A DNA stretch of 64,000 nucleotides, from the NCBI RefSeq assembly GCF_003688665.1, contig NZ_REFO01000010.1, forward strand, positions 124,001 to 188,000. Reading direction: 5' to 3'. Below, piece after piece: positions 1 through 64,000 of this stretch. The position numbers and the translations under genes are program-made. This DNA comes from Hydrogenothermus marinus. Its GTDB lineage: Bacteria > Aquificota > Aquificia > Aquificales > Hydrogenothermaceae. A model generated the notes under the pieces. That model had not been told where the DNA came from and searched no databases. It was given only the letters and a program-made list of their open reading frames with translations. Positions within the stretch are counted from its first letter, which is position 1. Each line of letters opens with the position of its first letter.

Positions 1-1
1 A

Positions 2-232
2 ACGATAAATTTATTAGGAGAAAATGGATTTTCCGGAAATCCAATTTATGAAGGACTAGAAAAAGTTATCAAAATAGATGGTGTATATATACATATATAT
101 GGTAAAAGACAAATATTCCCTTTAAGAAAAATGGGTCATGTTACTGTAATAGATAAAGACATAAATAAAGCTTTAGAGAAAGCAAAATATGTAAAAGAAA
201 ATCTAAAAGTAAAAGGAGATAGAAAATTATGA
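2..232 (+). CDS. purK: N5-carboxyaminoimidazole ribonucleotide synthase, C-terminal end (partial)
   Basis: The reading frame is open from the window edge and ends in a TGA that overlaps the purE start codon (ATGA). It encodes about 76 residues. They include NLLGENGF, then a YGK and an R-K-M-G-H motif, which is the typical C-terminal ATP-grasp tail of PurK. PurK converts AIR, ATP and bicarbonate to N5-CAIR in purine synthesis in the cytoplasm. The purK-purE order with translational coupling supports the call. The N-terminal and catalytic parts lie outside the window, so completeness cannot be judged. Confidence 0.87.
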
Positions 233-741
233 TAGGAATAATAATGGGTAGTGATTCAGATTTACCTGTAATGAAACAAGCTGCTGATATTTTAGAGCAA
301 TTAAATATTTCTTATGAAATGACGATCGTATCAGCTCATCGAACTCCTGAAAGAATGTATGATTATGCAAAAAATGCAGAAAAAAGAGGGATTAAAGTAA
401 TAATAGCAGGTGCAGGAGGAGCTGCTCATTTACCTGGTATGGTGGCATCTTTAACAACTATACCAGTAATAGGAGTACCTGTAAAAACATCTTCATTAAA
501 TGGTATAGATTCGCTTCTATCTATTGTACAGATGCCAGCGGGTATACCTGTTGCGACAGTTGCAATAAATAATGCAAAAAATGCAGGACTTCTAGCAGCA
601 TCTATAATTTCCACCTTTGATAAAGAAGTTGCAAATAGATTAAAAGAATATAGAAAAAATTTAAAAGAAATGGTCTTACAAAAAGCAGAAACATTAGAAA
701 ATATAGGTTACAAAGAGTATTTAAAGGAAATGAATATATGA
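229..741 (+). CDS. purE: N5-carboxyaminoimidazole ribonucleotide mutase
   Basis: This is a 170-residue class I PurE, the usual bacterial length. It converts N5-CAIR to CAIR in de novo purine synthesis and forms octamers in the cytoplasm. The N-terminal GSDSDLPVM motif (about residues 8-16) and SAHRTPERM (about 35-43, with the catalytic His) are the family signatures. [12 protein letters not shown] stretch follows and builds the nucleotide pocket. The start overlaps the purK stop by 4 nt, with GGAG in the purK coding end as the likely ribosome site. The stop overlaps the next gene's start in the same ATGA fashion, so all three genes are probably co-transcribed. Confidence 0.95.
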
Positions 742-2339
742 GCAATATAGAAAAATATAAATATTCTCTTTTCATATTTGTTTTAGTTTTTACATACACA
801 TGGAATTTTTGGATAAATGATATATGGATACCAAATGAAAGCTTTTATGCAGAAGCAGTCAGAGAGATGTTTGAATCAGGAAATTTTATTGATATTTATT
901 ACAATTATGAGCCAAGATTTAATAAACCTCCATTAACTTACTATCTTTCTGCATTATCTTGCTTTATTTTTGGTATTTCTGAGTTTGCAATAAGACTTCC
1001 TATAGTTTTAATGGCTTTAGGTTCAGTTTTTCTTACATTTTTAATAGGTAGAAGACTTTATGGTTTTAAAGTAGGTATTATTTCCGCTTTTATAATGTCT
1101 GTTTCTTTACAGTTTATAGGAAATAGTAGATATGTATCTCCTGAAGTGCCTCTTACTTTCTTTTTTCTGCTAACTTTATACCTATTTTTAATAGGTTATA
1201 AAGAGAAAAATTTTAAATATATTTTGCTTTCTTATATATCTCTTGGATTAGTAGTTTTAACAAAAGGATTCCCTTATATATTTGTTATAGGTGCCATTGT
1301 TATTTTTTATCTTTTAATAGAAAATAATTTTAACCTTAAAAATTTCTGGAAAGATTTTTTATTTTTAAAAATATGGATAGGACTTCCTATAACTATTGCT
1401 ATAGGTTTTTGGTGGTATATATATGAATATCTAAAATTTGGAGATTCTTTTTGGAATGTTTATTATAAAGAAACATTTGGTAGAGCTTTAAATAAACCTA
1501 CCCCTTTTTTTAGTATAAAGAACTTAACTTATTATTGGATAGTTATCTTATGGGCATTTTTACCATTTTCATTGGCATTTTATTTTGCATTAATTAAATA
1601 CTTTAAACAGCTTAAAACTTTTTCATTTATTTTTGCTTGGTTTTGGATAATGATAATAATATTTACAATAGCTAAAGGAAAACTTCCAACTTATATAATC
1701 CAAGCTTTTCCTGCTATGTCTATACTGACTGCTTATTTTATTGTAAATTATAAACCTGAAAATCTGAAAAAATATCTATATTATTTATCCTTTTTAATTC
1801 CTACTTTTTTATTTATGGCAGCAATAGGATACTTAGTGTATGTTTTACATCTTGATTACTTTTATTATATTTTTGTAGTTTTCCCTCTCTTGTATATTGT
1901 TAGATATAAAGATATAGCTTTAGCTCCTTTTTTAGCATCAATTTTACTTTTTTTAATGTTTAGTATATCTGTACTTCCAAAAATAGAAAAATATAGACCT
2001 TACGATAAGATAGGAAAAGCTATCGAAGATAACTTAATACATCCTTCAATTCCTTTAATAATAGAAAATAAATTCTTTCATAACTTACCATTTTATGCTA
2101 AAAGAAAAGTTTTAAGGGATTATCCTTTAAATAAAATTTTAAAAGCAAAAAAGCCTATTTTAGCATTAGTCTTAGAAAAAGATTATAAGTATTTTAAAAA
2201 TACAGATGTTTTATGGGAAGGATACCTTTATAATAAAGGTAGTGAATCTCAATTTATGAAATTTTTAAAAGCAGTAATAAAAGCAGAAAAAGGTGATTAT
2301 TCAGATTTTAGAAAATGGAAACTTATTTATATGAGGTAA
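738..2339 (+). CDS. GT39/ArnT-like integral membrane glycosyltransferase
   Basis: This 533-residue protein has about 11-12 hydrophobic helices, an N-terminal helix followed by a periplasmic-type first loop, and a hydrophilic C-terminal tail. It belongs to the PMT/ArnT superfamily, which moves sugars from polyprenyl-phosphate donors at the outer face of the inner membrane. The first loop carries [12 protein letters not shown], matching the family's DE-x-x-YAE catalytic motif but with Asn in place of Asp. A KPPLTYY motif follows, as in related enzymes. Acceptor and donor are not predictable; lipid A, a polysaccharide or a protein are all possible. It is translationally coupled to purE (4-nt overlap), which is probably positional rather than functional. 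Confidence 0.75.
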
Positions 2340-2345
2340 AGAAAA

Positions 2346-3089
2346 ATGGAAGAAGTTATAACTTTAAATGGCAAAAGATTTTTAAATAAAAAAGTATTAA
2401 GAACATTAATGTATGGAGAAGGAGTTTTTGAAACATTTAGATATAAAGGAAGACTACCAAAAACAATTGATAAACATTACCAAAGATTAGTTGAAGGAGC
2501 AAAATTACTAAGCATTCCAGCAATTACAAAAGAAGATTACATCTATTACATAGAAGAAACAGTAAAAAATCTTGAAGAAAAAGATTTATATATTAAAACT
2601 ATTCTTACTTCTCAAGGAAATTCTTATTTTCCATTACTTCCAGAGGCATCTAATTTACTTGTTATAGCAAAACCTTTTAAGCCTTTAGAAAAAAAAGAGG
2701 TTAAATTAACTGTTTATCCTTACAAAGTTCATTCTTCTGATCCACTTCTAAGAATAAAATCAACAAGTTATGCAAGAAATATCCTTGCAAAAAGATATGC
2801 CCTTGAAAAAGGTGCTTTTGATAGCATCTTCTTAAATGAAAATGATGAGATAACAGAAACCTCATCTGCAAATATTTTTTGGATAAAAGATAAACATTTA
2901 TATACTCCTTCTTTAGAGTGTGGAGTTTTAAAAGGTATTACAAGGCAGATAGTATTAGAACAAGCTGTAAGAAAAGGTCTATGGTTTACAGAAGGTAGAT
3001 TTAAATTGGAAGATTTAAAAAGTGCAGACTTTATTTTTATAACAAATTCATTACATGGAATAATTAGGGTTAAATCTATTATTTATTAA
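2346..3089 (+). CDS. Class IV PLP aminotransferase / aminodeoxychorismate lyase-like
   Basis: This 247-residue protein has the fold-type IV PLP layout: MYGEGVFETFR near residues 22-32, a candidate PLP lysine (Lys138) in RIKSTSYARN, and ETSSANIFW at about 171-179, which contacts the cofactor phosphate. The size and the VFET start fit 4-amino-4-deoxychorismate lyase (PabC, folate pathway). Branched-chain or D-amino-acid aminotransferases share these motifs but are usually longer. A folate enzyme (folC) is present elsewhere in the window. GAGGT lies about 9 nt before the ATG, overlapping the end of the preceding gene, so the two are probably co-transcribed. Substrate specificity is an inference. 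Confidence 0.72.
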   Translation: MEEVITLNGKRFLNKKVLRTLMYGEGVFETFRYKGRLPKTIDKHYQRLVEGAKLLSIPAITKEDYIYYIEETVKNLEEKDLYIKTILTSQGNSYFPLLPEASNLLVIAKPFKPLEKKEVKLTVYPYKVHSSDPLLRIKSTSYARNILAKRYALEKGAFDSIFLNENDEITETSSANIFWIKDKHLYTPSLECGVLKGITRQIVLEQAVRKGLWFTEGRFKLEDLKSADFIFITNSLHGIIRVKSIIY

Positions 3090-3091
3090 GC

Positions 3092-3144
3092 TATAATAGT
3101 ATATGATAACTATATTTATTTATAAATATTATTGTTTTTGGAGG
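3092..3144 (+). promoter_or_regulatory. Probable -10 element and ribosome binding site for lysC
   Basis: A consensus TATAAT lies at 3092-3097, just after the preceding gene's stop. No convincing -35 is visible 16-18 bp upstream. GGAGG at 3140-3144 precedes the TTG start at 3152 and decides that start. The leader would be about 50 nt, too short for a lysine riboswitch, and none is seen. Confidence 0.4.
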
Positions 3145-3151
3145 ATATTAA

Positions 3152-4384
3152 TTGCCTTTAGTTGTTAAAAAGTTTGGTGGAACATCAGTTGGAAATTTAG
3201 ATAGAATAAGAAATGTTGCAAAAAAAGTAAAAAAAGCAGTAGAAAATGGTGAAAAGGTTGTTGTAGTTTCTTCTGCAATGTCTGGAGAAACAGATAAACT
3301 TCTTGAGTATTGTTATAGTTTATCAAAAAGGCCAAATCCAAGGGAAGTAGATCAGGTAGTATCAACTGGAGAGCAAGTAGCAATAGGACTTTTATCAATA
3401 GCACTTCAAGAGATGGGAATACCTGCAGTAAGCTTAACAGGGTGGCAAGTACCAATAGAAACAGATGATATTCATACAAAAGCAAGAATTAAACATATAA
3501 ATTCTAAAAGAATAAAAGAAGAATTAGATAAAGGAAAAGTTGTAATAGTTGCAGGTTTTCAAGGAATAGATAAAAATGGAGATATTACAACCCTTGGAAG
3601 AGGTGGATCAGATACTACTGCAGTAGCTTTAGCAGCAGCTTTAAAAGCTGATATTTGTGAGATATATACAGATGTTCCTGGAGTATTTACAGCAGATCCA
3701 AGAATTGTACCTGAAGCTAAGAAAATACCTATTATCTCTTACGAAGAGATGATGGAAATGGCTTCTCTTGGATCTAAAGTCATGCAGATAAGATCAGTAG
3801 AATTTGCAGCAAAATATAAAGTAAAAATACATGTAAGATCTTCTTTTAATGATGAAGAAGGTACATGGATTATGGAGGAAAATGAAGAAATGGAAAAAGT
3901 AGCAGTAAGAGGAATAAGTCATGATTTAAAAGAATCAAAAATAACTGTTGTTAAAGTTCCTGATAAACCGGGAATTGCAGCAAAACTATTTAAAACCTTA
4001 GGAGACAAAAATATAGTTGTAGATATGATTGTTCAAAATGTTTCTCATGAAGGTTATACAGATATTTCATTTACAGTTAATAAAACAGACGCAGATTATG
4101 CAGAAGATATAGCAAAGGAAGTAGCAAAAGAGGTCGGAGCAGCTGGTGTAGATAGAAATGATAAAATAGCAAAAATATCTGTTGTTGGTCTTGGTATGAA
4201 AACCCATGCAGGCACAGCAGGTAAAATGTTTGATGTTCTTCAAAAAGAAGGAATTAATATATATGCAATTTCTACTTCTGAAATAAAAATATCTTGCTTA
4301 ATAGATGAAAAATACGCAGAGCTTGCAGTAAGAGCTTTACATGAGGCATTTATAGAAGATAAAGATGTTATGGTTATAGATTAA
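3152..4384 (+). CDS. lysC: Aspartate kinase
   Basis: This 410-residue monofunctional aspartokinase phosphorylates L-aspartate, the entry step to lysine/diaminopimelate, threonine and methionine. KKFGGTSVG (residues 6-14) is the ATP/aspartate signature. [16 protein letters not shown] (about 148-163) and [15 protein letters not shown] (about 171-185) follow as in all LysC proteins. Residues from about 265 onward form two ACT domains (V-P-D-K-P-G-I-A), which in this family bind lysine and/or threonine for feedback inhibition. The start is a TTG with a strong GGAGG 7 nt upstream. Length and domain order are normal. Confidence 0.96.
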
Positions 4385-4395
4385 GGAGATTTATT

Positions 4396-5829
4396 ATGAG
4401 AAGAAAGAAAATAAGAAAAGTTTTAATAGCAAATAGAGGTGAAATAGCAACAAGAATAATAAGAGCATGTAAAGAGCTTGGTATAAAAACTGTTGCTATT
4501 TACTCGGAAGCAGATTCTAAAGGTTTATGGCTAAAAAAAGCAGATGAAGCTTATATGATACCTGGAGATCCAATAAAAGCATACCTTAACTTTTATAAAA
4601 TTGTAGATTTAGCTAAGAACACTGGAGCAGATGCTATTCATCCTGGCTATGGGTTTTTAGCTGAAAATGCAGATTTTGCAAGGTACTGTCAAAAAAGAGG
4701 AATTATATTTATAGGTCCTAAACCTGAGCATATAGAGCTTTTTGGAGATAAGATTAAATCTAAGATTGCAATGAGAGAGGTTGGAGTACCTGTTCTTCCC
4801 GGAACTGATGAGCCAATTACAGATTTAGAAGAAGCTAAAAAATTTGCAAAGAAAATAGGTTTTCCAGTAATAATTAAGGCTGCTTATGGTGGCGGTGGCC
4901 GTGGAATGAGAATTGTTAAAAAAGAAGAAGATTTTGAAGAACTTTTTAAATCTGCAACTTCAGAAGCAGAGAAATTTTTTGGAAATGGAGCAGTATTTAT
5001 AGAAAAGTATGTTGAAAATCCAAGACATATAGAAATTCAAGTAATTGCAGACAAATATGGGAATGTTGTACATCTTGGGGAAAGAGATTGTTCTATACAA
5101 AGAAGACATCAAAAAGTAATAGAGATAGCACCTTCTCCAACTTTATCAGAAAAAGTTAGAAGAGAGCTTTACAGAGTAGCAGTAAAATCTATGTTTAAAC
5201 TTGGTTATGAAAGTGTTGGTACATTAGAGTTTCTTGTTGATGAAAATGATAATTTTTACTTTATTGAGATGAATACAAGAATTCAAGTTGAACATCCAGT
5301 TACAGAAATGATAACAGGAATAGATATAATGCAAAGGATGATAGAAATAGCAGAAGGAAAAAAACTTCCTTTCTTACAAGAAGAAATTCAGATGAGAGGT
5401 TATTCAATAGAATTTAGAATAAATGCAGAAGACCCAACTAAAAATTTTGCACCATCTCCTGGTAGAATAACATCTTATCACTCACCAGGGGGGCCAGGAG
5501 TAAGAATAGATGCTGCTGTATACAAAGATTATATAATTCCTCCTTATTATGATCCTATGATAGCAAAGCTTATAGTTTGGGCTTTAAATTGGGAACAAGT
5601 TGTAAATAGAGCTCAAAGATCCTTAGATGAATTTATAGTTAGAGGTACACCTACAAATTTAGCATTACTTCGTCATATTGTTAGAGATAAAGATTTTAGA
5701 GAAGGAAGATTTACAACAAGCTATTTAGATGAAAAACTTCCAAAATTCAAATTTAAAAGGGAAGAAATTAATCCTGAAGATTTAGCAGTTGCATTAGCTG
5801 CAGCTATAGCTGCGTATCATAAACTTTAA
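4396..5829 (+). CDS. Biotin carboxylase subunit (pyruvate, 2-oxoglutarate or acetyl-CoA carboxylase)
   Basis: This 477-residue ATP-grasp biotin carboxylase carboxylates biotin on a separate carrier subunit. The sequence shows LIANRGEIATRIIRA (10-24), the glycine-rich GGGGRG at 165-170, HIEIQV, ERDCSIQRRHQK and EMNTRIQVEHPVTE, all with catalytic residues intact. It is longer than AccC (about 450) and close in length to CfiB (2-oxoglutarate carboxylase, Hydrogenobacter) and PycA. No biotin-carrier or carboxyltransferase gene is adjacent, so the substrate cannot be set. In an rTCA autotroph, anaplerotic pyruvate or 2-oxoglutarate carboxylation would fit. AGGAG precedes the ATG. Confidence 0.85.
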   Translation: MRRKKIRKVLIANRGEIATRIIRACKELGIKTVAIYSEADSKGLWLKKADEAYMIPGDPIKAYLNFYKIVDLAKNTGADAIHPGYGFLAENADFARYCQKRGIIFIGPKPEHIELFGDKIKSKIAMREVGVPVLPGTDEPITDLEEAKKFAKKIGFPVIIKAAYGGGGRGMRIVKKEEDFEELFKSATSEAEKFFGNGAVFIEKYVENPRHIEIQVIADKYGNVVHLGERDCSIQRRHQKVIEIAPSPTLSEKVRRELYRVAVKSMFKLGYESVGTLEFLVDENDNFYFIEMNTRIQVEHPVTEMITGIDIMQRMIEIAEGKKLPFLQEEIQMRGYSIEFRINAEDPTKNFAPSPGRITSYHSPGGPGVRIDAAVYKDYIIPPYYDPMIAKLIVWALNWEQVVNRAQRSLDEFIVRGTPTNLALLRHIVRDKDFREGRFTTSYLDEKLPKFKFKREEINPEDLAVALAAAIAAYHKL

Positions 5830-5842
5830 AGGAGGGTAATAG

Positions 5843-7493
<1,651 letters not shown>

Positions 7494-8121
7494 AAGGATA
7501 TTTTTTTGATCTTGATGGAACATTGATAGATTCTTCAAAAGATATAGCAATAGCAGCAAACTATGCTTTAAAAAAACTTGGTTTTAATGAACTTCCTGAA
7601 AAAGAGATAATTAAAAATGTTGGTTATGGTGGTGAAAACCTTATAAAAGGAATATTGCCAGAAAAAAAAGAAGAATTAATAAAGGAAGGAGTTAAATATT
7701 TTAGGGAGTATTACTTTTCAAATCCGGCAGTACATACGAAACTTTATGATGGTATTTATGAGATATTAGAAGGATTAAAAAAGAAAAATAAAAAAATAGC
7801 AGTTATTACAAATAAATATTTTGATATATCAAAACAGATTTTAGGAAAACTTCAAATAATAGACATGATAGATATTCTAATAGGAGGCGATTCTGTAGAA
7901 AATAAAAAACCTCATCCTGAGCCTGTTTTAAAAGCATTAGAAGATTTAAACATATCAAATGCAGTAATGATTGGAGATAGTGAAACAGATATAAAATCAG
8001 GGAAAGAGGCAGGTATATACACTATTCTTGTAGAATATGGATTTGGGAAAATAGATATTGCAAAAAAATTAGGTCCAAATTTTATAGTGAAAAATACTAA
8101 AGAACTAAAAGGGATACTTTT

Positions 8122-8349
8122 ATGAAAATAAGAATAAAAGTAAAACCTAATGCAAAAAAAGAAGAGATAAAAAAAATAGAAGATGACTATTTTGAAATTA
8201 GAGTTACAGTTGTTCCAGAAAAAGGAAAAGCTAACAAAAAAGTTATAGAGATACTATCTAAATATTTTAAAGTGCCAAAATCAAATATTACTCTTTTAAA
8301 AGGTGAAACCTCAAAAGAAAAACTTTTTGAAATTATTCCTAAGGATTAA
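8122..8349 (+). CDS. DUF167 (YggU-type) family protein
   Basis: This 75-residue protein matches the small DUF167 family: IRIKVKPNAKKEEI at the N-terminus, RVTVVPEKGKANKKVIEILSKYFKVPKS in the middle, and LLKGETSKEKLFEI at the end. The family is conserved in bacteria, archaea and eukaryotes, has an alpha/beta fold, and has no settled function. It starts within the stop of the upstream phosphatase (ATGA) and is the last gene before the aclBA promoter. No hairpin terminator is obvious after it. Confidence 0.85.
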   Translation: MKIRIKVKPNAKKEEIKKIEDDYFEIRVTVVPEKGKANKKVIEILSKYFKVPKSNITLLKGETSKEKLFEIIPKD

Positions 8350-8368
8350 TTCCCTAATTTTTTATTTT

Positions 8369-8408
8369 ATAAAACAGCGTTTTATTTTCCTTATACATTT
8401 GATATAAT
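8369..8408 (+). promoter_or_regulatory. aclBA promoter with a perfect 7+3+7 inverted repeat
   Basis: ATAAAAC-AGC-GTTTTAT at 8369-8385 is a perfect inverted repeat with a 3-nt centre. A consensus TATAAT follows at 8403-8408. With a 17-bp spacer the -35 hexamer would be TTTTAT (8380-8385), a poor match lying inside the right arm. That is the geometry of an activator-dependent promoter, although repression is equally possible. Related repeats stand at the mdh and korA promoters. Confidence 0.6.
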
Positions 8409-8453
8409 TTTAAGGTTATTATTTATTTTTTGAATAATTGTAGGAGGATTTAA

Positions 8454-9764
8454 ATGGCTCAAAGAGGAATTAGGGAATTTGATGGTAAGAGAATTTTAGC
8501 TAAAAACTGGGAAGAGTATTTTAATGGGGATTTTGAGTATGACTTTAAATCAATATTAATTACTCCAGAAACAGATTTAGACAAAATTCCTGAAGAATAT
8601 CCTTGGGTTAAAGAAACTCCTCTTGTTGCAAAACCAGATATGCTTTTTGGTAAAAGAGGAAAATTAGGCCTTATCTATTTTAAAAAGGAAAAACCTGGAG
8701 ATGTTACTTGGGAAGATGCTAAAGAATGGATAAAGCAAAAAATGGCTGAAGAAGTTGAAATAAACGGAGTAAAAGGACATTTAACTCATTTCTTAGTTGA
8801 ACCTTTTGTTCCTCATAAACCAGAAGAAGAATATTATGTAGCAATAACAGTTGGTGAAGATGAAGATATTGTTTATATGTCTGCTTTTGGTGGAATAGAA
8901 GTTGAAGAAAATTGGGATAAAGTTGTTGAAGTAAAAATACCAGTAGGTGCTTCAGATGAAGAAATAAAAAAATTAATTGAAGAAAATGTTCCAGCAGATA
9001 TAAAAGATAAAGAAAAATATGCAGATTTTGTATATAGACTTTATAAACTCTTTAGAGATTTACATTTTGCATATCTTGAAATTAATCCACTTGTAATGGT
9101 CGGAAATAAAGTTTACCCACTTGACTTTGTTGGTAGAGTTGATGATACAGCTCAATTTGTTGTTGGTAAAAAATGGGGAGATTTAGAATTTCCTGCAGGA
9201 TTTGGAGGAGAACTTACACCTGAAGAGAAATATATTAAAGAAATGGATGAAAAATCTGGTGCATCTTTAAAACTTACAATTTTAAATCCAGAAGGAAGAA
9301 TATGGACATTAGTTGCAGGTGGTGGTGCATCTGTTGTTTATGCTGATACTGTTGCAGACTTAGGACAGGTTAAAGAACTTGCAAATTATGGTGAGTACTC
9401 AGGAAACCCATCAAGAACAGAAACAAGAGAGTATGTAAAAACAGTTTTTGATTTAATGACAAGAAATAAACATCCAGAAGGAGATAAAATTCTAATAATT
9501 GGTGGTGCTATCGCTAACTTTACAGATGTTGCAAAAACATTTGAAGGTATTATAGATGCAATGAAAGAATATGCTGATAAGCTTAAAGAAGTTGGAGTTA
9601 AAATCTATGTAAGAAGAGGTGGTCCTAATTACGAAGTAGGTCTTAAAAGAATTAAACAAGCAGCTGAAGAACTTGGCCTTCCAATAGAAGTTTATGGACC
9701 TGAAACTCATATGACTGAAATAGTTAGAAAAGCTATAGATGAAAATGTAAATAAAGCAGCTTAA
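8454..9764 (+). CDS. aclB: ATP-citrate lyase, beta (small) subunit
   Basis: This 436-residue SucC-like subunit works with AclA to cleave citrate, using ATP and CoA, to acetyl-CoA, oxaloacetate and ADP. This is the key step of the rTCA cycle. The N-terminal half is ATP-grasp (VAKPDMLFGKRGKLGL near 58-73; LEINPLVMVGNKVYPLDFVGRVDDTAQF near 207-234). The C-terminal part is a CoA-ligase domain (VAGGGASVVYADTVADLG; IGGAIANFTDV; VRRGGPNYEVGL). The length fits bacterial AclB. It is the first gene of the operon, has GGAGG 8 nt before the ATG, and lies 25 nt upstream of aclA. The promoter carries the shared inverted repeat. Confidence 0.95.
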   Translation: MAQRGIREFDGKRILAKNWEEYFNGDFEYDFKSILITPETDLDKIPEEYPWVKETPLVAKPDMLFGKRGKLGLIYFKKEKPGDVTWEDAKEWIKQKMAEEVEINGVKGHLTHFLVEPFVPHKPEEEYYVAITVGEDEDIVYMSAFGGIEVEENWDKVVEVKIPVGASDEEIKKLIEENVPADIKDKEKYADFVYRLYKLFRDLHFAYLEINPLVMVGNKVYPLDFVGRVDDTAQFVVGKKWGDLEFPAGFGGELTPEEKYIKEMDEKSGASLKLTILNPEGRIWTLVAGGGASVVYADTVADLGQVKELANYGEYSGNPSRTETREYVKTVFDLMTRNKHPEGDKILIIGGAIANFTDVAKTFEGIIDAMKEYADKLKEVGVKIYVRRGGPNYEVGLKRIKQAAEELGLPIEVYGPETHMTEIVRKAIDENVNKAA

Positions 9765-9789
9765 TAAGAAAAATAAGGAGGAAAAACTA

Positions 9790-11637
9790 ATGAGCAAACC
9801 TGATTACTTATTATTTGACAGAAATACTAAAGCAATTTTTTGGAACTTAAACAGAAACGCAATACAAAGAATGCTTGATTATGATTATGTAGTAGGAAGA
9901 GAGCCTTCAATAGTAGCGATAGTTGCACCTACTCAATCAAGAAAATTTGACAAATTCTTCTATGGAACACAAGAAATAAGAATTCCTATATATAAATCAA
10001 CTACAGATGCAGCTAAGGATTTCCCAGAAGCTGATGTTTTATTAAATTTTGCATCTTTTAGAACTGCTTATGATGTAACAATGGAAGCTCTTGAAATACC
10101 AACTATAAGAACAATTGCAATTACAGCAGAAGGTATTCCTGAAAGATTTGCAAGAATTATGAGAATTAAAGCAAAAGAACTTGGAAAATGGATTATAGGG
10201 CCAGCTACAGTTGGTGGAATTGCTCCAGGAGCATTTAGAATAGCAAATACAGGTGGAACAATAGAAAATATTATAAATTCAAAACTTCATAGACCAGGTT
10301 CTGTAGGCCTTGTTACAAGATCAGGTGGATTATTTAATGAGCTTTCAAATGTAATTGCAAGAAATGCAGATGGTCTTGCAGAAGGTATAGCTATTGGTGG
10401 TGATAGATATCCAGGATCAGACTTTTTAGATCATATGCTTAGATATGAAAAAAATCCACAAGTTAAATTTATGGTTCTTCTTGGTGAAGTTGGTGGAGAA
10501 CTTGAATACAAAGTTGCTGAAGCTATAAAAGATGGAAGAATTACAAAACCTGTAATTGGATGGTGTATAGGTACTATTTCTAAACATTTTGGTGGAGAAG
10601 TTCAGTTTGGACATGCAGGTGCAAAAGCAGGTGCAGAAAGAGAAACTGCAGATGCTAAAAATGCTGCCCTTGCAGAAGCAGGTGCTCATGTACCAAAATC
10701 TTTTAATGACTTACCAGAACTTATAAATGGTATTTATGAAGAACTAAAATCAAAAGGAATAATTACAGAAATAGAAGAACCAGAAGTACCACCAATTCCA
10801 GAAGATTATGCAAAAGCAGTAAAAGCTGGAAAAGTAAGAAGACCTACAAACTTTATCTGTACAATATCAGATGATAGAGGTGAAGAAGCAACTTACTGTG
10901 GAGTACCAATTTCTGAAGTTGTAGAAAGAGGATTCTCAATTGCTGATGTAATCGGCCTTTTATGGTTTAAAAAGAAATTCCCAGAATGGTCTTCTAAATT
11001 TATAGATATGGTAATTAAAATTGTTGCTGATCATGGTCCTGCAGTTTCAGGAGCACATAATACAAAAGTTACGGCAAGAGCTGGAAAAGATTTAATGTCT
11101 TCAATTGTTACAGGTATATTAACTATTGGGCCAAGATTTGGTGGTGCAATTGATGGTGCTGCTAAATATTTCAAAATGGCAAAAGAGAAAAATATGTCTC
11201 CAGATGAATTTGTAGCTTATATGAAAAATGTTGAAAAAATACCTATACCGGGAATTGGACATAGAATTAAATCTACTAAAAATCCAGATAAAAGGGTAGA
11301 ACTACTTAAAAACTTTGCTAAAGAAAACTTTCCTAAAACTGAGCTTTTAGACTATGCTTTAGAAGTTGAAAAATTAACTACTTCTAAGAAAGAAAACCTT
11401 ATTCTTAATGTTGATGGAACAATTGGTGTTTTACTTGTAGATATGTTTAAAGAACTTGGATACTCTGATCAAGAAATTGATGAACTTATTAATGCTGGTG
11501 CATTTAATGCATTCTTTGTACTTGGTAGAACAATAGGATTTATTGGACATTATCTTGATGAGAAAAGACTTGATATGCCATTATATAGACATCCATGGGA
11601 TGACATTCTTTATGATGTTAAATGTGATATTGAGTAA
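9790..11637 (+). CDS. aclA: ATP-citrate lyase, alpha (large) subunit
   Basis: This 615-residue protein contains a SucD-like CoA-binding/ligase region (about 1-330) fused to a citrate-synthase-like citryl-CoA lyase domain (about 350-615). The phosphorylated His is His275 in FGHAGAKAG. The C-terminal domain has GPAVSGAHNTKVTARAGKDL, FGGAIDGAAKYF, GIGHRIKS and NVDGTIGVLL, with the expected His/Asp residues. The length equals that of other prokaryotic AclA proteins. AGGAGG precedes the ATG. A strong hairpin terminator directly follows, so aclBA is a two-gene operon. Confidence 0.96.
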   Translation: MSKPDYLLFDRNTKAIFWNLNRNAIQRMLDYDYVVGREPSIVAIVAPTQSRKFDKFFYGTQEIRIPIYKSTTDAAKDFPEADVLLNFASFRTAYDVTMEALEIPTIRTIAITAEGIPERFARIMRIKAKELGKWIIGPATVGGIAPGAFRIANTGGTIENIINSKLHRPGSVGLVTRSGGLFNELSNVIARNADGLAEGIAIGGDRYPGSDFLDHMLRYEKNPQVKFMVLLGEVGGELEYKVAEAIKDGRITKPVIGWCIGTISKHFGGEVQFGHAGAKAGAERETADAKNAALAEAGAHVPKSFNDLPELINGIYEELKSKGIITEIEEPEVPPIPEDYAKAVKAGKVRRPTNFICTISDDRGEEATYCGVPISEVVERGFSIADVIGLLWFKKKFPEWSSKFIDMVIKIVADHGPAVSGAHNTKVTARAGKDLMSSIVTGILTIGPRFGGAIDGAAKYFKMAKEKNMSPDEFVAYMKNVEKIPIPGIGHRIKSTKNPDKRVELLKNFAKENFPKTELLDYALEVEKLTTSKKENLILNVDGTIGVLLVDMFKELGYSDQEIDELINAGAFNAFFVLGRTIGFIGHYLDEKRLDMPLYRHPWDDILYDVKCDIE

Positions 11638-11641
11638 TTTT

Positions 11642-11669
11642 AAAAGGGGCTTCAAGCCCCTTTTTTTTA
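11642..11669 (+). terminator. Rho-independent terminator after aclA
   Basis: AAAAGGGGCTT pairs with AAGCCCCTTTT around a very small loop, followed by a run of T. It begins 4 nt after the aclA stop and closes the aclBA operon. Confidence 0.93.
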
Positions 11670-12134
11670 TATTAAAAACCTTTTATTTTCAATTAAAAAT
11701 CCATACAAAATAAAATTAATTAAAAGGTTAATTGAACTTTTTACAATAACATTAATTTAAGATATAAAAGAAATAATACTAAAACTTCGTTAAATTTACC
11801 ATTCCTTTTATTAAATGTTTCATAACTAATTTAATCATAATTACGAATTTAATATTGGCTCAAACTAAAAGGGAAATTTTAATTGATATTGGTATAAAAT
11901 TTTAGATATAATTATAAATATCAATGCTTTGTATGAAATTCTAAAAAGTAAAAATCCACAAATTTTGAATATTCAAGAAAATTATCATTTTTTTAAGGTG
12001 TTATACATAGATAAAAATCTTATAAAGTATTTTTTATAAAATTTTATAAATCTTTACTTAAATTAATCTTGCATTTTTTTTCATTTAAGTATATACTTTA
12101 ATATAGTACTTTAAAAATGAAAAAGGAGGGAATT
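11670..12134. other. Long AT-rich intergenic region with possible gene remnant and promoter
   Basis: About 460 bp lie without a recognised gene. On the plus strand, 11887-12039 is open for 50 codons (ending YIDKNLIKYFL-stop) with protein-like composition. It has no good start or ribosome site, and the reading seems to continue upstream in another frame (LAQTKREILIDIGIKF), so it may be a decayed gene. At the right end, TTTTCA (12078-12083) and TATAGT (12102-12107), 18 bp apart, are a plausible promoter for the histone-fold gene. No RNA gene or inverted-repeat element was recognised. Confidence 0.4.
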
Positions 12135-12581
12135 ATGGCAATTACAGGTGTTCATAAAATTGAAGAAATTTTTAAAAAATCAGCTTCTTTAAGATTAGAC
12201 AAAGATAAAATTAAAGAAGTTAATGATTTAATAAGTCAAAAGTTATATGACTTATTGATAGTAGCTGAGGAAAATGCAGGCTATAATGCTAGAGATGTTA
12301 TTTGGTTAAGTGATGTTCCTTTAACTAAAGCAATGAAAGAATCTATGAGAAAATTCAAAGAATTAGAAGAAGAATTAGAATTACAGCCAATTTTAGATCA
12401 TTTAGCTACTTTACCACCTCTAAAATATGAATTAGAAGTAGAATTAGAAAAGAAACTTCCAGAAATAGCTGGAACACTTATTTATATTTTAGCAATGATT
12501 TTAAAGGAAATTTCTCAAGATCGTAAAGTTTCTGCTGAAGATTTAGAAAAAGCAAAAACTATTTATAACTTAACTATTTAA
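12135..12581 (+). CDS. DUF1931 family bacterial histone-fold protein (doublet)
   Basis: This 148-residue all-helical protein matches the DUF1931 family. From established knowledge, the Aquifex aeolicus member Aq_328 has a known structure: two histone folds in one chain forming a pseudodimer. The sequence shows two similar helical halves. One is about 1-75, with the RLDKDKIKEVNDLISQKLYDLL helix. The other is about 78-148, with LPEIAGTLIYILAMILKEIS then RKVSAEDLEKAKTIY, a typical last histone helix. DNA binding is not proven for the family. The start is the ATG at 12135, chosen because AAGGAGGG lies just before it; an ATG 18 nt upstream lacks a site. The gene is monocistronic, between a promoter and a terminator. 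Confidence 0.8.
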   Translation: MAITGVHKIEEIFKKSASLRLDKDKIKEVNDLISQKLYDLLIVAEENAGYNARDVIWLSDVPLTKAMKESMRKFKELEEELELQPILDHLATLPPLKYELEVELEKKLPEIAGTLIYILAMILKEISQDRKVSAEDLEKAKTIYNLTI

Positions 12582-12594
12582 ATTAAAAATCAAG

Positions 12595-12626
12595 GAAGTA
12601 GGGACTTTCATTTTCCCTACTTTTTC
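12595..12626 (+). terminator. Terminator after the histone-fold gene
   Basis: AAGTAGGGA pairs with TCCCTACTT around a 9-nt loop and is followed by T-rich sequence. It lies 14 nt after the stop. Confidence 0.9.
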
Positions 12627-12733
12627 TTTCCTCAATATTTATTGTACATATTTTATCTACTCTTCATTAACTCTTTTTTTCCTCTCAAAATAAAGTTAAA
12701 ATAAAGAAAAGCATATATTTTGGAGGTTTTTTA

Positions 12734-14428
12734 TTGAGAGCATCAAGATATTTCATTCCTACATTAAAAGAAGCACCATCAGAAGCAGAAGCTATTAGTC
12801 ATATATATCTTGTTAGAGCTGGTTTTATAAGACAGCTTGCCGCAGGACTTTATGAATATTTACCCCTTGGAATTAGAGTTTTAAAAAAGATTGAAAATAT
12901 AATAAGAAAACATATGGATGAAGCTGGTGCTTTAGAGGTTTTACTTCCAATATTAACACCAGCAGAACTTTGGCAGGAAACAGGAAGATGGGAAGTTTAT
13001 GGAAAAGAACTTTTTAGAGTTGAAGATAGAAAAGGTAGAATGTTTGCTCTTGGTCCTACCCATGAGGAAACAATTACTGATTTAGTTAGAAAAAATATCC
13101 GTTCTTATAAAGATTTACCAAAAAACTTTTATCAAATTCAAACAAAATTTAGAGATGAAGCTCGTCCAAGATATGGACTTATAAGAGGTAGAGAGTTTTT
13201 AATGAAAGATGCATACTCTTTTGATATATCTGAAGAGATGGCAATTAAATCTTATGAGATTATGAAAGAAACTTATAAAAAGATATTTGATGAGTTAAAT
13301 CTTGATTATTTAATGGTAGAAGCAGATACAGGAGCTATTGGTGGTAAATTTTCTCATGAGTTTGTTGTAAAAGCAGCAAATGGAGAAGCTCATATTGTTT
13401 ATTGTGAAAATTGTGGATATGCGGCAAATGTTGAGGCAGCAAAATATGAGTTTGAACTTGATAAATTACCTCCTGAAGAAGAAAAGCCGTTAGAAAAAGT
13501 ACATACTCCTAATGTAAGCTCTGTAGAAGATGTTGCTAAATTTTTAAATACAGATATAAAGAAAATAGTTAAAACTCTTATATATATATTATCTGATGGA
13601 ACTGCAGTAGCTATAATTATAAGAGGAGATAGAGAACTAAATGAAACAAAGCTTATAAATTATTTCAATGTATTAGATGCAAGACTTGCAACATCTGAAG
13701 AACTTGAAAAAATGGGAATAGTGGAAGGATTTGTTGGTCCTATTGGACTAGATATTCCTGTATATGCTGATATATCTGTAAAAGATTTACACAACTTTGT
13801 AGTTGGAGCTAATGAAAAAGATTATCATTATATAAATGTTAATATTCCAAGAGATTTCAAACCTACGGAATTTGTTGATTTTTCAACAGCTAAGGAAAAT
13901 GACCCTTGTCCAAAATGTAAATCTCCTTTAAAAGAAACAACAGGACTTGAAGTAGGGCATATATTTTTACTTGGAACTAAATATTCAAAAGCTATGAAAG
14001 CTTATTTTGTTGATAAAGATGGAAAAGAAAAACCGATAATAATGGGGTGTTATGGTATAGGTGTAAGTAGATTAATGGCGGCAGCTGTTGAACAAAACAA
14101 TGACGAAAATGGAATTATATGGCCAGATAGTATAGCTCCATTTAAACTTCATATACTTGCTTTAAATACTAAAGATAAGCAAATAGTAGAAACTGCAGAA
14201 AAAATATATGAAAAAGCTAAAAATATAGGAATAGAAGTTTTATATGATGATAGAGACATGTCAGTTGGAGCCAAATTTAAAGATGCAGATTTAATAGGAA
14301 TACCACATAGAATTGTAGTAGGAAAAGGAGTTAAAAAAGGAATTGTAGAATATCAACAAAGAAAAAATAAGAATAAAAAAGAGATTCCTATTGAAGAAAT
14401 TGATGAACTTTTACAGAGGTTAATGTGA
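12734..14428 (+). CDS. proS: Prolyl-tRNA synthetase
   Basis: This 564-residue class II synthetase of the bacterial type charges tRNA-Pro. Seen are motif 1 around GLYEYLPLGIRVLKKIENIIRKHMDEAGALEVLLP, motif 2 TKFRDEARPRYGLIRGREFLMKDAYSF (about 137-163), an editing (YbaK/INS) insertion at about 230-400, and motif 3 GCYGIGVSRLMAAAVEQ (about 438-454), then the anticodon-binding domain. Length is normal. The start is a TTG with GGAGG upstream. The stop overlaps the GTG start of the next gene by 4 nt, so the GAF-PAS gene and the pilB-like gene are probably co-transcribed. Confidence 0.96.
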   Translation: MRASRYFIPTLKEAPSEAEAISHIYLVRAGFIRQLAAGLYEYLPLGIRVLKKIENIIRKHMDEAGALEVLLPILTPAELWQETGRWEVYGKELFRVEDRKGRMFALGPTHEETITDLVRKNIRSYKDLPKNFYQIQTKFRDEARPRYGLIRGREFLMKDAYSFDISEEMAIKSYEIMKETYKKIFDELNLDYLMVEADTGAIGGKFSHEFVVKAANGEAHIVYCENCGYAANVEAAKYEFELDKLPPEEEKPLEKVHTPNVSSVEDVAKFLNTDIKKIVKTLIYILSDGTAVAIIIRGDRELNETKLINYFNVLDARLATSEELEKMGIVEGFVGPIGLDIPVYADISVKDLHNFVVGANEKDYHYINVNIPRDFKPTEFVDFSTAKENDPCPKCKSPLKETTGLEVGHIFLLGTKYSKAMKAYFVDKDGKEKPIIMGCYGIGVSRLMAAAVEQNNDENGIIWPDSIAPFKLHILALNTKDKQIVETAEKIYEKAKNIGIEVLYDDRDMSVGAKFKDADLIGIPHRIVVGKGVKKGIVEYQQRKNKNKKEIPIEEIDELLQRLM

Positions 14429-15273
14429 AAAATGTTCTAAACTTTTTAGAAGTTCTTTTTTCAGAAAATGATATAGAAAAATTACTTAAAAATATTATTT
14501 CCTATACTAAAGAGTATATTAAAGCTGACAGGGGTACTCTATATCTTTACAATGAAGAAAATAACTCTTTAGAGTCTATTGTCATAGAGGGAGAAAATAT
14601 TTCTAAAATAGAGCTAAAGATAGATAAAAATAGTATTACAGGTTATGCTTTTCTTGAAGATAAAATTTTAAATATAAAAGATGTTTATGATGAAAAAAAT
14701 TTAAAGAAAATTGATAAGAATTTAAAACATAATGAAGAATTAGATAAAAAAATAGGATATAAGATAAAAAGTATATTAGTTATTCCTATAAAAAAAGGAA
14801 ATAAAAAATTAGGAATTCTTGAACTGATTAAGAAAGAAAAATCTTTTTCTAAAAAAGATGAAGAAAAATTAAATTTAATAGCTAAATTTATAGGAATAGC
14901 CCTTTATAATAGCTTAACTATTGTAAATATATTACAAAAGCAAGAAGAAAAAAAAATATTAATAGAAAATATAGCAGAAGCTATAGTTATTACAGACTTA
15001 GATATGAAAATATTAGAAGTAAATTCTTCTTTTATGGAAATGTTAGGATTTAGATATACCTTTGGAGAAATAAAAGATAGATATTTACCAGACATTCTTT
15101 CTGAAATTTCTAAAGAATTGATACAAAAAACAGAAAATGTTAAAAAAAGTTGGATAGCAGATGAGCTACTATCAGATCTTATAAAAATAAAGATTTTGCC
15201 TGTAATTATTAAAGATTTTAATAAAGAAAAACTGAAGAAAATTATATATATCTTTAAATATCCAAAAGGATAA
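14425..15273 (+). CDS. GAF-PAS sensory protein of unknown role
   Basis: This 282-residue cytoplasmic protein has an N-terminal GAF domain (about 10-165: ADRGTLYLYNEENNSLESIV, then SILVIPIKKGNKKLGILELIKK) and a PAS-like domain (about 170-280: ILIENIAEAIVITDLDMKILEVNSSFMEMLGF). No kinase, cyclase or effector domain follows, so it is either a stand-alone sensor or a partner of another protein. It starts with GTG overlapping the proS stop and ends 3 nt before a PilB-type ATPase, so control of pilus or secretion activity is possible but only inferred from position. The ligand is unknown. Confidence 0.7.
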   Translation: MKNVLNFLEVLFSENDIEKLLKNIISYTKEYIKADRGTLYLYNEENNSLESIVIEGENISKIELKIDKNSITGYAFLEDKILNIKDVYDEKNLKKIDKNLKHNEELDKKIGYKIKSILVIPIKKGNKKLGILELIKKEKSFSKKDEEKLNLIAKFIGIALYNSLTIVNILQKQEEKKILIENIAEAIVITDLDMKILEVNSSFMEMLGFRYTFGEIKDRYLPDILSEISKELIQKTENVKKSWIADELLSDLIKIKILPVIIKDFNKEKLKKIIYIFKYPKG

Positions 15274-15276
15274 AAA

Positions 15277-17013
15277 ATGACAATCAGAATCAATAAAAGG
15301 CCAAGTGAGAAAAGCTTTGCAGAACTTATTATGGAAAGGCTTGGTCTTTCAAAAGAAGAGTTTAAACAAATTCAAGATGAAGCATTAAAAGAAAAAAAGA
15401 GTGTGCTAAATTTACTGATTGAAAAAGGGTATTTAGAAGAAGATATTGCAAAAATAAAAGCTGAATACTTTGGATTTAAATTTGATAAACTCACAAATTA
15501 TAATCCTCCAGAATTTATAAAAGATTTATTTACTAAAGAATTTTTAAAAAATAGACTTGTATTACCTTTAGAATATGAGAATAATGTCTTAACTATTGCA
15601 ATGTATGAACCTACAGATGTTTTGACAATAAATCAGATTGTAGAAACATTTAACAAATATGGTTATGAAGTAAAAGAGGTTAATATTATTGTTTCTACAA
15701 AATCTCAGATAGAAGAAAAGATAGATATTCTTTATGAAGAAGAAAGAAAGCTTGAAGAAATTTTGGATATTTTAAAAAAATCTTTTAAAGATTTTGAAAC
15801 CCCTGTTGAAACATCTGAAGAAGAAAAAATATCAGAAAAAAGTTCTCCAATAATAATTTTAGCTCATAAAATTATAGAAGAAGCACATTTTAGAAAAGCA
15901 AGTGATATACATATTCAACCTTTTGAGAATAAAGTTGAAGTAAGATATAGAATAGATGGAGTTTTACATACTATACTTGAACTTCCTAAATATATTCATG
16001 AAGCTTTAGTTTCAAGATATAAAATAATGTCAAATCTAAAAATAGATGAGAAAAGATTACCTCAAGATGGAAGAATAAATTTTTTAAAATATAATCCATC
16101 TATTGACTTAGATTTAAGAGTTTCAACAGTTCCAACTGTATATGGTGAAGATATTGTGATGAGACTTCTTGAAAAAAAATCAGAGCTTTTAAATCTTGAT
16201 AGACTTGGATTTACAGAAGAAAATTTAATAAAGTATAAAAATGCTATAAAAAAGCCTTATGGAATGATTTTACATACAGGGCCTACAGGCTCAGGAAAAA
16301 CAACAACTCTTTATTCAGCACTGAAAGAAGTAGATAATCCTGGAGTAAAAATTGTTACTGTTGAAGATCCTGTTGAATATACCCTTGGTGGAAGTATTGT
16401 TCAAACCAGTATTAATTTAGCAGCAGGATATACATTTGCAAAAGCTTTAAAAGCATTTTTAAGACATGATCCAGATATAATACTTGTTGGAGAGATTAGA
16501 GATCTTGAAACAGCAAAAATAGCTGTAGAAGCATCTTTAACTGGGCATCTTGTTTTTTCTACACTTCATACAAATGATGCTGTTAGTACTGTAACTAGAT
16601 TAACTGAAATGGGAATAGAAAGCTACCTTTTAGCAGACTCTCTTTTGATTATAGTTGCTCAAAGACTTGCAAAGAGAATATGTAATAACTGTAAAACAAA
16701 ATATACCCCTTCTAAAAAAGAAATAATAATAATTGAAAATGCTGGATTTAAAACTGAAGATATAAATTACCTTTATAAAGGCAAAGGTTGTAAAGTTTGT
16801 AATTTTACAGGATATAAAGGTAGAATTGGGATTCATGAGGTATTAGAAATTTCAGATAAATTAAGAGATATGCTAATTGAAAATAAATCTACAGAAGAAT
16901 TAAGAAAAGAAGCTATAAAAGAAGGAATGAAAACACTTCGCCAAGACGCTGTATTAAAAGCTATACAAGGTATCACAACTATAGAAGAAGTTGAAAGAAT
17001 AACTATTGATTAG
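15277..17013 (+). CDS. pilB: Type IV pilus assembly / type II secretion ATPase (PilB/GspE family)
   Basis: This 578-residue protein has an MshEN/T2SSE N-terminal domain (about 1-150). The hexameric secretion ATPase core follows, with Walker A GPTGSGKTTT (from about residue 335), the Asp box (VTVEDPVEY), Walker B ILVGEIRDLETA and the His box GHLVFSTLHTND. A tetracysteine zinc motif (C-NN-C ... C-KV-C) lies near the C-terminus. It powers assembly of type IV pili or a pseudopilus at the inner membrane. No other pilus gene is next to it. Its stop overlaps the convergent TPR gene's stop by 4 nt (TAGC/CTAA arrangement). PilB and GspE cannot be separated by sequence alone here. Confidence 0.88.
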   Translation: MTIRINKRPSEKSFAELIMERLGLSKEEFKQIQDEALKEKKSVLNLLIEKGYLEEDIAKIKAEYFGFKFDKLTNYNPPEFIKDLFTKEFLKNRLVLPLEYENNVLTIAMYEPTDVLTINQIVETFNKYGYEVKEVNIIVSTKSQIEEKIDILYEEERKLEEILDILKKSFKDFETPVETSEEEKISEKSSPIIILAHKIIEEAHFRKASDIHIQPFENKVEVRYRIDGVLHTILELPKYIHEALVSRYKIMSNLKIDEKRLPQDGRINFLKYNPSIDLDLRVSTVPTVYGEDIVMRLLEKKSELLNLDRLGFTEENLIKYKNAIKKPYGMILHTGPTGSGKTTTLYSALKEVDNPGVKIVTVEDPVEYTLGGSIVQTSINLAAGYTFAKALKAFLRHDPDIILVGEIRDLETAKIAVEASLTGHLVFSTLHTNDAVSTVTRLTEMGIESYLLADSLLIIVAQRLAKRICNNCKTKYTPSKKEIIIIENAGFKTEDINYLYKGKGCKVCNFTGYKGRIGIHEVLEISDKLRDMLIENKSTEELRKEAIKEGMKTLRQDAVLKAIQGITTIEEVERITID

Positions 17014-17828
17014 CTACTTTTTATTTTTTTCTCTAATTTTTTAAATTTTCTATATAAAAGTACCTTTTTTGCTAAATTTTTATAGCTTTCTAATGTATTT
17101 AAAGCTTTCTCTTTATCTCCTATTTCATAAAAAGAATCTGCTAAAAAGTAAGCAGTTTCAACAGTAGATTTTTCATCATTAATTTTTTGATAGATATTTA
17201 ATGATTTTTCTAAATAAGGAATAACATTTTGAAAGTTATTTAATTTATAATGAACTATACCCAGATTATAATTGACTAATGCCAAATAATACGGTCTTAT
17301 TTTTATCCTTTGCATATGTTCATAAGCTTTTTTAAAATTTTCTAATGCTTTTTTTAGATTTTTTTTATGAAAATAGACATTTCCTATATCTAAATAAGTA
17401 ACGGCTATCATTCTTTTATTATCATTTTCTATTGATAATTTTAAAATATCATTGTACTGTTTTAAAGCTTCATCATATTTTTTTAGACGAATCATAATTT
17501 CAGCAAGAAGATTTTTTGCATAAGCCTTCCATCTGTAATTTGATTTATCTTTTGAATACTCTATAGCTTTATTTGCATATTTTATTGCTTTATCTAAATC
17601 TCCCATCTGGAAATATGCTATTCCTATGTAATAATAACCTTCTGCTATACCTTTAGGAACATTATGTTTTAAAGCATAATTTAATGTTTTTTTAGATTGT
17701 TCTAACATCATATAATAATTACCTTCTTCATAATACTGCCATGCTTTTAAAAGCATCTCATCAACTTTTTCTTTTGGATTTGCTATAGCAAAATTTATGA
17801 TTAACAATATTAAAAATAAAAATCTCAT
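17010..17828 (-). CDS. Exported tetratricopeptide-repeat protein
   Basis: This 272-residue protein has a signal peptide (MRFLFLILLIINFAIA, cleavage before NPKEK) and about six TPR units over the rest (GYYYIGIAYFQMGDLDKAIKYANKAIEY and repeats). It is a periplasmic protein-interaction scaffold with no assigned partner. The start is the ATG at 17828, which has GGAGG 7 nt upstream; the frame extends 4 codons further to a TTG that overlaps that site. It is monocistronic, converges on the pilB-like gene and diverges from ileS. Confidence 0.75.
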   Translation of the reverse strand: MRFLFLILLIINFAIANPKEKVDEMLLKAWQYYEEGNYYMMLEQSKKTLNYALKHNVPKGIAEGYYYIGIAYFQMGDLDKAIKYANKAIEYSKDKSNYRWKAYAKNLLAEIMIRLKKYDEALKQYNDILKLSIENDNKRMIAVTYLDIGNVYFHKKNLKKALENFKKAYEHMQRIKIRPYYLALVNYNLGIVHYKLNNFQNVIPYLEKSLNIYQKINDEKSTVETAYFLADSFYEIGDKEKALNTLESYKNLAKKVLLYRKFKKLEKKIKSS

Positions 17829-18015
17829 TTTTTCCTCCAATCTAAAAATACAATGATTTATGAATTAATTATATATAAATATAGTTTAACATCAATGATT
17901 TAACTTTTATTAGTCTGTATTTTTTGGTAATAAAATCAAATCTGATTTCTGTTTTATCTCTAATTATTATAAAATAATAATTTATTTAAAAATTTTTTAT
18001 TTATGGAGGTTTAAT

Positions 18016-20850
18016 TTGGACTGGAAAGACACCCTTAATTTACCTACGACTGAATTTCCTATGAGAGGTAATTTACCAAATAGAGAACCTGAATTTTTAT
18101 CATTATGGGATAAGTTAAATATTTATCAAAAACTTAGAGAAGAAAGAAAAAATGCAGATAAATATATATTACATGATGGACCTCCTTATGCAAATGGACA
18201 TATACATATAGGACATGCATTAAATAAAATTTTAAAAGACATTCTTGTTAAATATGAAAGTATGCAAGGTAAAGATGCTCCATTTGTTCCTGGTTGGGAT
18301 TGTCATGGTCTTCCAATAGAACAACAAGTTGAAAAAGAGTTAAAAAAACAGAAAAAAAGAAAAGAAGATATTCCAAAAACAGAGTTTAGAAAATTATGCA
18401 GAGAGTATGCATCAAAATTTGTAGAAATTCAAAAAGAAGAATTTAAAAGACTTGGAATTATTGCAAATTGGGAAAAACCATATCTTACAATGAGGCCTTC
18501 TTATCAAGCTCAAGAAATTAGAGAACTTGGAAGGGTATTTAATAAAGGTATTGCTTATAGAGGTAAAAAGCCTGTTTACTGGTGTATTTATGATAAAACT
18601 GCAGAAGCAGAAGCAGAAGTAGAATATGCAGAAAAAAAAGATCCATCAATCTATGTTGCTTTTAAGCTTGTAGAAAATCCTTTTGATATAGAAAAAGCTG
18701 TCTATGCTGTAATATGGACAACTACTCCATGGACTTTACCTGCAAACCTTGGAATTATGGTAAATCCTGAATTTGATTATGTATTTTTTGATATAGGTGA
18801 TAAAGTTTATATTGTTGCAAAAGAACTTCTTGAAAGTTTTAAAGAAAAAACAGGATTAGAGGGAAATGTAATAAAAGAAAAAAAAGGAAAAGATTTAGAA
18901 TTTTTAGAGTATGAACATCCATTTATTGATAGAGTTTCTAAAATATATCTTTCTGAATTTGTAGAACTTGGTACAGGTACAGGTCTTGTTCATATGGCTC
19001 CAGGACATGGTCAAGAAGACTATATTATTGGACAAAGATATGGAGTAGAAGCTTTTGCTCCTGTAGATGATGAGGGAAGATTTACTAAACAAGCTCCTGA
19101 ATGGCTTTATGGATTAAGAGTTTTTGATGCAAATGAGAAGATAATAGAAAAACTTAAAGAAGTTGGTGCTTTACTTCATGTTGAATATATAAAACACTCA
19201 TATCCTCATTGTTGGAGATGTAAAAATCCAGTGATATTTAGAGCAACTCCTCAATGGTTTATAGCAATAGATGCAGTTTTAGAAGGAGGAGATACTTTAA
19301 GAGGAAAAGCTTTAAAAGAGATAGAAAGAGTAAACTGGATACCTTCTTGGGGAGAAAATAGAATAAAATCAATGGTAGAAAATAGGCCTGATTGGTGTAT
19401 ATCTAGACAAAGAGTTTGGGGTGTACCAATTGCTGTCTTTTATTGTAAAGAATGTGATGCAATAGCTGATGATCCAGAAATTTTTGAGCATATAGCAAAC
19501 TTAGTAGAAAATAATGAGTTTGGTGCTGATATATGGTTTGAAAAGGATGTAAAAGAGCTTTTACCTGAAGGATATAAATGTAAAAAATGTGGAAGTACAG
19601 AATTTAAAAAAGAAGAAGATATATTAGATGTTTGGTTTGATTCAGGAGTTTCTCATGCATCTGTTTTAAAAACAGGTTTTTGGGAAGAGTTAAGATGGCC
19701 TGCTGATATGTATTTAGAAGGTTCTGATCAACATAGAGGATGGTTCCAGTCCTCTCTATTAGAAAGTATAGCTTCTTACAATCGGGCTCCTTATGATAAT
19801 GTTCTTACTCATGGATTTACCCTTGATGAGAAAGGAAGAAAAATGTCTAAATCCTTAAACAATGTAATTCCTCCTGAAAAGATAATAAAACAATATGGAG
19901 CAGATATATTAAGGTTATGGGTGGTTACTGAAGATTATACTGAAGATATAAAAATAGGGAATAATTTAATAAAAAGAGTTGCAGATGATTATAAAAAATT
20001 AAGAAATACATTTAGATATTTCTTAGGAAATTTATATGATTTTAATCCTTCTACCGATAAAGTTAAATATGAAGATTTATTAGAAATAGATAAATGGATA
20101 TTATCAAAACTTCAAAAATTAATAGATTTATCCCATCAATATTATGGACAGTATACTTTTTATAAGATTTATCATACAGTAAAGCAGTTTGTAATTGTTG
20201 ATTTATCAGCAATATATTTAGATATACTAAAAGATAGACTTTATGTTTATGCACCAAACTCTATAGAAAGAAGATCAGCTCAAACAGTTTTATGGGAGCT
20301 TTTAAATGCTCTTGTAAAAATACTTGCCCCAATTATATCCTTTACTGCAGAAGAAATATGGCAACATGTAAGAAAATTTGCTCCAGAAGTAAAAGAAAGT
20401 GTCCATCTTGAAATTATGCCAAAACCAAATGAGGAATATATAGATGAAAACTTAGAAGAGATTTACTTAAAATTATTAAAAGTAAGAGAGGATGTTTTAA
20501 AAGCTTTAGAAGATGCAAGACAAAAAGATGTAATAAGACATCCTTATGAAGCTAAAGTAATTATAAAACTTCCTGAAGAATATAAAAATCTAATTGAAAA
20601 AAGATTAGACTGGATAAAATTCTTTTTTACTGTTTCTCAAACAGAGTTATCAGAGGAACCTAAAGGAGATATAGTAATAGAAGGAGAAGTAGCTACAGTA
20701 GCTGTTCAGCAAGCAGAAGGAGAAAAATGCCCAAGATGTTGGATATATGATACTTCTGTTGGTAAAAATGGAATACCTGTTTGTGAAAGATGCTACTTAC
20801 AACTTCAAAAAATGAACATTGATATTTCCCAAATAAAAGAAGAAAATTAA
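18016..20850 (+). CDS. ileS: Isoleucyl-tRNA synthetase
   Basis: This 944-residue class I synthetase charges tRNA-Ile. It has the HIGH motif (HIHIGHALN, about 62-70), the CP1 editing domain with TTPWTLPANLG, WFDSGVSHASVL, and KMSKSLNN (about 609-616). A C-terminal zinc site (C-PR-C-W ... C-ER-C-Y) is typical of the bacterial form. Length is normal. The TTG start has GGAGG 7 nt upstream. The 175-bp upstream gap contains a plausible TATAAA-type -10 and no T-box-like structure that I can see. A hairpin terminator follows at once. Confidence 0.97.
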   Translation: MDWKDTLNLPTTEFPMRGNLPNREPEFLSLWDKLNIYQKLREERKNADKYILHDGPPYANGHIHIGHALNKILKDILVKYESMQGKDAPFVPGWDCHGLPIEQQVEKELKKQKKRKEDIPKTEFRKLCREYASKFVEIQKEEFKRLGIIANWEKPYLTMRPSYQAQEIRELGRVFNKGIAYRGKKPVYWCIYDKTAEAEAEVEYAEKKDPSIYVAFKLVENPFDIEKAVYAVIWTTTPWTLPANLGIMVNPEFDYVFFDIGDKVYIVAKELLESFKEKTGLEGNVIKEKKGKDLEFLEYEHPFIDRVSKIYLSEFVELGTGTGLVHMAPGHGQEDYIIGQRYGVEAFAPVDDEGRFTKQAPEWLYGLRVFDANEKIIEKLKEVGALLHVEYIKHSYPHCWRCKNPVIFRATPQWFIAIDAVLEGGDTLRGKALKEIERVNWIPSWGENRIKSMVENRPDWCISRQRVWGVPIAVFYCKECDAIADDPEIFEHIANLVENNEFGADIWFEKDVKELLPEGYKCKKCGSTEFKKEEDILDVWFDSGVSHASVLKTGFWEELRWPADMYLEGSDQHRGWFQSSLLESIASYNRAPYDNVLTHGFTLDEKGRKMSKSLNNVIPPEKIIKQYGADILRLWVVTEDYTEDIKIGNNLIKRVADDYKKLRNTFRYFLGNLYDFNPSTDKVKYEDLLEIDKWILSKLQKLIDLSHQYYGQYTFYKIYHTVKQFVIVDLSAIYLDILKDRLYVYAPNSIERRSAQTVLWELLNALVKILAPIISFTAEEIWQHVRKFAPEVKESVHLEIMPKPNEEYIDENLEEIYLKLLKVREDVLKALEDARQKDVIRHPYEAKVIIKLPEEYKNLIEKRLDWIKFFFTVSQTELSEEPKGDIVIEGEVATVAVQQAEGEKCPRCWIYDTSVGKNGIPVCERCYLQLQKMNIDISQIKEEN

Positions 20851-20875
20851 AAGGGTAGTCTATCTACCCTTTTTT
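20851..20875 (+). terminator. Terminator after ileS
   Basis: AAGGGTAG pairs with CTACCCTT over a 5-nt loop and runs into six T. It starts at the base after the ileS stop. Confidence 0.92.
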
Positions 20876-20960
20876 AAAAAACTAAATCATATATAAAATA
20901 TGGAGCTATATCTATTAAATATTGCCAAAAAGTAAAAATAAACTCTTTAATAATTTCCAT
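20874..20960 (-). CDS. 28-residue membrane-like ORF behind a DppB-type permease (small protein or permease remnant)
   Basis: A short ORF begins with ATG at 20960, 19 nt after the stop of the DppB-type permease on the same strand, with a strong GGAGG 6 nt upstream. The peptide is hydrophobic and aromatic (EFIFTFWQYLIDIAPYF) and stops in the T tract of the ileS terminator. Its pattern, an amphipathic start followed by FWQYL-x-x-IAPY, recalls the first helix of DUF318/ArsP-type permeases. It may therefore be the stump of a deleted permease; a genuine small membrane protein is the alternative. The ribosome site makes translation likely; the function is unknown. Confidence 0.4.
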   Translation of the reverse strand: MEIIKEFIFTFWQYLIDIAPYFIYDLVF

Positions 20961-20979
20961 TAGTATCCTCCGAGAAGCT

Positions 20980-21966
20980 TTACTTTAAAACGCCTTCTAC
21001 TTCCCTTTGTCTTATTCTTGGATCTATTTTTGCAAGTAGTATATCAGCTATTAGGTTTCCTATAATGAGCATAATAGCCCCTATATAAAGGCCTCCCATT
21101 ACAAGATATAAATCTTGAGATAGTACTGCATCAAGCATTAACATACCCATTCCTGGCCAGTTTACTATAATTTCTACTAATGCAGCCCCAGATAATAAAC
21201 TTGCTATCTCAAAACCAAGTAGGGTAATAAATGGATTTAAAGAATTTTTTAAAGCATGCTTTAAAATTACCTGTTTTTCAGGAAGACCTTTTGCCCTTGC
21301 AAACATTACATACTCAGACTGAAGACTTTCAAGCATAGTACTTCTTACAAGCCTTACAAGACCGGCTAAAGAACCTATTGCAAGAACAAAAGCAGGAAGA
21401 GACACATGCCATAATCTATCTAATATTTTTCCCCATATAGACATCTGATCATAATCAGGGCTTGTAGCTCCCCCTGTAGGAAGTATTCCTGTTTTTACAG
21501 CTAAAAATAACATTAAAAACGCTAAAAAGAAATTTGGTATTGACATAAATGTAAATGAGAAAAGTTGTATAAATCTATCAATAATAGTATTTGGTTTAAC
21601 TGCAGCAATTATTCCAAGAGGAATAGCTAAACTCCAAGCTAAAATTGCAGAGGTTATTGATAAAAAAAGAGTATTACCTACCCTTTCCTTAATTATTTCT
21701 ATTACAGGAACATGATAGCTGAAAGAATATCCTAAATCAAATTTTAAAGCATTTAAAAGCCATTTAAAATACTGAACAATTAAAGGTTGATCTAATCCAT
21801 AAGCTTGTTTTAATTTTTCTAATGTTTCTTGTGATATTTGAGGGTTCATTCTAAGTTTATCTAAATAATCACCAGGTGCAAGTTGTATGATAATAAAAGA
21901 TAAAAAAGTAATTCCTATTAAAAGAGGAATCATCTGTAAAATTCTTTTTAATATATATAAAAACAT
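20980..21966 (-). CDS. ABC transporter inner-membrane permease, DppB/OppB type
   Basis: This 328-residue protein has six transmembrane helices. It carries the DppB N-terminal signature (LKRILQMIPLLIGITFLSFIIIQLAPGD) and the permease EAA loop EYVMFARAKGLPEKQVILKHALKNSLNP that docks the ATPase. The family imports peptides, nickel or oligosaccharides. The usual second permease (DppC), ATPases and binding protein are not next to it, so its partners must be elsewhere or lost. The start at 21966 is preferred because GAGG lies 8 nt before that ATG; an in-frame TTG 12 nt earlier overlaps the site. Substrate unknown. Confidence 0.82.
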   Translation of the reverse strand: MFLYILKRILQMIPLLIGITFLSFIIIQLAPGDYLDKLRMNPQISQETLEKLKQAYGLDQPLIVQYFKWLLNALKFDLGYSFSYHVPVIEIIKERVGNTLFLSITSAILAWSLAIPLGIIAAVKPNTIIDRFIQLFSFTFMSIPNFFLAFLMLFLAVKTGILPTGGATSPDYDQMSIWGKILDRLWHVSLPAFVLAIGSLAGLVRLVRSTMLESLQSEYVMFARAKGLPEKQVILKHALKNSLNPFITLLGFEIASLLSGAALVEIIVNWPGMGMLMLDAVLSQDLYLVMGGLYIGAIMLIIGNLIADILLAKIDPRIRQREVEGVLK

Positions 21967-22040
21967 TATTAACCTCAAAAAGTTGTGTAGATTTTTATTT
22001 TATAATAAAAACAAAATCCTTTAAAAAAGGAGATATATAA

Positions 22041-22817
22041 ATGAGTGAAAAAATGTGGAAAACAAGAATAAGTACCCATATTGATAAAAAAGCTTATGTT
22101 AGAGGATATGAGCTTGAAGAACTTATTGGAAATTTAACATTTACAGAAGCTATATATTTAGTTTTAAAAGGTGAACTTCCTACAGAAAAAGAAAAAAAGA
22201 TGCTTGATATAATATTTGTCTCTATAATTGAACATTCTATAGCACCACCTTCAGTTCTTGCTGCAAGATCAGTAATAAGTGGTGGAAACTCTTTACATGT
22301 TGGTGTTGGAGCAGGAGTTCTTGCTTTTGGTGAAGCTCATGGAGGAGCTTTAGAAGATGCAATGAAATTTTTCCAAGAAAATGTAAATAAAAATCCTGAA
22401 GAAGTTGTTAAAGAATATCTTACAAATAAAAAAAGAATTGCAGGTTTTGGGCATAAATTTTTTAAAGATTTTGATCCAAGAACTAAAAAAATTTTAGAAT
22501 ATGCAAAAAAACTTGATTTTTATGGAAAATATGTCAAATTTGCTATAAAAGTTGAAAAAGCTATTGAAAAAATAAAAGGTAAAAAATTAGTTATGAATGT
22601 AGATGGAGCTATAGCATCAGTAGTTTCTGAAATGGGATTTGATTGGAGACTTGGTAAAGGATTTTTTATTATAGGAAGAATTCCGGGACTTGTAGCCCAT
22701 GCTTATGAAGAACTTGTTTATGAAAAACCCTTTTCTAAAAGATTAAATGAAGATGAAGAGGTTGAATACTTAGGAGTTAAACCAAGAAAATTACCTGATG
22801 AATATAAAAATAGATAA
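22041..22817 (+). CDS. ccl: Stand-alone citryl-CoA lyase-like (short citrate-synthase family) protein
   Basis: This 258-residue protein carries the citrate synthase fold core only. It has GEAHGGALED (His100), GFGHKFFKDFDPR (His138), NVDGAIASVVSEMGF (Asp188) and an Arg at about 213, so the catalytic residues are kept. It is far shorter than citrate synthases (about 370-430). It matches the size (about 30 kDa) of citryl-CoA lyase of Hydrogenobacter, which is homologous to the C-terminal part of AclA. That enzyme splits citryl-CoA to acetyl-CoA and oxaloacetate. A complete aclBA operon is also present, so its role is unclear. AGGAG precedes the ATG and a TATAAT lies at 22002-22007. The last 20 nt overlap the kinase gene. 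Confidence 0.75.
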   Translation: MSEKMWKTRISTHIDKKAYVRGYELEELIGNLTFTEAIYLVLKGELPTEKEKKMLDIIFVSIIEHSIAPPSVLAARSVISGGNSLHVGVGAGVLAFGEAHGGALEDAMKFFQENVNKNPEEVVKEYLTNKKRIAGFGHKFFKDFDPRTKKILEYAKKLDFYGKYVKFAIKVEKAIEKIKGKKLVMNVDGAIASVVSEMGFDWRLGKGFFIIGRIPGLVAHAYEELVYEKPFSKRLNEDEEVEYLGVKPRKLPDEYKNR

Positions 22818-24792
22818 AAATTATAAAGAGCTTGAGAGAAGAAGAAGAAATATAATAATAGCATCTATTGTTTTAACTGTATTTTTTGTTGGAAATTTAT
22901 TTATTTTTAAAGAAATATCTAGAGCTTCTCAATTTTTTAATCCATATTTATTTTTGATAATAATCAATATAGATGTTGTTTTTTTCCTTGTTATTTTAGC
23001 AATATCTTTAAGACATTTAATAAAACTATTTTTTGAAAATAAAGAAAAAAGAGGAAAGCTCAGAATAAAGCTTTCTATAATTTTAATATCAATGATTTTT
23101 ATTCCTGCAATTACAATTTCTACAGTATCAATAACTCTTATATCTGATGCTACAAACTTTTGGTTTAGTGGAAAAGTTGAAAAAGCTTTACAAGGTGCAA
23201 AAGATGTAGTAAATCAAGTGATAAAAAATGAAAAACAAAAATTAGAACTTGCAGGTAATTTATTAAAGCTAAAAGAAACAAATCCATACAATATTAAAAA
23301 AATTTTCAATTTAAAAGCAATAACATTTACAAATAAAAAAGGAATACCAGACAAAATATATGGAAAACCACTTAGTTTTAAAAATTTAGATTTAAACAAA
23401 GAATTTGTTCAGATAGGAAATTATTTTAGATATATAACAAAAACAAAAGATGGCAGATATATTATATTAGATGAGAAAATTCCTGAATTTTTAATTAATA
23501 AAGAAGAAGAATTAAGAGAAATTTCCTCTGTATTTAATCAGTTTAGACATTATAAAAAACCTATAAGAGTAAGTTATATAGTCACAATTCTTACAATTAC
23601 AATGTTTGTGATTGGTGGTGCCATCTGGTTTGGACAATACATAGTTAGAAATTTAACATATCCTCTTGAAAAACTTGTAGAGGCGTCCAAAAAGCTTGCA
23701 TCTGGAAATTTAAATGTTAAGGTGAATGTTAAATCTTCTGATGAAATAGGAATATTAATAGAAGAGTTTAATCATATGGTTAAAGAATTAAAATCTCTTT
23801 ATATTGCTTTAGAAAAAAGTAATAGAGAACTAAAGTTTAATAAGGAATATTTAGAAGCTATACTTGAAAATGCAAGAACAGGGGTTGTCTATACAGATAG
23901 AAATGGAAATATTATAAAAATAAATAAAGCAGCAGAAAAATTACTAAATATAAAAAAAGACCAGATTATTGGAAAACCTATAAATGAACTTTTAGATATT
24001 CTTAATGTAGATAAAAATAATTTATACAAAGAAAATACAATTGAGATAAATGGAAAGATTGTAATCATAAAAGCTACTAAACTTTTCAAAAAAGGAACTT
24101 TATTAGTATTAGATGATATTACAGATGTTTTAATAGCAGAAAAGGCAAAAAGTTGGAGAGAGATAGCCCAAAGAATTGCCCATGAAATAAAGAATCCATT
24201 AACACCTATAAAACTTGCGGCAGAAAGGATAGAAAGACAGTTTAAAAAGAAAAATGAAAATTTTGAAAAGATATTAGAAAAATCTGTAAATGTTATATAT
24301 ACTGAAGTAGACCATCTTTCAAAATTAGTTAAAGATTTTAGGCAGCTTGCTACAAATGAAAAAATAAAACAAGAAGAGATTAATCTAAAACAGCTTTTAA
24401 ATGAAATTAAAAATAGTTATTCTACAGATAAATTTAAAGTAAATATAGAAATCCCTGATAATTTATACATAAAAGGAGATAAAAAACTTTTAAGACAGGC
24501 TTTTTCAAATATTATCCAAAATAGTTATGAAAAACTAATTGATGGAGGAGAGGTTAAAATATCTGCAAAAGAAAAAAATAAAAAAATTATTATAACTATA
24601 AAAGATAATGGAGAAGGAATTCCAAAAGAAGAAATAGACAAAATATTTATTCCTTATTACTCTAAAAAAGCAAAAGGTAGTGGACTTGGCCTTACAATTA
24701 CAAAAGATATTATAGAAAGACATCAAGGAAAAATAGCAGCCATCTCATCTGAAGATGGAGCTATTTTTGAGATTATACTACCAAAAGCTTAA
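22798..24792 (+). CDS. NtrY-like membrane sensor histidine kinase
   Basis: This 664-residue protein resembles nitrogen-regulation kinase NtrY. It has N-terminal transmembrane helices at about 18-38, 45-70 and 85-110, a periplasmic loop, and a helix at about 258-283. HAMP (about 283-335), PAS (about 350-450), HisKA with EIAQRIAHEIKNPLTPIKLAAERI (phospho-acceptor His462), and HATPase_c with NIIQNSYEKL, DNGEGIP and GSGLGLTI complete it. All catalytic boxes are intact. No response regulator is adjacent, so the cognate NtrX-type regulator must be elsewhere. The ATG lies inside the citryl-CoA lyase-like gene (20-nt overlap), so the two are translated from one mRNA. Confidence 0.85.
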   Translation: MNIKIDKNYKELERRRRNIIIASIVLTVFFVGNLFIFKEISRASQFFNPYLFLIIINIDVVFFLVILAISLRHLIKLFFENKEKRGKLRIKLSIILISMIFIPAITISTVSITLISDATNFWFSGKVEKALQGAKDVVNQVIKNEKQKLELAGNLLKLKETNPYNIKKIFNLKAITFTNKKGIPDKIYGKPLSFKNLDLNKEFVQIGNYFRYITKTKDGRYIILDEKIPEFLINKEEELREISSVFNQFRHYKKPIRVSYIVTILTITMFVIGGAIWFGQYIVRNLTYPLEKLVEASKKLASGNLNVKVNVKSSDEIGILIEEFNHMVKELKSLYIALEKSNRELKFNKEYLEAILENARTGVVYTDRNGNIIKINKAAEKLLNIKKDQIIGKPINELLDILNVDKNNLYKENTIEINGKIVIIKATKLFKKGTLLVLDDITDVLIAEKAKSWREIAQRIAHEIKNPLTPIKLAAERIERQFKKKNENFEKILEKSVNVIYTEVDHLSKLVKDFRQLATNEKIKQEEINLKQLLNEIKNSYSTDKFKVNIEIPDNLYIKGDKKLLRQAFSNIIQNSYEKLIDGGEVKISAKEKNKKIIITIKDNGEGIPKEEIDKIFIPYYSKKAKGSGLGLTITKDIIERHQGKIAAISSEDGAIFEIILPKA

Positions 24793-24806
24793 TTATTTTC
24801 TTTATT

Positions 24807-26234
24807 TTAACTATTTAAAAACTCATTTAGTATTTTATTTACTATCTTAGGATTTGCTTTTCCTTTAGTAGCTTTCATAACCTGTCCAACAAAGAAACCC
24901 ATTAGTTTTTGATTTCCTGCTTTATATTTTTCAACTTCTGCTGGATGTTTAGCTACTATATCTTCTACAATTTTTCTTATTTCTCCTTCATCTGATACCT
25001 GTTTCAATCCTTTTTCTTCTACTATCTGATTTGGAGATTTTTGAGTTTTAAATACCTCATCAAAAACTTGTTTAGCTATTTTTGTAGAAATAGTTCCTTC
25101 GTCTATTAAAGATACCAATTCTGCTATATGTTCTGGTTTTACTGGACTTTCTGATATATCTATACCTTCTTCATTTAATCTTCCAAGGAGTTCATTTATT
25201 ACCCAATTTGCTATTGCTTTTGGATTTTTATTATAAGATTTTACTGCTTTTTCAAAGAATAATGCTCTATCTTTATCTGCTACTAATACATCAGCATCAT
25301 ATTCTGTAAGTTTATAATCTTTTACATATCTTTCGAATTTTTCATCGGGAAGTTCTGGAATTGTCTCTTTTATTTTTTCTATCTGTTCTTTAGTAAGTCT
25401 TACAGGTATTAAATCAGGGTCTGGGAAATATCTATAATCATGAGCTTCTTCTTTTGTTCTCATTGTATAAGTTTTTCCTGCTGAAGGGTCAAAAAGTCTA
25501 GTTTCTTGTATTATTTCTCCACCTTTTCGTAGTATTTTTGCTTGTCTTTCTATTTCATACTCTATAGCCCTTTGGACAAATCTAAATGAGTTTAAATTTT
25601 TTATTTCAACTTTTGTTCCAAGTTTATCACTTCCTTTTGGTTTTAAGGAAATATTAACATCACATCTAAGCTGTCCTTTTTCCATATCTGCATCAGATAC
25701 ACCTATATATCTCATTATATTTCTAAGTTTTTCAAGATAAAGTCTTGCACCAACTGCAGAATCAATATCTGGCTCTGTTACTATCTCCATTAATGGAGTT
25801 CCAGCTCTATTTAAATCAACATAAGATTTATTACCTTCATGTATTGTCTTCCCTGCATCTTCTTCCATATGAAGTCTATGAATTCTTACTCTTTTAGTTT
25901 TTCCATCTTCTTTTATATCTATAAAACCGTTTGTAGCAAGAGGTTTATCATATTGAGATATTTGATAACCTTTTGGAAGATCTGGATAAAAGTAATTTTT
26001 TCTTGCAAACACAGAAAGCTCATGAACCTCACAGTTTAAAGCAAGAGCTGCTTTAATTGCATATTCTAAAGCCTTTTCATTTAAAACAGGAAGACTTCCT
26101 GGTAAAGCAAGACATACTGGACATACATTGGTATTTGGTTCCCCGCCAAACTCTAATTTACAAGAACAAAAACATTTTGTATTTGTGGCCATCTGTACAT
26201 GAGTTTCAAGACCTATTACAACATCAAACTCCAT
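24807..26234 (-). CDS. gatB: Aspartyl/glutamyl-tRNA amidotransferase subunit B
   Basis: This 475-residue GatB of the GatCAB complex converts mischarged Glu-tRNA-Gln and Asp-tRNA-Asn to the correct aminoacyl-tRNAs. Signatures are IGLETHVQ near the N-terminus, a zinc-type Cys set (C-F-C-S-C ... C-P-V-C), [28 protein letters not shown], and [19 protein letters not shown]-terminal helical/YqeY tail is present. Length is normal. It is monocistronic and divergent from the glucosaminidase gene; gatA and gatC are not in the window. Confidence 0.96.
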
Positions 26235-26310
26235 TTTTACCTCTTTTACTTTTTTAAAGTAAAGTTTTATTCTTTTACTTAAAGGATTTTAACATAACTA
26301 AAGGAAAAAT

Positions 26311-27267
26311 TTGAAGGCCTTAAAGAAAATTGTATATATTATAATATTGTTAATGAAGAGAAAAATAAATTTATATAAAGAAAATATAAATAAGTGGGAA
26401 ATAATTTTTCCCTTAATTATTATATTCATCTCATTTTACATAATTACTATGCCTTTTTCTCCTTTTGTGGAAACAGAAATATTTGTTAAACAACAAAAGC
26501 CATTTAAAGAAAGCTTTACAAAAATTCCAGAAAAAGAATTAATAATAATATATAAAGTCATTAATAATCCTATGGATATAACAGATATAGATTGCAAAGC
26601 AGTTTTACCTATTGTTTACAAAAATATAGTTTCTTTAAAAGACTTACCTGTTAAAGAAAGAAAAAAGAAGTTTATAGCTTTAATACTACCTTCAATTTTA
26701 ATTGCAAATTATGAAATACAAAAAGTAAGAGAAAAATTAAAAAAAATTCAAGAAAAACTTGACAATAATGAAGAATTAACATATAAAGAAAAGGAATTTT
26801 TAGAAAGTTTACTTGAGAAATATAAAGCTAAAAGTATTCCAGAGCTTTTAGAGAAAATAAATACTCATAAACCAAGCTTAATCATAGCTCAAGCTGCAAT
26901 AGAAAGTGGTTGGGGAACTTCTCGTTTTGCAGTAAAAGCAAATAATTTGTTTGGAACTTGGACTTTTAATAAGAAGTATGCATATAAAATAAAAGCTAAA
27001 AAAAGTAATGTATATTTAAAAAGATATAATAGTGTATTAGATGCTATAAGAGATTATTATTATAATGTTAGCGTAAGTTGGGCTTATGAAAAATTTAGAA
27101 AGGTTAGATTAAAAACAAAAGATTCTTTAAAACTTGCTAACTATTTAGATAAATACTCAATCTTGAGGGAAAAATATGTTAAGAGAATTAAAACAGTTAT
27201 TAAACATAATAATCTTCAGCAGTATGATAATTGTAAGCTTAAGTTTACCTACACAGGCACAAAATAA
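26311..27267 (+). CDS. Membrane-anchored peptidoglycan glucosaminidase (Bax/FlgJ-like)
   Basis: This 318-residue protein has one N-terminal transmembrane anchor (about 29-48), a linker with a helical K/E-rich segment (about 130-175), and a GH73-type N-acetylglucosaminidase domain. That domain carries KPSLIIAQAAIESGWGTSRFAVKANNLFGTW (catalytic Glu in AIESGWG) and YNSVLDAIRDYYYNV. It resembles E. coli Bax and would cut glycan strands in the periplasm. The TTG start has AAGGA 6 nt upstream; an internal ATG at 26353 lacks a site. The C-terminal 92 nt overlap the next gene in another frame. Confidence 0.78.
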   Translation: MKALKKIVYIIILLMKRKINLYKENINKWEIIFPLIIIFISFYIITMPFSPFVETEIFVKQQKPFKESFTKIPEKELIIIYKVINNPMDITDIDCKAVLPIVYKNIVSLKDLPVKERKKKFIALILPSILIANYEIQKVREKLKKIQEKLDNNEELTYKEKEFLESLLEKYKAKSIPELLEKINTHKPSLIIAQAAIESGWGTSRFAVKANNLFGTWTFNKKYAYKIKAKKSNVYLKRYNSVLDAIRDYYYNVSVSWAYEKFRKVRLKTKDSLKLANYLDKYSILREKYVKRIKTVIKHNNLQQYDNCKLKFTYTGTK

Positions 27268-28225
27268 ATATGCAGTAATACTTATTTATCATAAATTTGA
27301 TAATCCTAAATATCCTTCAACTTCTATTCCTATAAAAGATTTTGAAGCTCAAATGAGATATTTAAAGGAAAATAATTATAATGTTGTTTCCTTAGATAAA
27401 ATAATAGATTATATAAAAAATGGATATATACCACCTAAAACAGTTTCCATAACAATTGATGATGGCTATAAATCTACAATGAAGGCTTTTAAAATATTAA
27501 AAAAATATAATTTTCCATTTACTTTATTTTTATATATGGAAGCAATAGGAAGATATCCTGACTTTTTAAGTTATAATCAAATAAATCAGTTAAAAAAATA
27601 TAGAAAAATAACCTTTGGAAATCATTCTTATACTCATTTCCATTTTCCTAAGGTAAAAAAAGGTTTTGATAAAAATCAGTTTATTGAAAAATTTAGAGAA
27701 GATACTTTAAAGGCAGAAAAAAGCTTTATAAAAATTATAGGATATAAACCTAAATATTATGCTTATCCTTACGGTGAATATAATGAATTAATGGTTAAGG
27801 TCTTAAAAGATTTAGGTTATAAAGCAGCTTTTACTCAAGATCCTTCAAGTGTTTACACAAAAAATAATCTATATATAATTCCAAGACAGCCTATAGTTGG
27901 ACATTGGGGAACTTTAAAACATTTTAAAAAGATACTAAATATAGAACCTTTACCTGTTATTGATTCTAAGCCTAGCTTTGGTAATTTAAAGAAAAATCCT
28001 CCAGATAAGATTATGGCAAAGATAAAAAATTTACAAGATTATAAAAACTGTGGAATATATATCTCAGAACTTGGTTGGATAAAAGCAAAAAGAAATAAAG
28101 ATACCATTTATGTAGAAAATATTCCAAAACTAAAAAGATGGAAAAACAGAATAGGATTTACTTGCTTTGATAAAAAAACAAAAAAATCAGCAAGTTTTTT
28201 TTATATGGTTATAAATCCTCAATGA
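27176..28225 (+). CDS. Secreted polysaccharide deacetylase (NodB/CE4-like)
   Basis: This 349-residue protein has a signal peptide (LLNIIIFSSMIIVSLSLPTQA, cleavage before QNKY) and a NodB homology domain. ILIYHKFD, then VSITIDDGYKS (catalytic and metal Asp pair), FGNHSYTHFHF (metal His pair) and YYAYPYGEYN (substrate groove) are all present, so it should be active. It removes N-acetyl groups from a GlcNAc polymer, either peptidoglycan or an exopolysaccharide. The pairing with a glucosaminidase favours a cell-wall substrate, but a Pel operon elsewhere in the window leaves the question open. GAGGG precedes the ATG, which lies 92 nt inside the upstream gene. Confidence 0.83.
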   Translation: MLRELKQLLNIIIFSSMIIVSLSLPTQAQNKYAVILIYHKFDNPKYPSTSIPIKDFEAQMRYLKENNYNVVSLDKIIDYIKNGYIPPKTVSITIDDGYKSTMKAFKILKKYNFPFTLFLYMEAIGRYPDFLSYNQINQLKKYRKITFGNHSYTHFHFPKVKKGFDKNQFIEKFREDTLKAEKSFIKIIGYKPKYYAYPYGEYNELMVKVLKDLGYKAAFTQDPSSVYTKNNLYIIPRQPIVGHWGTLKHFKKILNIEPLPVIDSKPSFGNLKKNPPDKIMAKIKNLQDYKNCGIYISELGWIKAKRNKDTIYVENIPKLKRWKNRIGFTCFDKKTKKSASFFYMVINPQ

Positions 28226-29097
28226 AAAACTTTTTTAGGATGTAGGATATTATCTTTTATAAATCCAATACCTAAGAATTTATTATCCTTAGAAAAAACT
28301 TTAACTTTTCCTTCTAAATTAGAAGGAATTTTAAATCTTTGGCCATTTAAAAATCTTTTGTCAAAACCTTCGTCTAAAATTATTTTTTCTAAAAATGGCA
28401 GTGAATCTTCTATAGGTATTAAATTTTTTTCTATTTTTTCTTTGTCAAAAGAAAGAAACTCTTCTAAAGATATTGCATTTTCTACTGAAAAACTATCTAT
28501 TTTAGTTCTTCTCAACTCTTTAACATAAGCACCACAGCATGTTTCATCTCCTATCTCTTTAATTAAACTTCTTATATATGTTCCTGAGCTACAATCTATC
28601 TTTATTTTAAAAAAAGGAATATTTATACCTAAAATATCTATTTTATAAATACTTACTTTTTTTGGTTTTAATTCAATCTCTATTCCTTTTTTGGCTAATT
28701 GGTATGCCCTTTTGCCATTTATTCTTTTTGCAGAAAAAGGTGGTGGATATTGAAAATATGTTTTTTCAAAGGATTTTATTATCTGTTTTAACTTTTCTTT
28801 ATCTATATTACACTTTTTTTCTTCAATAATTTTTCCATTTATATCATATGTATCTGTTATTTTTCCAAGTTCTCCAGTTGCTATATATTGTTTATCAAGT
28901 CCTTGAAACTCTTCAGTAAGTCTTGTTGCTTTTCCAATAGTTAATATCATTAATCCTGTAGCAAAAAAATCAAGGGTGCCTGTATGTCCTATTTTTATAT
29001 TTTGCTGGTAAATATCTTTTAGATGTTTTCTTACTTTTTGAACTAACCTATTGGAAGTAATACCTGCAGGTTTATCTATTAATATTATACCGTCCAT
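28219..29097 (-). CDS. truB: tRNA pseudouridine-55 synthase
   Basis: This 292-residue TruB makes pseudouridine 55 in the T-loop of tRNAs. It begins with GIILIDKPAGITSN, contains GHTGTLDFFATGLMILTIGKATRL with the catalytic Asp, YPPPFSAKRINGKRAYQLAKKG and SSGTYIRSLIKEIG, and has a short PUA-like C-terminus. It overlaps folC by 13 nt and is the last gene of the minus-strand run. Its 3' end overlaps the convergent deacetylase gene by 7 nt. Confidence 0.95.
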   Translation of the reverse strand: MDGIILIDKPAGITSNRLVQKVRKHLKDIYQQNIKIGHTGTLDFFATGLMILTIGKATRLTEEFQGLDKQYIATGELGKITDTYDINGKIIEEKKCNIDKEKLKQIIKSFEKTYFQYPPPFSAKRINGKRAYQLAKKGIEIELKPKKVSIYKIDILGINIPFFKIKIDCSSGTYIRSLIKEIGDETCCGAYVKELRRTKIDSFSVENAISLEEFLSFDKEKIEKNLIPIEDSLPFLEKIILDEGFDKRFLNGQRFKIPSNLEGKVKVFSKDNKFLGIGFIKDNILHPKKVFH

Positions 29098-30314
29098 ATA
29101 TCCTCCTGTTTCAAAACTTCTCCTACTAAGTATAATGAACCTGTAATAAATAATAGTTCATTTTGTTTTAAATTTTTCTTAATAGTCTTTATTGCGTCTG
29201 GAATGTTTTCAATAAAATTATATACTTTTGGAATAAAGTCTTTATCTATGCTTCTTGATACAGGAATTTTTGTGAAGTAAATATTTTCAGAATTTTCTTT
29301 TAGTATGTTAAAAATAGTTTTAAAATCTTTATCTTTCATTCCTGAATATAAAGTAATAATTTTTTTGTCTGGAAAAAGTCTTTTTATTTCTTTAAAACTT
29401 TTTGTTAATGCATCTTCATTATGGGCTCCATCTAAAATAATTAAAGGATTTTTTGATAGAATCTGAAGTCTTCCAATCCATTTTGTAAAAGATATTGATT
29501 TTTTTAGTAGCTCTTTATCTATCTGAATATTATTATTTTGAGCAAATATTATAAATGAAGTGATTGCAGTAGCTGCATTTTCAAACTGAAAATTTCCAAT
29601 TAAAGAAGGTTTTATATTTTCTATTTTTATATTTTGAAATTGATAATCAAAACTAGTATTACCTTTTGGAAAAACTTTAAAATCTATATCTTTTACATAA
29701 TACCTTTTTATATTTCTTTTTTTTAACCAGTTTATAATCTCTTTTTGGTTTCTTCCAATAATAGCAGGTTTGTTTTCTCTTGTTATTCCTGTTTTTTCAA
29801 AAGCAATTTTATCAAGAGTATCTCCAAGCATATGCATATGATCAAAAGAAACATTTGTAATTATTGAAACTTCTGGTTCAACTACATTTGTAGAATCCCA
29901 TCTTCCACCAAGACCAACTTCTAATATTGCAATATCAACTTTTTCATCTGAAAAGTATTTAAAAGCAAACAGTGTTGATGCTTCAAAATAGGTTAAATTG
30001 TACTTTTTTATAACTTGCTTTAACTGTTTTATATAATTTTCAAGTTTATAATCAGGTATATTTTTTCTATTTATCTGCCATCTTTCATTTTCTTCTATAA
30101 GATGCGGTGAAGTAAATAGCCCTGTTTTAAAACCATAATTTCTAAATATACTTTCTAGGAATGCAGATGTAGAACCTTTCCCATTTGTTCCTGCTACAAG
30201 AATAGATTTAAAATTTTGATGTGGATTTTTTATATCATTTAATGCTTTTTTTATTCTTTCAAGGCCCGGCTCTATATTAAAAACCTTTTTTTCAAAAAGC
30301 TTATACAGTTTCAA
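29085..30314 (-). CDS. folC: Folylpolyglutamate synthase / dihydrofolate synthase
   Basis: This 409-residue Mur-ligase-family enzyme adds glutamate to dihydropteroate and folates. It has the P-loop VAGTNGKGSTSAFLE (about 41-55), LFTSPHLIEENERWQIN, IAILEVGLGGRWDSTN, and the C-terminal LDGAHNEDAL motif. Length is normal for the family. The start appears to be TTG at 30314, inside the lgt 3' end (14-nt overlap), with only weak ribosome pairing, so translation is probably coupled to lgt. Confidence 0.92.
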   Translation of the reverse strand: MKLYKLFEKKVFNIEPGLERIKKALNDIKNPHQNFKSILVAGTNGKGSTSAFLESIFRNYGFKTGLFTSPHLIEENERWQINRKNIPDYKLENYIKQLKQVIKKYNLTYFEASTLFAFKYFSDEKVDIAILEVGLGGRWDSTNVVEPEVSIITNVSFDHMHMLGDTLDKIAFEKTGITRENKPAIIGRNQKEIINWLKKRNIKRYYVKDIDFKVFPKGNTSFDYQFQNIKIENIKPSLIGNFQFENAATAITSFIIFAQNNNIQIDKELLKKSISFTKWIGRLQILSKNPLIILDGAHNEDALTKSFKEIKRLFPDKKIITLYSGMKDKDFKTIFNILKENSENIYFTKIPVSRSIDKDFIPKVYNFIENIPDAIKTIKKNLKQNELLFITGSLYLVGEVLKQEDIWTV

Positions 30315-31083
30315 TTTGTCTTTTACTTCTTATTATTAAAATTATAATTCCTGCTAGAACCATTCCAAGAGTTATTATCTGATTCCATGTTAGATTAATA
30401 TATGGAACTGGTGGTGTAACGCCTCTCCAAAATTCTAAAAGAAATCTTTCAAATCCATAAAATATTAAATAAAGTGCAAAAATCTGTCCATCAAATTTTT
30501 TATTTCTATAAAATAAAAACAATATTCCAAATATGATAAAATTTCCTATAGCTTCTGCAGGTTGAGTTGGATATAAAGCTATACCTGGTGGTGCTACTGT
30601 ATCAGGATGATTAGGAAATTTTATAGCTAAATCTTTAAAAATCGAATCATCAGGAACAGGTTTACCATAACAACAACCTGCACATGTACATCCTAATCTT
30701 CCAAAAGCATGTCCTATTATTATAGAAATTCCTGCTATATCACCTGCTTTCCATATAGGTATGTTATATTTTTTTATAAAAATTAAAGCAGTTATAATAC
30801 CTCCTATAAATCCACCGAACCAGTCTATACCACCTTTCCAAATAGCAATATAATCTAAAAAAGATTTCATCTGGTCATGATGCTCAATTACATAAGCAAT
30901 TCTTGCTCCTATTAATCCACCAATAACTGCAAATATAATAATATTTTCAACCTTTTTTGTATCTAAATTTTCTCTTTTTGCAAAATAAATAGCAGTAATA
31001 TAAGAAGCTATTAATCCAAGAGCAACAAGAACTCCATATGTATGAACTGTAAAATCACCTATTTTTATTAAATCAGGAAACAT
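30301..31083 (-). CDS. lgt: Prolipoprotein diacylglyceryl transferase
   Basis: This 260-residue inner-membrane enzyme with seven or so helices moves diacylglycerol from phosphatidylglycerol to the lipobox Cys of prolipoproteins. Visible are IGDFTVHTYGVLVALG, GGLIGARIAYVI (conserved Arg) and HAFGRLGCTCAGCCYG, the Cys-rich form of the GRxGN signature seen in many deep-branching bacteria. YPTQPAEAIGNF and DGQIFALYLIFYGFERFLLEFWRG follow. It would process lipoproteins such as PelC in this window. AAGG lies about 8 nt before the ATG; def ends 3 nt upstream. Confidence 0.95.
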   Translation of the reverse strand: MFPDLIKIGDFTVHTYGVLVALGLIASYITAIYFAKRENLDTKKVENIIIFAVIGGLIGARIAYVIEHHDQMKSFLDYIAIWKGGIDWFGGFIGGIITALIFIKKYNIPIWKAGDIAGISIIIGHAFGRLGCTCAGCCYGKPVPDDSIFKDLAIKFPNHPDTVAPPGIALYPTQPAEAIGNFIIFGILFLFYRNKKFDGQIFALYLIFYGFERFLLEFWRGVTPPVPYINLTWNQIITLGMVLAGIIILIIRSKRQIETV

Positions 31084-31086
31084 ATA

Positions 31087-31614
31087 TTAAGCCTTTGCTA
31101 ACTGTTTTTTCTGTTTCATATATTTTTCAAGAACAAGTCTTCTTTTTACAGGTGATAAATGATTTATGAAAGGAATTCCATTAATATGGTCTATTTCATG
31201 TTGTAAAACAATAGCAAGAAAATCATCTGTATCTATCTCTATATCTTCTCCTTTCTCATTTTTTGCAATTACTTTTACTCTTTTAGCTCTTGGAATTGTT
31301 ATATTTATTCCAGGAAAGCTTAAACAACCTTCTGTAGATTCTACTTCTCCTTCTTTTTCTACTATTTTAGGATTTATTAAAACAAGTTTTACCCCTTCTT
31401 CTCCTTGCTCTTCATATTTTTTTGTGTTTGTATCAATAACAATTATCTGATATGGAATACCTATCTGATTTGCTGCAAGGCCTATTCCTTCAAGCTCATA
31501 CATTTTTTCAAACATAACATCTATATATTCTTTAAGCCTTTCATCAAAAAAATCAACCTCTTTCATTTTTTGTTTTAATATCTTATCTGGCCAAGTTCTT
31601 ATTTTATAGTTCAT
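31087..31614 (-). CDS. def: Peptide deformylase
   Basis: This 175-residue metalloenzyme removes the N-formyl group from new proteins. The three motifs are present: GIGLAANQIG (GxGLAAxQ), EGCLSFPG (EGCLS, metal Cys) and VLQHEIDHINGI (HExDH, metal His). The start is set at the ATG at 31614, which has AAGGTGA 6 nt upstream; the frame runs 3 codons further to a GTG within that site. Def is followed by lgt after 3 nt. Confidence 0.95.
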   Translation of the reverse strand: MNYKIRTWPDKILKQKMKEVDFFDERLKEYIDVMFEKMYELEGIGLAANQIGIPYQIIVIDTNTKKYEEQGEEGVKLVLINPKIVEKEGEVESTEGCLSFPGINITIPRAKRVKVIAKNEKGEDIEIDTDDFLAIVLQHEIDHINGIPFINHLSPVKRRLVLEKYMKQKKQLAKA

Positions 31615-31710
31615 TTTTTTCACCTTAAATCAAATAATTTATTTAAATTATATGCTATTTTGTCAGATAATAAACCATTTTGTCAAATTTTTTTTTATAT
31701 CTTGGATAGT

Positions 31711-32157
31711 TTATTTAGCGTTTTTCTTTATATCTGTAAGAATTTTTGTTATCTGATTTACCATATCTGGAGATACATAATTTAAAACTTCTCCTGCAGA
31801 TCTTTCTTTCATATTAAAAATTATATAAGCGGCCTTTTTAGGATCTTCCATATTTGATATTTTCTGACCTGCAAGCTCAGGCTCCATTTTTTCAAAAACT
31901 TTTGCAAGTTTTTTATATCTTTCATCTTCTACTTCTTTTACATATTTTTCAAACTCTTTTCTTTCTTTCTCTAATTTAGACTTTTCTTCTTCTATTTTTT
32001 TTAAAATTTCTTCATTTCTTTTGATTAAATTTTGAACTTCAGTTCTTAATTTTTCTAATTTTTTTATCTCTTTATCTATTTCTTTTTTTTCAGGTTGACT
32101 ATAAGAAACCCCAAATATAAAAATATTAATAAATAAACTTACGATTAAAAATCTCAT
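31711..32157 (-). CDS. MotE-like flagellar motor-associated protein (MgtE N-terminal-like domain)
   Basis: This 148-residue exported protein has a signal peptide or anchor (MRFLIVSLFINIFIFGVSYS), a long charged coiled coil (about 28-90), and a C-terminal MgtE_N-like domain (LAKVFEKMEPELAGQKISNMEDPKKAAYIIFNM). This is the layout of MotE, a periplasmic chaperone of the flagellar stator protein MotC. Its location next to a FliJ-like gene supports a flagellar role. The ATG at 32157 was chosen because it begins the signal peptide; the frame is open 30 codons further upstream, inside fliJ. It overlaps fliJ by 32 nt. Confidence 0.65.
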   Translation of the reverse strand: MRFLIVSLFINIFIFGVSYSQPEKKEIDKEIKKLEKLRTEVQNLIKRNEEILKKIEEEKSKLEKERKEFEKYVKEVEDERYKKLAKVFEKMEPELAGQKISNMEDPKKAAYIIFNMKERSAGEVLNYVSPDMVNQITKILTDIKKNAK

Positions 32158-32536
32158 CAGTAAGTTGAACTTGTTTTTGTAGCTCTTTTCTTTGTTTTTG
32201 TTTTTTAATCTTGTCAGAATATTTCTCAATTGCTTTTTTCTCTCCAAGGATATATTTCATCTCATCTTTTATTTTATCAATCTTTTCCTTTAAATTTTCT
32301 ATTTTATTTAGATTCTTTTTTTTCTCTTTAAGTAAAGATTGTATATAATTATCTAAAGCCAATAATTCAATTACATTATTATATTTAGTTTTATCTATGC
32401 TTTTAATATACTTTTCTATTTCCTTATTTCTATTTTCGTAAAATGCTATTTCTTCATTTAATAAAAAAATCTCTTTTTGTAATACCTTTAACTGATTTTC
32501 TTTTGCTTTTTTTACCTTATCAATTATTTTTTCCAT
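32126..32536 (-). CDS. fliJ: FliJ-like flagellar export coiled-coil protein
   Basis: This 136-residue protein is almost entirely a K/E/I-rich two-stranded coiled coil without a signal peptide. Size, helix pattern and a partner MgtE_N/MotE-type gene match FliJ, the stalk component of the flagellar type III export ATPase. FliJ proteins have weak sequence signatures, so the name rests on context. No other flagellar genes lie in the window. Its ATG overlaps the ygfZ stop by 17 nt. Confidence 0.55.
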   Translation of the reverse strand: MEKIIDKVKKAKENQLKVLQKEIFLLNEEIAFYENRNKEIEKYIKSIDKTKYNNVIELLALDNYIQSLLKEKKKNLNKIENLKEKIDKIKDEMKYILGEKKAIEKYSDKIKKQKQRKELQKQVQLTDEIFNRKFIY

Positions 32537-33440
32537 TTAAATTACACTCTTCCACTAGTTTTATTTTATTTCCATTTTCTGTTTTAAACTCTTTTTCGGA
32601 AAGTTTTGCTTTTAAAATATATCCTAATGCTACATTTTCTAAAGGTGAAATGGAAGTTATTTCTCCAACTTTTTTATCTTCTATAAATATCTTTTCTCCT
32701 TCTTTTAAATTTCCTTCAAAAGTAAATTTTGCAGTTGTTCTTGGTGGATTTCCTCTATAATGGACCCTTGCAACAACTTCTTGTCCTATATAACAGCCTT
32801 TAGTTAAACTTACTGCATATGGGAAAATAGGACTTTCATTTGGCAAATATCCTTCTTTAAGTTCTTTCTTTATCTTTGGTATGCAGTTCTTGATTCTCTC
32901 GTTTTCAAACTCTTCATTTGATATTTTATCTTTTTCATCTAAAAGATTTAATACTTGTTCTATATTCCCAAAAACATCAAATCCTATATTACCTGTTCTT
33001 AAAAAGTTTTTAGCTATTATAAGTCCATCTAAAAGTTTAAACTGAAAGTTTTGTAAGCTTATATCAAAATTTTTCTTTATAAACTCTTCAGAATCTTTAC
33101 CAAAAATATGAATATGCTTATAGTTTGGTGTTAAATCTTCAAAAAACACCTGCATAGAAAGTTTTAGTTTATTAAACTCTTCAATAATTTCAGATGCTTT
33201 TCCTTCAGTGTCTAAAATAAAAAAATCTCCAAGATTAAACACAAAAAAGTCTTGCGTAGGATAACCTTTTCCATTAAGTCTTAAATTATAATTAAAAAAC
33301 CCTTCTTTTAATCCATTTATATCATTTGTTAAAAGATTGTGTAAAAAGGCTTTATGTTCTTCAGCTATTCCTTTTATTACAAGTTTGCTTTTTTTACCAT
33401 AAACTTTTATTTTATACCTATCTAAAATTATCCACTTCAT
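32520..33440 (-). CDS. ygfZ: YgfZ/GcvT-family folate-binding iron-sulfur maintenance protein
   Basis: This 306-residue protein contains the diagnostic KGCYIGQEVVARVHYRG motif with the invariant Cys, plus an N-terminal GcvT-like fold (LHNLLTNDINGL). YgfZ/IBA57 proteins use folate to help repair or assemble 4Fe-4S clusters. This cell has much need of them: class I fumarase, 2-oxoglutarate:ferredoxin oxidoreductase and ferredoxin are nearby. The ATG at 33440 was chosen because GGAG lies 6 nt upstream. It is divergent from mdh, and its upstream region holds the mdh operator. Confidence 0.85.
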   Translation of the reverse strand: MKWIILDRYKIKVYGKKSKLVIKGIAEEHKAFLHNLLTNDINGLKEGFFNYNLRLNGKGYPTQDFFVFNLGDFFILDTEGKASEIIEEFNKLKLSMQVFFEDLTPNYKHIHIFGKDSEEFIKKNFDISLQNFQFKLLDGLIIAKNFLRTGNIGFDVFGNIEQVLNLLDEKDKISNEEFENERIKNCIPKIKKELKEGYLPNESPIFPYAVSLTKGCYIGQEVVARVHYRGNPPRTTAKFTFEGNLKEGEKIFIEDKKVGEITSISPLENVALGYILKAKLSEKEFKTENGNKIKLVEECNLNGKNN

Positions 33441-33457
33441 TTTCATCTCCATTAAAA

Positions 33458-33497
33458 TCAAACAGTGTTTGACAAATTTTTTTATTAATTATAGACT
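33458..33497 (+). promoter_or_regulatory. mdh promoter with TCAAAC-AGT-GTTTGA inverted repeat
   Basis: A perfect 6+3+6 inverted repeat at 33458-33472 overlaps a consensus -35 TTGACA at 33469-33474. TAGACT at 33492-33497 after a 17-bp spacer is the likely -10. The repeat also lies just in front of the divergent ygfZ start, so it could act on both genes. It matches the repeats at the aclB and korA promoters in core and spacing. Confidence 0.6.
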
Positions 33498-33546
33498 AAT
33501 TTATTGTATATAAAGTATGATTTAAAACAAATTACGGAGGATTCTT

Positions 33547-34536
33547 ATGTCTAAACCTATAGTATCTGTTGTTGGAGCAGGAAATGTAGGGGAACATGTG
33601 GCAAATATCCTTGCTATAAATGGTATAGCAGATGTAAGAATGTTTGACCTTGCAAGAAAAACAGAAAATAAAGTTTTTGAAGTAGTAAAAGGAAAGGCAT
33701 TAGATATAAAACAGATGGCTATTTCTCTTGGAAAAGATGTAAATGTTGAAGGTTTTACTGTAACTCCTGAAGGTGAAGGATATGAAGCTTTAGAAGGTTC
33801 TGATATTATAGTTGTTACTGCTGGTTTTCCAAGAAGACCTGGAATGAGTAGAGATGATCTTTTATCTAAAAATGTTGGAATTATAAAAGTAATATCAGAA
33901 AGAATTAAACAGTATGCTCCAAATTCAATAGTAATTGTAGTATCAAATCCTGTAGATGTTATGACTTATGCAGCTTTTAAACTTACTGGATTTGAAAAAA
34001 ATAGAGTTTTAGGAATGGCAGGTGTTTTAGATACTGCAAGATTTAAAACATTCTTAGCAGAAGAACTAAATGTTTCTGTTAAAAGTATAAATGCTTATGT
34101 TTTAGGTGGCCATGGCGATGATATGGTACCTGTTTTAACAGCATCAAATGTGGCAGGAATTCCTTTAACTGATTTAATAGAACAAGATAGATTAAATGAG
34201 ATAGTAGAAAGAACAAAATTTGGTGGTGGAGAAATTGTTAACTTAATGGGTACATCTGCATATCATGCTCCAGGTTCATCTGCTGCTTATATGGTAGAGG
34301 CTATATTAAAGGATAGAAAAGAAATAATGCCTTGTTCTGTATATCTTGAAGACGATGATGCGAAATATTATGAAGCAGATGATATTTATATAGGAGTGCC
34401 AGCAAAACTTGGTAAAAATGGAGTAGAATCTATAGAAAAAATACCTTTAAGTGAAGAAGAAAGAGAGAACTGGAAAAAATCTGTAGAATCTGTAAAAGCT
34501 GGCATTAATAGAATAAAAGAATTAAATTTAATTTAA
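33547..34536 (+). CDS. mdh: Malate dehydrogenase
   Basis: This 329-residue NAD(P)-dependent malate dehydrogenase is of the LDH-like family. VSVVGAGNVGEHVA (residues 6-19) is the Rossmann motif. Arg residues in GFPRRPGMSRDDLL bind the dicarboxylate, VVSNPVDVMTY and GHGDDMVP carry the catalytic contacts and His. In the rTCA direction it reduces oxaloacetate from AclAB to malate. It is the first gene of the mdh-fum-fum-DUF488-sucC-sucD run, with GGAGG 8 nt before the ATG, and is driven by a promoter with the shared inverted repeat. Confidence 0.95.
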   Translation: MSKPIVSVVGAGNVGEHVANILAINGIADVRMFDLARKTENKVFEVVKGKALDIKQMAISLGKDVNVEGFTVTPEGEGYEALEGSDIIVVTAGFPRRPGMSRDDLLSKNVGIIKVISERIKQYAPNSIVIVVSNPVDVMTYAAFKLTGFEKNRVLGMAGVLDTARFKTFLAEELNVSVKSINAYVLGGHGDDMVPVLTASNVAGIPLTDLIEQDRLNEIVERTKFGGGEIVNLMGTSAYHAPGSSAAYMVEAILKDRKEIMPCSVYLEDDDAKYYEADDIYIGVPAKLGKNGVESIEKIPLSEEERENWKKSVESVKAGINRIKELNLI

Positions 34537-34546
34537 GGGTGTAAAA

Positions 34547-35395
34547 ATGGTTAGAGAAATACATGCAAATGAGATTAAAGAAATAGTTAAAAGCTTAGTA
34601 ATAGATGCAGAATATTTTCTTCCTTCTGATTTTTTAACTGCAATAGAAAAATCTATTGAAAAAGAAGAATCAGAAATGGGAAAAGAGATATTAAAAACAA
34701 TCCTTGATAATGCAAAAGTAGCTGCAGACGAAGAAGTTGCTTATTGTCAGGATACAGGATATCCAGTATTTTTTGTAGATATTGGCCAAGATGTTCATAT
34801 AGTAGGTGGAAATATTACAGATGCTATTAATGAAGCAGTTAGAGAAGCTACAAAAGAAGGATATTTAAGAGCATCTTTAGCTTATGATCCTATAATAGAT
34901 AGAAAAAATACAGGAGATAATACTCCAGCTTTAATTTATTACAATATTGTTCCTGGAGACAAAATTAAAATAAAATTTGCTGCAAAAGGTGGTGGATCAG
35001 AAAATCAAAGTAAACAGAAGATGTTAAAGCCATCTGATGGTTGGGAAGGTGTAAAAGAATTTATTTTATGTGCAGTTGCAAATGCAGGACCAAATGCATG
35101 TCCTCCTTTTACAGTTGGAGTTGGAATAGGAGGTACTTTTGATTATTCAGCAGTTCTTGCAAAAAAAGCATTGTTTAGACATATAGGTGAAAGACATCCA
35201 GATCCAAGGATTGCTAAATTAGAAGAAGAATTAATAGAAGAGGCTAATAAACTTGGTGTAGGACCCTTAGGATTTGGTGGTTCAACTACTGCAGTTGATG
35301 TAAAAATAGAAGTAGCACCTGTACATATAGCTTCTTTACCTGTTGCTGTAAATATTCAATGCCATGCAGCAAGACATAAAGAAATAGAAATATAA
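34547..35395 (+). CDS. Class I fumarate hydratase, alpha (Fe-S) subunit
   Basis: This 282-residue subunit of the two-component, 4Fe-4S, oxygen-sensitive fumarase interconverts malate and fumarate. The cluster cysteines are visible in [21 protein letters not shown] and [30 protein letters not shown] is the conserved substrate loop. It lies 10 nt after mdh and 14 nt before the beta subunit. In this cell it dehydrates malate to fumarate for the rTCA cycle. Confidence 0.95.
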
Positions 35396-35409
35396 AAAGA
35401 GGAAAGGAA

Positions 35410-35985
35410 ATGAGTGAAGTAAAAAGAATTACAACACCTTTAACAGATGAAATAATAGAAAGTTTAAAAGTTGGAGATAGGGTTTTACTAAATGGAGTAG
35501 TTTATACTGCAAGAGATGCTGCTCATAAAAGAATGCTTGAAGAGTTTGAAAAAACTGGGAAATTCCCTTTTGATATAAAAGGGCAAGTAATTTATTATGT
35601 AGGACCTACTCCTCCAAAGCCTGGCCAAGTTATAGGTTCAGCAGGACCAACAACTGCATATAGAATGGATAAATATACTCCAAAATTACATGAACTTGGA
35701 TTAAAAGCAACTATTGGTAAAGGATGGAGAGGACCTGAAGTAAAAGAAGCTTTAAAAAGATATAAAGCAGTTTATTTTGCTGCATATGGAGGAACAGCAG
35801 CACTTCTTTCAAAACATATTACATCTGCAGAAATTATAGCTTATGAAGATTTAGGACCAGAAGCTATAAGAAAACTAACTTTTAAAGATTTTCCAGTTAT
35901 TGTTGCAAATGATATTTACGGCGGAGATATTTTCCAAGAGGGACAATCAAAATACAGGAAATTAGACCTTAACTGCCAACTATAA
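35410..35985 (+). CDS. Class I fumarate hydratase, beta subunit
   Basis: This 191-residue partner of the Fe-S subunit corresponds to the C-terminal domain of single-chain class I fumarases. It contains GDRVLLNGVVYTARDAAHKRM, GPTPPKPGQVIGSAGPTTAYRMD, GLKATIGKGWRGPEV and YGGTAALLSKHI, all family hallmarks. AGGAAAGG precedes the ATG. The stop directly abuts the ATG of the DUF488 gene. Confidence 0.95.
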   Translation: MSEVKRITTPLTDEIIESLKVGDRVLLNGVVYTARDAAHKRMLEEFEKTGKFPFDIKGQVIYYVGPTPPKPGQVIGSAGPTTAYRMDKYTPKLHELGLKATIGKGWRGPEVKEALKRYKAVYFAAYGGTAALLSKHITSAEIIAYEDLGPEAIRKLTFKDFPVIVANDIYGGDIFQEGQSKYRKLDLNCQL

Positions 35986-36576
35986 ATGCTATTTACCGTA
36001 GGCTATTCCTCTTTTTTTGAGGTAGAAAAGCTTATAAATAAGTTAAAGGATAATAATATTTCTATTTTAATAGATATTAGGACATTTCCATATTCTAATG
36101 CTTTTCCCCAATACAATAAAGAAAATTTAGAGAAAGTTTTTCACTATAAGTTCTTAGGAGATTATGTTGGAGGACTTAAAATAAAAAACAGAGTAAAAGA
36201 GGGAATAAATAGCTTAAAAGATTTACTTACAGATGAAAAAATAAAGAAAGGTATTAACTATCTTTATAAATTATCAAAAAATGAAAACATTGCAATAATG
36301 TGTGCAGAAAAATCCCCTTTTGATTGTCATAGATTTTTAGCAGTAGCTAGTTTATTGCATTTATATACAGATTTAGAAGTTAAAAATATTATTGAAGATA
36401 AGCTCTTTTCTTTTGAAGAAACTATAAATTGGTGGAAAGAAAAAGAAAATCTTAAATCTTTAAATTTAAATACTGAAAGATTACTAATACAAAGATTAAA
36501 TAAACTTTACAAAATAGATAATAAAAGGGAAGAAAAATTCCCTTCTAAAATAGAAACTTTAAAGTTATTTAATTAA
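35986..36576 (+). CDS. DUF488 family protein inside the rTCA operon
   Basis: This 196-residue protein matches DUF488: [17 protein letters not shown] at the start, [17 protein letters not shown], and [20 protein letters not shown] with the conserved Cys/His pair. Its biochemical role is not established. It begins at the base after the fumarase beta stop with no Shine-Dalgarno, so it depends on coupled translation. It sits 17 nt before sucC. A role in nucleic-acid or redox chemistry has been guessed for the family; nothing here decides it. Confidence 0.8.
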
Positions 36577-36593
36577 AAATAGGAGGAAGTCAG

Positions 36594-37754
36594 ATGAAAG
36601 TACATGAGCATCAGGCAAAAGAGATATTTAGGAAATATGGACTTCCAGTTCCACAAGGATATCCTGCTTTTACAGTAGATGAAGCTTGCGCAGTAGCAGA
36701 AAAACTTGGTAAATTTCCAGTGGTAGTTAAAGCTCAGGTTCACGCAGGTGGAAGAGGAAAAGCAGGTGGTGTAAAAATAGCTAAAAATATAGAGGAAGTT
36801 CAAAAATATGCAGCAGAACTACTTGGTAAAACATTAGTAACTTTCCAAACAGGACCAGAAGGACTTCCTGTAAGTAGACTTTATATAGAAGAAGCAACAA
36901 ATATTGATAAAGAGTATTATGTTGCTATTACCCTTGATAGAAGTAAATCAAAACTGATAATAATGGCTTCAGCAGAAGGTGGAATGGAAATTGAAGAAGT
37001 AGCAGCTACAAAACCGGAAGCAATAATTACAGAAGAAATAGATCCATTCTTAGGTTTAAGACCTTTCCAAGCAAGAGAAATTGCATTAAAACTTGGATTT
37101 CCTAAAAATCTTATAAATAAAGTAGCATCAGTATTTTTAAAACTTTATGATGTTTATATGAAAGAAGATGCATCTATGGTAGAAATAAATCCTCTTGTTT
37201 TAACTAAAGAAGGAAACATTGTAGTTCTTGATGCAAAGGTTGATTTTGATGATAATGCATTGTTTAGACATCCAGATATTATGGAAATGGAAGATCCAAC
37301 CCAAGAATCAGAATTAGAAGTAAAAGCAAAACAGTATCATCTTAATTATATAAAACTTGATGGAAATATAGCATGTATGGTTAATGGAGCAGGTCTTGCA
37401 ATGGCAACAATGGACACAATTAAACTTGCTGGTGGAGAACCTGCAAACTTCTTAGATGTAGGTGGTTCAGCTAATGCAGAGCAGATAGCTAATGCATTTA
37501 AAATTATCTTATCTGATCCTAATGTGAAAGCAATATTTATCAATATATTTGGTGGAATTTTAAGATGTGATAGACTTGCAGAAGGAATTATTACTGCATC
37601 AAAAGAAGTAAAACCTCATGTTCCTATAGTAGTTAGAATGGAAGGTACTAATGTTGAACTTGGAAAGAAAATGCTTGAAGAAAGTGGACTTAATTTAATT
37701 ACTGCAGATACAATGTGGGAAGGTGCTGTAAAAGCAGTTGAAGCTGCAAAATAA
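36594..37754 (+). CDS. sucC: Succinyl-CoA synthetase, beta subunit
   Basis: This 386-residue ATP-grasp subunit has the standard length. [20 protein letters not shown] at the start, [20 protein letters not shown] (nucleotide binding), [32 protein letters not shown] (Mg and subunit contact) and [18 protein letters not shown] are typical. With SucD it makes succinyl-CoA from succinate in the rTCA direction. GGAGG lies 8 nt before the ATG, so it is well translated; sucD follows after 28 nt. Confidence 0.96.
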
Positions 37755-37782
37755 TAAAGAAATAGGTTAGGAGGTAATATAA

Positions 37783-38664
37783 ATGAGTGTATTAGTAAAT
37801 AAAGATACCAAAGTAATTGTTCAAGGAATTACAGGTAGAGAAGGTTCTTTCCATGCTACTCAATGTAAAGCTTATGGTACACAAGTAGTTGGTGGAGTAA
37901 CTCCAGGAAAAGGTGGACAAGAAGTAGAAGGTATCCCAGTTTTTGATTCTGTAAAAGAAGCAGTAGATAATACTGGAGCAGATTGCTCTTTAATTTTTGT
38001 TCCTCCTCCATTTGCAGCTGATGCTATCTTAGAAGCAGTAGATGCAGGAATAAAAACAGTTATCTGTATTACAGAAGGAATTCCAGTAAATGATATGATA
38101 CCTGTTAAAAATTACATAAAAACATACTATCCAGATACAGTATTAATTGGACCTAACTGTCCAGGTGTAATTACTCCAGAAGAAGCAAAAATAGGAATAA
38201 TGCCGGGACATATATTTAAAAAAGGAAAAGTTGGGCTTGTATCAAGATCAGGAACTTTAACATATGAAGCTGCTTACCAATTAACTCAAAGAGGAATAGG
38301 ACAATCAACAGCTATTGGGATAGGTGGAGATCCTGTGCCAGGAACAGTATTTACAGACGTATTAAAATGGTTCCAAGAAGATCCAGAAACTGAAGCCATA
38401 GTTATGATTGGAGAAATTGGAGGAACAGCAGAAGAAGAAGCAGCTGAATTTATAAAACAAAATGTTACAAAACCAGTAGTAGCATACATAGCAGGGGTAA
38501 CAGCACCTCCAGGAAAAAGAATGGGACATGCAGGAGCTATTATTGCAGGTGGAAAAGGAACAGCAGAAGAAAAATATAAGGCTTTAGAGTCTGCTGGAGT
38601 TACTACAGTAAAAAATATATCAACAATAGGTGAGGTAGTAGAAGAAATATTAAATAAATCATAG
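37783..38664 (+). CDS. sucD: Succinyl-CoA synthetase, alpha subunit
   Basis: This 293-residue CoA-binding subunit carries the phosphohistidine His249 in [24 protein letters not shown] at the N-terminus, [22 protein letters not shown] and [10 protein letters not shown]. Length is normal. GGAGG precedes the ATG. The korAB promoter lies immediately downstream and I see no terminator hairpin between, so some read-through into korA is likely. Confidence 0.97.
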
Positions 38665-38672
38665 ATGAAAAA

Positions 38673-38723
38673 TTCAAACGCTGTTATATTTTATTTGACG
38701 AAATTTTCAAACAGTGTTATATT
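38673..38723 (+). promoter_or_regulatory. korAB promoter with two copies of the AAAC-N3-GTT repeat
   Basis: TTGACG (38695-38700) and TATATT (38718-38723) with a 17-bp spacer form a good promoter. Site 1, TTCAAAC-GCT-GTTATAT, lies at 38673-38689, upstream of the -35. Site 2, TTCAAAC-AGT-GTTATAT, lies at 38706-38722, over the -10. Their centres are 33 bp apart, about three helical turns. The core matches the repeats at the aclB and mdh promoters. Confidence 0.6.
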
Positions 38724-38759
38724 TTTAAGTAAGTAAATTTAAAAAAGGAGGACAAAAAG

Positions 38760-40565
38760 ATGGCGTCTTTTGATTTAACTGTAAAATATGCAGGTGAAGG
38801 TGGAGAAGGTGTTATATCTTCTGGTGATTTTACAATGAAAGCAGCAGCAAAAATGGGATATGAAGTTGTAACCTTTAAATCTTTTCCTGCAGAGATAAAA
38901 GGTGGATATGCTTTATCTCAAGTAAGAATGTCTGATGAAAAGATATTATCTCAAGGTGATGGATTTGATATTCTTGTTGCATTTAATGGTGAGGCTTACG
39001 AAGTAAACAAGCCATTACTTAGAGAAGGAACAGTATTAATCTGGGATGGCCCAGAAGGTGGAGATTTTGAACCTGAATTTGAAGAATTAGAAAAGAAAGG
39101 AGTAATTATGTATGCTGTTCCAATGTCTCAACTTGCTAAAAAAGAAGTTGGTGCTTATATAACTAAAAACGTTATAGCAATGGCAGCTACATTTGAGTTA
39201 ATAGGAATGCCTATAGAGCTTTTAAAAGAAGAAATAGTTGCTAAATTTTCTAAAAAAGGACAAGAAGTTATAGATTTGAACTTTAAAGCTATAGAAGTAG
39301 CTCAAAAATATGTAAAGGAAAATATCAAAAAAGTAGATCCATATAAAGTACCTGGACCATTACCTAAGAAAGATGTAATAATTGTAGAAGGTAATGAAGC
39401 AATAGCACTTGGTGCACTTGCAGCAGGTGTTAAAGTATATGCAGCATATCCTATTACTCCAGCTACAACAGTTGGAAACTATTTAGCTCCTCATATATTA
39501 AAAACAGGTGGATATGTATACCAAGCTGAAGATGAAATATCTTCAATGGCAATAGTAATTGGAGCATCTTTCTCTGGTGTTAAAGCAATGACTGCAACTT
39601 CAGGACCTGGTATATCTTTAATGCAAGAGCTTATAGGACTTGCATCTATGACAGAAATACCAGCAGTTATAGTTGATGTTCAAAGGGGTGGACCTTCTAC
39701 AGGAATGCCAACTAAACATGATCAAGCAGATCTTTTTGCAGCAGCGCTTGGCGGACATGGTGATGATCAAAGAGTAGTACTTGCTCCAACAAATGTTGAA
39801 GAAAATTTCTATTTAACAGTAGAAGCATTTAATTTATCAGAAAGATATCAATTACCAGTATTACTTTTAACAGATGCATCATTATCTTTAAGGGCTGAAG
39901 CAATACCTACTCCAGATATAAATAAAATTAAAGAAAACTTAATAGAAAGACCAATTGTTAGAAAAGGAGAAGTTTCTCCAGAAGAATTAGAAAACTTATT
40001 CAGATATAAAATTACAGATACTGGAATATCTCCTTTCTTAGCACCAGGCGAATCACCAAAACCATATACTGCTACAGGACTTGAACACGGGGAAAACTCT
40101 TATCCAAGAACAACTCCTAAAGAAAGAACAGAAATGATGGATAAAAGATTTAGAAAAATTAAAAACATAGAAGATGAGAATCCACATTTAGTTGAATGGG
40201 ATTTAGGAGATTTACAAGAAGGAGAAAAAGCAGATATTACTATAATTACGTGGGGATTAACTGCATCTATTGCAAAAGAAGCAATACAAAGACTTAGAAA
40301 TAAAGGAATAAAAGTAGCAGCATTATATCCAAAATTAATATATCCTTTACCAGCAAAAGCTGTTGAAAAAGCTGCTTCTATGTCAGACATTGTTTTAGTT
40401 CCAGAAGCTAACTATATGGGACACTTAGCTAAATTTATAAGAATGTTCTCTTCAGTACCTGCAGAAAAAATTGTTCAATATAACATTTATAGAGGAGAGC
40501 CATTCATACCTAAGGAAATAGAAGAAAAAGTTGAAGAAATACTTGGTAAAAAAGTACAAGCTTAA
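38760..40565 (+). CDS. korA: 2-oxoglutarate:ferredoxin oxidoreductase, alpha subunit (gamma-alpha fusion)
   Basis: This 601-residue protein has an N-terminal gamma domain (about 1-190: YAGEGGEGVISSGDFTMKAA, FPAEIKGGYALSQVR). An alpha (pyrimidine-binding) domain follows from about 205 (EGNEAIALGALAAGVKVYAAYPITPAT, TATSGPGISLMQELIGLA, VDVQRGGPSTGMPTKHDQADL). With KorB it carboxylates succinyl-CoA to 2-oxoglutarate using reduced ferredoxin, a key rTCA step. It is the fused two-subunit architecture rather than the multi-subunit Hydrogenobacter For type. AAGGAGG precedes the ATG and korB follows after 28 nt. Confidence 0.94.
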   Translation: MASFDLTVKYAGEGGEGVISSGDFTMKAAAKMGYEVVTFKSFPAEIKGGYALSQVRMSDEKILSQGDGFDILVAFNGEAYEVNKPLLREGTVLIWDGPEGGDFEPEFEELEKKGVIMYAVPMSQLAKKEVGAYITKNVIAMAATFELIGMPIELLKEEIVAKFSKKGQEVIDLNFKAIEVAQKYVKENIKKVDPYKVPGPLPKKDVIIVEGNEAIALGALAAGVKVYAAYPITPATTVGNYLAPHILKTGGYVYQAEDEISSMAIVIGASFSGVKAMTATSGPGISLMQELIGLASMTEIPAVIVDVQRGGPSTGMPTKHDQADLFAAALGGHGDDQRVVLAPTNVEENFYLTVEAFNLSERYQLPVLLLTDASLSLRAEAIPTPDINKIKENLIERPIVRKGEVSPEELENLFRYKITDTGISPFLAPGESPKPYTATGLEHGENSYPRTTPKERTEMMDKRFRKIKNIEDENPHLVEWDLGDLQEGEKADITIITWGLTASIAKEAIQRLRNKGIKVAALYPKLIYPLPAKAVEKAASMSDIVLVPEANYMGHLAKFIRMFSSVPAEKIVQYNIYRGEPFIPKEIEEKVEEILGKKVQA

Positions 40566-40593
40566 TAAAAATTTAAATTAGGAGGTAATAAAA

Positions 40594-41505
40594 ATGGATA
40601 TACAATATGTAAGATTGGAAGAAAAACTTCCACCAAGAGAATATAAATCAAGCCTTGAATCTACATGGTGTCCAGGTTGCGGTGATTTTGGAGTAGTTAC
40701 TGCATTAACAAGAGCTTTTTCTGATGAAAAACTTGATCCTACAGCATTATCATTAGTGTCAGGAATTGGATGTTCTTCAAGACTTCCTCTTTGGATGAAT
40801 GCTTTTGGATTACATTCATGTCATGGTAGAGCAGTTCCTGCAGCGGTTGGTGCAAGACTTGCTAAGCCAGAAGTTCCTGTAATAGTAACTGCAGGTGATG
40901 GAGATTTATTCTCAATAGGTATGGAACACTTTCCACATGCAGCAAGAAGAAATTTTGATATGGTTGTTATTTCTATGGACAATAGAATGTATGCATTAAC
41001 AAAAAATCAAGTTTCACCAACATCAAGAACAGGATATAAAGGATCATTGACACCTTACGGAAACCTTGATAATCCTTTCAATGTAATTAACTTTGCAATT
41101 GCATCAGGAGCAACTTTTGTAGCTCAAACATATGCAGGAAATCCTAAACATATGACAGAGATTATAGAAGCTGCTATTGAACATAAAGGATTTGCGTTTG
41201 TAAATATACTTTCTCCTTGTCCAACTTATAACAAGTTAGATACATTTAAGTTTTATAAAGGAAGATTAGTAGATATAAATAAAGAGTTAGGGCATGATCC
41301 TTCAGATAAACAAAAAGCTATGGAACTTGCTGAACATGATTATGATGCTGACTATAATCCAGATGCTAAAGTACCTATAGGAATTTTCTATAAAACAGAA
41401 GAAATACCTACTTTTGAAGAAAAAGTAGAAGCTCTTAAAGAAAAATATAAACCTGAAAATCCTGAAACTGTATGGGATGATATCCTTTCTAACTATAAAG
41501 TTTAA
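40594..41505 (+). CDS. korB: 2-oxoglutarate:ferredoxin oxidoreductase, beta (TPP) subunit
   Basis: This 303-residue subunit binds thiamine diphosphate (TAGDGDLFSIGMEHFPHAARRN, then MDNRMYALTKNQ) and one 4Fe-4S cluster. The likely ligands are the cysteines in STWCPGCGDFG, GIGCSSRLP and LSPCPTYN. Length fits KorB/PorB beta subunits. AGGAGG precedes the ATG and a strong terminator lies just after the stop, so korA-korB is the transcription unit. Confidence 0.95.
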   Translation: MDIQYVRLEEKLPPREYKSSLESTWCPGCGDFGVVTALTRAFSDEKLDPTALSLVSGIGCSSRLPLWMNAFGLHSCHGRAVPAAVGARLAKPEVPVIVTAGDGDLFSIGMEHFPHAARRNFDMVVISMDNRMYALTKNQVSPTSRTGYKGSLTPYGNLDNPFNVINFAIASGATFVAQTYAGNPKHMTEIIEAAIEHKGFAFVNILSPCPTYNKLDTFKFYKGRLVDINKELGHDPSDKQKAMELAEHDYDADYNPDAKVPIGIFYKTEEIPTFEEKVEALKEKYKPENPETVWDDILSNYKV

Positions 41506-41510
41506 TTAAA

Positions 41511-41536
41511 AAGCCCCAAAAATGGGGCTTTTTTTT
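41511..41536 (+). terminator. Terminator after korB
   Basis: AAGCCCC pairs with GGGGCTT over a 6-nt A-rich loop and is followed by six more T. It starts 5 nt after the korB stop. Confidence 0.94.
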
Positions 41537-41617
41537 ATTTTATGCTCAACATCATTGGATATTTAACAAAGAATCATAAAATATTTTTAGTATCCTAAAT
41601 TTTGAGGTAATTTAAGT

Positions 41618-42250
41618 ATGGAAACATTTACTAAACAGCAAGTAGAAGAACTTATAAAAAAAGGTGAAGATCTAAAAGGATATGACTTTTCTTTTGCAGA
41701 GCTTGAAGGGATAGATTTCTCAAATCTGGATCTTTCAAATACATCTTTTACTGGTGCCAATTTAAGAAATGCTAAATTTGAAAACTGTAAAATGGATAAT
41801 GTTTTTATCGCAGATGCAGATTTAGAAAATGTAAGTTTTAAAAATAGTCAGATAACAAGAAGTGTATTTCAAAGGGTAAATTTAAAAAATGCAAACTTTG
41901 AAAATACTAATTTAGAAAGAACACAAATAATGGTATCAGATTTAAGAAATGCTAATTTTAAAAATGCATTTATGGTAGCTACTCGTTTTGAAGATAGTAA
42001 TTTACAAGAAGCTAACTTTGATAATGCAGATATGAGATATTCTAATTTTAGAGGAGCAGATTTACAAAAAGCAAGTTTTATAAAAACAAAATTTAGTAAT
42101 AGTGATTTTAGGAAAACAAAACTTAGTGGTGCTTGGTTTGAGAATGTAGAAGCTGAAAATGTTCTTATATATGGAAGAAAACCTTGGCTTGAAGGATCAA
42201 AAGCAGATGTGAGATATGATGAAATTTTACCAAGAAATTATGGAGATTAA
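41618..42250 (+). CDS. Pentapeptide-repeat protein
   Basis: This 210-residue protein has a helical N-terminus (about 1-20) and then more than 25 pentapeptide units of the A(D/N)LXX kind (TGANLRNAKFENCKM, ADADLENVSFKNSQI and so on), predicting a right-handed quadrilateral beta helix. Family members range from DNA-gyrase protectors (DNA mimics) to structural proteins, and none is identifiable here. There is no signal peptide, so it is probably cytoplasmic. TGAGGT lies before the ATG. It stands between the korB terminator and a ferredoxin gene. Confidence 0.8.
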   Translation: METFTKQQVEELIKKGEDLKGYDFSFAELEGIDFSNLDLSNTSFTGANLRNAKFENCKMDNVFIADADLENVSFKNSQITRSVFQRVNLKNANFENTNLERTQIMVSDLRNANFKNAFMVATRFEDSNLQEANFDNADMRYSNFRGADLQKASFIKTKFSNSDFRKTKLSGAWFENVEAENVLIYGRKPWLEGSKADVRYDEILPRNYGD

Positions 42251-42263
42251 ACAAATTAACTGT

Positions 42264-42269
42264 TATAAT
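42264..42269 (+). promoter_or_regulatory. Probable -10 element for the ferredoxin gene
   Basis: A consensus TATAAT lies 14 nt after the pentapeptide-gene stop and 30 nt before the ferredoxin ATG, with AGGAGG between. TGGAGA 17 bp upstream is a weak -35. An imperfect AACT...AGTT repeat surrounds it; it does not match the rTCA operator. Confidence 0.4.
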
Positions 42270-42299
42270 AGTTTTCTAGAAAAAATAGGAGGTTGAAAT

Positions 42300-42515
42300 A
42301 TGTATTACGTAGCTAAAGTAGATCAAGAAAAATGCGCAACTTATAACTGTAGACAGTGTACATTATTCTGTCCAGAAGCAAATACATTAATGTTTGATGA
42401 AGATAAAAATGCAGCATATGTAGTTGAAGATAGATGTAAAGGTTGTGCTTTATGTGTTTATGTATGTTCTGATTTATTAAAAAGAGATTGTATCACAATG
42501 GAAATGGTAACATAA
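42300..42515 (+). CDS. Small two-cluster ferredoxin-like protein (possible oxidoreductase delta-type subunit)
   Basis: This 71-residue protein has two cysteine sets: K-C-ATYN-C-RQ-C-TLF-C-P near residues 12-25 and R-C-KG-C-AL-C-VYV-C near 46-56, plus one extra Cys. The first set has CX4CX2CX3C spacing rather than the classical CX2CX2CX3C. It probably carries two 4Fe-4S clusters. It resembles delta/ferredoxin-like subunits of pyruvate- or 2-oxoglutarate-ferredoxin oxidoreductases and lies less than 1 kb after korB, but behind a terminator and another gene. It is either an electron carrier for KorAB or a separate ferredoxin. Confidence 0.78.
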   Translation: MYYVAKVDQEKCATYNCRQCTLFCPEANTLMFDEDKNAAYVVEDRCKGCALCVYVCSDLLKRDCITMEMVT

Positions 42516-42528
42516 ATGCTTTAGTCTT

Positions 42529-42551
42529 AGGAGATAGAAAATCTATCTCCT
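42529..42551 (+). terminator. Hairpin between the ferredoxin and the next gene
   Basis: AGGAGATAG pairs with CTATCTCCT over a 5-nt loop, a 9-bp perfect stem. Only a weak T-rich tail (ATTTAAT) follows, so it may be a partial terminator, an attenuator or an mRNA 3' stabiliser for the ferredoxin message. Confidence 0.65.
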
Positions 42552-42578
42552 ATTTAATAAAAAATGGAGGGTTTAATT

Positions 42579-42887
42579 ATGGAAAAAGAATTAAAAGAAA
42601 AACTTCAAAAAGTAGTAGAACTTGTAAAAAAAGATATGGCTAATCCAGATATAGATATAGAATTTTGCATACCTGAAGTTGAAATGGATTCATCATCTTG
42701 TAATGTAAATAAAGAACCATATATCTCTGTAAAGTACACAATAGAAGAAGGCGATGTACATGAAAGAAAAATAAAGATAAGAAGAAAATATACTCAAATG
42801 GAACCAGAAGATCTTGCTAATTTAATCACATTTTATATTGAACAATTCATAGAAGAAATAGATTCTGTAGAGTACGGTGGAGAGTAA
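42579..42887 (+). CDS. Small acidic protein of unknown function
   Basis: This 102-residue protein, rich in Glu and Lys, has no signal peptide or membrane segment. A helical N-terminus (KEKLQKVVELVKKDM) is followed by a beta-rich middle with two Cys (IEFCIPEVEMDSSSC) and a helical C-terminus (DLANLITFYIEQFIEEI). I do not recognise the family. The ATG was chosen because GGAGGG lies 8 nt upstream; the frame is open 5 codons more. It sits between a hairpin and a terminator, close to the ferredoxin, so a redox-related role is conceivable but unsupported. Confidence 0.65.
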   Translation: MEKELKEKLQKVVELVKKDMANPDIDIEFCIPEVEMDSSSCNVNKEPYISVKYTIEEGDVHERKIKIRRKYTQMEPEDLANLITFYIEQFIEEIDSVEYGGE

Positions 42888-42904
42888 AATAACTCTCCTC
42901 TTTT
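42879..42904 (+). terminator. Terminator overlapping the end of the 102-residue gene
   Basis: GGAGAGT pairs with ACTCTCC over a 6-nt loop that holds part of the stop codon, followed by TCTTTT. It separates this gene from rplS. Confidence 0.8.
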
Positions 42905-43040
42905 GTCTAAAATTATCTATTTATTTCAAGAAATAAAAATCTAAATCTTTTTATCCCATAAGATATTATTCCAACAAATTTGTAAATTATTTAAGTTTGT
43001 TATAAAATATTTTTTTGTCAAAATTTCATGGAGGAAAGAA

Positions 43041-43460
43041 ATGAGTAGTGCATTAATTAGAGAGATAGAAGAAAAATACCTTGAAAATACTAAAGATTGG
43101 CCAGAATTTAGAGTTGGAGATACAATTAGAGTTCATGTAAAAATTGAAGAAAGAGGAAAAGAAAGAATACAGGTTTTTGAAGGAGCAGTAATAAGAATAA
43201 AAGGAAGTGGAACAGGAAAAACATTTACAGTAAGAAAAGTTTCTTATGGAGTAGGAATGGAAAGAACTTTCCCATGGGGATGTCCTTCAATAGCAAAAAT
43301 AGAAGTTGCTAAAAGAGGTAAAGTTAGAAGGGCTAAACTTTATTATCTTAGAGAAAGAAAAGGTAAAGCAGCAAGAATTAAAGAAATTAAAGAATGGGAG
43401 CTCAAAAAAAGAGCTGCAGAATCAGCTGCTGCTAAAGAATCTAAAGAAGAAAATCAATAA
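43041..43460 (+). CDS. rplS: 50S ribosomal protein L19
   Basis: This 139-residue L19 is slightly longer than usual (about 115) because of an Ala/Lys/Glu-rich tail. The core [35 protein letters not shown], then [28 protein letters not shown] and [20 protein letters not shown], is canonical. It stabilises the 30S-50S interface. GGAGG precedes the ATG, and TTATAAAAT about 40 nt upstream is a possible -10. It heads an apparent operon through cmk. Confidence 0.96.
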
Positions 43461-43464
43461 ATAT

Positions 43465-44046
43465 ATGTTTGAGATTGAAAAATCTCTATATGATAAAGGA
43501 TTTAAAAAATTAGTTGGAATAGATGAAGCAGGAAGGGGACCTTTAGCAGGTCCCGTTGTCTCTGCTGCTGTTATATTTCCACAAAATATAGATATTTTCA
43601 TAGAAAAAGACTCCAAAAAATTATCTCCTAAGAAAAGAGAGACCTTATTTGAAGAGATAAGAAAAAAAGCAGTTTCTATTGGAATTGGAGTAGTTGACTC
43701 TGAAGAAATAGATAGAATTAATATTTATAATGCAACAAAACTTGCTATGAAAAGAGCATTATTCAGTCTAAAATCAGATTTTGATTATATTATTACTGAT
43801 TATATTAAATTTGATCCATATCCTCACATATCAATAAAAAAAGCAGATGAAAAAAGTATATCTGTTGCTGCTGCATCAATAATTGCAAAAGTTTATAGAG
43901 ATAAAATAATGGAACATTTTTCAAAAATTTATCCTCACTCTTTTGAAAGACATAAAGGATATCCTACTAAACTACATATTCAAGAAATAAAAGAGTATGG
44001 TATAACTCCAATTCACAGAAAAAGTTTTAGATTAAATTATGAATAA
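43465..44046 (+). CDS. rnhB: Ribonuclease HII
   Basis: This 193-residue enzyme cleaves RNA in RNA-DNA hybrids and single ribonucleotides in DNA. It shows LVGIDEAGRGPLAGPVVSAAVIF (catalytic Asp-Glu pair), DSKKLSPKKRE, ITDYIKFD, and KADEKSISVAAASIIAKVYRDKIM with the further acid. The start at 43465 fits the family N-terminus and follows the rplS stop by 4 nt; the frame is open 53 codons more inside rplS, which is not credible as protein. There is no clear ribosome site, so it is probably coupled to rplS. The rplS-rnhB-yraN order is common. Confidence 0.94.
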   Translation: MFEIEKSLYDKGFKKLVGIDEAGRGPLAGPVVSAAVIFPQNIDIFIEKDSKKLSPKKRETLFEEIRKKAVSIGIGVVDSEEIDRINIYNATKLAMKRALFSLKSDFDYIITDYIKFDPYPHISIKKADEKSISVAAASIIAKVYRDKIMEHFSKIYPHSFERHKGYPTKLHIQEIKEYGITPIHRKSFRLNYE

Positions 44047-44383
44047 AAGACATATTGGCAAAGAAAAAGAAAACATTGCTAAAGAATATTTGAAAAACAA
44101 AGGGTATCAAATATTAGCAACAAATTTTTATTCAAAGTTTGGAGAAATAGATATTATAGCCAAAGATAAAAACACTCTTGTCTTTATTGAAGTAAGAAGT
44201 AAAAGTTATGAAGCCTTTGGGCTACCTGAGGAAACAATAGATAAACCAAAAATACAAAAGATAATTAAAACTGCACAGCTTTTTATAGAAAAAGAAAATA
44301 TAGATTATGATGAAATAAGATTTGATGTAATATCTATCTTAAATGATAAAATAAATCATATAGAAAGTGCTTTTGAGGTTTAA
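44039..44383 (+). CDS. YraN/UPF0102 family endonuclease-like protein
   Basis: This 114-residue protein has HIGKEKENIAKEYLKNKGYQILATNFYSKFGEIDIIAKDKNTLVFIEVRSK, which is the UPF0102 signature with the E-x-D and E-x-K residues of a Holliday-junction-resolvase-like nuclease fold. The function in vivo is not settled. It overlaps rnhB by 8 nt, and ispA starts at the base after its stop. Confidence 0.88.
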   Translation: MNKRHIGKEKENIAKEYLKNKGYQILATNFYSKFGEIDIIAKDKNTLVFIEVRSKSYEAFGLPEETIDKPKIQKIIKTAQLFIEKENIDYDEIRFDVISILNDKINHIESAFEV

Positions 44384-45256
44384 ATGGATATTAAACAGTA
44401 TCTTAAAACTCAGGCTGAGTTTATAAATCAAAAGCTTGAAAATCAATTAAAAGAAGGTATCCCACAAAAATTATTTGATTCAATGCATTATAGTCTTAAT
44501 GCAGGTGGAAAAAGAATAAGGCCTATTCTTGTTTTAGAAAGTGCTAAAGTTTGTGGTAAAGAAAATGTCGCGGATATTTTAGATATAGCTTTAGCAGTTG
44601 AGATGATACATACATATTCTTTAATACATGATGATCTTCCTTCTATGGATAATGATGATTTAAGAAGAGGAAAACCTACAAATCATAAAGTTTTTGGAGA
44701 AGCTATCGCAATTCTTGCAGGAGATGGCCTTTTAACTTATGCATTTGAGAAAATATCATCTATAAAAAATATTCCAGCGGAAAAATTAGTTAGAATAATT
44801 AACATTCTATCTCATAATGTTGGTATTTATGGAATGATAGCAGGTCAAGCAGCAGATATTTTAGCAGAAAAAGAAAAAAGCTTTACAGATATTAAATTCA
44901 TCCATGAAAATAAGACTACTAAATTTATAATGGCTTGCTGTCAAATTGGAGCTATTTTAGCAGATGCAGAAGATACAAAAGAAAAAGCATTAAAAGAGTA
45001 TGGATATAATATAGGAATGGCTTTTCAGATATGGGATGATATACTAGATGAAATAGGAGAAACTGAAAAACTTGGTAAAACTGTTGGTAAAGATAAAGAA
45101 AACAATAAACTTACATATACATCTATTTATGGAATTGAAAAATCAAAAGAGATAGCAAAAAAACATATAGAAAAAGCATTAAAAAGTATTGAAATTTTTG
45201 AAAATAAAGAAATTTTAGAAAAGTTAGCAAAATATATAATAAGTAGAGAGGTATAA
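44384..45256 (+). CDS. ispA: Short-chain polyprenyl (farnesyl/geranylgeranyl) diphosphate synthase
   Basis: This 290-residue trans-prenyltransferase condenses isopentenyl diphosphate with allylic diphosphates. GGKRIRPIL, the first Asp-rich motif HDDLPSMDNDDLRRG (about 85-99), and the second, QIWDDILDE (about 209-217), are complete. Spacing and size fit farnesyl or geranylgeranyl diphosphate synthase; the product length cannot be fixed from sequence. It starts at the base after yraN and is followed at once by queF. Confidence 0.92.
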   Translation: MDIKQYLKTQAEFINQKLENQLKEGIPQKLFDSMHYSLNAGGKRIRPILVLESAKVCGKENVADILDIALAVEMIHTYSLIHDDLPSMDNDDLRRGKPTNHKVFGEAIAILAGDGLLTYAFEKISSIKNIPAEKLVRIINILSHNVGIYGMIAGQAADILAEKEKSFTDIKFIHENKTTKFIMACCQIGAILADAEDTKEKALKEYGYNIGMAFQIWDDILDEIGETEKLGKTVGKDKENNKLTYTSIYGIEKSKEIAKKHIEKALKSIEIFENKEILEKLAKYIISREV

Positions 45257-45637
45257 ATGGAAAACTTAAAATATGGTGAAAAAGAGATTTTAGAAGCAAA
45301 GTTAGAACCTTGGGAAAATCCATATCCAGATAGAAACTATACAATAGATATTACATTTCCTGAATTTTCTTGTTTATGTCCTCGCTCTGGATATCCAGAT
45401 TATGCAACAATAAAAATAAGATATATTCCAGATAAAACTATTGTAGAGTTAAAATCTTTAAAACTTTATCTTAATAAATATAGAAACCAGTATATATCCC
45501 ATGAAGAAGCAACAAATAAGATATACGATGATTTATATAATTTATTAAAACCAAGATTTTTAGAAGTTATTGGAGATTGGAATCCAAGAGGTAATGTTAA
45601 AACTATAATTAAAGTTTCTTCAGAAGAAAATAAATAA
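45257..45637 (+). CDS. queF: NADPH-dependent preQ0 reductase
   Basis: This 126-residue single-domain QueF of the YkvM type reduces 7-cyano-7-deazaguanine to preQ1 in queuosine synthesis. [47 protein letters not shown] contains the catalytic Cys, the substrate-binding acids and the QueF NADPH motif. GAGAGG lies just before the ATG, which abuts the ispA stop. Confidence 0.94.
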
Positions 45638-45653
45638 ATTATGGAGGATTAAA

Positions 45654-46166
45654 ATGAAACGTATAGCTTTATTACTTGAAAATTTTGTTGAAGAAGTTGA
45701 ATTTATATATCCTTTATACAGATTTAAAGAAGAAAAATTTAATATAACTGTTCTTTCGCCAAAGGTTGGTGAATTTAAAGGCAAAAATGGATTAACTTTT
45801 TTTTCAAATCAACAAATAGAACCAAATAGAGCTAAAGAATTTGATGCAGTTTTTATTCCAGGAGGTTATGCCCCTGATAGATTTAGAAGAGATAAAGAAA
45901 CCGTAGATTTTATAAGAAATATGTATAAAGAAAATAAGATAATAGGAGCTATATGTCATGCTCCATGGGTCTTAATATCTGCAGGAATTATCAAAGGTAA
46001 AAAAATTACCGGTTTCTTTTCAATAAAAGATGATATAAAGAATGCAGGAGCTATATATACAGGAAATCCAGTAGAAATAGACGGAAACATAATAACAGGA
46101 ACAGATCCAAAAGCTATGCCTGAAATGGTAAAAGTATTTATAAAAAAATTAAATGGAGAATTATAA
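45654..46166 (+). CDS. DJ-1/PfpI family protein
   Basis: This 170-residue class I glutamine amidotransferase-like protein has FVEEVEFIYPLYRF with the conserved Glu, FIPGGYAPDRFRRD, and the nucleophile elbow GAICHAPWVLISAG (Cys-His). GITGFFSIKDDIKNAGA is close to the PfpI/YhbO signature. Members act as stress-related deglycases, proteases or chaperones; the activity is uncertain. GGAGG precedes the ATG. cmk starts at the base after the stop. Confidence 0.87.
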   Translation: MKRIALLLENFVEEVEFIYPLYRFKEEKFNITVLSPKVGEFKGKNGLTFFSNQQIEPNRAKEFDAVFIPGGYAPDRFRRDKETVDFIRNMYKENKIIGAICHAPWVLISAGIIKGKKITGFFSIKDDIKNAGAIYTGNPVEIDGNIITGTDPKAMPEMVKVFIKKLNGEL

Positions 46167-46829
46167 ATGATTATAGCAATAGATGGGCCTGCAGGTGCTG
46201 GAAAAAGCACAGTAGCAAAAATATTAGCAGAAAAAATAGGATGTACCTATATAAATACAGGAGCAATGTATAGAGCAGTTGCTTATAAACTACTTCAAAT
46301 AGGTGGAAAATTTACAGAAGAGGATTTAAAAAATATTCTTGAAAATATATCTATATCCCTTGATAAAGATAAAGTCTTACTTGATGGAGAGGATATCTCA
46401 GACAAAATAAAAGATGAAAAAGTTTCTAAAATGGCTTCTAAGATAGCCACCATAAAAATAGTTAGAGAAAAACTTGTTGAAAAACAAAGACAGATGGCAA
46501 AAGAAAAAGAATGTGTTGTAATGGAAGGAAGAGATATAGGAACAGTTGTTTTCCCAAATGCAGATATAAAAATATTTTTAACTGCTACAGCTGAAGAAAG
46601 AGCAAAAAGAAGATATGAAGAACTAAAGGCAAAAGGATTTAATATTCCTTATGAGCATTTATTAGAGAAAATAAAAGAAAGAGACAAAATAGATAGTACT
46701 AGAAAAATAGCACCATTAAAGCCAACAAAAGAGCATATAGTAATTGATACTACTGATAAAAGTATTGAAGAAGTTATTGAAGAGATAACAGATATTATAA
46801 AAAAAGTCAACCTTGAAAAAATAAATTAA
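46167..46829 (+). CDS. cmk: Cytidylate kinase
   Basis: This 220-residue CMP/dCMP kinase has the P-loop AIDGPAGAGKSTVAKILAEKIG (about 4-25), YINTGAMYRAVAYKL, VVMEGRDIGTVVFPNADIKIFLTA, and RDKIDSTRKIAPLKPTKEHIVIDTT. It makes CDP for RNA and DNA synthesis. Length is normal. It is the last gene of the run from rplS. Confidence 0.95.
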   Translation: MIIAIDGPAGAGKSTVAKILAEKIGCTYINTGAMYRAVAYKLLQIGGKFTEEDLKNILENISISLDKDKVLLDGEDISDKIKDEKVSKMASKIATIKIVREKLVEKQRQMAKEKECVVMEGRDIGTVVFPNADIKIFLTATAEERAKRRYEELKAKGFNIPYEHLLEKIKERDKIDSTRKIAPLKPTKEHIVIDTTDKSIEEVIEEITDIIKKVNLEKIN

Positions 46830-46876
46830 AAGTAGATATTATTATATATTAATATAATACTTAAGGAGGTTTTATA

Positions 46877-47695
46877 TTGGCTAATATATATGATGTAACT
46901 GATGAAAATTTTGAAGAAATAGTTATAGAAAAATCTTATGAAAAACCTGTTTTAGTAGATTTTTGGGCTCAATGGTGTGGGCCATGTAAAGCATTAAAAC
47001 CATTACTTGAAAAACTTGCCTCTGAATATGATTATATCCTTGCAAAAATTAATGTTGATGAAAATCCACATATAGCTCAAGAGTTTGGAGTTCAAGGAAT
47101 TCCAGATGTTAAATTATTTAAGGATGGTAAAGTAATTGATCAATTTGTTGGAGCTTATCCAGAACCAAAATTAAGAGATTTCTTAGAAAAACATATCAAA
47201 TCTAAAGTACAACAAAAATTAGATGAAGCTAAAATACTTATTTTAGATGGTAAGGTAAAAGAAGCAGAAGAATTATTTAAACAGCTTTTAAAAGATTATC
47301 CGGAAAATAAAGCTCTTGTTATTGAAGCAGCTAAATTTTTCATAAATGAAGGGAAAATAGATGAAGCTTTAAAAATTTTAGATACTATTAAAGAATATCA
47401 CAAAGAATATTATATCCAAGCTCAAGCCTTAAAAGAGATAGCTAAGCTTAAAGAAGCTTGTGATAATTTAAAAGAAGAAACCCAGTTAGATAAGCTTTAT
47501 AAAAAGGCAGCTTGTGAAACAGTGAATGGAAATTATGAAGAAGCTTTAAAACATTTTCTACAGATAGTTCAGCTAGATAAAAATTATAAAGATGAAGCAG
47601 GAAGAAAAGGAATGATAACAATATTTAATATTCTTGGGGAAAGACATCCACTAACTAAGGAATACAGAAAAAAACTTGCAATGGCTTTATACTAA
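46877..47695 (+). CDS. Thioredoxin-TPR fusion (CnoX/YbbN-like)
   Basis: This 272-residue cytoplasmic protein has a thioredoxin domain (about 1-108) with VLVDFWAQWCGPCKALKP, an intact CGPC active site. About 160 residues of TPR-like helices follow (AKILILDGKVKEAEELFKQLLKDYPENK). This is the layout of CnoX/YbbN, which protects and delivers proteins to chaperones under oxidative stress; E. coli YbbN lacks the full CxxC, while this one keeps it. The TTG start has GGAGG 8 nt upstream. The stop shares one base with the lolA ATG. Confidence 0.85.
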   Translation: MANIYDVTDENFEEIVIEKSYEKPVLVDFWAQWCGPCKALKPLLEKLASEYDYILAKINVDENPHIAQEFGVQGIPDVKLFKDGKVIDQFVGAYPEPKLRDFLEKHIKSKVQQKLDEAKILILDGKVKEAEELFKQLLKDYPENKALVIEAAKFFINEGKIDEALKILDTIKEYHKEYYIQAQALKEIAKLKEACDNLKEETQLDKLYKKAACETVNGNYEEALKHFLQIVQLDKNYKDEAGRKGMITIFNILGERHPLTKEYRKKLAMALY

Positions 47696-48282
47696 TGGCT
47701 AAAATACTTTTAATCCTTCTTATTCCTTTTTTTTCTTTTGCTAATGAAAGCTTAAATTTAGAAAAAATAATAAAAAAATATTCAAATAGTAAAATAGAGT
47801 TTAAACAAATTTCATACATAAAAGAACTAAATGAAAAACAAGAATTTGCAGGAATTATTTATTTAAAAAGTCCTAAATTTAAAGTTGTTTATACAAAGCC
47901 TTACAAACAAGTTATATTTTCAAAAGAAAATAAAATATTCATATATTCACCAGATGAAAACCAAGTAATAATAACTGATAAAAATAAAGATTTATTTATA
48001 CTTACCTTAGTAAAGATTTTATCAGGAAAAGAAAAATTATCTAATTATTTTTATATAAATAAAAAAAATGAAACTTATGTTTTAACTGCTAAGGAAAAAT
48101 TTATCAAAAAATTTAAACTGAAAAAAATGGAAATAGGATTTAAAAATAATGATATTGAAAAAATTATAATTTATGATACCATAGGAAACAAAATAATTTT
48201 TAAAATAATTAATGTTGAATTTGAAAAAAGTTTTGATATAAATTATATCTTGCCAAAAGATGTAGAAGTAATTAATTATTAA
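47695..48282 (+). CDS. lolA: LolA-like periplasmic lipoprotein carrier
   Basis: This 195-residue protein has a short signal peptide (KILLILLIPFFSFA, cleavage before NESLN) and a LolA fold pattern: IKKYSNSKIEFKQISYIKEL, FAGIIYLKSPKFKVVYTKPYKQVIFS, IFIYSPDENQVIITD. It carries lipoproteins from the inner to the outer membrane. It would serve outer-membrane lipoproteins such as PelC. It overlaps the thioredoxin stop by one base. Confidence 0.82.
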   Translation: MAKILLILLIPFFSFANESLNLEKIIKKYSNSKIEFKQISYIKELNEKQEFAGIIYLKSPKFKVVYTKPYKQVIFSKENKIFIYSPDENQVIITDKNKDLFILTLVKILSGKEKLSNYFYINKKNETYVLTAKEKFIKKFKLKKMEIGFKNNDIEKIIIYDTIGNKIIFKIINVEFEKSFDINYILPKDVEVINY

Positions 48283-48307
48283 TAATAAAAATAAATGGAG
48301 AAGGGAT

Positions 48308-49219
48308 ATGACAGATAAATATGGTAAAAGTAGTTGGTATAAGAGAACTTGGACAGAAGCAGAAAACGAAGATTTTAAGCCAAAAGTAGTAAAAGAAGGT
48401 GTATTAATCGGCAGTCATGCCCTTGCAAAAGCACCGAAGATTTATGGTGTACCTACAGGAGTAGAAGGTTTAGATGATTTATTTTTCATAACAGAGATAG
48501 AAAATGGAAAACCTGTTAAAAAAAACTTAGGAGGAATACCTGCTTATTCTGTTTTTAATATTACAGGTGTAAATGATACAGGAAAGTCTTTAATGGTAGA
48601 ACAGTTTACTGTTAAACAAGCTCAAAGAGGTGAAAAAGTTATATTTGTTACTGTAGAAACTCCTGCAAATTTTGCTATATCATCTATACAGATGAGAGCT
48701 CAGGCTATGGGCTATGATTTTTCAAAAATAGAAGATAATATTATCTTAATAGATGCAGCATCTCATGTATCATTAAGGGAAAACATACCAAATTTAACAG
48801 CTACTATGGAATATGCAATAAAAGAGTATGGAGCAAAATTCGTAGTTATTGATTCTGTGACAGGGTTATTTGAAAATCTAGAGATGAAAGCAAGAGGTAT
48901 AGTAAGAAGACTATATAGTTTTATGAAAGAACATAAACAAACTGCCCTTTTTGTTTCTCAAAAAAGAAGTGGACATGAAGATTTAAGCTCAGAAGCAGCA
49001 GGTGGCTATGCAGTAGGACATATTGTTGATGGAACAATGGTTCTTGCAAAAGAGATTATTATGACAACTTATCAAGCTAAAATATATAAAAAACCTATTG
49101 GTGAAATTGTACGATTATTCCGTATAGATGGATGTCGTATGTCTGGACATGATACAAAAACTCATTATCTTGAAATAACAGAAACAGGTTTAGTAAGAAT
49201 ATTAGAACCATTAAGTTAA
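48308..49219 (+). CDS. Thermophile KaiC-domain RecA-like ATPase
   Basis: This 303-residue single-domain KaiC-like protein has Walker A GVNDTGKS (residues 87-94), a catalytic-type Glu in VETPANFA (about 117) and Walker B FVVIDSV (about 178-184). An N-terminal extension with VPTGVEGLDDLFF precedes the ATPase core. It matches my recollection of the thermo_KaiC_2 family (AF_0795-like), found across bacteria and archaea but only in thermophiles. The family is presumed regulatory and its target is unknown. GGAGAAGG precedes the ATG. The HTH partner follows after 20 nt. Confidence 0.82.
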   Translation: MTDKYGKSSWYKRTWTEAENEDFKPKVVKEGVLIGSHALAKAPKIYGVPTGVEGLDDLFFITEIENGKPVKKNLGGIPAYSVFNITGVNDTGKSLMVEQFTVKQAQRGEKVIFVTVETPANFAISSIQMRAQAMGYDFSKIEDNIILIDAASHVSLRENIPNLTATMEYAIKEYGAKFVVIDSVTGLFENLEMKARGIVRRLYSFMKEHKQTALFVSQKRSGHEDLSSEAAGGYAVGHIVDGTMVLAKEIIMTTYQAKIYKKPIGEIVRLFRIDGCRMSGHDTKTHYLEITETGLVRILEPLS

Positions 49220-49239
49220 AATAAAAAGGAGGGTTTGAT

Positions 49240-49896
49240 ATGGTTATAGAACTAAAACCACAAGTGGATGAAAGTGAGCTTGAATCTTTAGTAGCTCGTG
49301 TATTTTTTAAATCTATTGATTTATTAGGAGGTCTTACAAAGCTTGCAGAATATCGTACACTTACTTGGCTTCCATCTTTAGCTCGTGCTGCTTATGCAGT
49401 TGTTTTAAGTGATAAATACTTTTATACAGAAGAAGAAATTGCAGAAAAAGTGGGGCTTACTAAAAATACAGTTCGTAATATATTAAGGGCTGATCCAGAG
49501 CTTGCACTTTATAAAGTTCAACATATAGATGAGCTAACATCAGAAGAGAAAAAAGAGTTAAGAGTACACACTGCTGGAGGTATTGCTAAACTTGCTTACA
49601 GAATGATTAAAGAAGGCCAAGAAGCCCAAAGCTTATTACAGTTCTGTCAACAAATGACAGAGCAAGCAGTACAAGTAGTTTGTGAAGCTCCATGGCCTTA
49701 TTTAGTATTAAAACAACTTAGAGGTATAAAATATCCAATTACAAAACCTGAAGAAATAGCTGAAAAACTTAAAGGTATAAAAGCACAAGGTTTAGAAATC
49801 TCTGAAATTGTTGAGCATATAAATTATCCAATTAATACACCTGCATTGCTTTTACATGAAATCCATGAGTATTTACAAAAACAAGAATTAGTATAA
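49240..49896 (+). CDS. KaiC-associated HTH regulatory protein
   Basis: This 218-residue protein has a helix-turn-helix at about 63-85 (TEEEIAEKVGLTKNTVRNILRAD) and a long helical remainder (VHTAGGIAKLAYRMIKEGQEAQSLLQF, then IKYPITKPEEIAEKLKGIKAQGLEISEIVEHINYPINTP). A common 'near-KaiC' domain has been described for proteins encoded beside thermophile KaiC homologues, and this fits by position and pattern. It probably binds DNA under control of the ATPase. GGAGGG precedes the ATG and a terminator follows, so the pair is one operon. Confidence 0.72.
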   Translation: MVIELKPQVDESELESLVARVFFKSIDLLGGLTKLAEYRTLTWLPSLARAAYAVVLSDKYFYTEEEIAEKVGLTKNTVRNILRADPELALYKVQHIDELTSEEKKELRVHTAGGIAKLAYRMIKEGQEAQSLLQFCQQMTEQAVQVVCEAPWPYLVLKQLRGIKYPITKPEEIAEKLKGIKAQGLEISEIVEHINYPINTPALLLHEIHEYLQKQELV

Positions 49897-49904
49897 AAAA
49901 TTTT

Positions 49905-49928
49905 AAGGGTTCTACTTGAACCCTTTTT
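49905..49928 (+). terminator. Terminator after the KaiC/HTH pair
   Basis: AAGGGTTC pairs with GAACCCTT over a 5-nt loop, followed by further T. It begins 9 nt after the stop. Confidence 0.92.
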
Positions 49929-49983
49929 CTATTATTTTATATTTGATATACTTAAAATAAATATATTCCTAAAGAGGATAATT

Positions 49984-50440
49984 ATGAAATTTAATTACGG
50001 CAAAACCATTCTTCTTGGAATTATATTATTTACATTATTTACAATATCCTCATTTTTTTTTCTTACCTACTAAGTATAGTGTTTCTTTTGCAATAATGGA
50101 TATAGCCGTTATAGTTTTTGCATTTTTAGTTTGGCTTAATGATAAATATTATAATGAACAAATTAGTATTAGAGTTTTTTCCATAGCAGATAAAAAATTT
50201 ATAGAAGATGTTATTGTTAGACAGATGAATATGCATGGTATTTCTAATATTGTAAGAAAAGAGAACAAAATTGAGTTTTACAAAGGAAAAAATAAAGCAG
50301 GTGAAGTTAGATATAAATTAGATGAAAAAGGTAATCCACTTTACATTGATAAAAAATGGGTTATAGAAGTAGAAGCTCCTGAATATATTCTTCATAATAT
50401 AGATCATGAACTTTGGAGTTTAATAGGAACAAAACAGTAA
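49984..50440 (+). pseudogene. Two-helix membrane protein gene interrupted by a frameshift at a 9-T tract
   Basis: An ATG at 49984 with AGAGGA 5 nt upstream starts a membrane-type sequence (KTILLGIILFTLFTISS) that stops at 50071, just after nine T (50053-50061). Reading one T fewer joins it to a 130-residue open frame ending at 50440. The joined product is 151 residues with two transmembrane helices (about 8-27 and 32-50) and a soluble C-terminus (FIEDVIVRQMNMHGIS ... HELWSLIGTKQ). I do not recognise the family. The gene may be broken, rescued by slippage, phase-variable or a sequencing error. It stands directly upstream of the Pel operon. Confidence 0.6.
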
Positions 50441-50501
50441 ATATAACTAAAAAATTTTAACAATTATTCGATAATTTTAAAAAAGTATCAAATGTGATTT
50501 T

Positions 50502-50520
50502 TCATTATAAATGATATAAT
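50502..50520 (+). promoter_or_regulatory. Pel operon promoter with a TCATT-ATA-AATGA repeat against the -10
   Basis: A consensus TATAAT lies at 50515-50520. A perfect 5+3+5 inverted repeat at 50502-50514 abuts it, lying in the spacer where a bound protein would block polymerase. The -35 is weak (TGTGAT region). The pelC ATG is 69 nt further, after AAAGGAG. Operator function is an inference. Confidence 0.45.
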
Positions 50521-50588
50521 ATTAAATATAATAAATAATGTTAAATATAATTATGGTAAATAAAAATTTAGTTAAAAAAGGAGTTATT

Positions 50589-51065
50589 ATGAAAAAATCT
50601 TTTTTTACAATATTATTAATATTTTTTTCGTTTTATTTATTATCTTGTTCTTCAGTAAAAGAAAATATAAAAGTAGGGAAATTACCTAAAAAAGGAATTA
50701 TTGTTGTTTACCCTTTTGAAAACTTCTCTCAAACTCCTTATGCAGGTGTGAAAGCAGCTTCTTTAACAAAGGGGATTTTATTAAGTAAAGGTTTTAAAGT
50801 AGTAGATGGTTATATTTTTGATGGTGAAAATATAAAATTAAAAAGCATTAAAAATTTTGATTATAAATTAACTGGTAAAGTAATAGAATGGAGATATAAA
50901 ACAGGAATAGATGGTGAACCTGCAGTTAGTTTGTATATACAAATTAAAAATAAAAATGGACATTTAATATGGTCTGCTACTGGATCAAAATCACAATGGG
51001 GACATAAATCTGTATCTTTAACAGCTCAAGAATTAATAGATGAGCTTGTTAGTAAAAGTAAATGA
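50589..51065 (+). CDS. pelC: Pel polysaccharide outer-membrane lipoprotein PelC
   Basis: This 158-residue lipoprotein has the signal KKSFFTILLIFFSFYLLSC ending in a lipobox Cys (residue 19 or so). The mature part IIVVYPFENFSQTPYAGVKAASLTKGILLSKGFKVV matches the PelC pattern (P-F-x-N-x-S/T-x-T-P-x-A-G). In Pseudomonas PelC forms a 12-subunit ring at the outer membrane that guides the polymer to PelB. Length is close to the Pseudomonas protein (172). The ATG at 50589 has AAAGGAG 6 nt upstream; an in-frame ATG 51 nt earlier would bury the signal peptide. It overlaps pelD by 4 nt. Confidence 0.8.
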   Translation: MKKSFFTILLIFFSFYLLSCSSVKENIKVGKLPKKGIIVVYPFENFSQTPYAGVKAASLTKGILLSKGFKVVDGYIFDGENIKLKSIKNFDYKLTGKVIEWRYKTGIDGEPAVSLYIQIKNKNGHLIWSATGSKSQWGHKSVSLTAQELIDELVSKSK

Positions 51066-52327
51066 AAGAAAGTTTAAAATCAAATATAAAAATAAATTTT
51101 AAAAGTTTAAAAGATATTTCTGTTATTTTTGAAATAATTGTAATATTTGTTGTATCTTTTTCTATAGGATATATTTTAAATAATCAAGATCCTCTATTTA
51201 TAAAAACCTCTAATTTTAATTATTTTTATATACCTATTTTGGTTTTATCTTTATTTTATGGTATGGGTGCTGGATTATTGTTACTATTTTTACTTACTAT
51301 TTCTGGTTTTATTTATTTAAAAGAGTTTCCTGAATTTTTTTTCTTAAATGGTTTGATGCTTTCTTTAATTTCAGGAGAATTTTATTTTTATTGGCGAAAA
51401 AAAATAGAATCAATAGAGTCTAAAGCAACATATTTAGAGGAAAAATTAAGAGAAATAGGTATAGCTGCACATACAATCAGAATATCTCATGATATATTGG
51501 AAAAAAGCTATATATCAAAACCTTATACAATAAGAGCTGTTTTACATAAAATACAAAAAGAAGAAAATATAGAAAATTTTTTTAAATTCATATCAAATCA
51601 ATTTTTTGTAGAAAGTTTTGTCTATGTGGAGTATGATTCTGAAAAAGAAGAAATAAAAAATGTGTATCCTTTTAATTCAGATAAAAAAAAGATAGATTTA
51701 GAGCATCCTTTGATTCAAAAAATGTTATTTTTGCAAGAGATTGTATATATAAAAGATATGATAGATATAAAAAATATAGATTATATAGCTACCATTCCTA
51801 TATTTGATATTAATGAAAAATTAAAAGCATTTTTTTTAATAGAACATATACCATTTATCCATTATAATATTGAAAATCTACTTTCTATACAGCTTGTTTC
51901 TCAGTATTTTTTATTTAATATAGCTAAACAAAAAGAAATTGAAGCTATTAGTAAAGAGAATATATTACCTGAATATATTCCATCTGATTTTAAATATGAA
52001 ATATTTAAACTACGTAAATTAAAAAAAATTTCAGATGTAGATTCTTCTATTGTAATAATAGAAGTAAAAAGTAGTTATTCTTCAATAATAGATAACTTCT
52101 TAGGACAAAGCCTTAGAGCTTTAGATTTTTATACAAAAATAGAAAATAAAGAGAATAATATTTTTATAATTGTCCTTCCCTTAATTGCTAAGGAAGGAGG
52201 TATTGGATTTATAAATAGATTATATGAGCAATTTGATTTTTTAGACCATAAATATAAATATTTTGTTTTTAATATTAAAGATTTAAATAAAGTGAATGAA
52301 ATTTTAAATAATTTGGTAAAAGGATAA
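51062..52327 (+). CDS. pelD: Pel regulatory inner-membrane protein PelD (c-di-GMP receptor)
   Basis: This 421-residue protein has four transmembrane helices within about 20-112 and a helical stalk (about 112-135). A GAF domain (about 165-295) and a degenerate GGDEF domain (about 305-421) follow, the same layout as Pseudomonas PelD (455). The GGDEF-like part lacks GGDEF but keeps an inhibitory-site RxxD, Arg352-Ala-Leu-Asp355, which in PelD binds c-di-GMP and switches on synthesis by PelF. It starts within the pelC stop (ATGA) and pelE follows after 4 nt. Confidence 0.8.
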   Translation: MKESLKSNIKINFKSLKDISVIFEIIVIFVVSFSIGYILNNQDPLFIKTSNFNYFYIPILVLSLFYGMGAGLLLLFLLTISGFIYLKEFPEFFFLNGLMLSLISGEFYFYWRKKIESIESKATYLEEKLREIGIAAHTIRISHDILEKSYISKPYTIRAVLHKIQKEENIENFFKFISNQFFVESFVYVEYDSEKEEIKNVYPFNSDKKKIDLEHPLIQKMLFLQEIVYIKDMIDIKNIDYIATIPIFDINEKLKAFFLIEHIPFIHYNIENLLSIQLVSQYFLFNIAKQKEIEAISKENILPEYIPSDFKYEIFKLRKLKKISDVDSSIVIIEVKSSYSSIIDNFLGQSLRALDFYTKIENKENNIFIIVLPLIAKEGGIGFINRLYEQFDFLDHKYKYFVFNIKDLNKVNEILNNLVKG

Positions 52328-52331
52328 AATA

Positions 52332-53306
52332 TTGCAAAAAGAATACATATATTTTAGCATATTCTTTGAAATAGTTGGGATGGCAAATTTTTTGATATTT
52401 GATAATATATTTTCTATTTATGTTTATATAATTTTTCATTTAATAGCTAGTTTTTTTATTTCTTTAGTCTTAACTCCAATATTTGCTATTAAATTAAAAA
52501 AACAAAAAGTAAAAATAATAATATTACTAACTACTTTTATATTTATCACTTCAGTTATAGGAATTATTTTATCTATTATATATGTATTATTTTATAAAAC
52601 TTCAAAAAAGAAAAATCTAAATATAGATATATTAGAAACAGAAGATTTAGAAGAACATATTCCTATAATAAAACGAAGATTAGGAGAAGGCTCCTTACAA
52701 AACTTCAATAAAAATTTACCAGAACATATAAAGCTTAATATTCTATCTTTGCAAAAAAGATTAAAGTATCCAAATAAAGGTGTAATTTTAAAAGAAGCTT
52801 TTTCAGATAATAATGATGAAATTAGATTATTAGCTTTTAGTATCTTTTCAAAAGAAGAAGATAATATAAATAAAAATATATTTGAATTACAAAAGAAACT
52901 AGAAAATGTAAATTCTAAAGAAGAAAAAGCAGATATATATAAAAATATAGCTGTTTTATATTGGGAAAGTATATTCCTTGGTATTGTAGATGAAGAATTA
53001 AAAAATTACTATTTGGATTTGTCAAAAGAATATTTTTTAAAAGCTCTTAGCTTAAAACAAGATCCAGAAATAAAATTTTATCTTGGAAGAATCGCTTTAT
53101 TAGAAAAAGATTATAAGCTTGCAGAAGAATATTTAAGTAAAGCTTATGAATTAGGAAATAGAAAAGTTATCCCTTATCTAATGGAAATCTATTATGAAAA
53201 AAAGGATTTTAAGAAAATTTTTAATTTAGTTAAAAATATTGATTTATATTCTATACATCCAAATTTTTATTTTAATTACAAGGTATGGTCTGAAGATGAA
53301 ATCTAA
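52332..53306 (+). CDS. pelE: Pel inner-membrane TPR protein PelE
   Basis: This 324-residue protein has membrane helices at about 5-27, 30-52 and 60-88, a cytoplasmic helical region, and at least two clear TPR units (EYFLKALSLKQDPEIKFYLGRIALLEKDYKLAEEYLSKAYEL). PelE of Pseudomonas (329) has the same size and build and bridges PelD, PelF and PelG. The start appears to be the TTG at 52332, with AAGGA 7 nt upstream. Its last 11 nt overlap pelF. Sequence signatures of PelE are weak, so position carries much of the call. Confidence 0.72.
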   Translation: MQKEYIYFSIFFEIVGMANFLIFDNIFSIYVYIIFHLIASFFISLVLTPIFAIKLKKQKVKIIILLTTFIFITSVIGIILSIIYVLFYKTSKKKNLNIDILETEDLEEHIPIIKRRLGEGSLQNFNKNLPEHIKLNILSLQKRLKYPNKGVILKEAFSDNNDEIRLLAFSIFSKEEDNINKNIFELQKKLENVNSKEEKADIYKNIAVLYWESIFLGIVDEELKNYYLDLSKEYFLKALSLKQDPEIKFYLGRIALLEKDYKLAEEYLSKAYELGNRKVIPYLMEIYYEKKDFKKIFNLVKNIDLYSIHPNFYFNYKVWSEDEI

Positions 53307-54777
53307 TATAGATATACTGATAATTGGAGAAGGAACATATCCATATATAAGAGGAGGAGTTTCTTCTTGGATTCATCAATTAATATCAGGTCTTCCTGAG
53401 TTTAAATTTGGAGTTTTATTCATAGGAAGTAGAAGAGAAGATTATGGAGAAAAAAGATATAAATTCCCTGATAATTTAGTTTATTTTGATGAAATATATA
53501 TTTTTGATAAGGAAGAACTACCTATACCTAAAAGAAGAAAACTAAAAAAAGAATATTACCAACAAATAGAAACAGTTCATAAATCCTTTAATAAAGAAGG
53601 TAATAATTTAGATGCTATTAATAGACTGATTGAAAATATATCTTTAGAAGATTTTCTCTATTCAAATGTATCTTGGGAATTTATAGTTAATACTTACTTG
53701 GAAAAATATGAAAATGAATCATTTATTGATTACTTTTGGACAATTCGTAATATGCATATACCCCTGTGGGAAATATTTAAGGCTATAAATCGTATTCCAA
53801 GAATAAAGATTGTTCATTCTCCTTCAACTGGTTATGCAGGCTTTTTAGCAGGACTTCTTAAACTCAATAGAAATATCCCTTATATACTTACAGAGCACGG
53901 AATATATACAAGAGAAAGGAAAATTGATTTACTTACTTCAGATTGGTTTTCCACTAGAAGAAGATTCCTTAAAAGTATGGAAGAATCTTCAGGATTAGAA
54001 TTTGTATGGAATAAATTTTTTGAAAGTATAGGAAGATTTAGCTATTATACGGCAGATAAAATTTTATCATTATATGAAAAAGCTAGACAGATACAAATTG
54101 AATATGGAGCACCTAAAGAAAAGACAATGGTTATACCTAATGGTGTAAATATAGATAGATTAAAATCATGTTTAGAAAAAAGACCTTCAAAAAATCCAAA
54201 AGTAATAGGTTTAATAGGAAGAGTTGTTCCTATTAAAGATATAAAAACATTTATAAAAGCTATGAGAATTGTTGTAAATAAAATACCTGATGCTGAAGGA
54301 TGGGTTGTTGGTCCAACAGATGAAGATCCTGAATATTATGAAGAATGCAAAAATTTAGTAAAGGTTTTAGATTTAGAAAAAAATGTAAAATTTTTAGGCT
54401 TTCAGAATATATTAGATATTTTCCCAAAAATCTCTGTAAATACTCTTACTTCTATTAGTGAAGGAATGCCTCTTTCTATATTAGAAGGTTTTGCTGCAGG
54501 TGTTCCTGCAGTTACTACAGATGTAGGTTCTTGCTTTGATATTATATATGGTGGACTAAATGAAGAAGATAAAAAGTTAGGTAATGCTGGTTTTGTTTGT
54601 AAAGTTGCAGATGCTAAAGATTTAGCAAAACATTATATAAAACTTTTAGAAAATGAAGCCCTTTGGAAAAAATGTCAGCAGGTGGCTTTAGAAAGGGTTA
54701 ATAAGTTTTATACTCAAGAATTATTTTTTTCTAATTATAAAAAATTATATTACGAGGCTTTATCTTGGCAGGAATAG
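53296..54777 (+). CDS. pelF: Pel glycosyltransferase PelF
   Basis: This 493-residue GT4-family retaining glycosyltransferase polymerises the Pel chain from UDP-sugars at the inner face of the inner membrane. The PelF-specific N-terminus IGEGTYPYIRGGVSSWIHQLISGLPE is clear. VIGLIGRVVPIKDIKTFIKAM and SEGMPLSILEGFAAGVPAVTTDVGSC with the Ex7E pair (Glu389, Glu397) follow. Length agrees with Pseudomonas PelF (507). The ATG at 53296, inside pelE, was chosen because it begins the conserved N-terminus; its ribosome site is poor, suggesting coupled translation. Confidence 0.92.
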   Translation: MKSNIDILIIGEGTYPYIRGGVSSWIHQLISGLPEFKFGVLFIGSRREDYGEKRYKFPDNLVYFDEIYIFDKEELPIPKRRKLKKEYYQQIETVHKSFNKEGNNLDAINRLIENISLEDFLYSNVSWEFIVNTYLEKYENESFIDYFWTIRNMHIPLWEIFKAINRIPRIKIVHSPSTGYAGFLAGLLKLNRNIPYILTEHGIYTRERKIDLLTSDWFSTRRRFLKSMEESSGLEFVWNKFFESIGRFSYYTADKILSLYEKARQIQIEYGAPKEKTMVIPNGVNIDRLKSCLEKRPSKNPKVIGLIGRVVPIKDIKTFIKAMRIVVNKIPDAEGWVVGPTDEDPEYYEECKNLVKVLDLEKNVKFLGFQNILDIFPKISVNTLTSISEGMPLSILEGFAAGVPAVTTDVGSCFDIIYGGLNEEDKKLGNAGFVCKVADAKDLAKHYIKLLENEALWKKCQQVALERVNKFYTQELFFSNYKKLYYEALSWQE

Positions 54778-56141
54778 GTTTTGAATTAAGAAAAATACTA
54801 AAGAAAAATAAGATAAGTTCTTTATTTGAAGCTTATGGATATGCTGCTATCTTATCTGCAGGTGGATGGGTAATATCTATTCTGGCAATAATTTTAGTTG
54901 GACTTATCAATATATCAATATATGGAAATTCAGCTGATATTATAAAATTTCAGGTAAGTGTTACATATCTAATTTCTTTAAGCTTAATATTATCTGGCTT
55001 TCATCAGTTAGTTTTTACAAGATTTGTTGCAGATAGAATATATGAAGGTAAAGAGGAAGAAATTGTACCTAATTTTTTTGGTATTTTAACTCTAAATACT
55101 GCTTTGTCTTTATTATTTTCCATTATTTATATTTATTTATTTTTAAAAGATGTAAAAAATATATATTTTGTTACTACTTTTTTATTTAGTTTGATTTTAC
55201 TTTCTAATCTTTGGATAATAAATATTTTAGCTATAAGTGTAAAAAAATATAGATATGTTGTTTTGTCTTATTTTTTCTCATATCTATTAATCATAGTTTT
55301 TTCATATTTTATAGGTTATTTTGGATTAGCTTATTTGCTTATTTCTTTTTTCTTAGGAAATTTAATATTATTTATTTTATTGCTTTATTTAATTTTAAAA
55401 AATTATCAATTTTTTGAAGTTTTATCTTTTGATTTTATAAAAGCTTATAAACAATATTTTCCATTAGCATTAGCAGGTTTTTTCTTTAATCTTGGGATAT
55501 GGGCTGATGAATATATATTTTGGTATTCACCATTAACTGGTGAAGATATAATTGGAAAGATTAGATCATCTGTCGTTTATGATTTACCTTTGTTTTTAGC
55601 TTATTTATCAATTATTCCAGGTATGGCTGTTTTTTTCTTAAGATTAGAAGCAGATTTTGCTGAATATTATGAAAAATATTTCAAGGGTGTTGTAGAAGGA
55701 GCTACATTAGAAACCTTAGTTAGATTTAAAGAACAGATGATAGACATAGTTAGAATTTCAATAAAAGAAGCCATAGTTTTACAAGGTATATTCAATATTA
55801 TACTCTATATAACTGCACCTTTAATTTTTTCTATATTCAATTTACCTTCAGCTGCAATACCACTATTTTATATAGATATGATAGCCACGCAGCTTCAACT
55901 CTTAGTAATGAACATACTTGCTATTTTATTTTATTTAGATAGAAGATATGAAACATTGATTATTACAATAATAATGGCAGTATTTAACATTATTTTGCCA
56001 ATAATAACTATAATATTAGGTCCCTATTATTATGGATATGGAACAGCTTTAGCAATGTTAATTGCTTCTACTATTGGTTTAATTTATTTAGATAAAGTTA
56101 TGAGGAGATTAGAGTATGAAACTTTTATGCTACAAAGATAA
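54765..56141 (+). CDS. pelG: Pel inner-membrane transporter PelG
   Basis: This 458-residue multi-pass protein has about 12 helices. It begins MAGIGFELRKILKKN, the PelG N-terminal signature, and its length is almost identical to Pseudomonas PelG (456). It belongs to the MOP/Wzx-like exporters and carries the polymer across the inner membrane with PelD, PelE and PelF. The start is a TTG inside pelF (13-nt overlap). The stop overlaps pelA by 26 nt. Confidence 0.92.
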   Translation: MAGIGFELRKILKKNKISSLFEAYGYAAILSAGGWVISILAIILVGLINISIYGNSADIIKFQVSVTYLISLSLILSGFHQLVFTRFVADRIYEGKEEEIVPNFFGILTLNTALSLLFSIIYIYLFLKDVKNIYFVTTFLFSLILLSNLWIINILAISVKKYRYVVLSYFFSYLLIIVFSYFIGYFGLAYLLISFFLGNLILFILLLYLILKNYQFFEVLSFDFIKAYKQYFPLALAGFFFNLGIWADEYIFWYSPLTGEDIIGKIRSSVVYDLPLFLAYLSIIPGMAVFFLRLEADFAEYYEKYFKGVVEGATLETLVRFKEQMIDIVRISIKEAIVLQGIFNIILYITAPLIFSIFNLPSAAIPLFYIDMIATQLQLLVMNILAILFYLDRRYETLIITIIMAVFNIILPIITIILGPYYYGYGTALAMLIASTIGLIYLDKVMRRLEYETFMLQR

Positions 56142-58812
56142 ACTAGTTATATTATTTGCCTTAATTATAATGTCTGAAGCATTTAGTAAAAATTTAGCCT
56201 TTTATTATGATAAAGACGTACCAGAAGAACTATTAAAAGTTTATGATTATGTTGTAGTTAATGTAGAAGATATTTCTAAGAATGTATTAAAAAAATATAA
56301 TAAAAAATTAGTAGCTTATATAAGTATAGAGGAGGTTTCAGATAAAACAAAAGCTAAAAAAGAATGGATTTTAGGTAAAAACAAAAACTGGGATTCTTTA
56401 GTTACAGATATTAGAAATAAGGATTATAGAAAGTCCTTATTAAATAAAATAAAAAATTTTAGAAAAGAAGGAATAAATAGTTTCTTTTTTGATACATTAG
56501 ACTCTTATCAATTAGCTTTAAAAAAGAAAGATTGGAAAAGTTATGAAAATGCTTTGGCAAATTTTATAATTGAAGTAAAAAAGCAATTTCCGAATTCAAA
56601 AATTTTCTTAAATAGAGGATTTGAGGTGTTTGACAAAGTTTATCCATATATTAATGGTGTTGTTGCAGAATCTCTATTTAGGGGATATAACGGGAAAAAT
56701 TATTATGAAGTTTCAAAAGAAGATAGAAAATGGCTAATAAATAAATTAAATTACATAAAATCCAAAAATATTCCTGTTTATGTTATAGATTATGTCAAGC
56801 CAAATGAAAAAAATTTAGCAAGAAAATTAGCAGAAAAAATAGAAAAGTTAGGATTTATACCATATATTACAAACAAAGATTTATCAATTATAGGCCTATC
56901 TAATTTTGAGATATTTCCAAGAAAAGTTTTAGTTATTTATAAGACTAAGGATGATGTAGCATATTCTAATGCCCATAGATTAATTCAAATGCCATTAGAA
57001 TATTTAGGATATGTAGCTGATTTAAAAACTCCAAAAGAGGCAATGCAGTTAAAACATACAATAGATAGATATGCCGGAATGGTAGTATGGCTTGAAAATG
57101 ATATAGTTAAAAATTATGATAAATTTTATAATTGGATATTAAAAAGAATCAAAAATGGCAATAAAATTCTATTTTTAGGATATTTTGGATTTCCAGAAAC
57201 GCAAAGGTATCTAAAGCCTTTAGGTTTAACTGCTGAAAATAACAAAGCTGGCTTTTTCAGTAAAAACAAAGTTATCTTTCAAGATAAAATTGTAGGGTTT
57301 GAAGAAAAACCTCCTTTAAACATAACTCCAGATAGCTTAATAAAAACCAATAAAGGAAAGCCTCTATTAATATTAAAAAATAGTAAAAATCAAGAGTTTC
57401 ATCCTATTACTATAACACCATGGGGTGGATATGTTTTGGAACAATATTTGACTGTAGATGTTGGTGATATAATTAAATGGATACCAAATCCATTTGAATT
57501 ACTTAAAAGAAGTCTTAGACTAAAACCTTTCCCTGCACCAGATTTTACCACTGAAAATGGCATGAGAGTTTTATTTTCTCATATAGATGGAGATGGTTCA
57601 GTTTCTCTTTGTGAATTTTGCCCTACCAAAAAATTTGCAATGGAAGTAATAAGAGATGAAATACTGAAAAAATATAAAATTCCAATAGGAGTATCCTTTA
57701 TAGAAGCAGAAATTATGCCATATGGGGTTTATCCACAATACTCAAAAAAGGCTATAGAAGTGGCAAAATCTATTTATGCCCTTGATAATGTAGAACCGGC
57801 TTCACATACTTTTTCTCATCCATTTAAATGGATGGAAATTTCAAAGCTAAAAGATAAAAATGAAATTCCTGAAGGGTATAATTTAAAAATACCAAACTAT
57901 AAATTTAGCTTATATAGAGAGATAGTTGATTCTGTAAAAAATTTATCTAAACTTTGTCCTCCAAACAAAAAAGTAAATATTTTATATTGGTCAGGCGATT
58001 GCAATCCTCCAAAAAAAGCTTTAAAAATAGCTTATGAACATAATATATTAAATATTAATGGTGGTGATACATACATAACAAAAGACAGGCCTTTTTTGTC
58101 ATTAGTAGCTCCAGCCGGATTAAAAAGAGGAGAATATTATCAAATATATGACGGAGAACAAAATGAAGAGCTCTATACAGATGATTTTACCAAAAACTTT
58201 TGGGGATATAAAAAAGTAATAGAAACTTTCCAATTAACAGACAAACCAAGAAGATTGAAGCCAATTGATATTTATTATCACTTTTTTTCTGGAACAAAAC
58301 TTGCAAGTTTAAATGCATTAAAAGAAGTTTATAACTATGCTTTAAAACAAGATGTAATTCCTATGAAAGTTTCAGAATATATTCTGAAAGTTCTTGATTT
58401 TTACCATAGTGCTATTGCAAAAGAAGGAGATTATTGGATAATAAAGACAGATAAAAATTTAAGAACACTCAAAGTTCCAAAAGGCTTTGGATATCCTAAT
58501 TTAGAAACAAGTAAAGGTGTAATAGGTTTTTATCCATATAATGACCAACTTTATATAAGTTTAGATGGCTCTGGAAATTATAAAATAAAATTTACAGAAA
58601 ATAGACCAAATCAAACTTACATAAAACAGACAAATGCAAGAATAAAAAAGGTAAATAAAAATGAATTTAGTTTAAAAGGGTATCAACCTGTAAAGGTAAT
58701 ATTTAACAAATTACAAAATTGCAAGATATATACAAAAAATAAATATAAAAAAATTAAGAATATGCTAATCTTCAACACGGAAAAAGTGGAGTTTAAGCTT
58801 GAGTGCAACTAA
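56116..58812 (+). CDS. pelA: Pel hydrolase/deacetylase PelA
   Basis: This 898-residue periplasmic enzyme has a signal peptide (LVILFALIIMSEAFS). A GH114-type hydrolase domain (about 25-255) shows FFFDTLD (Asp126) and NRGFE (Glu170). A flavodoxin-like middle (about 265-440) and a CE-type deacetylase domain (about 480-740) follow, with SHIDGDGS (Asp491, Asp493) and PASHTFSHPF (His564, His568). A C-terminal beta domain ends it. All catalytic residues match Pseudomonas PelA (948). It deacetylates the polymer, making it cationic, and can trim it. GAGGAG precedes the ATG. In Pseudomonas pelA comes first; here it follows pelG. Confidence 0.92.
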   Translation: MKLLCYKDKLVILFALIIMSEAFSKNLAFYYDKDVPEELLKVYDYVVVNVEDISKNVLKKYNKKLVAYISIEEVSDKTKAKKEWILGKNKNWDSLVTDIRNKDYRKSLLNKIKNFRKEGINSFFFDTLDSYQLALKKKDWKSYENALANFIIEVKKQFPNSKIFLNRGFEVFDKVYPYINGVVAESLFRGYNGKNYYEVSKEDRKWLINKLNYIKSKNIPVYVIDYVKPNEKNLARKLAEKIEKLGFIPYITNKDLSIIGLSNFEIFPRKVLVIYKTKDDVAYSNAHRLIQMPLEYLGYVADLKTPKEAMQLKHTIDRYAGMVVWLENDIVKNYDKFYNWILKRIKNGNKILFLGYFGFPETQRYLKPLGLTAENNKAGFFSKNKVIFQDKIVGFEEKPPLNITPDSLIKTNKGKPLLILKNSKNQEFHPITITPWGGYVLEQYLTVDVGDIIKWIPNPFELLKRSLRLKPFPAPDFTTENGMRVLFSHIDGDGSVSLCEFCPTKKFAMEVIRDEILKKYKIPIGVSFIEAEIMPYGVYPQYSKKAIEVAKSIYALDNVEPASHTFSHPFKWMEISKLKDKNEIPEGYNLKIPNYKFSLYREIVDSVKNLSKLCPPNKKVNILYWSGDCNPPKKALKIAYEHNILNINGGDTYITKDRPFLSLVAPAGLKRGEYYQIYDGEQNEELYTDDFTKNFWGYKKVIETFQLTDKPRRLKPIDIYYHFFSGTKLASLNALKEVYNYALKQDVIPMKVSEYILKVLDFYHSAIAKEGDYWIIKTDKNLRTLKVPKGFGYPNLETSKGVIGFYPYNDQLYISLDGSGNYKIKFTENRPNQTYIKQTNARIKKVNKNEFSLKGYQPVKVIFNKLQNCKIYTKNKYKKIKNMLIFNTEKVEFKLECN

Positions 58813-59743
58813 GGAAATTTTAGAAAATAAAAAAGTAATATCTAAATATGAACTACTCGCTATTATTATTTTATTTATAACTATTCTTATAATACTTTTT
58901 CCAAAAGGAAAATTGGAAACAATGATAGATATGGAAACAAGTAATTATGAAGTTTCAATTAAATATTTAGAAAGTTTATCAAAAGCATACCCAAAACATG
59001 CTTTTTTTAAAATAGCTCTTTTACGATTTTATTTAAAAACTGGTAAACTAAAAAAAGCAGAAAATTTAATTGAAAATTGTCAAAAAAACAAACAATGTAT
59101 AGGAAATATTGGTTTTATTAAGAATAGTTATTTCGTTTATAAAAATCTATATTTTAAATCTAAAAATAAAAAATATTTAATAGAAGCGAAAAAATATTTA
59201 AGTTTAATTCTAAAGCTTAATCCTACAGAAACTAATTATGAATTTGTATTAAATGAAAGTAAATCTATGAATTTTGTAGATTTAAGCTATAAAACATTAA
59301 AAAAATTAGTAAAAATAAATCCTAAAAAAGAATACCTAAAAGATCTTCTAAATATAAGTCTATATTATAAAGATTATAAAGCTGCTTTAAATATCTTAGA
59401 TATACTTTACAAAAAAGAAAAAAATATAAAATATTTAGAAAAGAAAGCACAGATTTATGAATACTTAAAACATTCAGAAAAAGCAAAAGATATATATTTA
59501 ACTTTATTTAAAATTACAAAGAATGAAAATGTAAAAACAAAATACTTTTTGAAAGCAGTTTATATTCTTCTTTGGAATAAAAAATATAAAGAAGCTATAA
59601 ATATAGCAAAAAGATATGAAAATTATTTTTTAAAAACAAGAAATAGATTAGCTTTGAAAAAAATACTTGATATTTATCTTCAAACTGGAAATTTAAAATT
59701 AGCAAGAATTTTATCATTAAAAATATTAAAGGTAATAAATTAA
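58799..59743 (+). CDS. Membrane-anchored TPR protein, first part of a split PelB
   Basis: This 314-residue protein has one transmembrane helix (about 18-37, ELLAIIILFITILIILF) and then repeated TPR-like helices in a periplasmic orientation. In Pseudomonas, PelB (1,193 residues) starts with such an anchor followed by TPRs and a C-terminal porin. Here the anchor is a separate protein. The TTG start overlaps pelA by 14 nt, with GGAG 8 nt upstream. The sequence itself carries no PelB-specific motif that I can name; the assignment rests on order and build. Confidence 0.6.
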   Translation: MSATKEILENKKVISKYELLAIIILFITILIILFPKGKLETMIDMETSNYEVSIKYLESLSKAYPKHAFFKIALLRFYLKTGKLKKAENLIENCQKNKQCIGNIGFIKNSYFVYKNLYFKSKNKKYLIEAKKYLSLILKLNPTETNYEFVLNESKSMNFVDLSYKTLKKLVKINPKKEYLKDLLNISLYYKDYKAALNILDILYKKEKNIKYLEKKAQIYEYLKHSEKAKDIYLTLFKITKNENVKTKYFLKAVYILLWNKKYKEAINIAKRYENYFLKTRNRLALKKILDIYLQTGNLKLARILSLKILKVIN

Positions 59744-61333
59744 ATGAAAAGAATAATTGTTTCTTTAATTTTAATAGTATTGCTAATAAATCCTGTATTT
59801 AGTAAACAAAAATTTGATTTACAACTTTATGAGCTTATGTATAAAAGTTTTATCTATACGCAAGATTTAGAACATGCTTATATTGTTGCAAAAAAAGTAC
59901 TAAAAGTTATACCTTTTAGTATAAAATGGAGGAAAAGAGTTGCACAACTAGCTCTTTGGCTTGGAAAAACAGACGAAGCATATAAAAACTATCTTTATAT
60001 TTACAATAAAACTAAAGATCCTTCTATAGAAAAAATACTATTTACCTTTTCTTATCCTGAAATTATTAATCTGAAAATACAAAAATATGAAACACAGGTA
60101 AAAAAAGGAAATTATCAAAATGCTTTAGAACTTGCAAAATTGTATGAATATACTGGTTATCCAGAAAAATCTCTAAAGTTATTAAAGCAAATTTATGAAA
60201 AAACTAATAAAAAAGAGTATTTATATGAATACTTAATCTATGCAACTAAATTAGGTGAAACTCATATTTTAGTTAAATATATTCAAACTTTAAAAGTTTT
60301 CCCTTTAGAAAAAAAATATGACATAGTATATCTTTTAATAGCAAAAGGATATTATGATAAGGCACTGGAAGTATTAAGATATGTGCAAGATTTACCAAAA
60401 GATAAAACTTATTATAATTTACTGCTATTTTTACTTTTGAAAAATCAAAAATATAAAGAATTTATAAAAGTAGTTAAATATCTTTTAATAAAACAACAGA
60501 TTGATATTTCTTATATATATCCTCTTTTAGATTATTATTATAGGAAAAAGGATTTACAATCTTTAGAATTTATATACTCTAAAATCTATAAAATAAAAAA
60601 AACAAAAGCATTTATAAAAGAATATATAAATATACTTATAGAAAACAAAAAATTCCAACAAGCTTTAGAAATATTAAATGAAAACACGAGTATATTTAGT
60701 GATAAAGAATATCTGTTTTATTTAGCAAAAATTTATGCAGGACTAAAAAATAAAGAAAAAGTTGCCAAGATTTACAAAATTTTATTAAAAGATTATAGAG
60801 AACAACTTTCCCTAAATGAAAAGAAAGAGATTTTATGGTTTTTTATAGATAATTCTGAAGAATATTATAAGTTATTAAAAACATATCTACCTTTCTTTAA
60901 AAAAGAAAAAGATTTATATATAGAAGTTATTACTGCATATATGAATATCCAAGAATTAGATAAAGCTTATAGTTTAGCTAAAAAATATATAAATAAAGAG
61001 AAAAATAATTTATCCTTTTTAATATTATATGCAGATATATTAAACATACAAACAAAATTTGATGAAAGTTCTTATTATTACAATAAAGCATGGATTTTAG
61101 CTAATAAACAGCTAAGAATAAATCCAAATATAATAAACAATAAAGAATTTTTAAGGAATTATATTAGGCTTTCTTTCAAATATAGCTCACCTAAAAAAAT
61201 AAAAAAATTACTAAAAATTGCAAAAAATACCCTTAATTATAATGAATACTTAAACCTAATATTAGATTATTATCTATATTTAGGAGAATATGATCCATCC
61301 TTTTATATTTACAACTATAAGAGGATTTTCTAA
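59744..61333 (+). CDS. Exported TPR protein, second part of a split PelB
   Basis: This 529-residue protein has a signal peptide (KRIIVSLILIVLLINPVFS, cleavage before KQKF) and is otherwise helical TPR-like repeats (ELAKLYEYTGYPEKSLKLLKQIYEKTNK; KALEVLRYVQDLPKDK; FQQALEILNENTSIF). No membrane helix is seen, so it should be periplasmic. TPRs of PelB in Pseudomonas bind PelA and guide the polymer. The ATG follows the previous stop by one base and its own stop shares one base with the next ATG. The separate signal peptide shows this is not a recent frameshift of one long gene. Confidence 0.65.
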   Translation: MKRIIVSLILIVLLINPVFSKQKFDLQLYELMYKSFIYTQDLEHAYIVAKKVLKVIPFSIKWRKRVAQLALWLGKTDEAYKNYLYIYNKTKDPSIEKILFTFSYPEIINLKIQKYETQVKKGNYQNALELAKLYEYTGYPEKSLKLLKQIYEKTNKKEYLYEYLIYATKLGETHILVKYIQTLKVFPLEKKYDIVYLLIAKGYYDKALEVLRYVQDLPKDKTYYNLLLFLLLKNQKYKEFIKVVKYLLIKQQIDISYIYPLLDYYYRKKDLQSLEFIYSKIYKIKKTKAFIKEYINILIENKKFQQALEILNENTSIFSDKEYLFYLAKIYAGLKNKEKVAKIYKILLKDYREQLSLNEKKEILWFFIDNSEEYYKLLKTYLPFFKKEKDLYIEVITAYMNIQELDKAYSLAKKYINKEKNNLSFLILYADILNIQTKFDESSYYYNKAWILANKQLRINPNIINNKEFLRNYIRLSFKYSSPKKIKKLLKIAKNTLNYNEYLNLILDYYLYLGEYDPSFYIYNYKRIF

Positions 61334-63354
61334 TGTGGAAAAAATTATTATTAATAATTTTAATAACAGCTTTTAGTAGTTTTGCAGAAAGTTATATTAA
61401 TATATATAGTATTCAAGTAATAAGTACAAAAGATATTAAAGAAGCAAAAAATGTTTACAAAAAAATTTCTAAATATCCATATGCAAGAATTGAAAAGATT
61501 GGCTCTTACTATGTTGTTAGAGTTGGTAATACAAGGTTTACAAAAGAACTAAAACCTTTATTAAAAGAGATTAAAAAATACTATAAAGATTCTTTTATTA
61601 GGATAGCTGATATTATTCCTGAAAGAATTATATTAGCTAATTTTAAATTTAAAAAAGAAAAAGTTAAATCTATGATTAAAGAAAAAAAACCTGATAATCA
61701 AGAAAAAATAAAAACTAAAAAAGAAGAAAAATTAAAATTTGTTCAAAATGTAAATAGTAGTTTGGTAGAAAGTTATATTAATATATATAGTATTCAAGTA
61801 ATAAGTACAAAAGATATTAAAGAAGCAAAAAATGTTTACAAAAAAATTTCTAAATATCCATATGCAAGAATTGAAAAGATTGGCTCTTACTATGTTGTTA
61901 GAGTTGGTAATACAAGGTTTACAAAAGAACTAAAACCTTTATTAAAAGAGATTAAAAAATACTATAAAGATTCTTTTATTAGGATAGCTGATATTATTCC
62001 TGAAAGAATTATATTAGCTAATTTTAAATTTAAAAAAGAAAAAGTTAAATCTATGATTAAAGAAAAAAAACCTGATAATCAAGAAAAAATAAAAACTAAA
62101 AAAGAGGAAAAATTTAAAATAGTTAAAGATACAAAAGATATTTTGAGTTTGATTCCAGATATAAATATTAAAAATAAAACAGTAAAAATAGAAAAAACAG
62201 AAAAACAGAAAATAAAAATACAACAAGATAAAGTACTAAATATAGAAATTAATGAAATAGATAAAGATGGAATAAACAAAACATTAAAAAAATACAAAGA
62301 TACCTTACCTTATAGAGATAAAGTTTATGCAGAAGATATTGTTGGAAGAGTAAATGAAGCATTAAATACTTCTTATAGAAACTTAAAAAGAAGTAAGGAA
62401 GATTACCTTGCATATAAACAATTTGTAGATTTATATACAAAATATTCAAACAGATTTAAATCTCATATTAATTATGAATATTTTGAAGATGTTTCAAGAT
62501 TTTATCTTAAATATCAATTAAAAAAATATCTTTGGCTAAATAGTTATCTTTATATAGATAATGAAAATTATTTCACAAATTCTTATAAAAAAAGTAATTA
62601 TAAAAAATTGCCAAGTATTGATAGTTTATTAACAATAGGAATAAAAAAAATATTTAATTCTTCAGATATAATCATAAAGTTAGGAGCAAGAAAATCTGTA
62701 GAATTATTTCCTATTTTATCTATAGATTATAATTTCAAAACTAATAAATACTGGGATTCTACTTTATCCTTAGGAATAAATCAAAGAGCAGAAGAAAGTA
62801 ATCTTTCTTTTTATGGAGCATCTAAAACTAATTTAAAATACAGTACAACAATATCAATAAACTCAAAAAATGTTATATCTGGTAGTACTTCAATTAATAA
62901 TTATTATTCTCAAGATTTTAAAGAAATAGGTAATGGTTATTACTTTGAATCAAGATACTTACATAAATATAGAATAGGATATCCAGATTTTTCTAATTAT
63001 ATTCAGCTATCAGGAGGTTTTTATAATGAAAAATCAAATAAAACAGGTTCTATCAATAAAATTTTAATAACACCAAATACACAAGTTTTACCTGATAATT
63101 TTATAGAAGCATGTATAGGTTCTTTGTTTGGAATTAATTATATTGATAGTTATAAAAAACAATTAAGACCTTTTGTGGACACAAATATTTGCTACAATAC
63201 TGCTTATAACATCGGATATTCACTATTTTCTGGATTGGCTGGTGAAATGTTTGATAATGATAACTTATCTTTTGGAGTTTATATAGGTAAAGGATTTTTT
63301 GCAAATCCTTACACAATTTTTAGATTACAAATTTATTACACAAGATGGTTCTAA
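61333..63354 (+). CDS. pelB: PelB-like outer-membrane porin with two N-terminal SPOR domains
   Basis: This 673-residue protein has a signal peptide (LLLIILITAFSSFA) and two SPOR domains at about 19-100 and 146-227, each followed by a K/E linker (YSIQVIST, YARIEKIGSYYVVRVG). A bridging segment with LPYRDKVYAEDIVGRVNEAL (about 322-341) follows, then a beta-barrel of alternating strands to the end (IYYTRWF, an aromatic C-terminus as outer-membrane proteins have). The bridge and barrel resemble the C-terminal porin of PelB. SPOR domains bind glycan strands lacking stem peptides. The two SPOR-linker units are identical in DNA. The stop overlaps tsaD. Confidence 0.75.
   Translation: MWKKLLLIILITAFSSFAESYINIYSIQVISTKDIKEAKNVYKKISKYPYARIEKIGSYYVVRVGNTRFTKELKPLLKEIKKYYKDSFIRIADIIPERIILANFKFKKEKVKSMIKEKKPDNQEKIKTKKEEKLKFVQNVNSSLVESYINIYSIQVISTKDIKEAKNVYKKISKYPYARIEKIGSYYVVRVGNTRFTKELKPLLKEIKKYYKDSFIRIADIIPERIILANFKFKKEKVKSMIKEKKPDNQEKIKTKKEEKFKIVKDTKDILSLIPDINIKNKTVKIEKTEKQKIKIQQDKVLNIEINEIDKDGINKTLKKYKDTLPYRDKVYAEDIVGRVNEALNTSYRNLKRSKEDYLAYKQFVDLYTKYSNRFKSHINYEYFEDVSRFYLKYQLKKYLWLNSYLYIDNENYFTNSYKKSNYKKLPSIDSLLTIGIKKIFNSSDIIIKLGARKSVELFPILSIDYNFKTNKYWDSTLSLGINQRAEESNLSFYGASKTNLKYSTTISINSKNVISGSTSINNYYSQDFKEIGNGYYFESRYLHKYRIGYPDFSNYIQLSGGFYNEKSNKTGSINKILITPNTQVLPDNFIEACIGSLFGINYIDSYKKQLRPFVDTNICYNTAYNIGYSLFSGLAGEMFDNDNLSFGVYIGKGFFANPYTIFRLQIYYTRWF
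61386..62105 (+). repeat. Perfect 339-bp tandem duplication, period 381 bp, covering the SPOR domain
   Basis: 61386-61724 and 61767-62105 appear identical base for base, with an offset of 381 bp (127 codons, in frame). Between and after the copies the sequence diverges. Identity including third codon positions means a very recent event, gene conversion, or an assembly artefact. Confidence 0.9.
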
Positions 63355-64000
63355 ATCAATTCTACAAATTTATCCATTCTAATCCTTGCATAAGGTTTAA
63401 AGTCATAACTTACAAACTTACCTTTTTTAGCTCTTAAATATCCAGTATAAGCTACCATTGCTGCATTATCAGTACAGAGATATAAAGGTGGAAAATAAAC
63501 TTTTATACCTTCTTTTTTTGCTTCTTCAGTTAGCTTTTCTCTTAATCTTTTATTGGCAGAAACTCCACCGGCAACAACTATATTTTTAATATTAAACTCT
63601 GCAGCTGCATTTAAAGTTTTTTTTACTAAAACCTCTACAACTGCTTCTTGGAAACTTTTGGCTATATCTTCAGGTTTATATTTTTGTTTTTCTACTTCTT
63701 TCAATACTGCAGTTTTTAATCCACTAAAAGAAAAATTATATTTATGTTGTGGTTTTCCTTTTAATAAAGGTCTTGGAAGTTCTAAAGAGCAGATACCTTT
63801 TTCTGATAACTTGTCTATTATTGGTCCCCCTGGATATCCTAAATTAAGCATTCTTGCAACTTTATCATAAGCTTCACCAACTGCATCATCTATTGTTCCA
63901 CCAAGATATTTATAATCTTCAAAATTATTTATAATATAAAGCTCTGTATGTCCACCAGAAACAACTAAAGCTAAAAAAGGAAAATCTATTTTTTCTTCTA
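63351..64000 (-). CDS. tsaD: tRNA N6-threonylcarbamoyladenosine synthase subunit TsaD (partial)
   Basis: The frame runs off the window edge at 64000; about 216 residues from the C-terminal part are present. LVVSGGHTELYII, GGTIDDAVGEAYDKVARMLNLGYPGGP, FSFSGLKTAVL, and VVAGGVSANKRLRE are the TsaD/Kae1 signatures with metal and ATP contacts; the N-terminal His motif is outside. TsaD makes the t6A37 modification in ANN-decoding tRNAs with TsaB, TsaC and TsaE. It converges on the pelB-like gene and their stops overlap by 4 nt. Confidence 0.94.
   Translation of the reverse strand, partial: EEKIDFPFLALVVSGGHTELYIINNFEDYKYLGGTIDDAVGEAYDKVARMLNLGYPGGPIIDKLSEKGICSLELPRPLLKGKPQHKYNFSFSGLKTAVLKEVEKQKYKPEDIAKSFQEAVVEVLVKKTLNAAAEFNIKNIVVAGGVSANKRLREKLTEEAKKEGIKVYFPPLYLCTDNAAMVAYTGYLRAKKGKFVSYDFKPYARIRMDKFVELI

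Follow-up and report, generated by a model that had tools for sequence, protein, structure and literature searches.

ATPases of the KaiC-like kind occur widely among archaea and heat-adapted bacteria, and both the KaiC CI domain and PH0284 form rings. Apart from their parts in the cyanobacterial clock and in the archaellum, little is known of what these proteins do. The two families that concern us here, TIGR03878 (thermo_KaiC_2) and TIGR03879 (near_KaiC_dom), have already been catalogued, and their association probably has been too; a regular co-occurrence with a KaiC-like partner belongs to the description of TIGR03879. In Haloferax, the KaiC-like protein CirA and the DNA-binding protein CsmR, which is described as similar to Lrp/AsnC regulators, are reported to have much of their regulon in common, and a direct action between the two is put forward as a proposal in that paper (PMC13286277). 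The available part of a further paper (PMC1274311) does not mention KaiC, and a literature search with most subscription journals outside its coverage returned no paper that we recognised as dealing with the ATPase-HTH pair.

The window that we analysed is a stretch of 64,000 nucleotides from Hydrogenothermus marinus (contig NZ_REFO01000010.1, positions 124,001 to 188,000). Two of its ORFs, at 48308-49219 (303 aa) and 49240-49896 (218 aa), both on the + strand, code for a KaiC-like ATPase and a helix-turn-helix (HTH) protein. Our overall reading, to which we assign a probability of roughly 0.45, is that an ATP-dependent ring would gate or remodel the DNA binding of its HTH partner, the two forming a small ATP-driven transcription switch. 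The locus is laid out as follows:

47695..48282, + strand: lolA-like gene (PF03548, 68.5 bits), context only
48297..48305, + strand: ribosome-binding-like stretch ggagaaggg, 5' of the KaiC-like gene (read from the sequence)
48308..49219, + strand: KaiC-like single-domain ATPase of the thermo_KaiC_2 family (TIGR03878, AF2 model, Foldseek)
49226..49233, + strand: ribosome-binding-like stretch aaggaggg, 5' of the HTH gene (read from the sequence)
49240..49896, + strand: near-KaiC HTH protein, 218 aa (TIGR03879, AF2 model)
49905-49925, no strand assigned: bidirectional terminator-like hairpin AAGGGTTCTACTTGAACCCTT, T-rich on both strands

The gap of 20 nt between the two genes (49219/49240, same strand) agrees with the earlier note, as does the terminator that it placed after the pair, here a T-rich, terminator-like hairpin at 49905-49925. 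Because the lolA-like gene ends 25 nt upstream of the KaiC-like gene on the same strand, it may be co-transcribed with the pair in a transcript longer than two genes; it is not kept as a neighbour in other genomes. We found no neighbourhood kept beyond the pair, the neighbours being housekeeping genes that change between genera, with the exception of family f2, where most of the genomes read have the HTH gene beside rpsA, HU or tamB genes. This is a recurring site of the near-KaiC HTH gene in that family (loci L073-L078, L088-L090, L174-L177 and L181-L187). No known RNA element was found in the window at the gathering threshold. Elsewhere in the window we noted a thioredoxin fused to TPR repeats (46877-47695), a protein whose degenerate GGDEF domain is PelD-like (51062-52327; 30.3 bits, cut-off 27) and a membrane-protein gene (49984-50440) whose reading frame is interrupted at nine consecutive Ts, whereas its orthologues in related genomes are read through in one frame; the gene may be a pseudogene, or the interruption a sequencing error or slippage.

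The ATPase matched the NCBIfam family TIGR03878 over the whole profile (447.1 bits, cut-off 232.2; positions 1-259 of 259) and Pfam KaiC with 190 bits, and it is the one TIGR03878 match in the H. marinus genome. Its main features are:

48566..48589, + strand: Walker A GVNDTGKS, residues 87-94 (25-sequence alignment)
48656..48658, + strand: Glu117, aligned with the first of the two KaiC catalytic Glu residues, invariant in 25/25 (alignments)
48839..48856, + strand: Walker B FVVIDS, residues 178-183 (25-sequence alignment)
48956..49030, + strand: SQKRSGHE...EAAGGYA..H..D, residues 217-241, nearly invariant, with pLDDT under 50 at 220-226 and 228-232
49121..49156, + strand: RIDGCRMSGHDT, residues 272-283, candidate subunit-interface (arginine-finger) stretch, nearly invariant in the 25 sequences

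G87, G92, K93, E117 and D182 were invariant across the 25 aligned relatives and, together with the full-length TIGR03878 match, they uphold the initial description of a single KaiC-type domain with intact Walker motifs. The AF2 model (pLDDT 85.9, pTM 0.84; 23 of the 25 KaiC rows in the alignment used for prediction) retrieved KaiC CI domains and PH0284 in Foldseek, with E about 1e-16. Residues 217-241 count among the best conserved of the ATPase, yet they are unsettled in the monomer model, which would fit a loop that becomes ordered upon binding of a partner, DNA or a neighbouring subunit. This stretch aligns with SQ...GG..H.VDG of PH0284 and resembles the L2 region of RecA-type ATPases. The latter likeness, in a stretch that is nearly invariant and partly shared with PH0284, favours an alternative in which the pair is an accessory of DNA repair or recombination: a RecA-paralogue ATPase would act on DNA, and the HTH protein, instead of being a transcription factor, would be the subunit that docks it to DNA. 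Additionally, the ATPase gave weak matches to RadB (29.5 bits), RadA (26.8 bits) and Sms (21 bits), and SSO2452, a RadA paralogue, was among its matches. However, the RadA, RadB and Sms matches are all far under cut-off, the protein is far more KaiC-like than RadA-like and no repair genes recurred beside the pair in the loci read, and we consider a repair function unlikely.

The HTH protein matched TIGR03879 near_KaiC_dom well over its cut-off (125 bits, cut-off 65.1; residues 27-126), so that the near-KaiC identity on which the earlier note had made its proposal depend is confirmed; in the phylum survey this was the one TIGR03879 match in the H. marinus genome. The following features were placed on it:

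49318..49617, + strand: near_KaiC domain, residues 27-126 (TIGR03879 match)
49351..49389, + strand: YRTLTWLPSLARA, residues 38-50, candidate ATPase contact, conserved in paired HTH proteins and altered in several orphans
49429..49488, + strand: helix-turn-helix, residues 64-83, with helices 64-71 and 75-83 (AF2 model; weak Pfam and fold matches)
49627..49893, + strand: C-terminal extension, residues 130-218, missing from the Thermomicrobium roseum, G066 and G090 proteins

In the AF2 model (pLDDT 87.9, pTM 0.62; 29 of the 36 HTH rows in the alignment used for prediction) the predicted helix-turn-helix sits in an all-helical N-terminal domain. HTH matches in Pfam were weak and under cut-off, and the model resembles DeoR/sigma-4/ParB-type DNA-binding domains weakly (best structural Z 5.2); a PDB fold search with it gave no match at E 0.001, the lack of a better match being uninformative. 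The Thermomicrobium protein has 127 aa and two of the four proteins from a second phylum (G066 and G090) have 132-134 aa, indicating that the HTH core comprises ~130 residues and that the C-terminal part is optional.

A survey of the two families, which the earlier note had asked for, found them together in 106 of 136 genomes of the phylum of H. marinus and in the same four of 201 sampled genomes of a second phylum (that of G041), where each family was over cut-off in those four and in no others. In the own phylum the ATPase was present in 114 genomes and the HTH protein in 116, with eight genomes carrying the ATPase only, ten the HTH only and 12 neither (Fisher p 8.5e-7, a value that ignores relatedness and assembly gaps); 106 of the 116 HTH-bearing genomes thus also had a TIGR03878 match. 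The best-quality subset (n = 88) comprised 78 genomes with both, two with the ATPase only, four with the HTH only and four with neither (p 4e-4, relatedness and assembly gaps again ignored). Many of the single-gene genomes (10 HTH alone, 8 ATPase alone) are fragmented drafts. Among 14 control genomes, thermo_KaiC_2 was over cut-off in one (Thermus composti), near_KaiC_dom in three (T. composti, Thermotoga maritima and Methanocaldococcus jannaschii) and thermo_KaiC_1 in two, which we infer to be T. maritima and M. jannaschii, where it could be an alternative partner for the HTH protein. Furthermore, a scan of genome contigs with the ATPase as query gave one relative (L002), two scans of viral contigs gave no relative of the ATPase or the HTH protein, and among the plasmids scanned a close relative of both proteins was found in T. 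roseum only.

The pair had also been described as limited to thermophiles. The window proteins gave an IVYWREL estimate near 72 degrees. In the second phylum IVYWREL tended to be higher in carriers than in non-carriers (3 vs 13, p 0.013); this comparison covered the genomes for which more than 5000 aa had been read, namely three of four carriers and 13 of 27 negatives. Estimates from up to 20 kb per genome are noisy: for G090, one contig indicated 79 degrees and another 33. Several non-carriers were equally thermophile-like by IVYWREL or 16S GC, and 16S GC did not separate carriers from non-carriers. In this regard, G272, which has neither gene, showed nearly the same 16S GC as its congener G269, which has both (0.550 vs 0.555), so temperature is no obvious explanation for the loss in G272. 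A restriction to thermophiles is consistent with these rough temperature proxies, but thermophily is clearly insufficient for carrying the pair.

Of the 106 own-phylum genomes with both genes, 40 have them side by side (31 in family f1 and nine in f2), and in the other 66 they lie apart, two within 3 kb, one at 16 kb and the others far away or on different contigs; in families f3 and f5 they are never adjacent. Spacing in the linked genomes runs from 4-nt overlaps up to about 66 nt. The T. roseum megaplasmid (L093) carries the pair with a 4-nt overlap, and G014 (L057) has the reversed order, HTH then ATPase, 1 nt apart. We also observed an anti-phage-annotated cluster (DUF499, DUF1156, phospholipase D-like) on the T. 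roseum megaplasmid, ~4 kb from the pair. Linkage in other genomes, without which the proposed two-gene module would have fallen, was found in other families and phyla; nevertheless, because the genes are adjacent in only 40 of 106 genomes and apart in 66, the term suits a partnership of proteins better than it suits an operon. The short gaps of the linked genomes would also suit an autoregulated operon, in which the HTH protein controls only the ATPase gene and the ATPase acts elsewhere alone. We regard this as quite unlikely, since co-occurrence persists where the genes are unlinked and no operator was shared by 31 ATPase genes: the 120 bases upstream of each contained no 6-8-base word above shuffles, and the 109 inverted repeats in these regions did not exceed what shuffling produced (mean 87.6, maximum 118).

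Gene trees were built from 73 HTH rows and from 56 KaiC rows, the latter taken from fewer than all 136 genomes with one or a few per genus, by a quick method with SH-aLRT support only for both large trees; the HTH protein of G333 was left out of the HTH tree. One clade of 13 genomes, three from f1 and ten from f2, recurred in both trees (SH-aLRT 88 and 89), and a transfer of the two linked genes best explains this two-family grouping. G014, a member of f1, has both the ATPase and the HTH of f2 type. In addition, the ATPases of G041 and G069, from the other phylum, nest inside own-phylum sequences (support 99), and so do their HTH proteins in a careful tree (98/98), with a less firm position in the quick tree. 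Seven genomes (G029, G037, G039 and G287-G290) have one ATPase each, of the incoming type, and have retained a second HTH gene at rpsA, HU or tamB genes. The resident HTH copies left after ATPase replacement showed paths of 0.80-1.2 in the tree, measured from the shared node; in 14 relatives with the resident ATPase the median was 0.21 and the longest path 0.30. Three of these copies were scored and had changes at 27, 33 and 37 of 98 conserved columns, and the HTH protein of G280, which is without ATPase, had changed at 26 of 98; six control HTH proteins had 2 to 10 changes of 99-105 conserved columns. G277 also has no ATPase (94% complete) and its HTH protein is undiverged (path 0.21, 5/98 columns). 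Most HTH copies without a cognate ATPase thus change fast, with orphan-copy changes at residues 40-49 and also in the HTH turn. For seven of the eight diverged orphans this could reflect redundancy, because those genomes carry a second HTH; G280 alone is without it. The comparison of G033 with G037, G039 and G287-G290, all of one genus, offers a natural contrast between an HTH protein with and without its matching ATPase.

These trees, which show gene transfer between families, together with the phylum-wide presence of both families in one group, could be taken to mean that the two families co-occur through common thermophile ancestry and gene transfer and not for functional reasons. We find this very unlikely, since four of 201 genomes in the other phylum retain both and 12 of 136 lack both, the two have repeatedly moved jointly and orphan HTH copies change fast. 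A circadian clock or other timer like KaiABC, and with it the time-linked switch once considered for this locus, would share the KaiC fold but is extremely improbable, as KaiB is over the PF07689 cut-off in none of 136 genomes (four short weak matches lie below it), the ATPase has one KaiC domain (TIGR02655, 39.9 bits vs a cut-off of 546) and the KaiC phosphosites align with Gly/Ser237 and the invariant His238 and not with conserved Ser/Thr.

The families, the ATPase motifs, the predicted KaiC and HTH folds, the co-occurrence, the joint movement and the change of orphan HTH copies suggest an ATP-driven transcription switch. The ATPase would assemble as an ATP-dependent KaiC-like ring and this ring would physically engage its dedicated HTH partner, whose DNA binding would be gated or remodelled by the nucleotide state of the ATPase. 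This binding would in turn control transcription, with energy charge or temperature as a possible trigger. The partnership of the two proteins is supported by evolution. Counted against the switch are the undiverged HTH protein of G277 though its ATPase is gone, the 18 single-gene genomes, the lack of a shared operator and the changes in the HTH turn of orphans, which show that divergence is not confined to the proposed ATPase contact. As a long shot, the ATPase could be a dedicated transcription-factor remodeller, whose nearly invariant RecA-like L2 stretch would, driven by ATP, seat the HTH protein on DNA or strip it off, in a portable thermophile module that would pass whole from one family or phylum to another and in which the HTH protein would decay without the matching ring; we know of no ATP-driven loader of a small HTH regulator in bacteria. 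All these data, with two genes that heat-loving microbes have for the most part retained, transferred and lost jointly, suggest an ATP-driven gene switch. Being compact, present in most of a phylum and moved jointly with a DNA-binding partner of its own, the ATPase makes a tractable case for studying what a KaiC ring does without a clock.

Lastly, both window proteins are members of TIGR03878 and TIGR03879 over the curated cut-offs and are adjacent, as the family names imply; nothing in them falls outside these families, and the extra C-terminal part that the HTH protein carries is a feature of its lineage. PH0284-type ATPases (TIGR03877, 2dr3) share with the window ATPase the single KaiC-like domain and the SQ...GG..H.VDG stretch, but they are a different family, in which the window ATPase scores 65.5 bits against a cut-off of 307. 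Cyanobacterial KaiC is alike in fold, Walker motifs and the first catalytic Glu, whereas it has two domains, KaiB and Ser/Thr phosphosites and the window ATPase has one domain, no KaiB over cut-off beside it in the phylum and aligned positions that are not conserved as Ser/Thr. The CirA/CsmR system of Haloferax likewise joins a KaiC-like protein with a DNA-binding protein, their regulons overlapping, and offers a precedent for a regulator of the KaiC-like type being linked to one that binds DNA.

Follow-up and report, generated by a model that had tools for sequence, protein, structure and literature searches.

The window, a 64,000-nucleotide stretch of Hydrogenothermus marinus DNA, carries a complete and tightly packed pel operon at 50589-63354. 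Its gene order is C-D-E-F-G-A-B, and PelB is encoded by three open reading frames (ORFs). The scan covered ten consecutive plus-strand ORFs, from 50015 to 63354; adjacent pel genes overlap by at most 26 bp or are separated by at most 4 bp. The features are as follows.

50015..50440, plus strand: left neighbour of the insertion site, function unknown; orthologues adjoin tsaD in two congeners (86% and 73% identical)
50589..51065, plus strand: pelC, outer-membrane lipoprotein with lipobox L-x-S-C, periplasmic ring/funnel
51062..52327, plus strand: pelD, predicted inner-membrane c-di-GMP receptor with TM, GAF-like and degenerate GGDEF parts
52332..53306, plus strand: pelE (tentative), N-terminal membrane segments and TPR
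53299..54777, plus strand: pelF, GT4 glycosyltransferase (synthase)
54765..56141, plus strand: pelG, polytopic inner-membrane exporter (PF16933, 7.9e-122, full length)
56116..58812, plus strand: pelA, periplasmic glycoside hydrolase and CE21-type de-N-acetylase
58799..59743, plus strand: pelB1, inner-membrane-anchored N-terminal TPR part of PelB (TPR match)
59744..61333, plus strand: pelB2, secreted periplasmic TPR part with a signal-peptide-like start (TPR_15, 2.9e-15)
61333..63354, plus strand: pelB3, signal-peptide-like start followed by a pair of SPOR domains, the last TPR/stalk helices and a 16-strand barrel
61374..62120, plus strand: 381-bp SPOR unit, in-frame tandem duplication inside pelB3 (TRF: 2.0 copies, 98%)
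63351..63998, minus strand: right neighbour of the insertion site, which we take from family features to be tsaD (C-terminal part within the window)

The start of pelC was placed at ATG 50589, which is preceded by an AAGGAG-like site; the listed ORF start at 50538 is an in-frame ATG upstream. Likewise, pelF starts at ATG 53299, overlapping pelE, and its listed ORF opens earlier, at TTG 53239. The matches of PelD, PelF, PelG and the PelB barrel exceed curated cut-offs. PelC and PelE had no match in single-sequence Pfam and NCBIfam searches (PelC alone gave nothing significant in Pfam), and a later profile search identified PelC, not PelE. The PelC profile, built from 14 relatives, matches solved PelC (5t0z, 3.5e-34; 9h80 chain C, 2.3e-32), and the core RYKTGIDGEPAV is conserved. 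PelD matches PelD_GGDEF (PF16963, 4.2e-7, above cut-off) and the solved PelD 4euv (0.0025). Its I-site residues R352xxD355 and R386 are invariant in an alignment of 13 sequences; the matching residues of Bacillus cereus PelD are required for c-di-GMP binding (PMC7112168). GGDEF proteins are encoded in the genome, with 10 of 11 places above the cut-off. PelE has a hydrophobic N-terminal half and a C-terminal TPR region, which matches TPR by profile, and is conserved in 13 loci. The dedicated family model gave no match to it, and PelE is thus assigned weakly, from position, topology, TPR and conservation.

The earlier note on this DNA had claimed a complete Pel-type operon in an Aquificota host, and both points hold. 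PelC, PelD, PelF, PelG, PelA and both PelB regions are identified by profile, solved-structure or fold matches, and the family of the window includes S. yellowstonense SS-5. The note had called each of PelC to PelG and PelA recognisable; this is correct for C, D, F, G and A, whereas PelE is recognised only through position and topology. The packing with overlapping starts was described correctly. PelC, PelD and PelA, whose failure to match would have spoken against a Pel system, all match. PelB-like parts do stand at the end of the operon, although their three-part split and the duplicated SPOR domains on the barrel part had gone unremarked, as had the horizontal arrival of the operon. The cluster is no chance arrangement, because the order C-D-E-F-G-A-B recurs in essentially all genomes of the family with a readable cluster.

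PelB in three polypeptides

PelB is normally a single inner-membrane-anchored chain that extends to the outer membrane. Profiles of B1, B2 and the barrel align one after another along unsplit PelB proteins (1184-1252 residues), and the three pieces are therefore colinear with the whole protein. The B1 profile covers about residues 10-350 of the unsplit proteins. The family profile of the PelB2 region matches solved P. aeruginosa PelB (PaPelB; 9h80 chain M, 4e-32) over residues 284-743; because this match includes residues 332-436, the PelA-binding segment of PaPelB (PMC12141448), pelB2 covers the PelA-binding region. pelB3 matches SPOR (9.6e-15) and the PelB_C barrel (PF24604, 2.7e-24). Its AF2 model comprises a pair of SPOR-like folds, loose linkers, a series of helices and 16 strands, and residues 296-673 superpose on PaPelB 803-1191 (9h80_M; 371 residues at 3.0 A, Z 30.7). 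The second cut thus falls between PaPelB ~743, where the B2 match ends, and 803, where the B3 match starts. Since B3 corresponds to 803-1191 and B2 to 284-743, the segment seated in the PelC ring stays on B3. A PelB barrel without stalk/TPR fails to retain PelC (PMC12141448).

Among 56 loci with one barrel ORF, PelB is unsplit in 15, in two parts in 38 and in three parts in 3, and the window is a fourth three-part case. The other three are two Deferribacterales and one Campylobacterales (L080). Sequencing errors were excluded as the cause of the pelB breaks: the same three ORFs are found in an essentially closed Deferribacterales genome (G050), whose pel operon sits on a contig that holds 2.36 Mb of the 2.4-Mb genome. 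We infer that the three pieces join end to end.

PF05036 (SPOR) scores above its cut-off in both pelB3 copies, and the AF2 topology is the beta-alpha-beta-beta-alpha-beta fold. The two copies of the unit are identical over the first 338 of its 381 bp; the duplication is very recent. Wall-binding modules are also found on other outer pieces. A two-part exporter from the family of the window (L028) has one SPOR by Pfam, and in a two-part exporter of Deferribacterales (L152) a pair of AMIN domains occupies the equivalent position. A profile built in this analysis detects SPOR-like modules on another 12 outer pieces of two-part exporters, most of which were its own seeds (a profile from three other seeds recovers only some), and also on a truncated ORF (L091). 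On most Campylobacterota outer pieces Pfam gave no SPOR above cut-off, and there the assignment comes from the built profile and one AF2 model. This model, of a two-part outer piece (mean pLDDT 78), has the SPOR element order; SPOR structures of CwlC, RlpA, DamX and DedD are among its top matches, at modest Z (5.2-6.7). In the three-part form of Deferribacterales, the SPOR-like region is degenerate and is missed by Pfam. Altogether, SPOR-like or AMIN modules occur on ~16 of 42 detached outer pieces and on none of 15 unsplit PelBs (Fisher p 0.005, for lineages that are not independent). A wall-binding module is not required, because ~26 of the 42 detached pieces have no recognised one.

Other SPOR domains bind denuded glycan (PMC6895207); a literature search found no paper linking SPOR domains with PelB. 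The SPOR domains of B3 may dock the exporter on peptidoglycan, substituting for the covalent inner-membrane tether lost by fission. The competing explanation, that the repeats are a neutral fusion with no role in Pel export and that three-part PelB is a neutral gene fission, has a chance only slightly below even. The recency of the duplication fits it, as does the majority of detached pieces that have no such module, whereas the recurrence of SPOR-like and AMIN modules at the same position in several lineages, together with their absence from unsplit PelBs, favours docking. The split itself may be plain neutral fission. A wider form of the docking reading is that outer PelB halves, once cut from their anchor, have repeatedly been re-anchored to the wall by SPOR or AMIN modules, which would place Pel export at denuded glycan, for example at the septum, and keep daughter cells stuck together as filaments or streamers; we regard this as speculative and rather unlikely.

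Polymer product

The polymer is probably Pel. PelF matches the PelF equivalog NF038011 at 3.5e-185, and its EGMPL..E motif is conserved. PelA aligns with solved PelA (9cgy, 5.4e-134) over residues 26-819, almost its whole length. With the residues of PaPelA named in PMC12022489 as reference, the hydrolase pair is present as D126 and E185 (PaPelA D160/E218), and the deacetylase set as D491, D493, H564, H568 and H722 (PaPelA D528, D530, H600, H604, H761). A galE-type epimerase is encoded in the genome (471.8 bits, cut-off 262.3).

A Pel-like synthase-dependent system of the same architecture could instead make a different polymer, with another HexNAc composition or linkage. PelF is 48-64% identical to the PelFs of other loci, all of them uncharacterised, and PMC7112194 cautions that divergent pel operons may produce another polymer. 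Against this, PelA retains both sets of catalytic residues and aligns with the solved protein over ~800 residues, and PelF scores 616.7 bits where the equivalog cut-off is 100. A different polymer is thus distinctly unlikely, and Pel is the preferred product.

Gene order and horizontal acquisition

Gene order was compared in 80 named loci, which are the best 80 of 463 PelF relatives, and the sample is therefore biased toward near kin. Among them, C-D-E-F-G-A-B is usual in Aquificota, Campylobacterota, Deferribacterota and some others, and A-B-C-D-E-F-G was found only in gamma- and betaproteobacterial loci (L115, L118, L121, L122 and L128; L128 had no pelC match). Four loci (L050, L062, L111 and L124) have local rearrangements. 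In the family of the window, PelA matches came from 18 of 41 genomes and from 9 of 10 genera. Clusters that could be read have the order C-D-E-F-G-A-B, with one exception: in L038, a fragment of G032, a pelC follows pelB.

The earlier note had read the order in the window correctly. Its view that A and B had been shifted to the end here, by an event of their own, is not supported, since the order dominates outside gamma- and betaproteobacteria among the 80 sampled loci; the operon is thus "reordered" only relative to Pseudomonas. The 80 loci show the order more widely, so the idea of a trait confined to Aquificales was given up. The suggestion that Pel is here extended to new hosts had been anticipated in print: PMC12141448 names the PelB of Sulfurihydrogenibium azorense (SULAZ_0918) and Persephonella marina (PERMA_1356), and PMC7112194 (Fig. 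5(iii)) describes pelB fission and rearrangement in "aquatic thermophilic species".

In a tree of concatenated PelF, PelG and PelA (75 rows, 1870 columns; a quick search, with uneven amino-acid composition), the window joins a Deferribacteraceae locus (L049) at support 100 and 60% identity. The AU test rejects grouping of the window with six family rows (p 1.6e-62) and with the nearest family row, L025 (p 1.2e-9). All nine operon proteins have their best match in the same Deferribacteraceae genome. PelG is found in 1 of 6 genomes of the genus, and the operon is absent from five congeners; PelG is sparse in Deferribacterales too (3 of 46 genomes). In two of the five congeners (G004 and G005), tsaD and the orthologue of ORF 50015-50440 are convergent neighbours that share 10-20 bp, with no operon between them; in the window these two genes flank the whole operon. 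The G+C content of the operon is 23.1%, against 28.3% on its left.

Horizontal acquisition is strongly supported because the Deferribacteraceae placement, the AU rejection, the absence from congeners, the empty sites and the lower G+C all point to it; this evidence gives kinship with Deferribacterales, not donor or direction. Vertical inheritance in the family, with loss in five congeners and a Deferribacterales likeness that is convergence or a tree artefact, gains from the 9 of 10 genera with a PelA match, since Pel is common in the family and losses therefore happened somewhere, but it is very improbable in view of the tree placement, the rejected family grouping, a three-part pelB shared with Deferribacterales and otherwise seen in only one Campylobacterales among the sampled loci, and the clean empty site in two congeners. 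We therefore consider it highly probable that a functional-looking Pel exopolysaccharide operon was acquired horizontally as a block, a judgement that excludes the SPOR docking step.

Proposed export route and its meaning

Judged from the encoded proteins, PelF would polymerise UDP-GalNAc in the cytoplasm, and PelD, PelE and PelG would form a c-di-GMP-gated inner-membrane complex that moves the chain outward. PelA would then partly deacetylate and trim the chain, and PelB with the PelC ring would export it. B1 would be the anchored TPR part, B2 a free periplasmic TPR part and B3 the barrel part, whose TPR/stalk would sit in the PelC ring. In place of a covalent tether, the SPOR domains of B3 might hold the exporter to peptidoglycan.

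The operon shares with Pseudomonas aeruginosa pelABCDEFG the seven functions, the PelA active sites, the PelD I-site, the PelC ring protein and a PelB of TPR and 16-strand barrel; unlike it, the window has the order C-D-E-F-G-A-B, PelB as three polypeptides and two SPOR domains on the barrel part. The two-part pelB operons of the Aquificota Sulfurihydrogenibium and Persephonella (PMC7112194, PMC12141448) have the same gene order, and fission has likewise separated an anchored TPR part of their PelB from an outer part. In the window, TPR and barrel are additionally cut apart, and the proteins are closer to those of Deferribacterales. The Deferribacterales operons (L049, G050/L151) agree in order and in three pelB ORFs, with the highest protein identity found (35-65%), although the SPOR-like region of their barrel part is single. 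Bacillus cereus pelDEADAFG (PMC7112168) shares the PelD/E/F/G core, a deacetylase and c-di-GMP control by RxxD but, being a single-membrane cell, lacks PelB and PelC. New here are the horizontal acquisition, the three-part PelB with duplicated SPOR on its barrel part, and the recurrence of SPOR-like and AMIN modules on detached outer pieces.

In this Aquificota lineage, horizontal transfer thus brought a whole biofilm operon to a single, defined place in the chromosome. The operon is also a natural experiment on the passage of Pel across the periplasm: should PelB function in three pieces, no unbroken covalent link from membrane to membrane is needed. The recurring wall-binding modules suggest how such bridge-less exporters may stay in place.

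Wall-binding modules of the PelB outer piece

The duplicated module lies in the barrel part of the split PelB:
61333..63354 (+), pelB3, outer-membrane barrel part
61374-62120, tandem duplication within pelB3

The SPOR domain of pelB3 is doubled by a 381-bp tandem duplication, and because 338 bp are identical between the copies, this duplication is very recent. In a Deferribacterales locus (L152 14533-17739), two AMIN domains form the start of the outer PelB part, at the place of SPOR in other outer pieces. The SPOR-like module is also found on separate proteins near Campylobacterota pel operons (L125 1422-3116 and L071 3644-5305); the L125 protein combines it with a barrel of the phosphate-selective porin O/P type (Pfam 6.7e-38) in one fusion.

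A probable truncation and possible additional pel loci

The barrel ORF of Deferribacteraceae locus L049 (18040-19287) encodes 415 aa, whereas its counterpart in G050, a Deferribacterales genome whose operon is a close relative, encodes 497 aa; the shorter ORF was thus probably cut off by a frameshift. G032, from the family of H. marinus, has several contigs bearing pelA (L039, L038, L037), one of which encodes an unsplit PelB of 1252 aa (L039 583-4341). This suggests two or more pel loci within one genome.

Rearrangement beside the pel insertion

One gene pair lies between a LolA-like gene and ORF 50015:
48308-49896, KaiC/RecA-like ATPase and partner ORF

The two genes are also adjacent in congeners G001, G003 and G004, but at another place. 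Their position in the window represents a second rearrangement, next to the pel insertion.

Follow-up and report, generated by a model that had tools for sequence, protein, structure and literature searches.

The window, a stretch of 64,000 nucleotides of DNA from the thermophilic bacterium Hydrogenothermus marinus, contains a complete pelCDEFGA operon of which P0001 is the last gene. All genes and features of the window described here are on the forward strand. The operon begins with the pelC lipoprotein gene (50538..51065), recognized by its match to the P. aeruginosa PelC structure (2.8e-16), and continues with pelD (51062..52327; Pfam PelD_GGDEF, 4.2e-07), a pelE-like gene assigned from its place and conservation in the operon (52332..53306), pelF (53239..54777; NCBIfam PelF, 3.5e-185), pelG (54765..56141; Pfam PelG, 7.9e-122) and pelA with its GH114 domain (56116..58812; Pfam Glyco_hydro_114). 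A small ORF is located upstream of pelC (50015-50440). Its homologue in genome G002 (L050 13829-14281) adjoins a bcs operon, which may mean that this locus formerly contained both bcs and pel.

PelB of H. marinus was found to consist of three chains. A 314-aa inner-membrane-anchored TPR chain (58799..59743) corresponds to the N-terminal module of canonical PelB, as judged from its homologues and a hydrophobic segment identified by eye; by eye it also resembles the N-terminus of betaproteobacterial PelB. The following 529-aa chain (59744..61333) is a periplasmic TPR solenoid that matches Pfam TPR, aligns to the TPR part of PelB from relatives and carries its own signal peptide (by eye). P0001 itself (61333..63354; 673 aa) encodes two SPOR domains followed by the PelB barrel. 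The ATG of P0001 overlaps the stop codon of the 529-aa TPR gene (TAATG), and the two chains are therefore probably translated together.

Splitting of PelB

The gene order pelC-D-E-F-G-A-(anchor TPR)-pelB is common in Aquificota. A homologue of the 314-aa anchor chain precedes pelB in most of them, and TPR and barrel are as a rule encoded together by a single pelB ORF of ~910-1000 aa, so that PelB is usually made of two chains. Genome G013, where the anchor TPR and pelB are fused into one 1253-aa chain, contained the only one-chain PelB found in Aquificota. Five plasmid-borne betaproteobacterial PelBs were also single chains, most of them visibly starting with a hydrophobic segment. Fission of pelB in pel operons of aquatic thermophiles has been reported (PMC7112194 Fig 5iii), and this probably is the two-chain Aquificota form.

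PelB of H. marinus has two breaks. The first follows the anchor, as is usual in Aquificota, and the second comes directly ahead of the final two TPR hairpins. The second break falls near the start of the PelB fragment 762-1193 that was assembled with PelC for cryo-EM (PMC12141448), and this natural split just before the barrel resembles the engineered fragment of the PelBC structure. A frameshift was rejected as the cause of the TPR/barrel split because the barrel gene starts at an overlapping ATG and encodes a SPOR arm and a signal peptide of its own. A pelB broken into pieces of 761 and 209 aa, ~0.9 kb apart and insertion-like in appearance, was observed in genome G019 (L049 7694-11547).

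Domains of P0001 and the tandem repeat

P0001 starts with a signal peptide (61333..61386), identified by eye from sequence and hydropathy. SPOR copy 1 (61405..61599; residues 25-89) and SPOR copy 2 (61786..61980; residues 152-216) are separated by a linker predicted to be disordered (61612..61788; residues 94-152, pLDDT <50). A Lys/Glu-rich linker of equally low confidence (61966..62259; residues 212-309, pLDDT <50) leads from SPOR 2 to two terminal TPR-like helical hairpins (62263..62445; helices 311-371 in the model), and these are followed by the PelB beta-barrel with 16 strands in the model (62452..63348).

The earlier note had described two SPOR domains fused to a Pel-type porin, and named the absence of a profile match or a non-SPOR fold as results that would speak against it. 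Both the profile search and the fold came out in favor of SPOR. Pfam PF05036 matched P0001 in two stretches (9.6e-15, 55.1 bits), and each copy scored alone (1.2e-07, 32.3 bits) was above the curated cut-off of 21 bits. The AlphaFold2 model of copy 1 has the order beta-alpha-beta-beta-alpha-beta with a mean pLDDT of 89. The top Foldseek match of this model was the CwlC SPOR (probability 1.00, TM 0.66/0.75), with SPOR structures of DedD, the RlpA-glycan complex, DamX and FtsN ranked lower; the probabilities were high, whereas the small size of the domain kept the E-values modest (0.01-0.16).

The PelB barrel was found on the same chain (Pfam PF24604 B-barrel_PelB_C, 2.7e-24), and the identification as PelB was upheld by operon context and structure. 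In the AlphaFold model of full-length P0001, both SPOR domains are followed by a pair of helical hairpins and 16 strands, with linkers of low confidence; this model matched PelB chain 9h80_M in Foldseek (E 8.7e-18, TM 0.81 on the target). A profile of the P0001 barrel family found P. aeruginosa PelB in the PDB (1.1e-12); profiles were needed here, as a direct PDB sequence search with P0001 gave no match. Only two hairpins of the TPR scaffold of PelB are left on P0001. Since the solenoid is encoded by the separate upstream gene, P0001 represents only the barrel portion of a PelB that has been split. The terminal TPRs of P. aeruginosa PelB dock PelC (PMC12141448), and we infer that the P0001 hairpins are equivalent to them.

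Both SPOR domains lie within a 381-bp tandem duplication present in two copies (61374..62120; TRF, 98% match), which the earlier note did not mention. Positions 61386-61724 and 61767-62105 are identical base for base over 339 bp, and the mismatch map places the point differences between the copies only near both ends. The duplication is therefore either recent or its copies have been kept alike by conversion, and the two SPORs, lying inside a near-perfect repeat, were one module until lately. An assembly artefact is disfavored by the copy-specific differences at both ends and the unique spacer, as judged from the assembled sequence.

SPOR domains bind glycan strands without stem peptides, and the glycan contacts of RlpA are Q270, R302, R309 and R311 (PMC6895207). 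In 17 aligned SPOR domains the glycan-contacting glutamine was invariant and one arginine nearly so. P0001 retains the glutamine (Gln28) and R63, corresponding to R311, with V61 in place of R309 and E54 in place of R302 (register by eye), so that of the three RlpA arginine positions only that of R311 is clearly kept. Judged from these residues, binding of denuded glycan by the P0001 SPORs is plausible. Amidase_3-type enzymes produce denuded glycan, and one such protein, a possible source of the SPOR ligand, is encoded in the H. marinus genome. The SPORs of Aquificaceae and of BcsC share two cysteines (C-x-Q and the R/K/E-x-C region; alignment A3 with L046, L053-L056, L039, L050 and L051), both of which are missing in the P0001 copies, suggesting that a disulfide was lost there.

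SPOR domains on Pel and cellulose exporters of Aquificota

A search for the SPOR plus PelB-porin architecture in other genomes, as proposed earlier, covered 136 Aquificota genomes, 45 of which had a PelB barrel. The barrel or TPR-barrel chain had a SPOR or SPOR-like domain close to its N-terminus in 15 of the 45 (G000, G029, G059, G062, G065, G066, G069, G115, G119, G120, G123, G124, G125, G127, and G132). Nine were above the Pfam cut-off and two below it (G059 with 17.0 and G127 with 17.6 bits); Pfam did not find those of G115, G119 and G132, which were called by our own iterated profile and alignment, while the SPOR-like call in G120 came from reading its N-terminus. The earlier note knew of no such fusion described for Pel systems. 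Our literature search agrees with this, but the fusion is not unique to H. marinus: the order SPOR-TPR-barrel, with TPR and barrel unsplit, recurs in other Aquificota.

PelBs of three families carried the domain, in every case close to the N-terminus of a chain other than the one with the inner-membrane module. Mapping the SPOR trait onto the barrel tree requires seven changes, and at least five gains or losses are forced by well-supported branches. Within the Sulfurihydrogenibium group G029 carries the SPOR and G012 and G033, with 89-92% barrel identity, do not. Tandem pairs of SPOR-like domains were also present on the PelBs of G123-G125, separately from the pair of P0001. Many two-chain PelBs are without SPOR, and so are many close relatives with the same operon.

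The SPOR subtype of P0001 also heads two BcsC-type cellulose exporters. The genes for these SPOR-TPR-BcsC proteins belong to bcs operons in the Hydrogenothermaceae genomes G002 (L050 9569-13093) and G014 (L039 3426-7310); judged by eye, both proteins also have a second, degenerate SPOR-like stretch at their start. The same subtype was present on a BcsB-type protein of G065 (L092 776-2875), beside which lies an ORF for a GT2-like glycosyltransferase (L092 3605-5515). It was also observed on a 261-aa protein of G059 with a likely transmembrane segment (L051 6933-7718), in a neighborhood without polysaccharide genes.

The SPOR nearest to that of P0001 was the G002 BcsC SPOR (41% identity). The nearest barrel was that of G014, a genome in which pel is preceded by a bcs operon encoding SPOR-BcsC and a ParA-like protein. 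These relationships suggest domain transfer between neighboring exporters, with the SPOR tree too weakly supported to show it. Derivation of the P0001 SPOR from a BcsC gene is a lead of the same kind; BcsC was not found in the H. marinus genome. Tentatively, and with rather less than even confidence, we propose that Aquificota share a swappable SPOR wall-anchor module that has repeatedly been grafted onto the unrelated Pel and cellulose exporters, where it would set the polymer exit site, and that it was recently doubled in H. marinus after PelB had split in three.

A proposed tether to the cell wall and comparison with known systems

What the analysis shows is the domains and their fold, the operon, the chain split, the duplication and the recurrence of the architecture. 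From these features we consider it fairly likely that the SPOR arm serves as a flexible link to peptidoglycan for an exporter whose covalent connection to the inner membrane has been lost. P0001 would be the outer-membrane chain of the three-part exporter, with the barrel and the last two TPR hairpins docking the PelC lipoprotein ring. The separate TPR chain and the inner-membrane-anchored TPR chain would carry the polymer through the periplasm, and the two SPORs on their flexible N-terminal arm would bind peptidoglycan glycan strands and hold the pore at the wall. The arm would thereby replace the covalent inner-membrane link of one-chain PelB, and the second SPOR, from the recent tandem duplication, would raise avidity or reach. 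SPOR was absent from the five plasmid-borne one-chain betaproteobacterial PelBs that made up the sample outside Aquificota (n=5), which agrees with anchor replacement. Only one one-chain PelB was found in Aquificota, and the sampling behind a tie between SPOR and loss of the inner-membrane anchor is therefore thin. As many two-chain PelBs are without SPOR, the tether is not obligatory.

Because the same SPOR subtype is found on exporters of two unrelated polymers, its partner is probably one common to both systems, such as the wall, rather than the polymer. The same observation speaks against the SPORs binding the exported polymer and guiding Pel into the barrel, as cellulose is chemically unrelated to Pel. 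SPOR is indeed a carbohydrate-binding fold (PMC6895207) and sits on an exporter chain, but its conserved glutamine corresponds to the one that contacts peptidoglycan, and we give this explanation little credence. Lying exactly at the TPR/barrel split, the P0001 SPORs could instead be a dock for proteins, bringing the barrel back together with the split-off TPR chain, PelA or PelC. In relatives, however, the SPOR stands in front of TPR and barrel on one chain, a layout that requires no such connection, which makes a dock quite improbable. The patchy gain and loss, together with two of the three RlpA arginine positions not being kept, would be expected if the SPORs were neutral passengers of domain shuffling in which wall binding was not kept. 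This too is unlikely in view of their repeated occurrence on exporters, the invariant glutamine and the open frame kept after duplication.

Tethering to the wall is compatible with a further role of the SPOR arm, and could have it as a consequence: the arm may target the pore to septa or new poles, which are rich in denuded glycan, so that Pel would emerge at one cell end. SPOR proteins generally localize to division sites (PMC6895207), and septal and polar placement of the PilQ secretin depends on AMIN domains (PMC10653833). By analogy such targeting is possible, but the lack of SPOR in many close relatives with the same operon leaves us doubtful. How envelope-spanning polysaccharide exporters pass through peptidoglycan and are positioned in it is poorly understood. 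The repeated gain and loss of SPOR on Pel and cellulose exporters suggests that these machines are pinned to the cell wall, and its presence or absence in near-identical PelBs of one genus makes the question of wall positioning testable.

P. aeruginosa PelB (PelBC, PDB 9h80) resembles the H. marinus system in its 16-stranded barrel, terminal TPRs, PelC partner and pel operon. It differs in being a single chain of 1193 aa that has a membrane helix at its N-terminus and for which SPOR is not mentioned, whereas H. marinus has three chains and two SPORs. SPOR is likewise unmentioned for the split pelB of PMC7112194, to which H. marinus adds the second split between TPR and barrel. FtsN, DamX, DedD, RlpA, and CwlC share the SPOR fold with P0001, and FtsN and RlpA the conserved glycan-contacting glutamine; these proteins have roles in division or wall cleavage and an arginine patch other than that of P0001. 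A literature search covering few of the subscription journals returned no report linking SPOR to PelB, BcsC or other polysaccharide exporters. A wall-binding domain on an outer-membrane pore is already known from LspD and PilQ. The LspD secretin of Legionella type II secretion carries an N-terminal SPOR on an outer-membrane export pore (PMC9239104), but is a multimer exporting proteins, whereas P0001 is a polysaccharide barrel. The PilQ secretin of type IV pili has tandem wall-binding domains before its outer-membrane pore that are required for septal and polar placement (PMC10653833), and these are of the AMIN fold while those of P0001 are of the SPOR fold.
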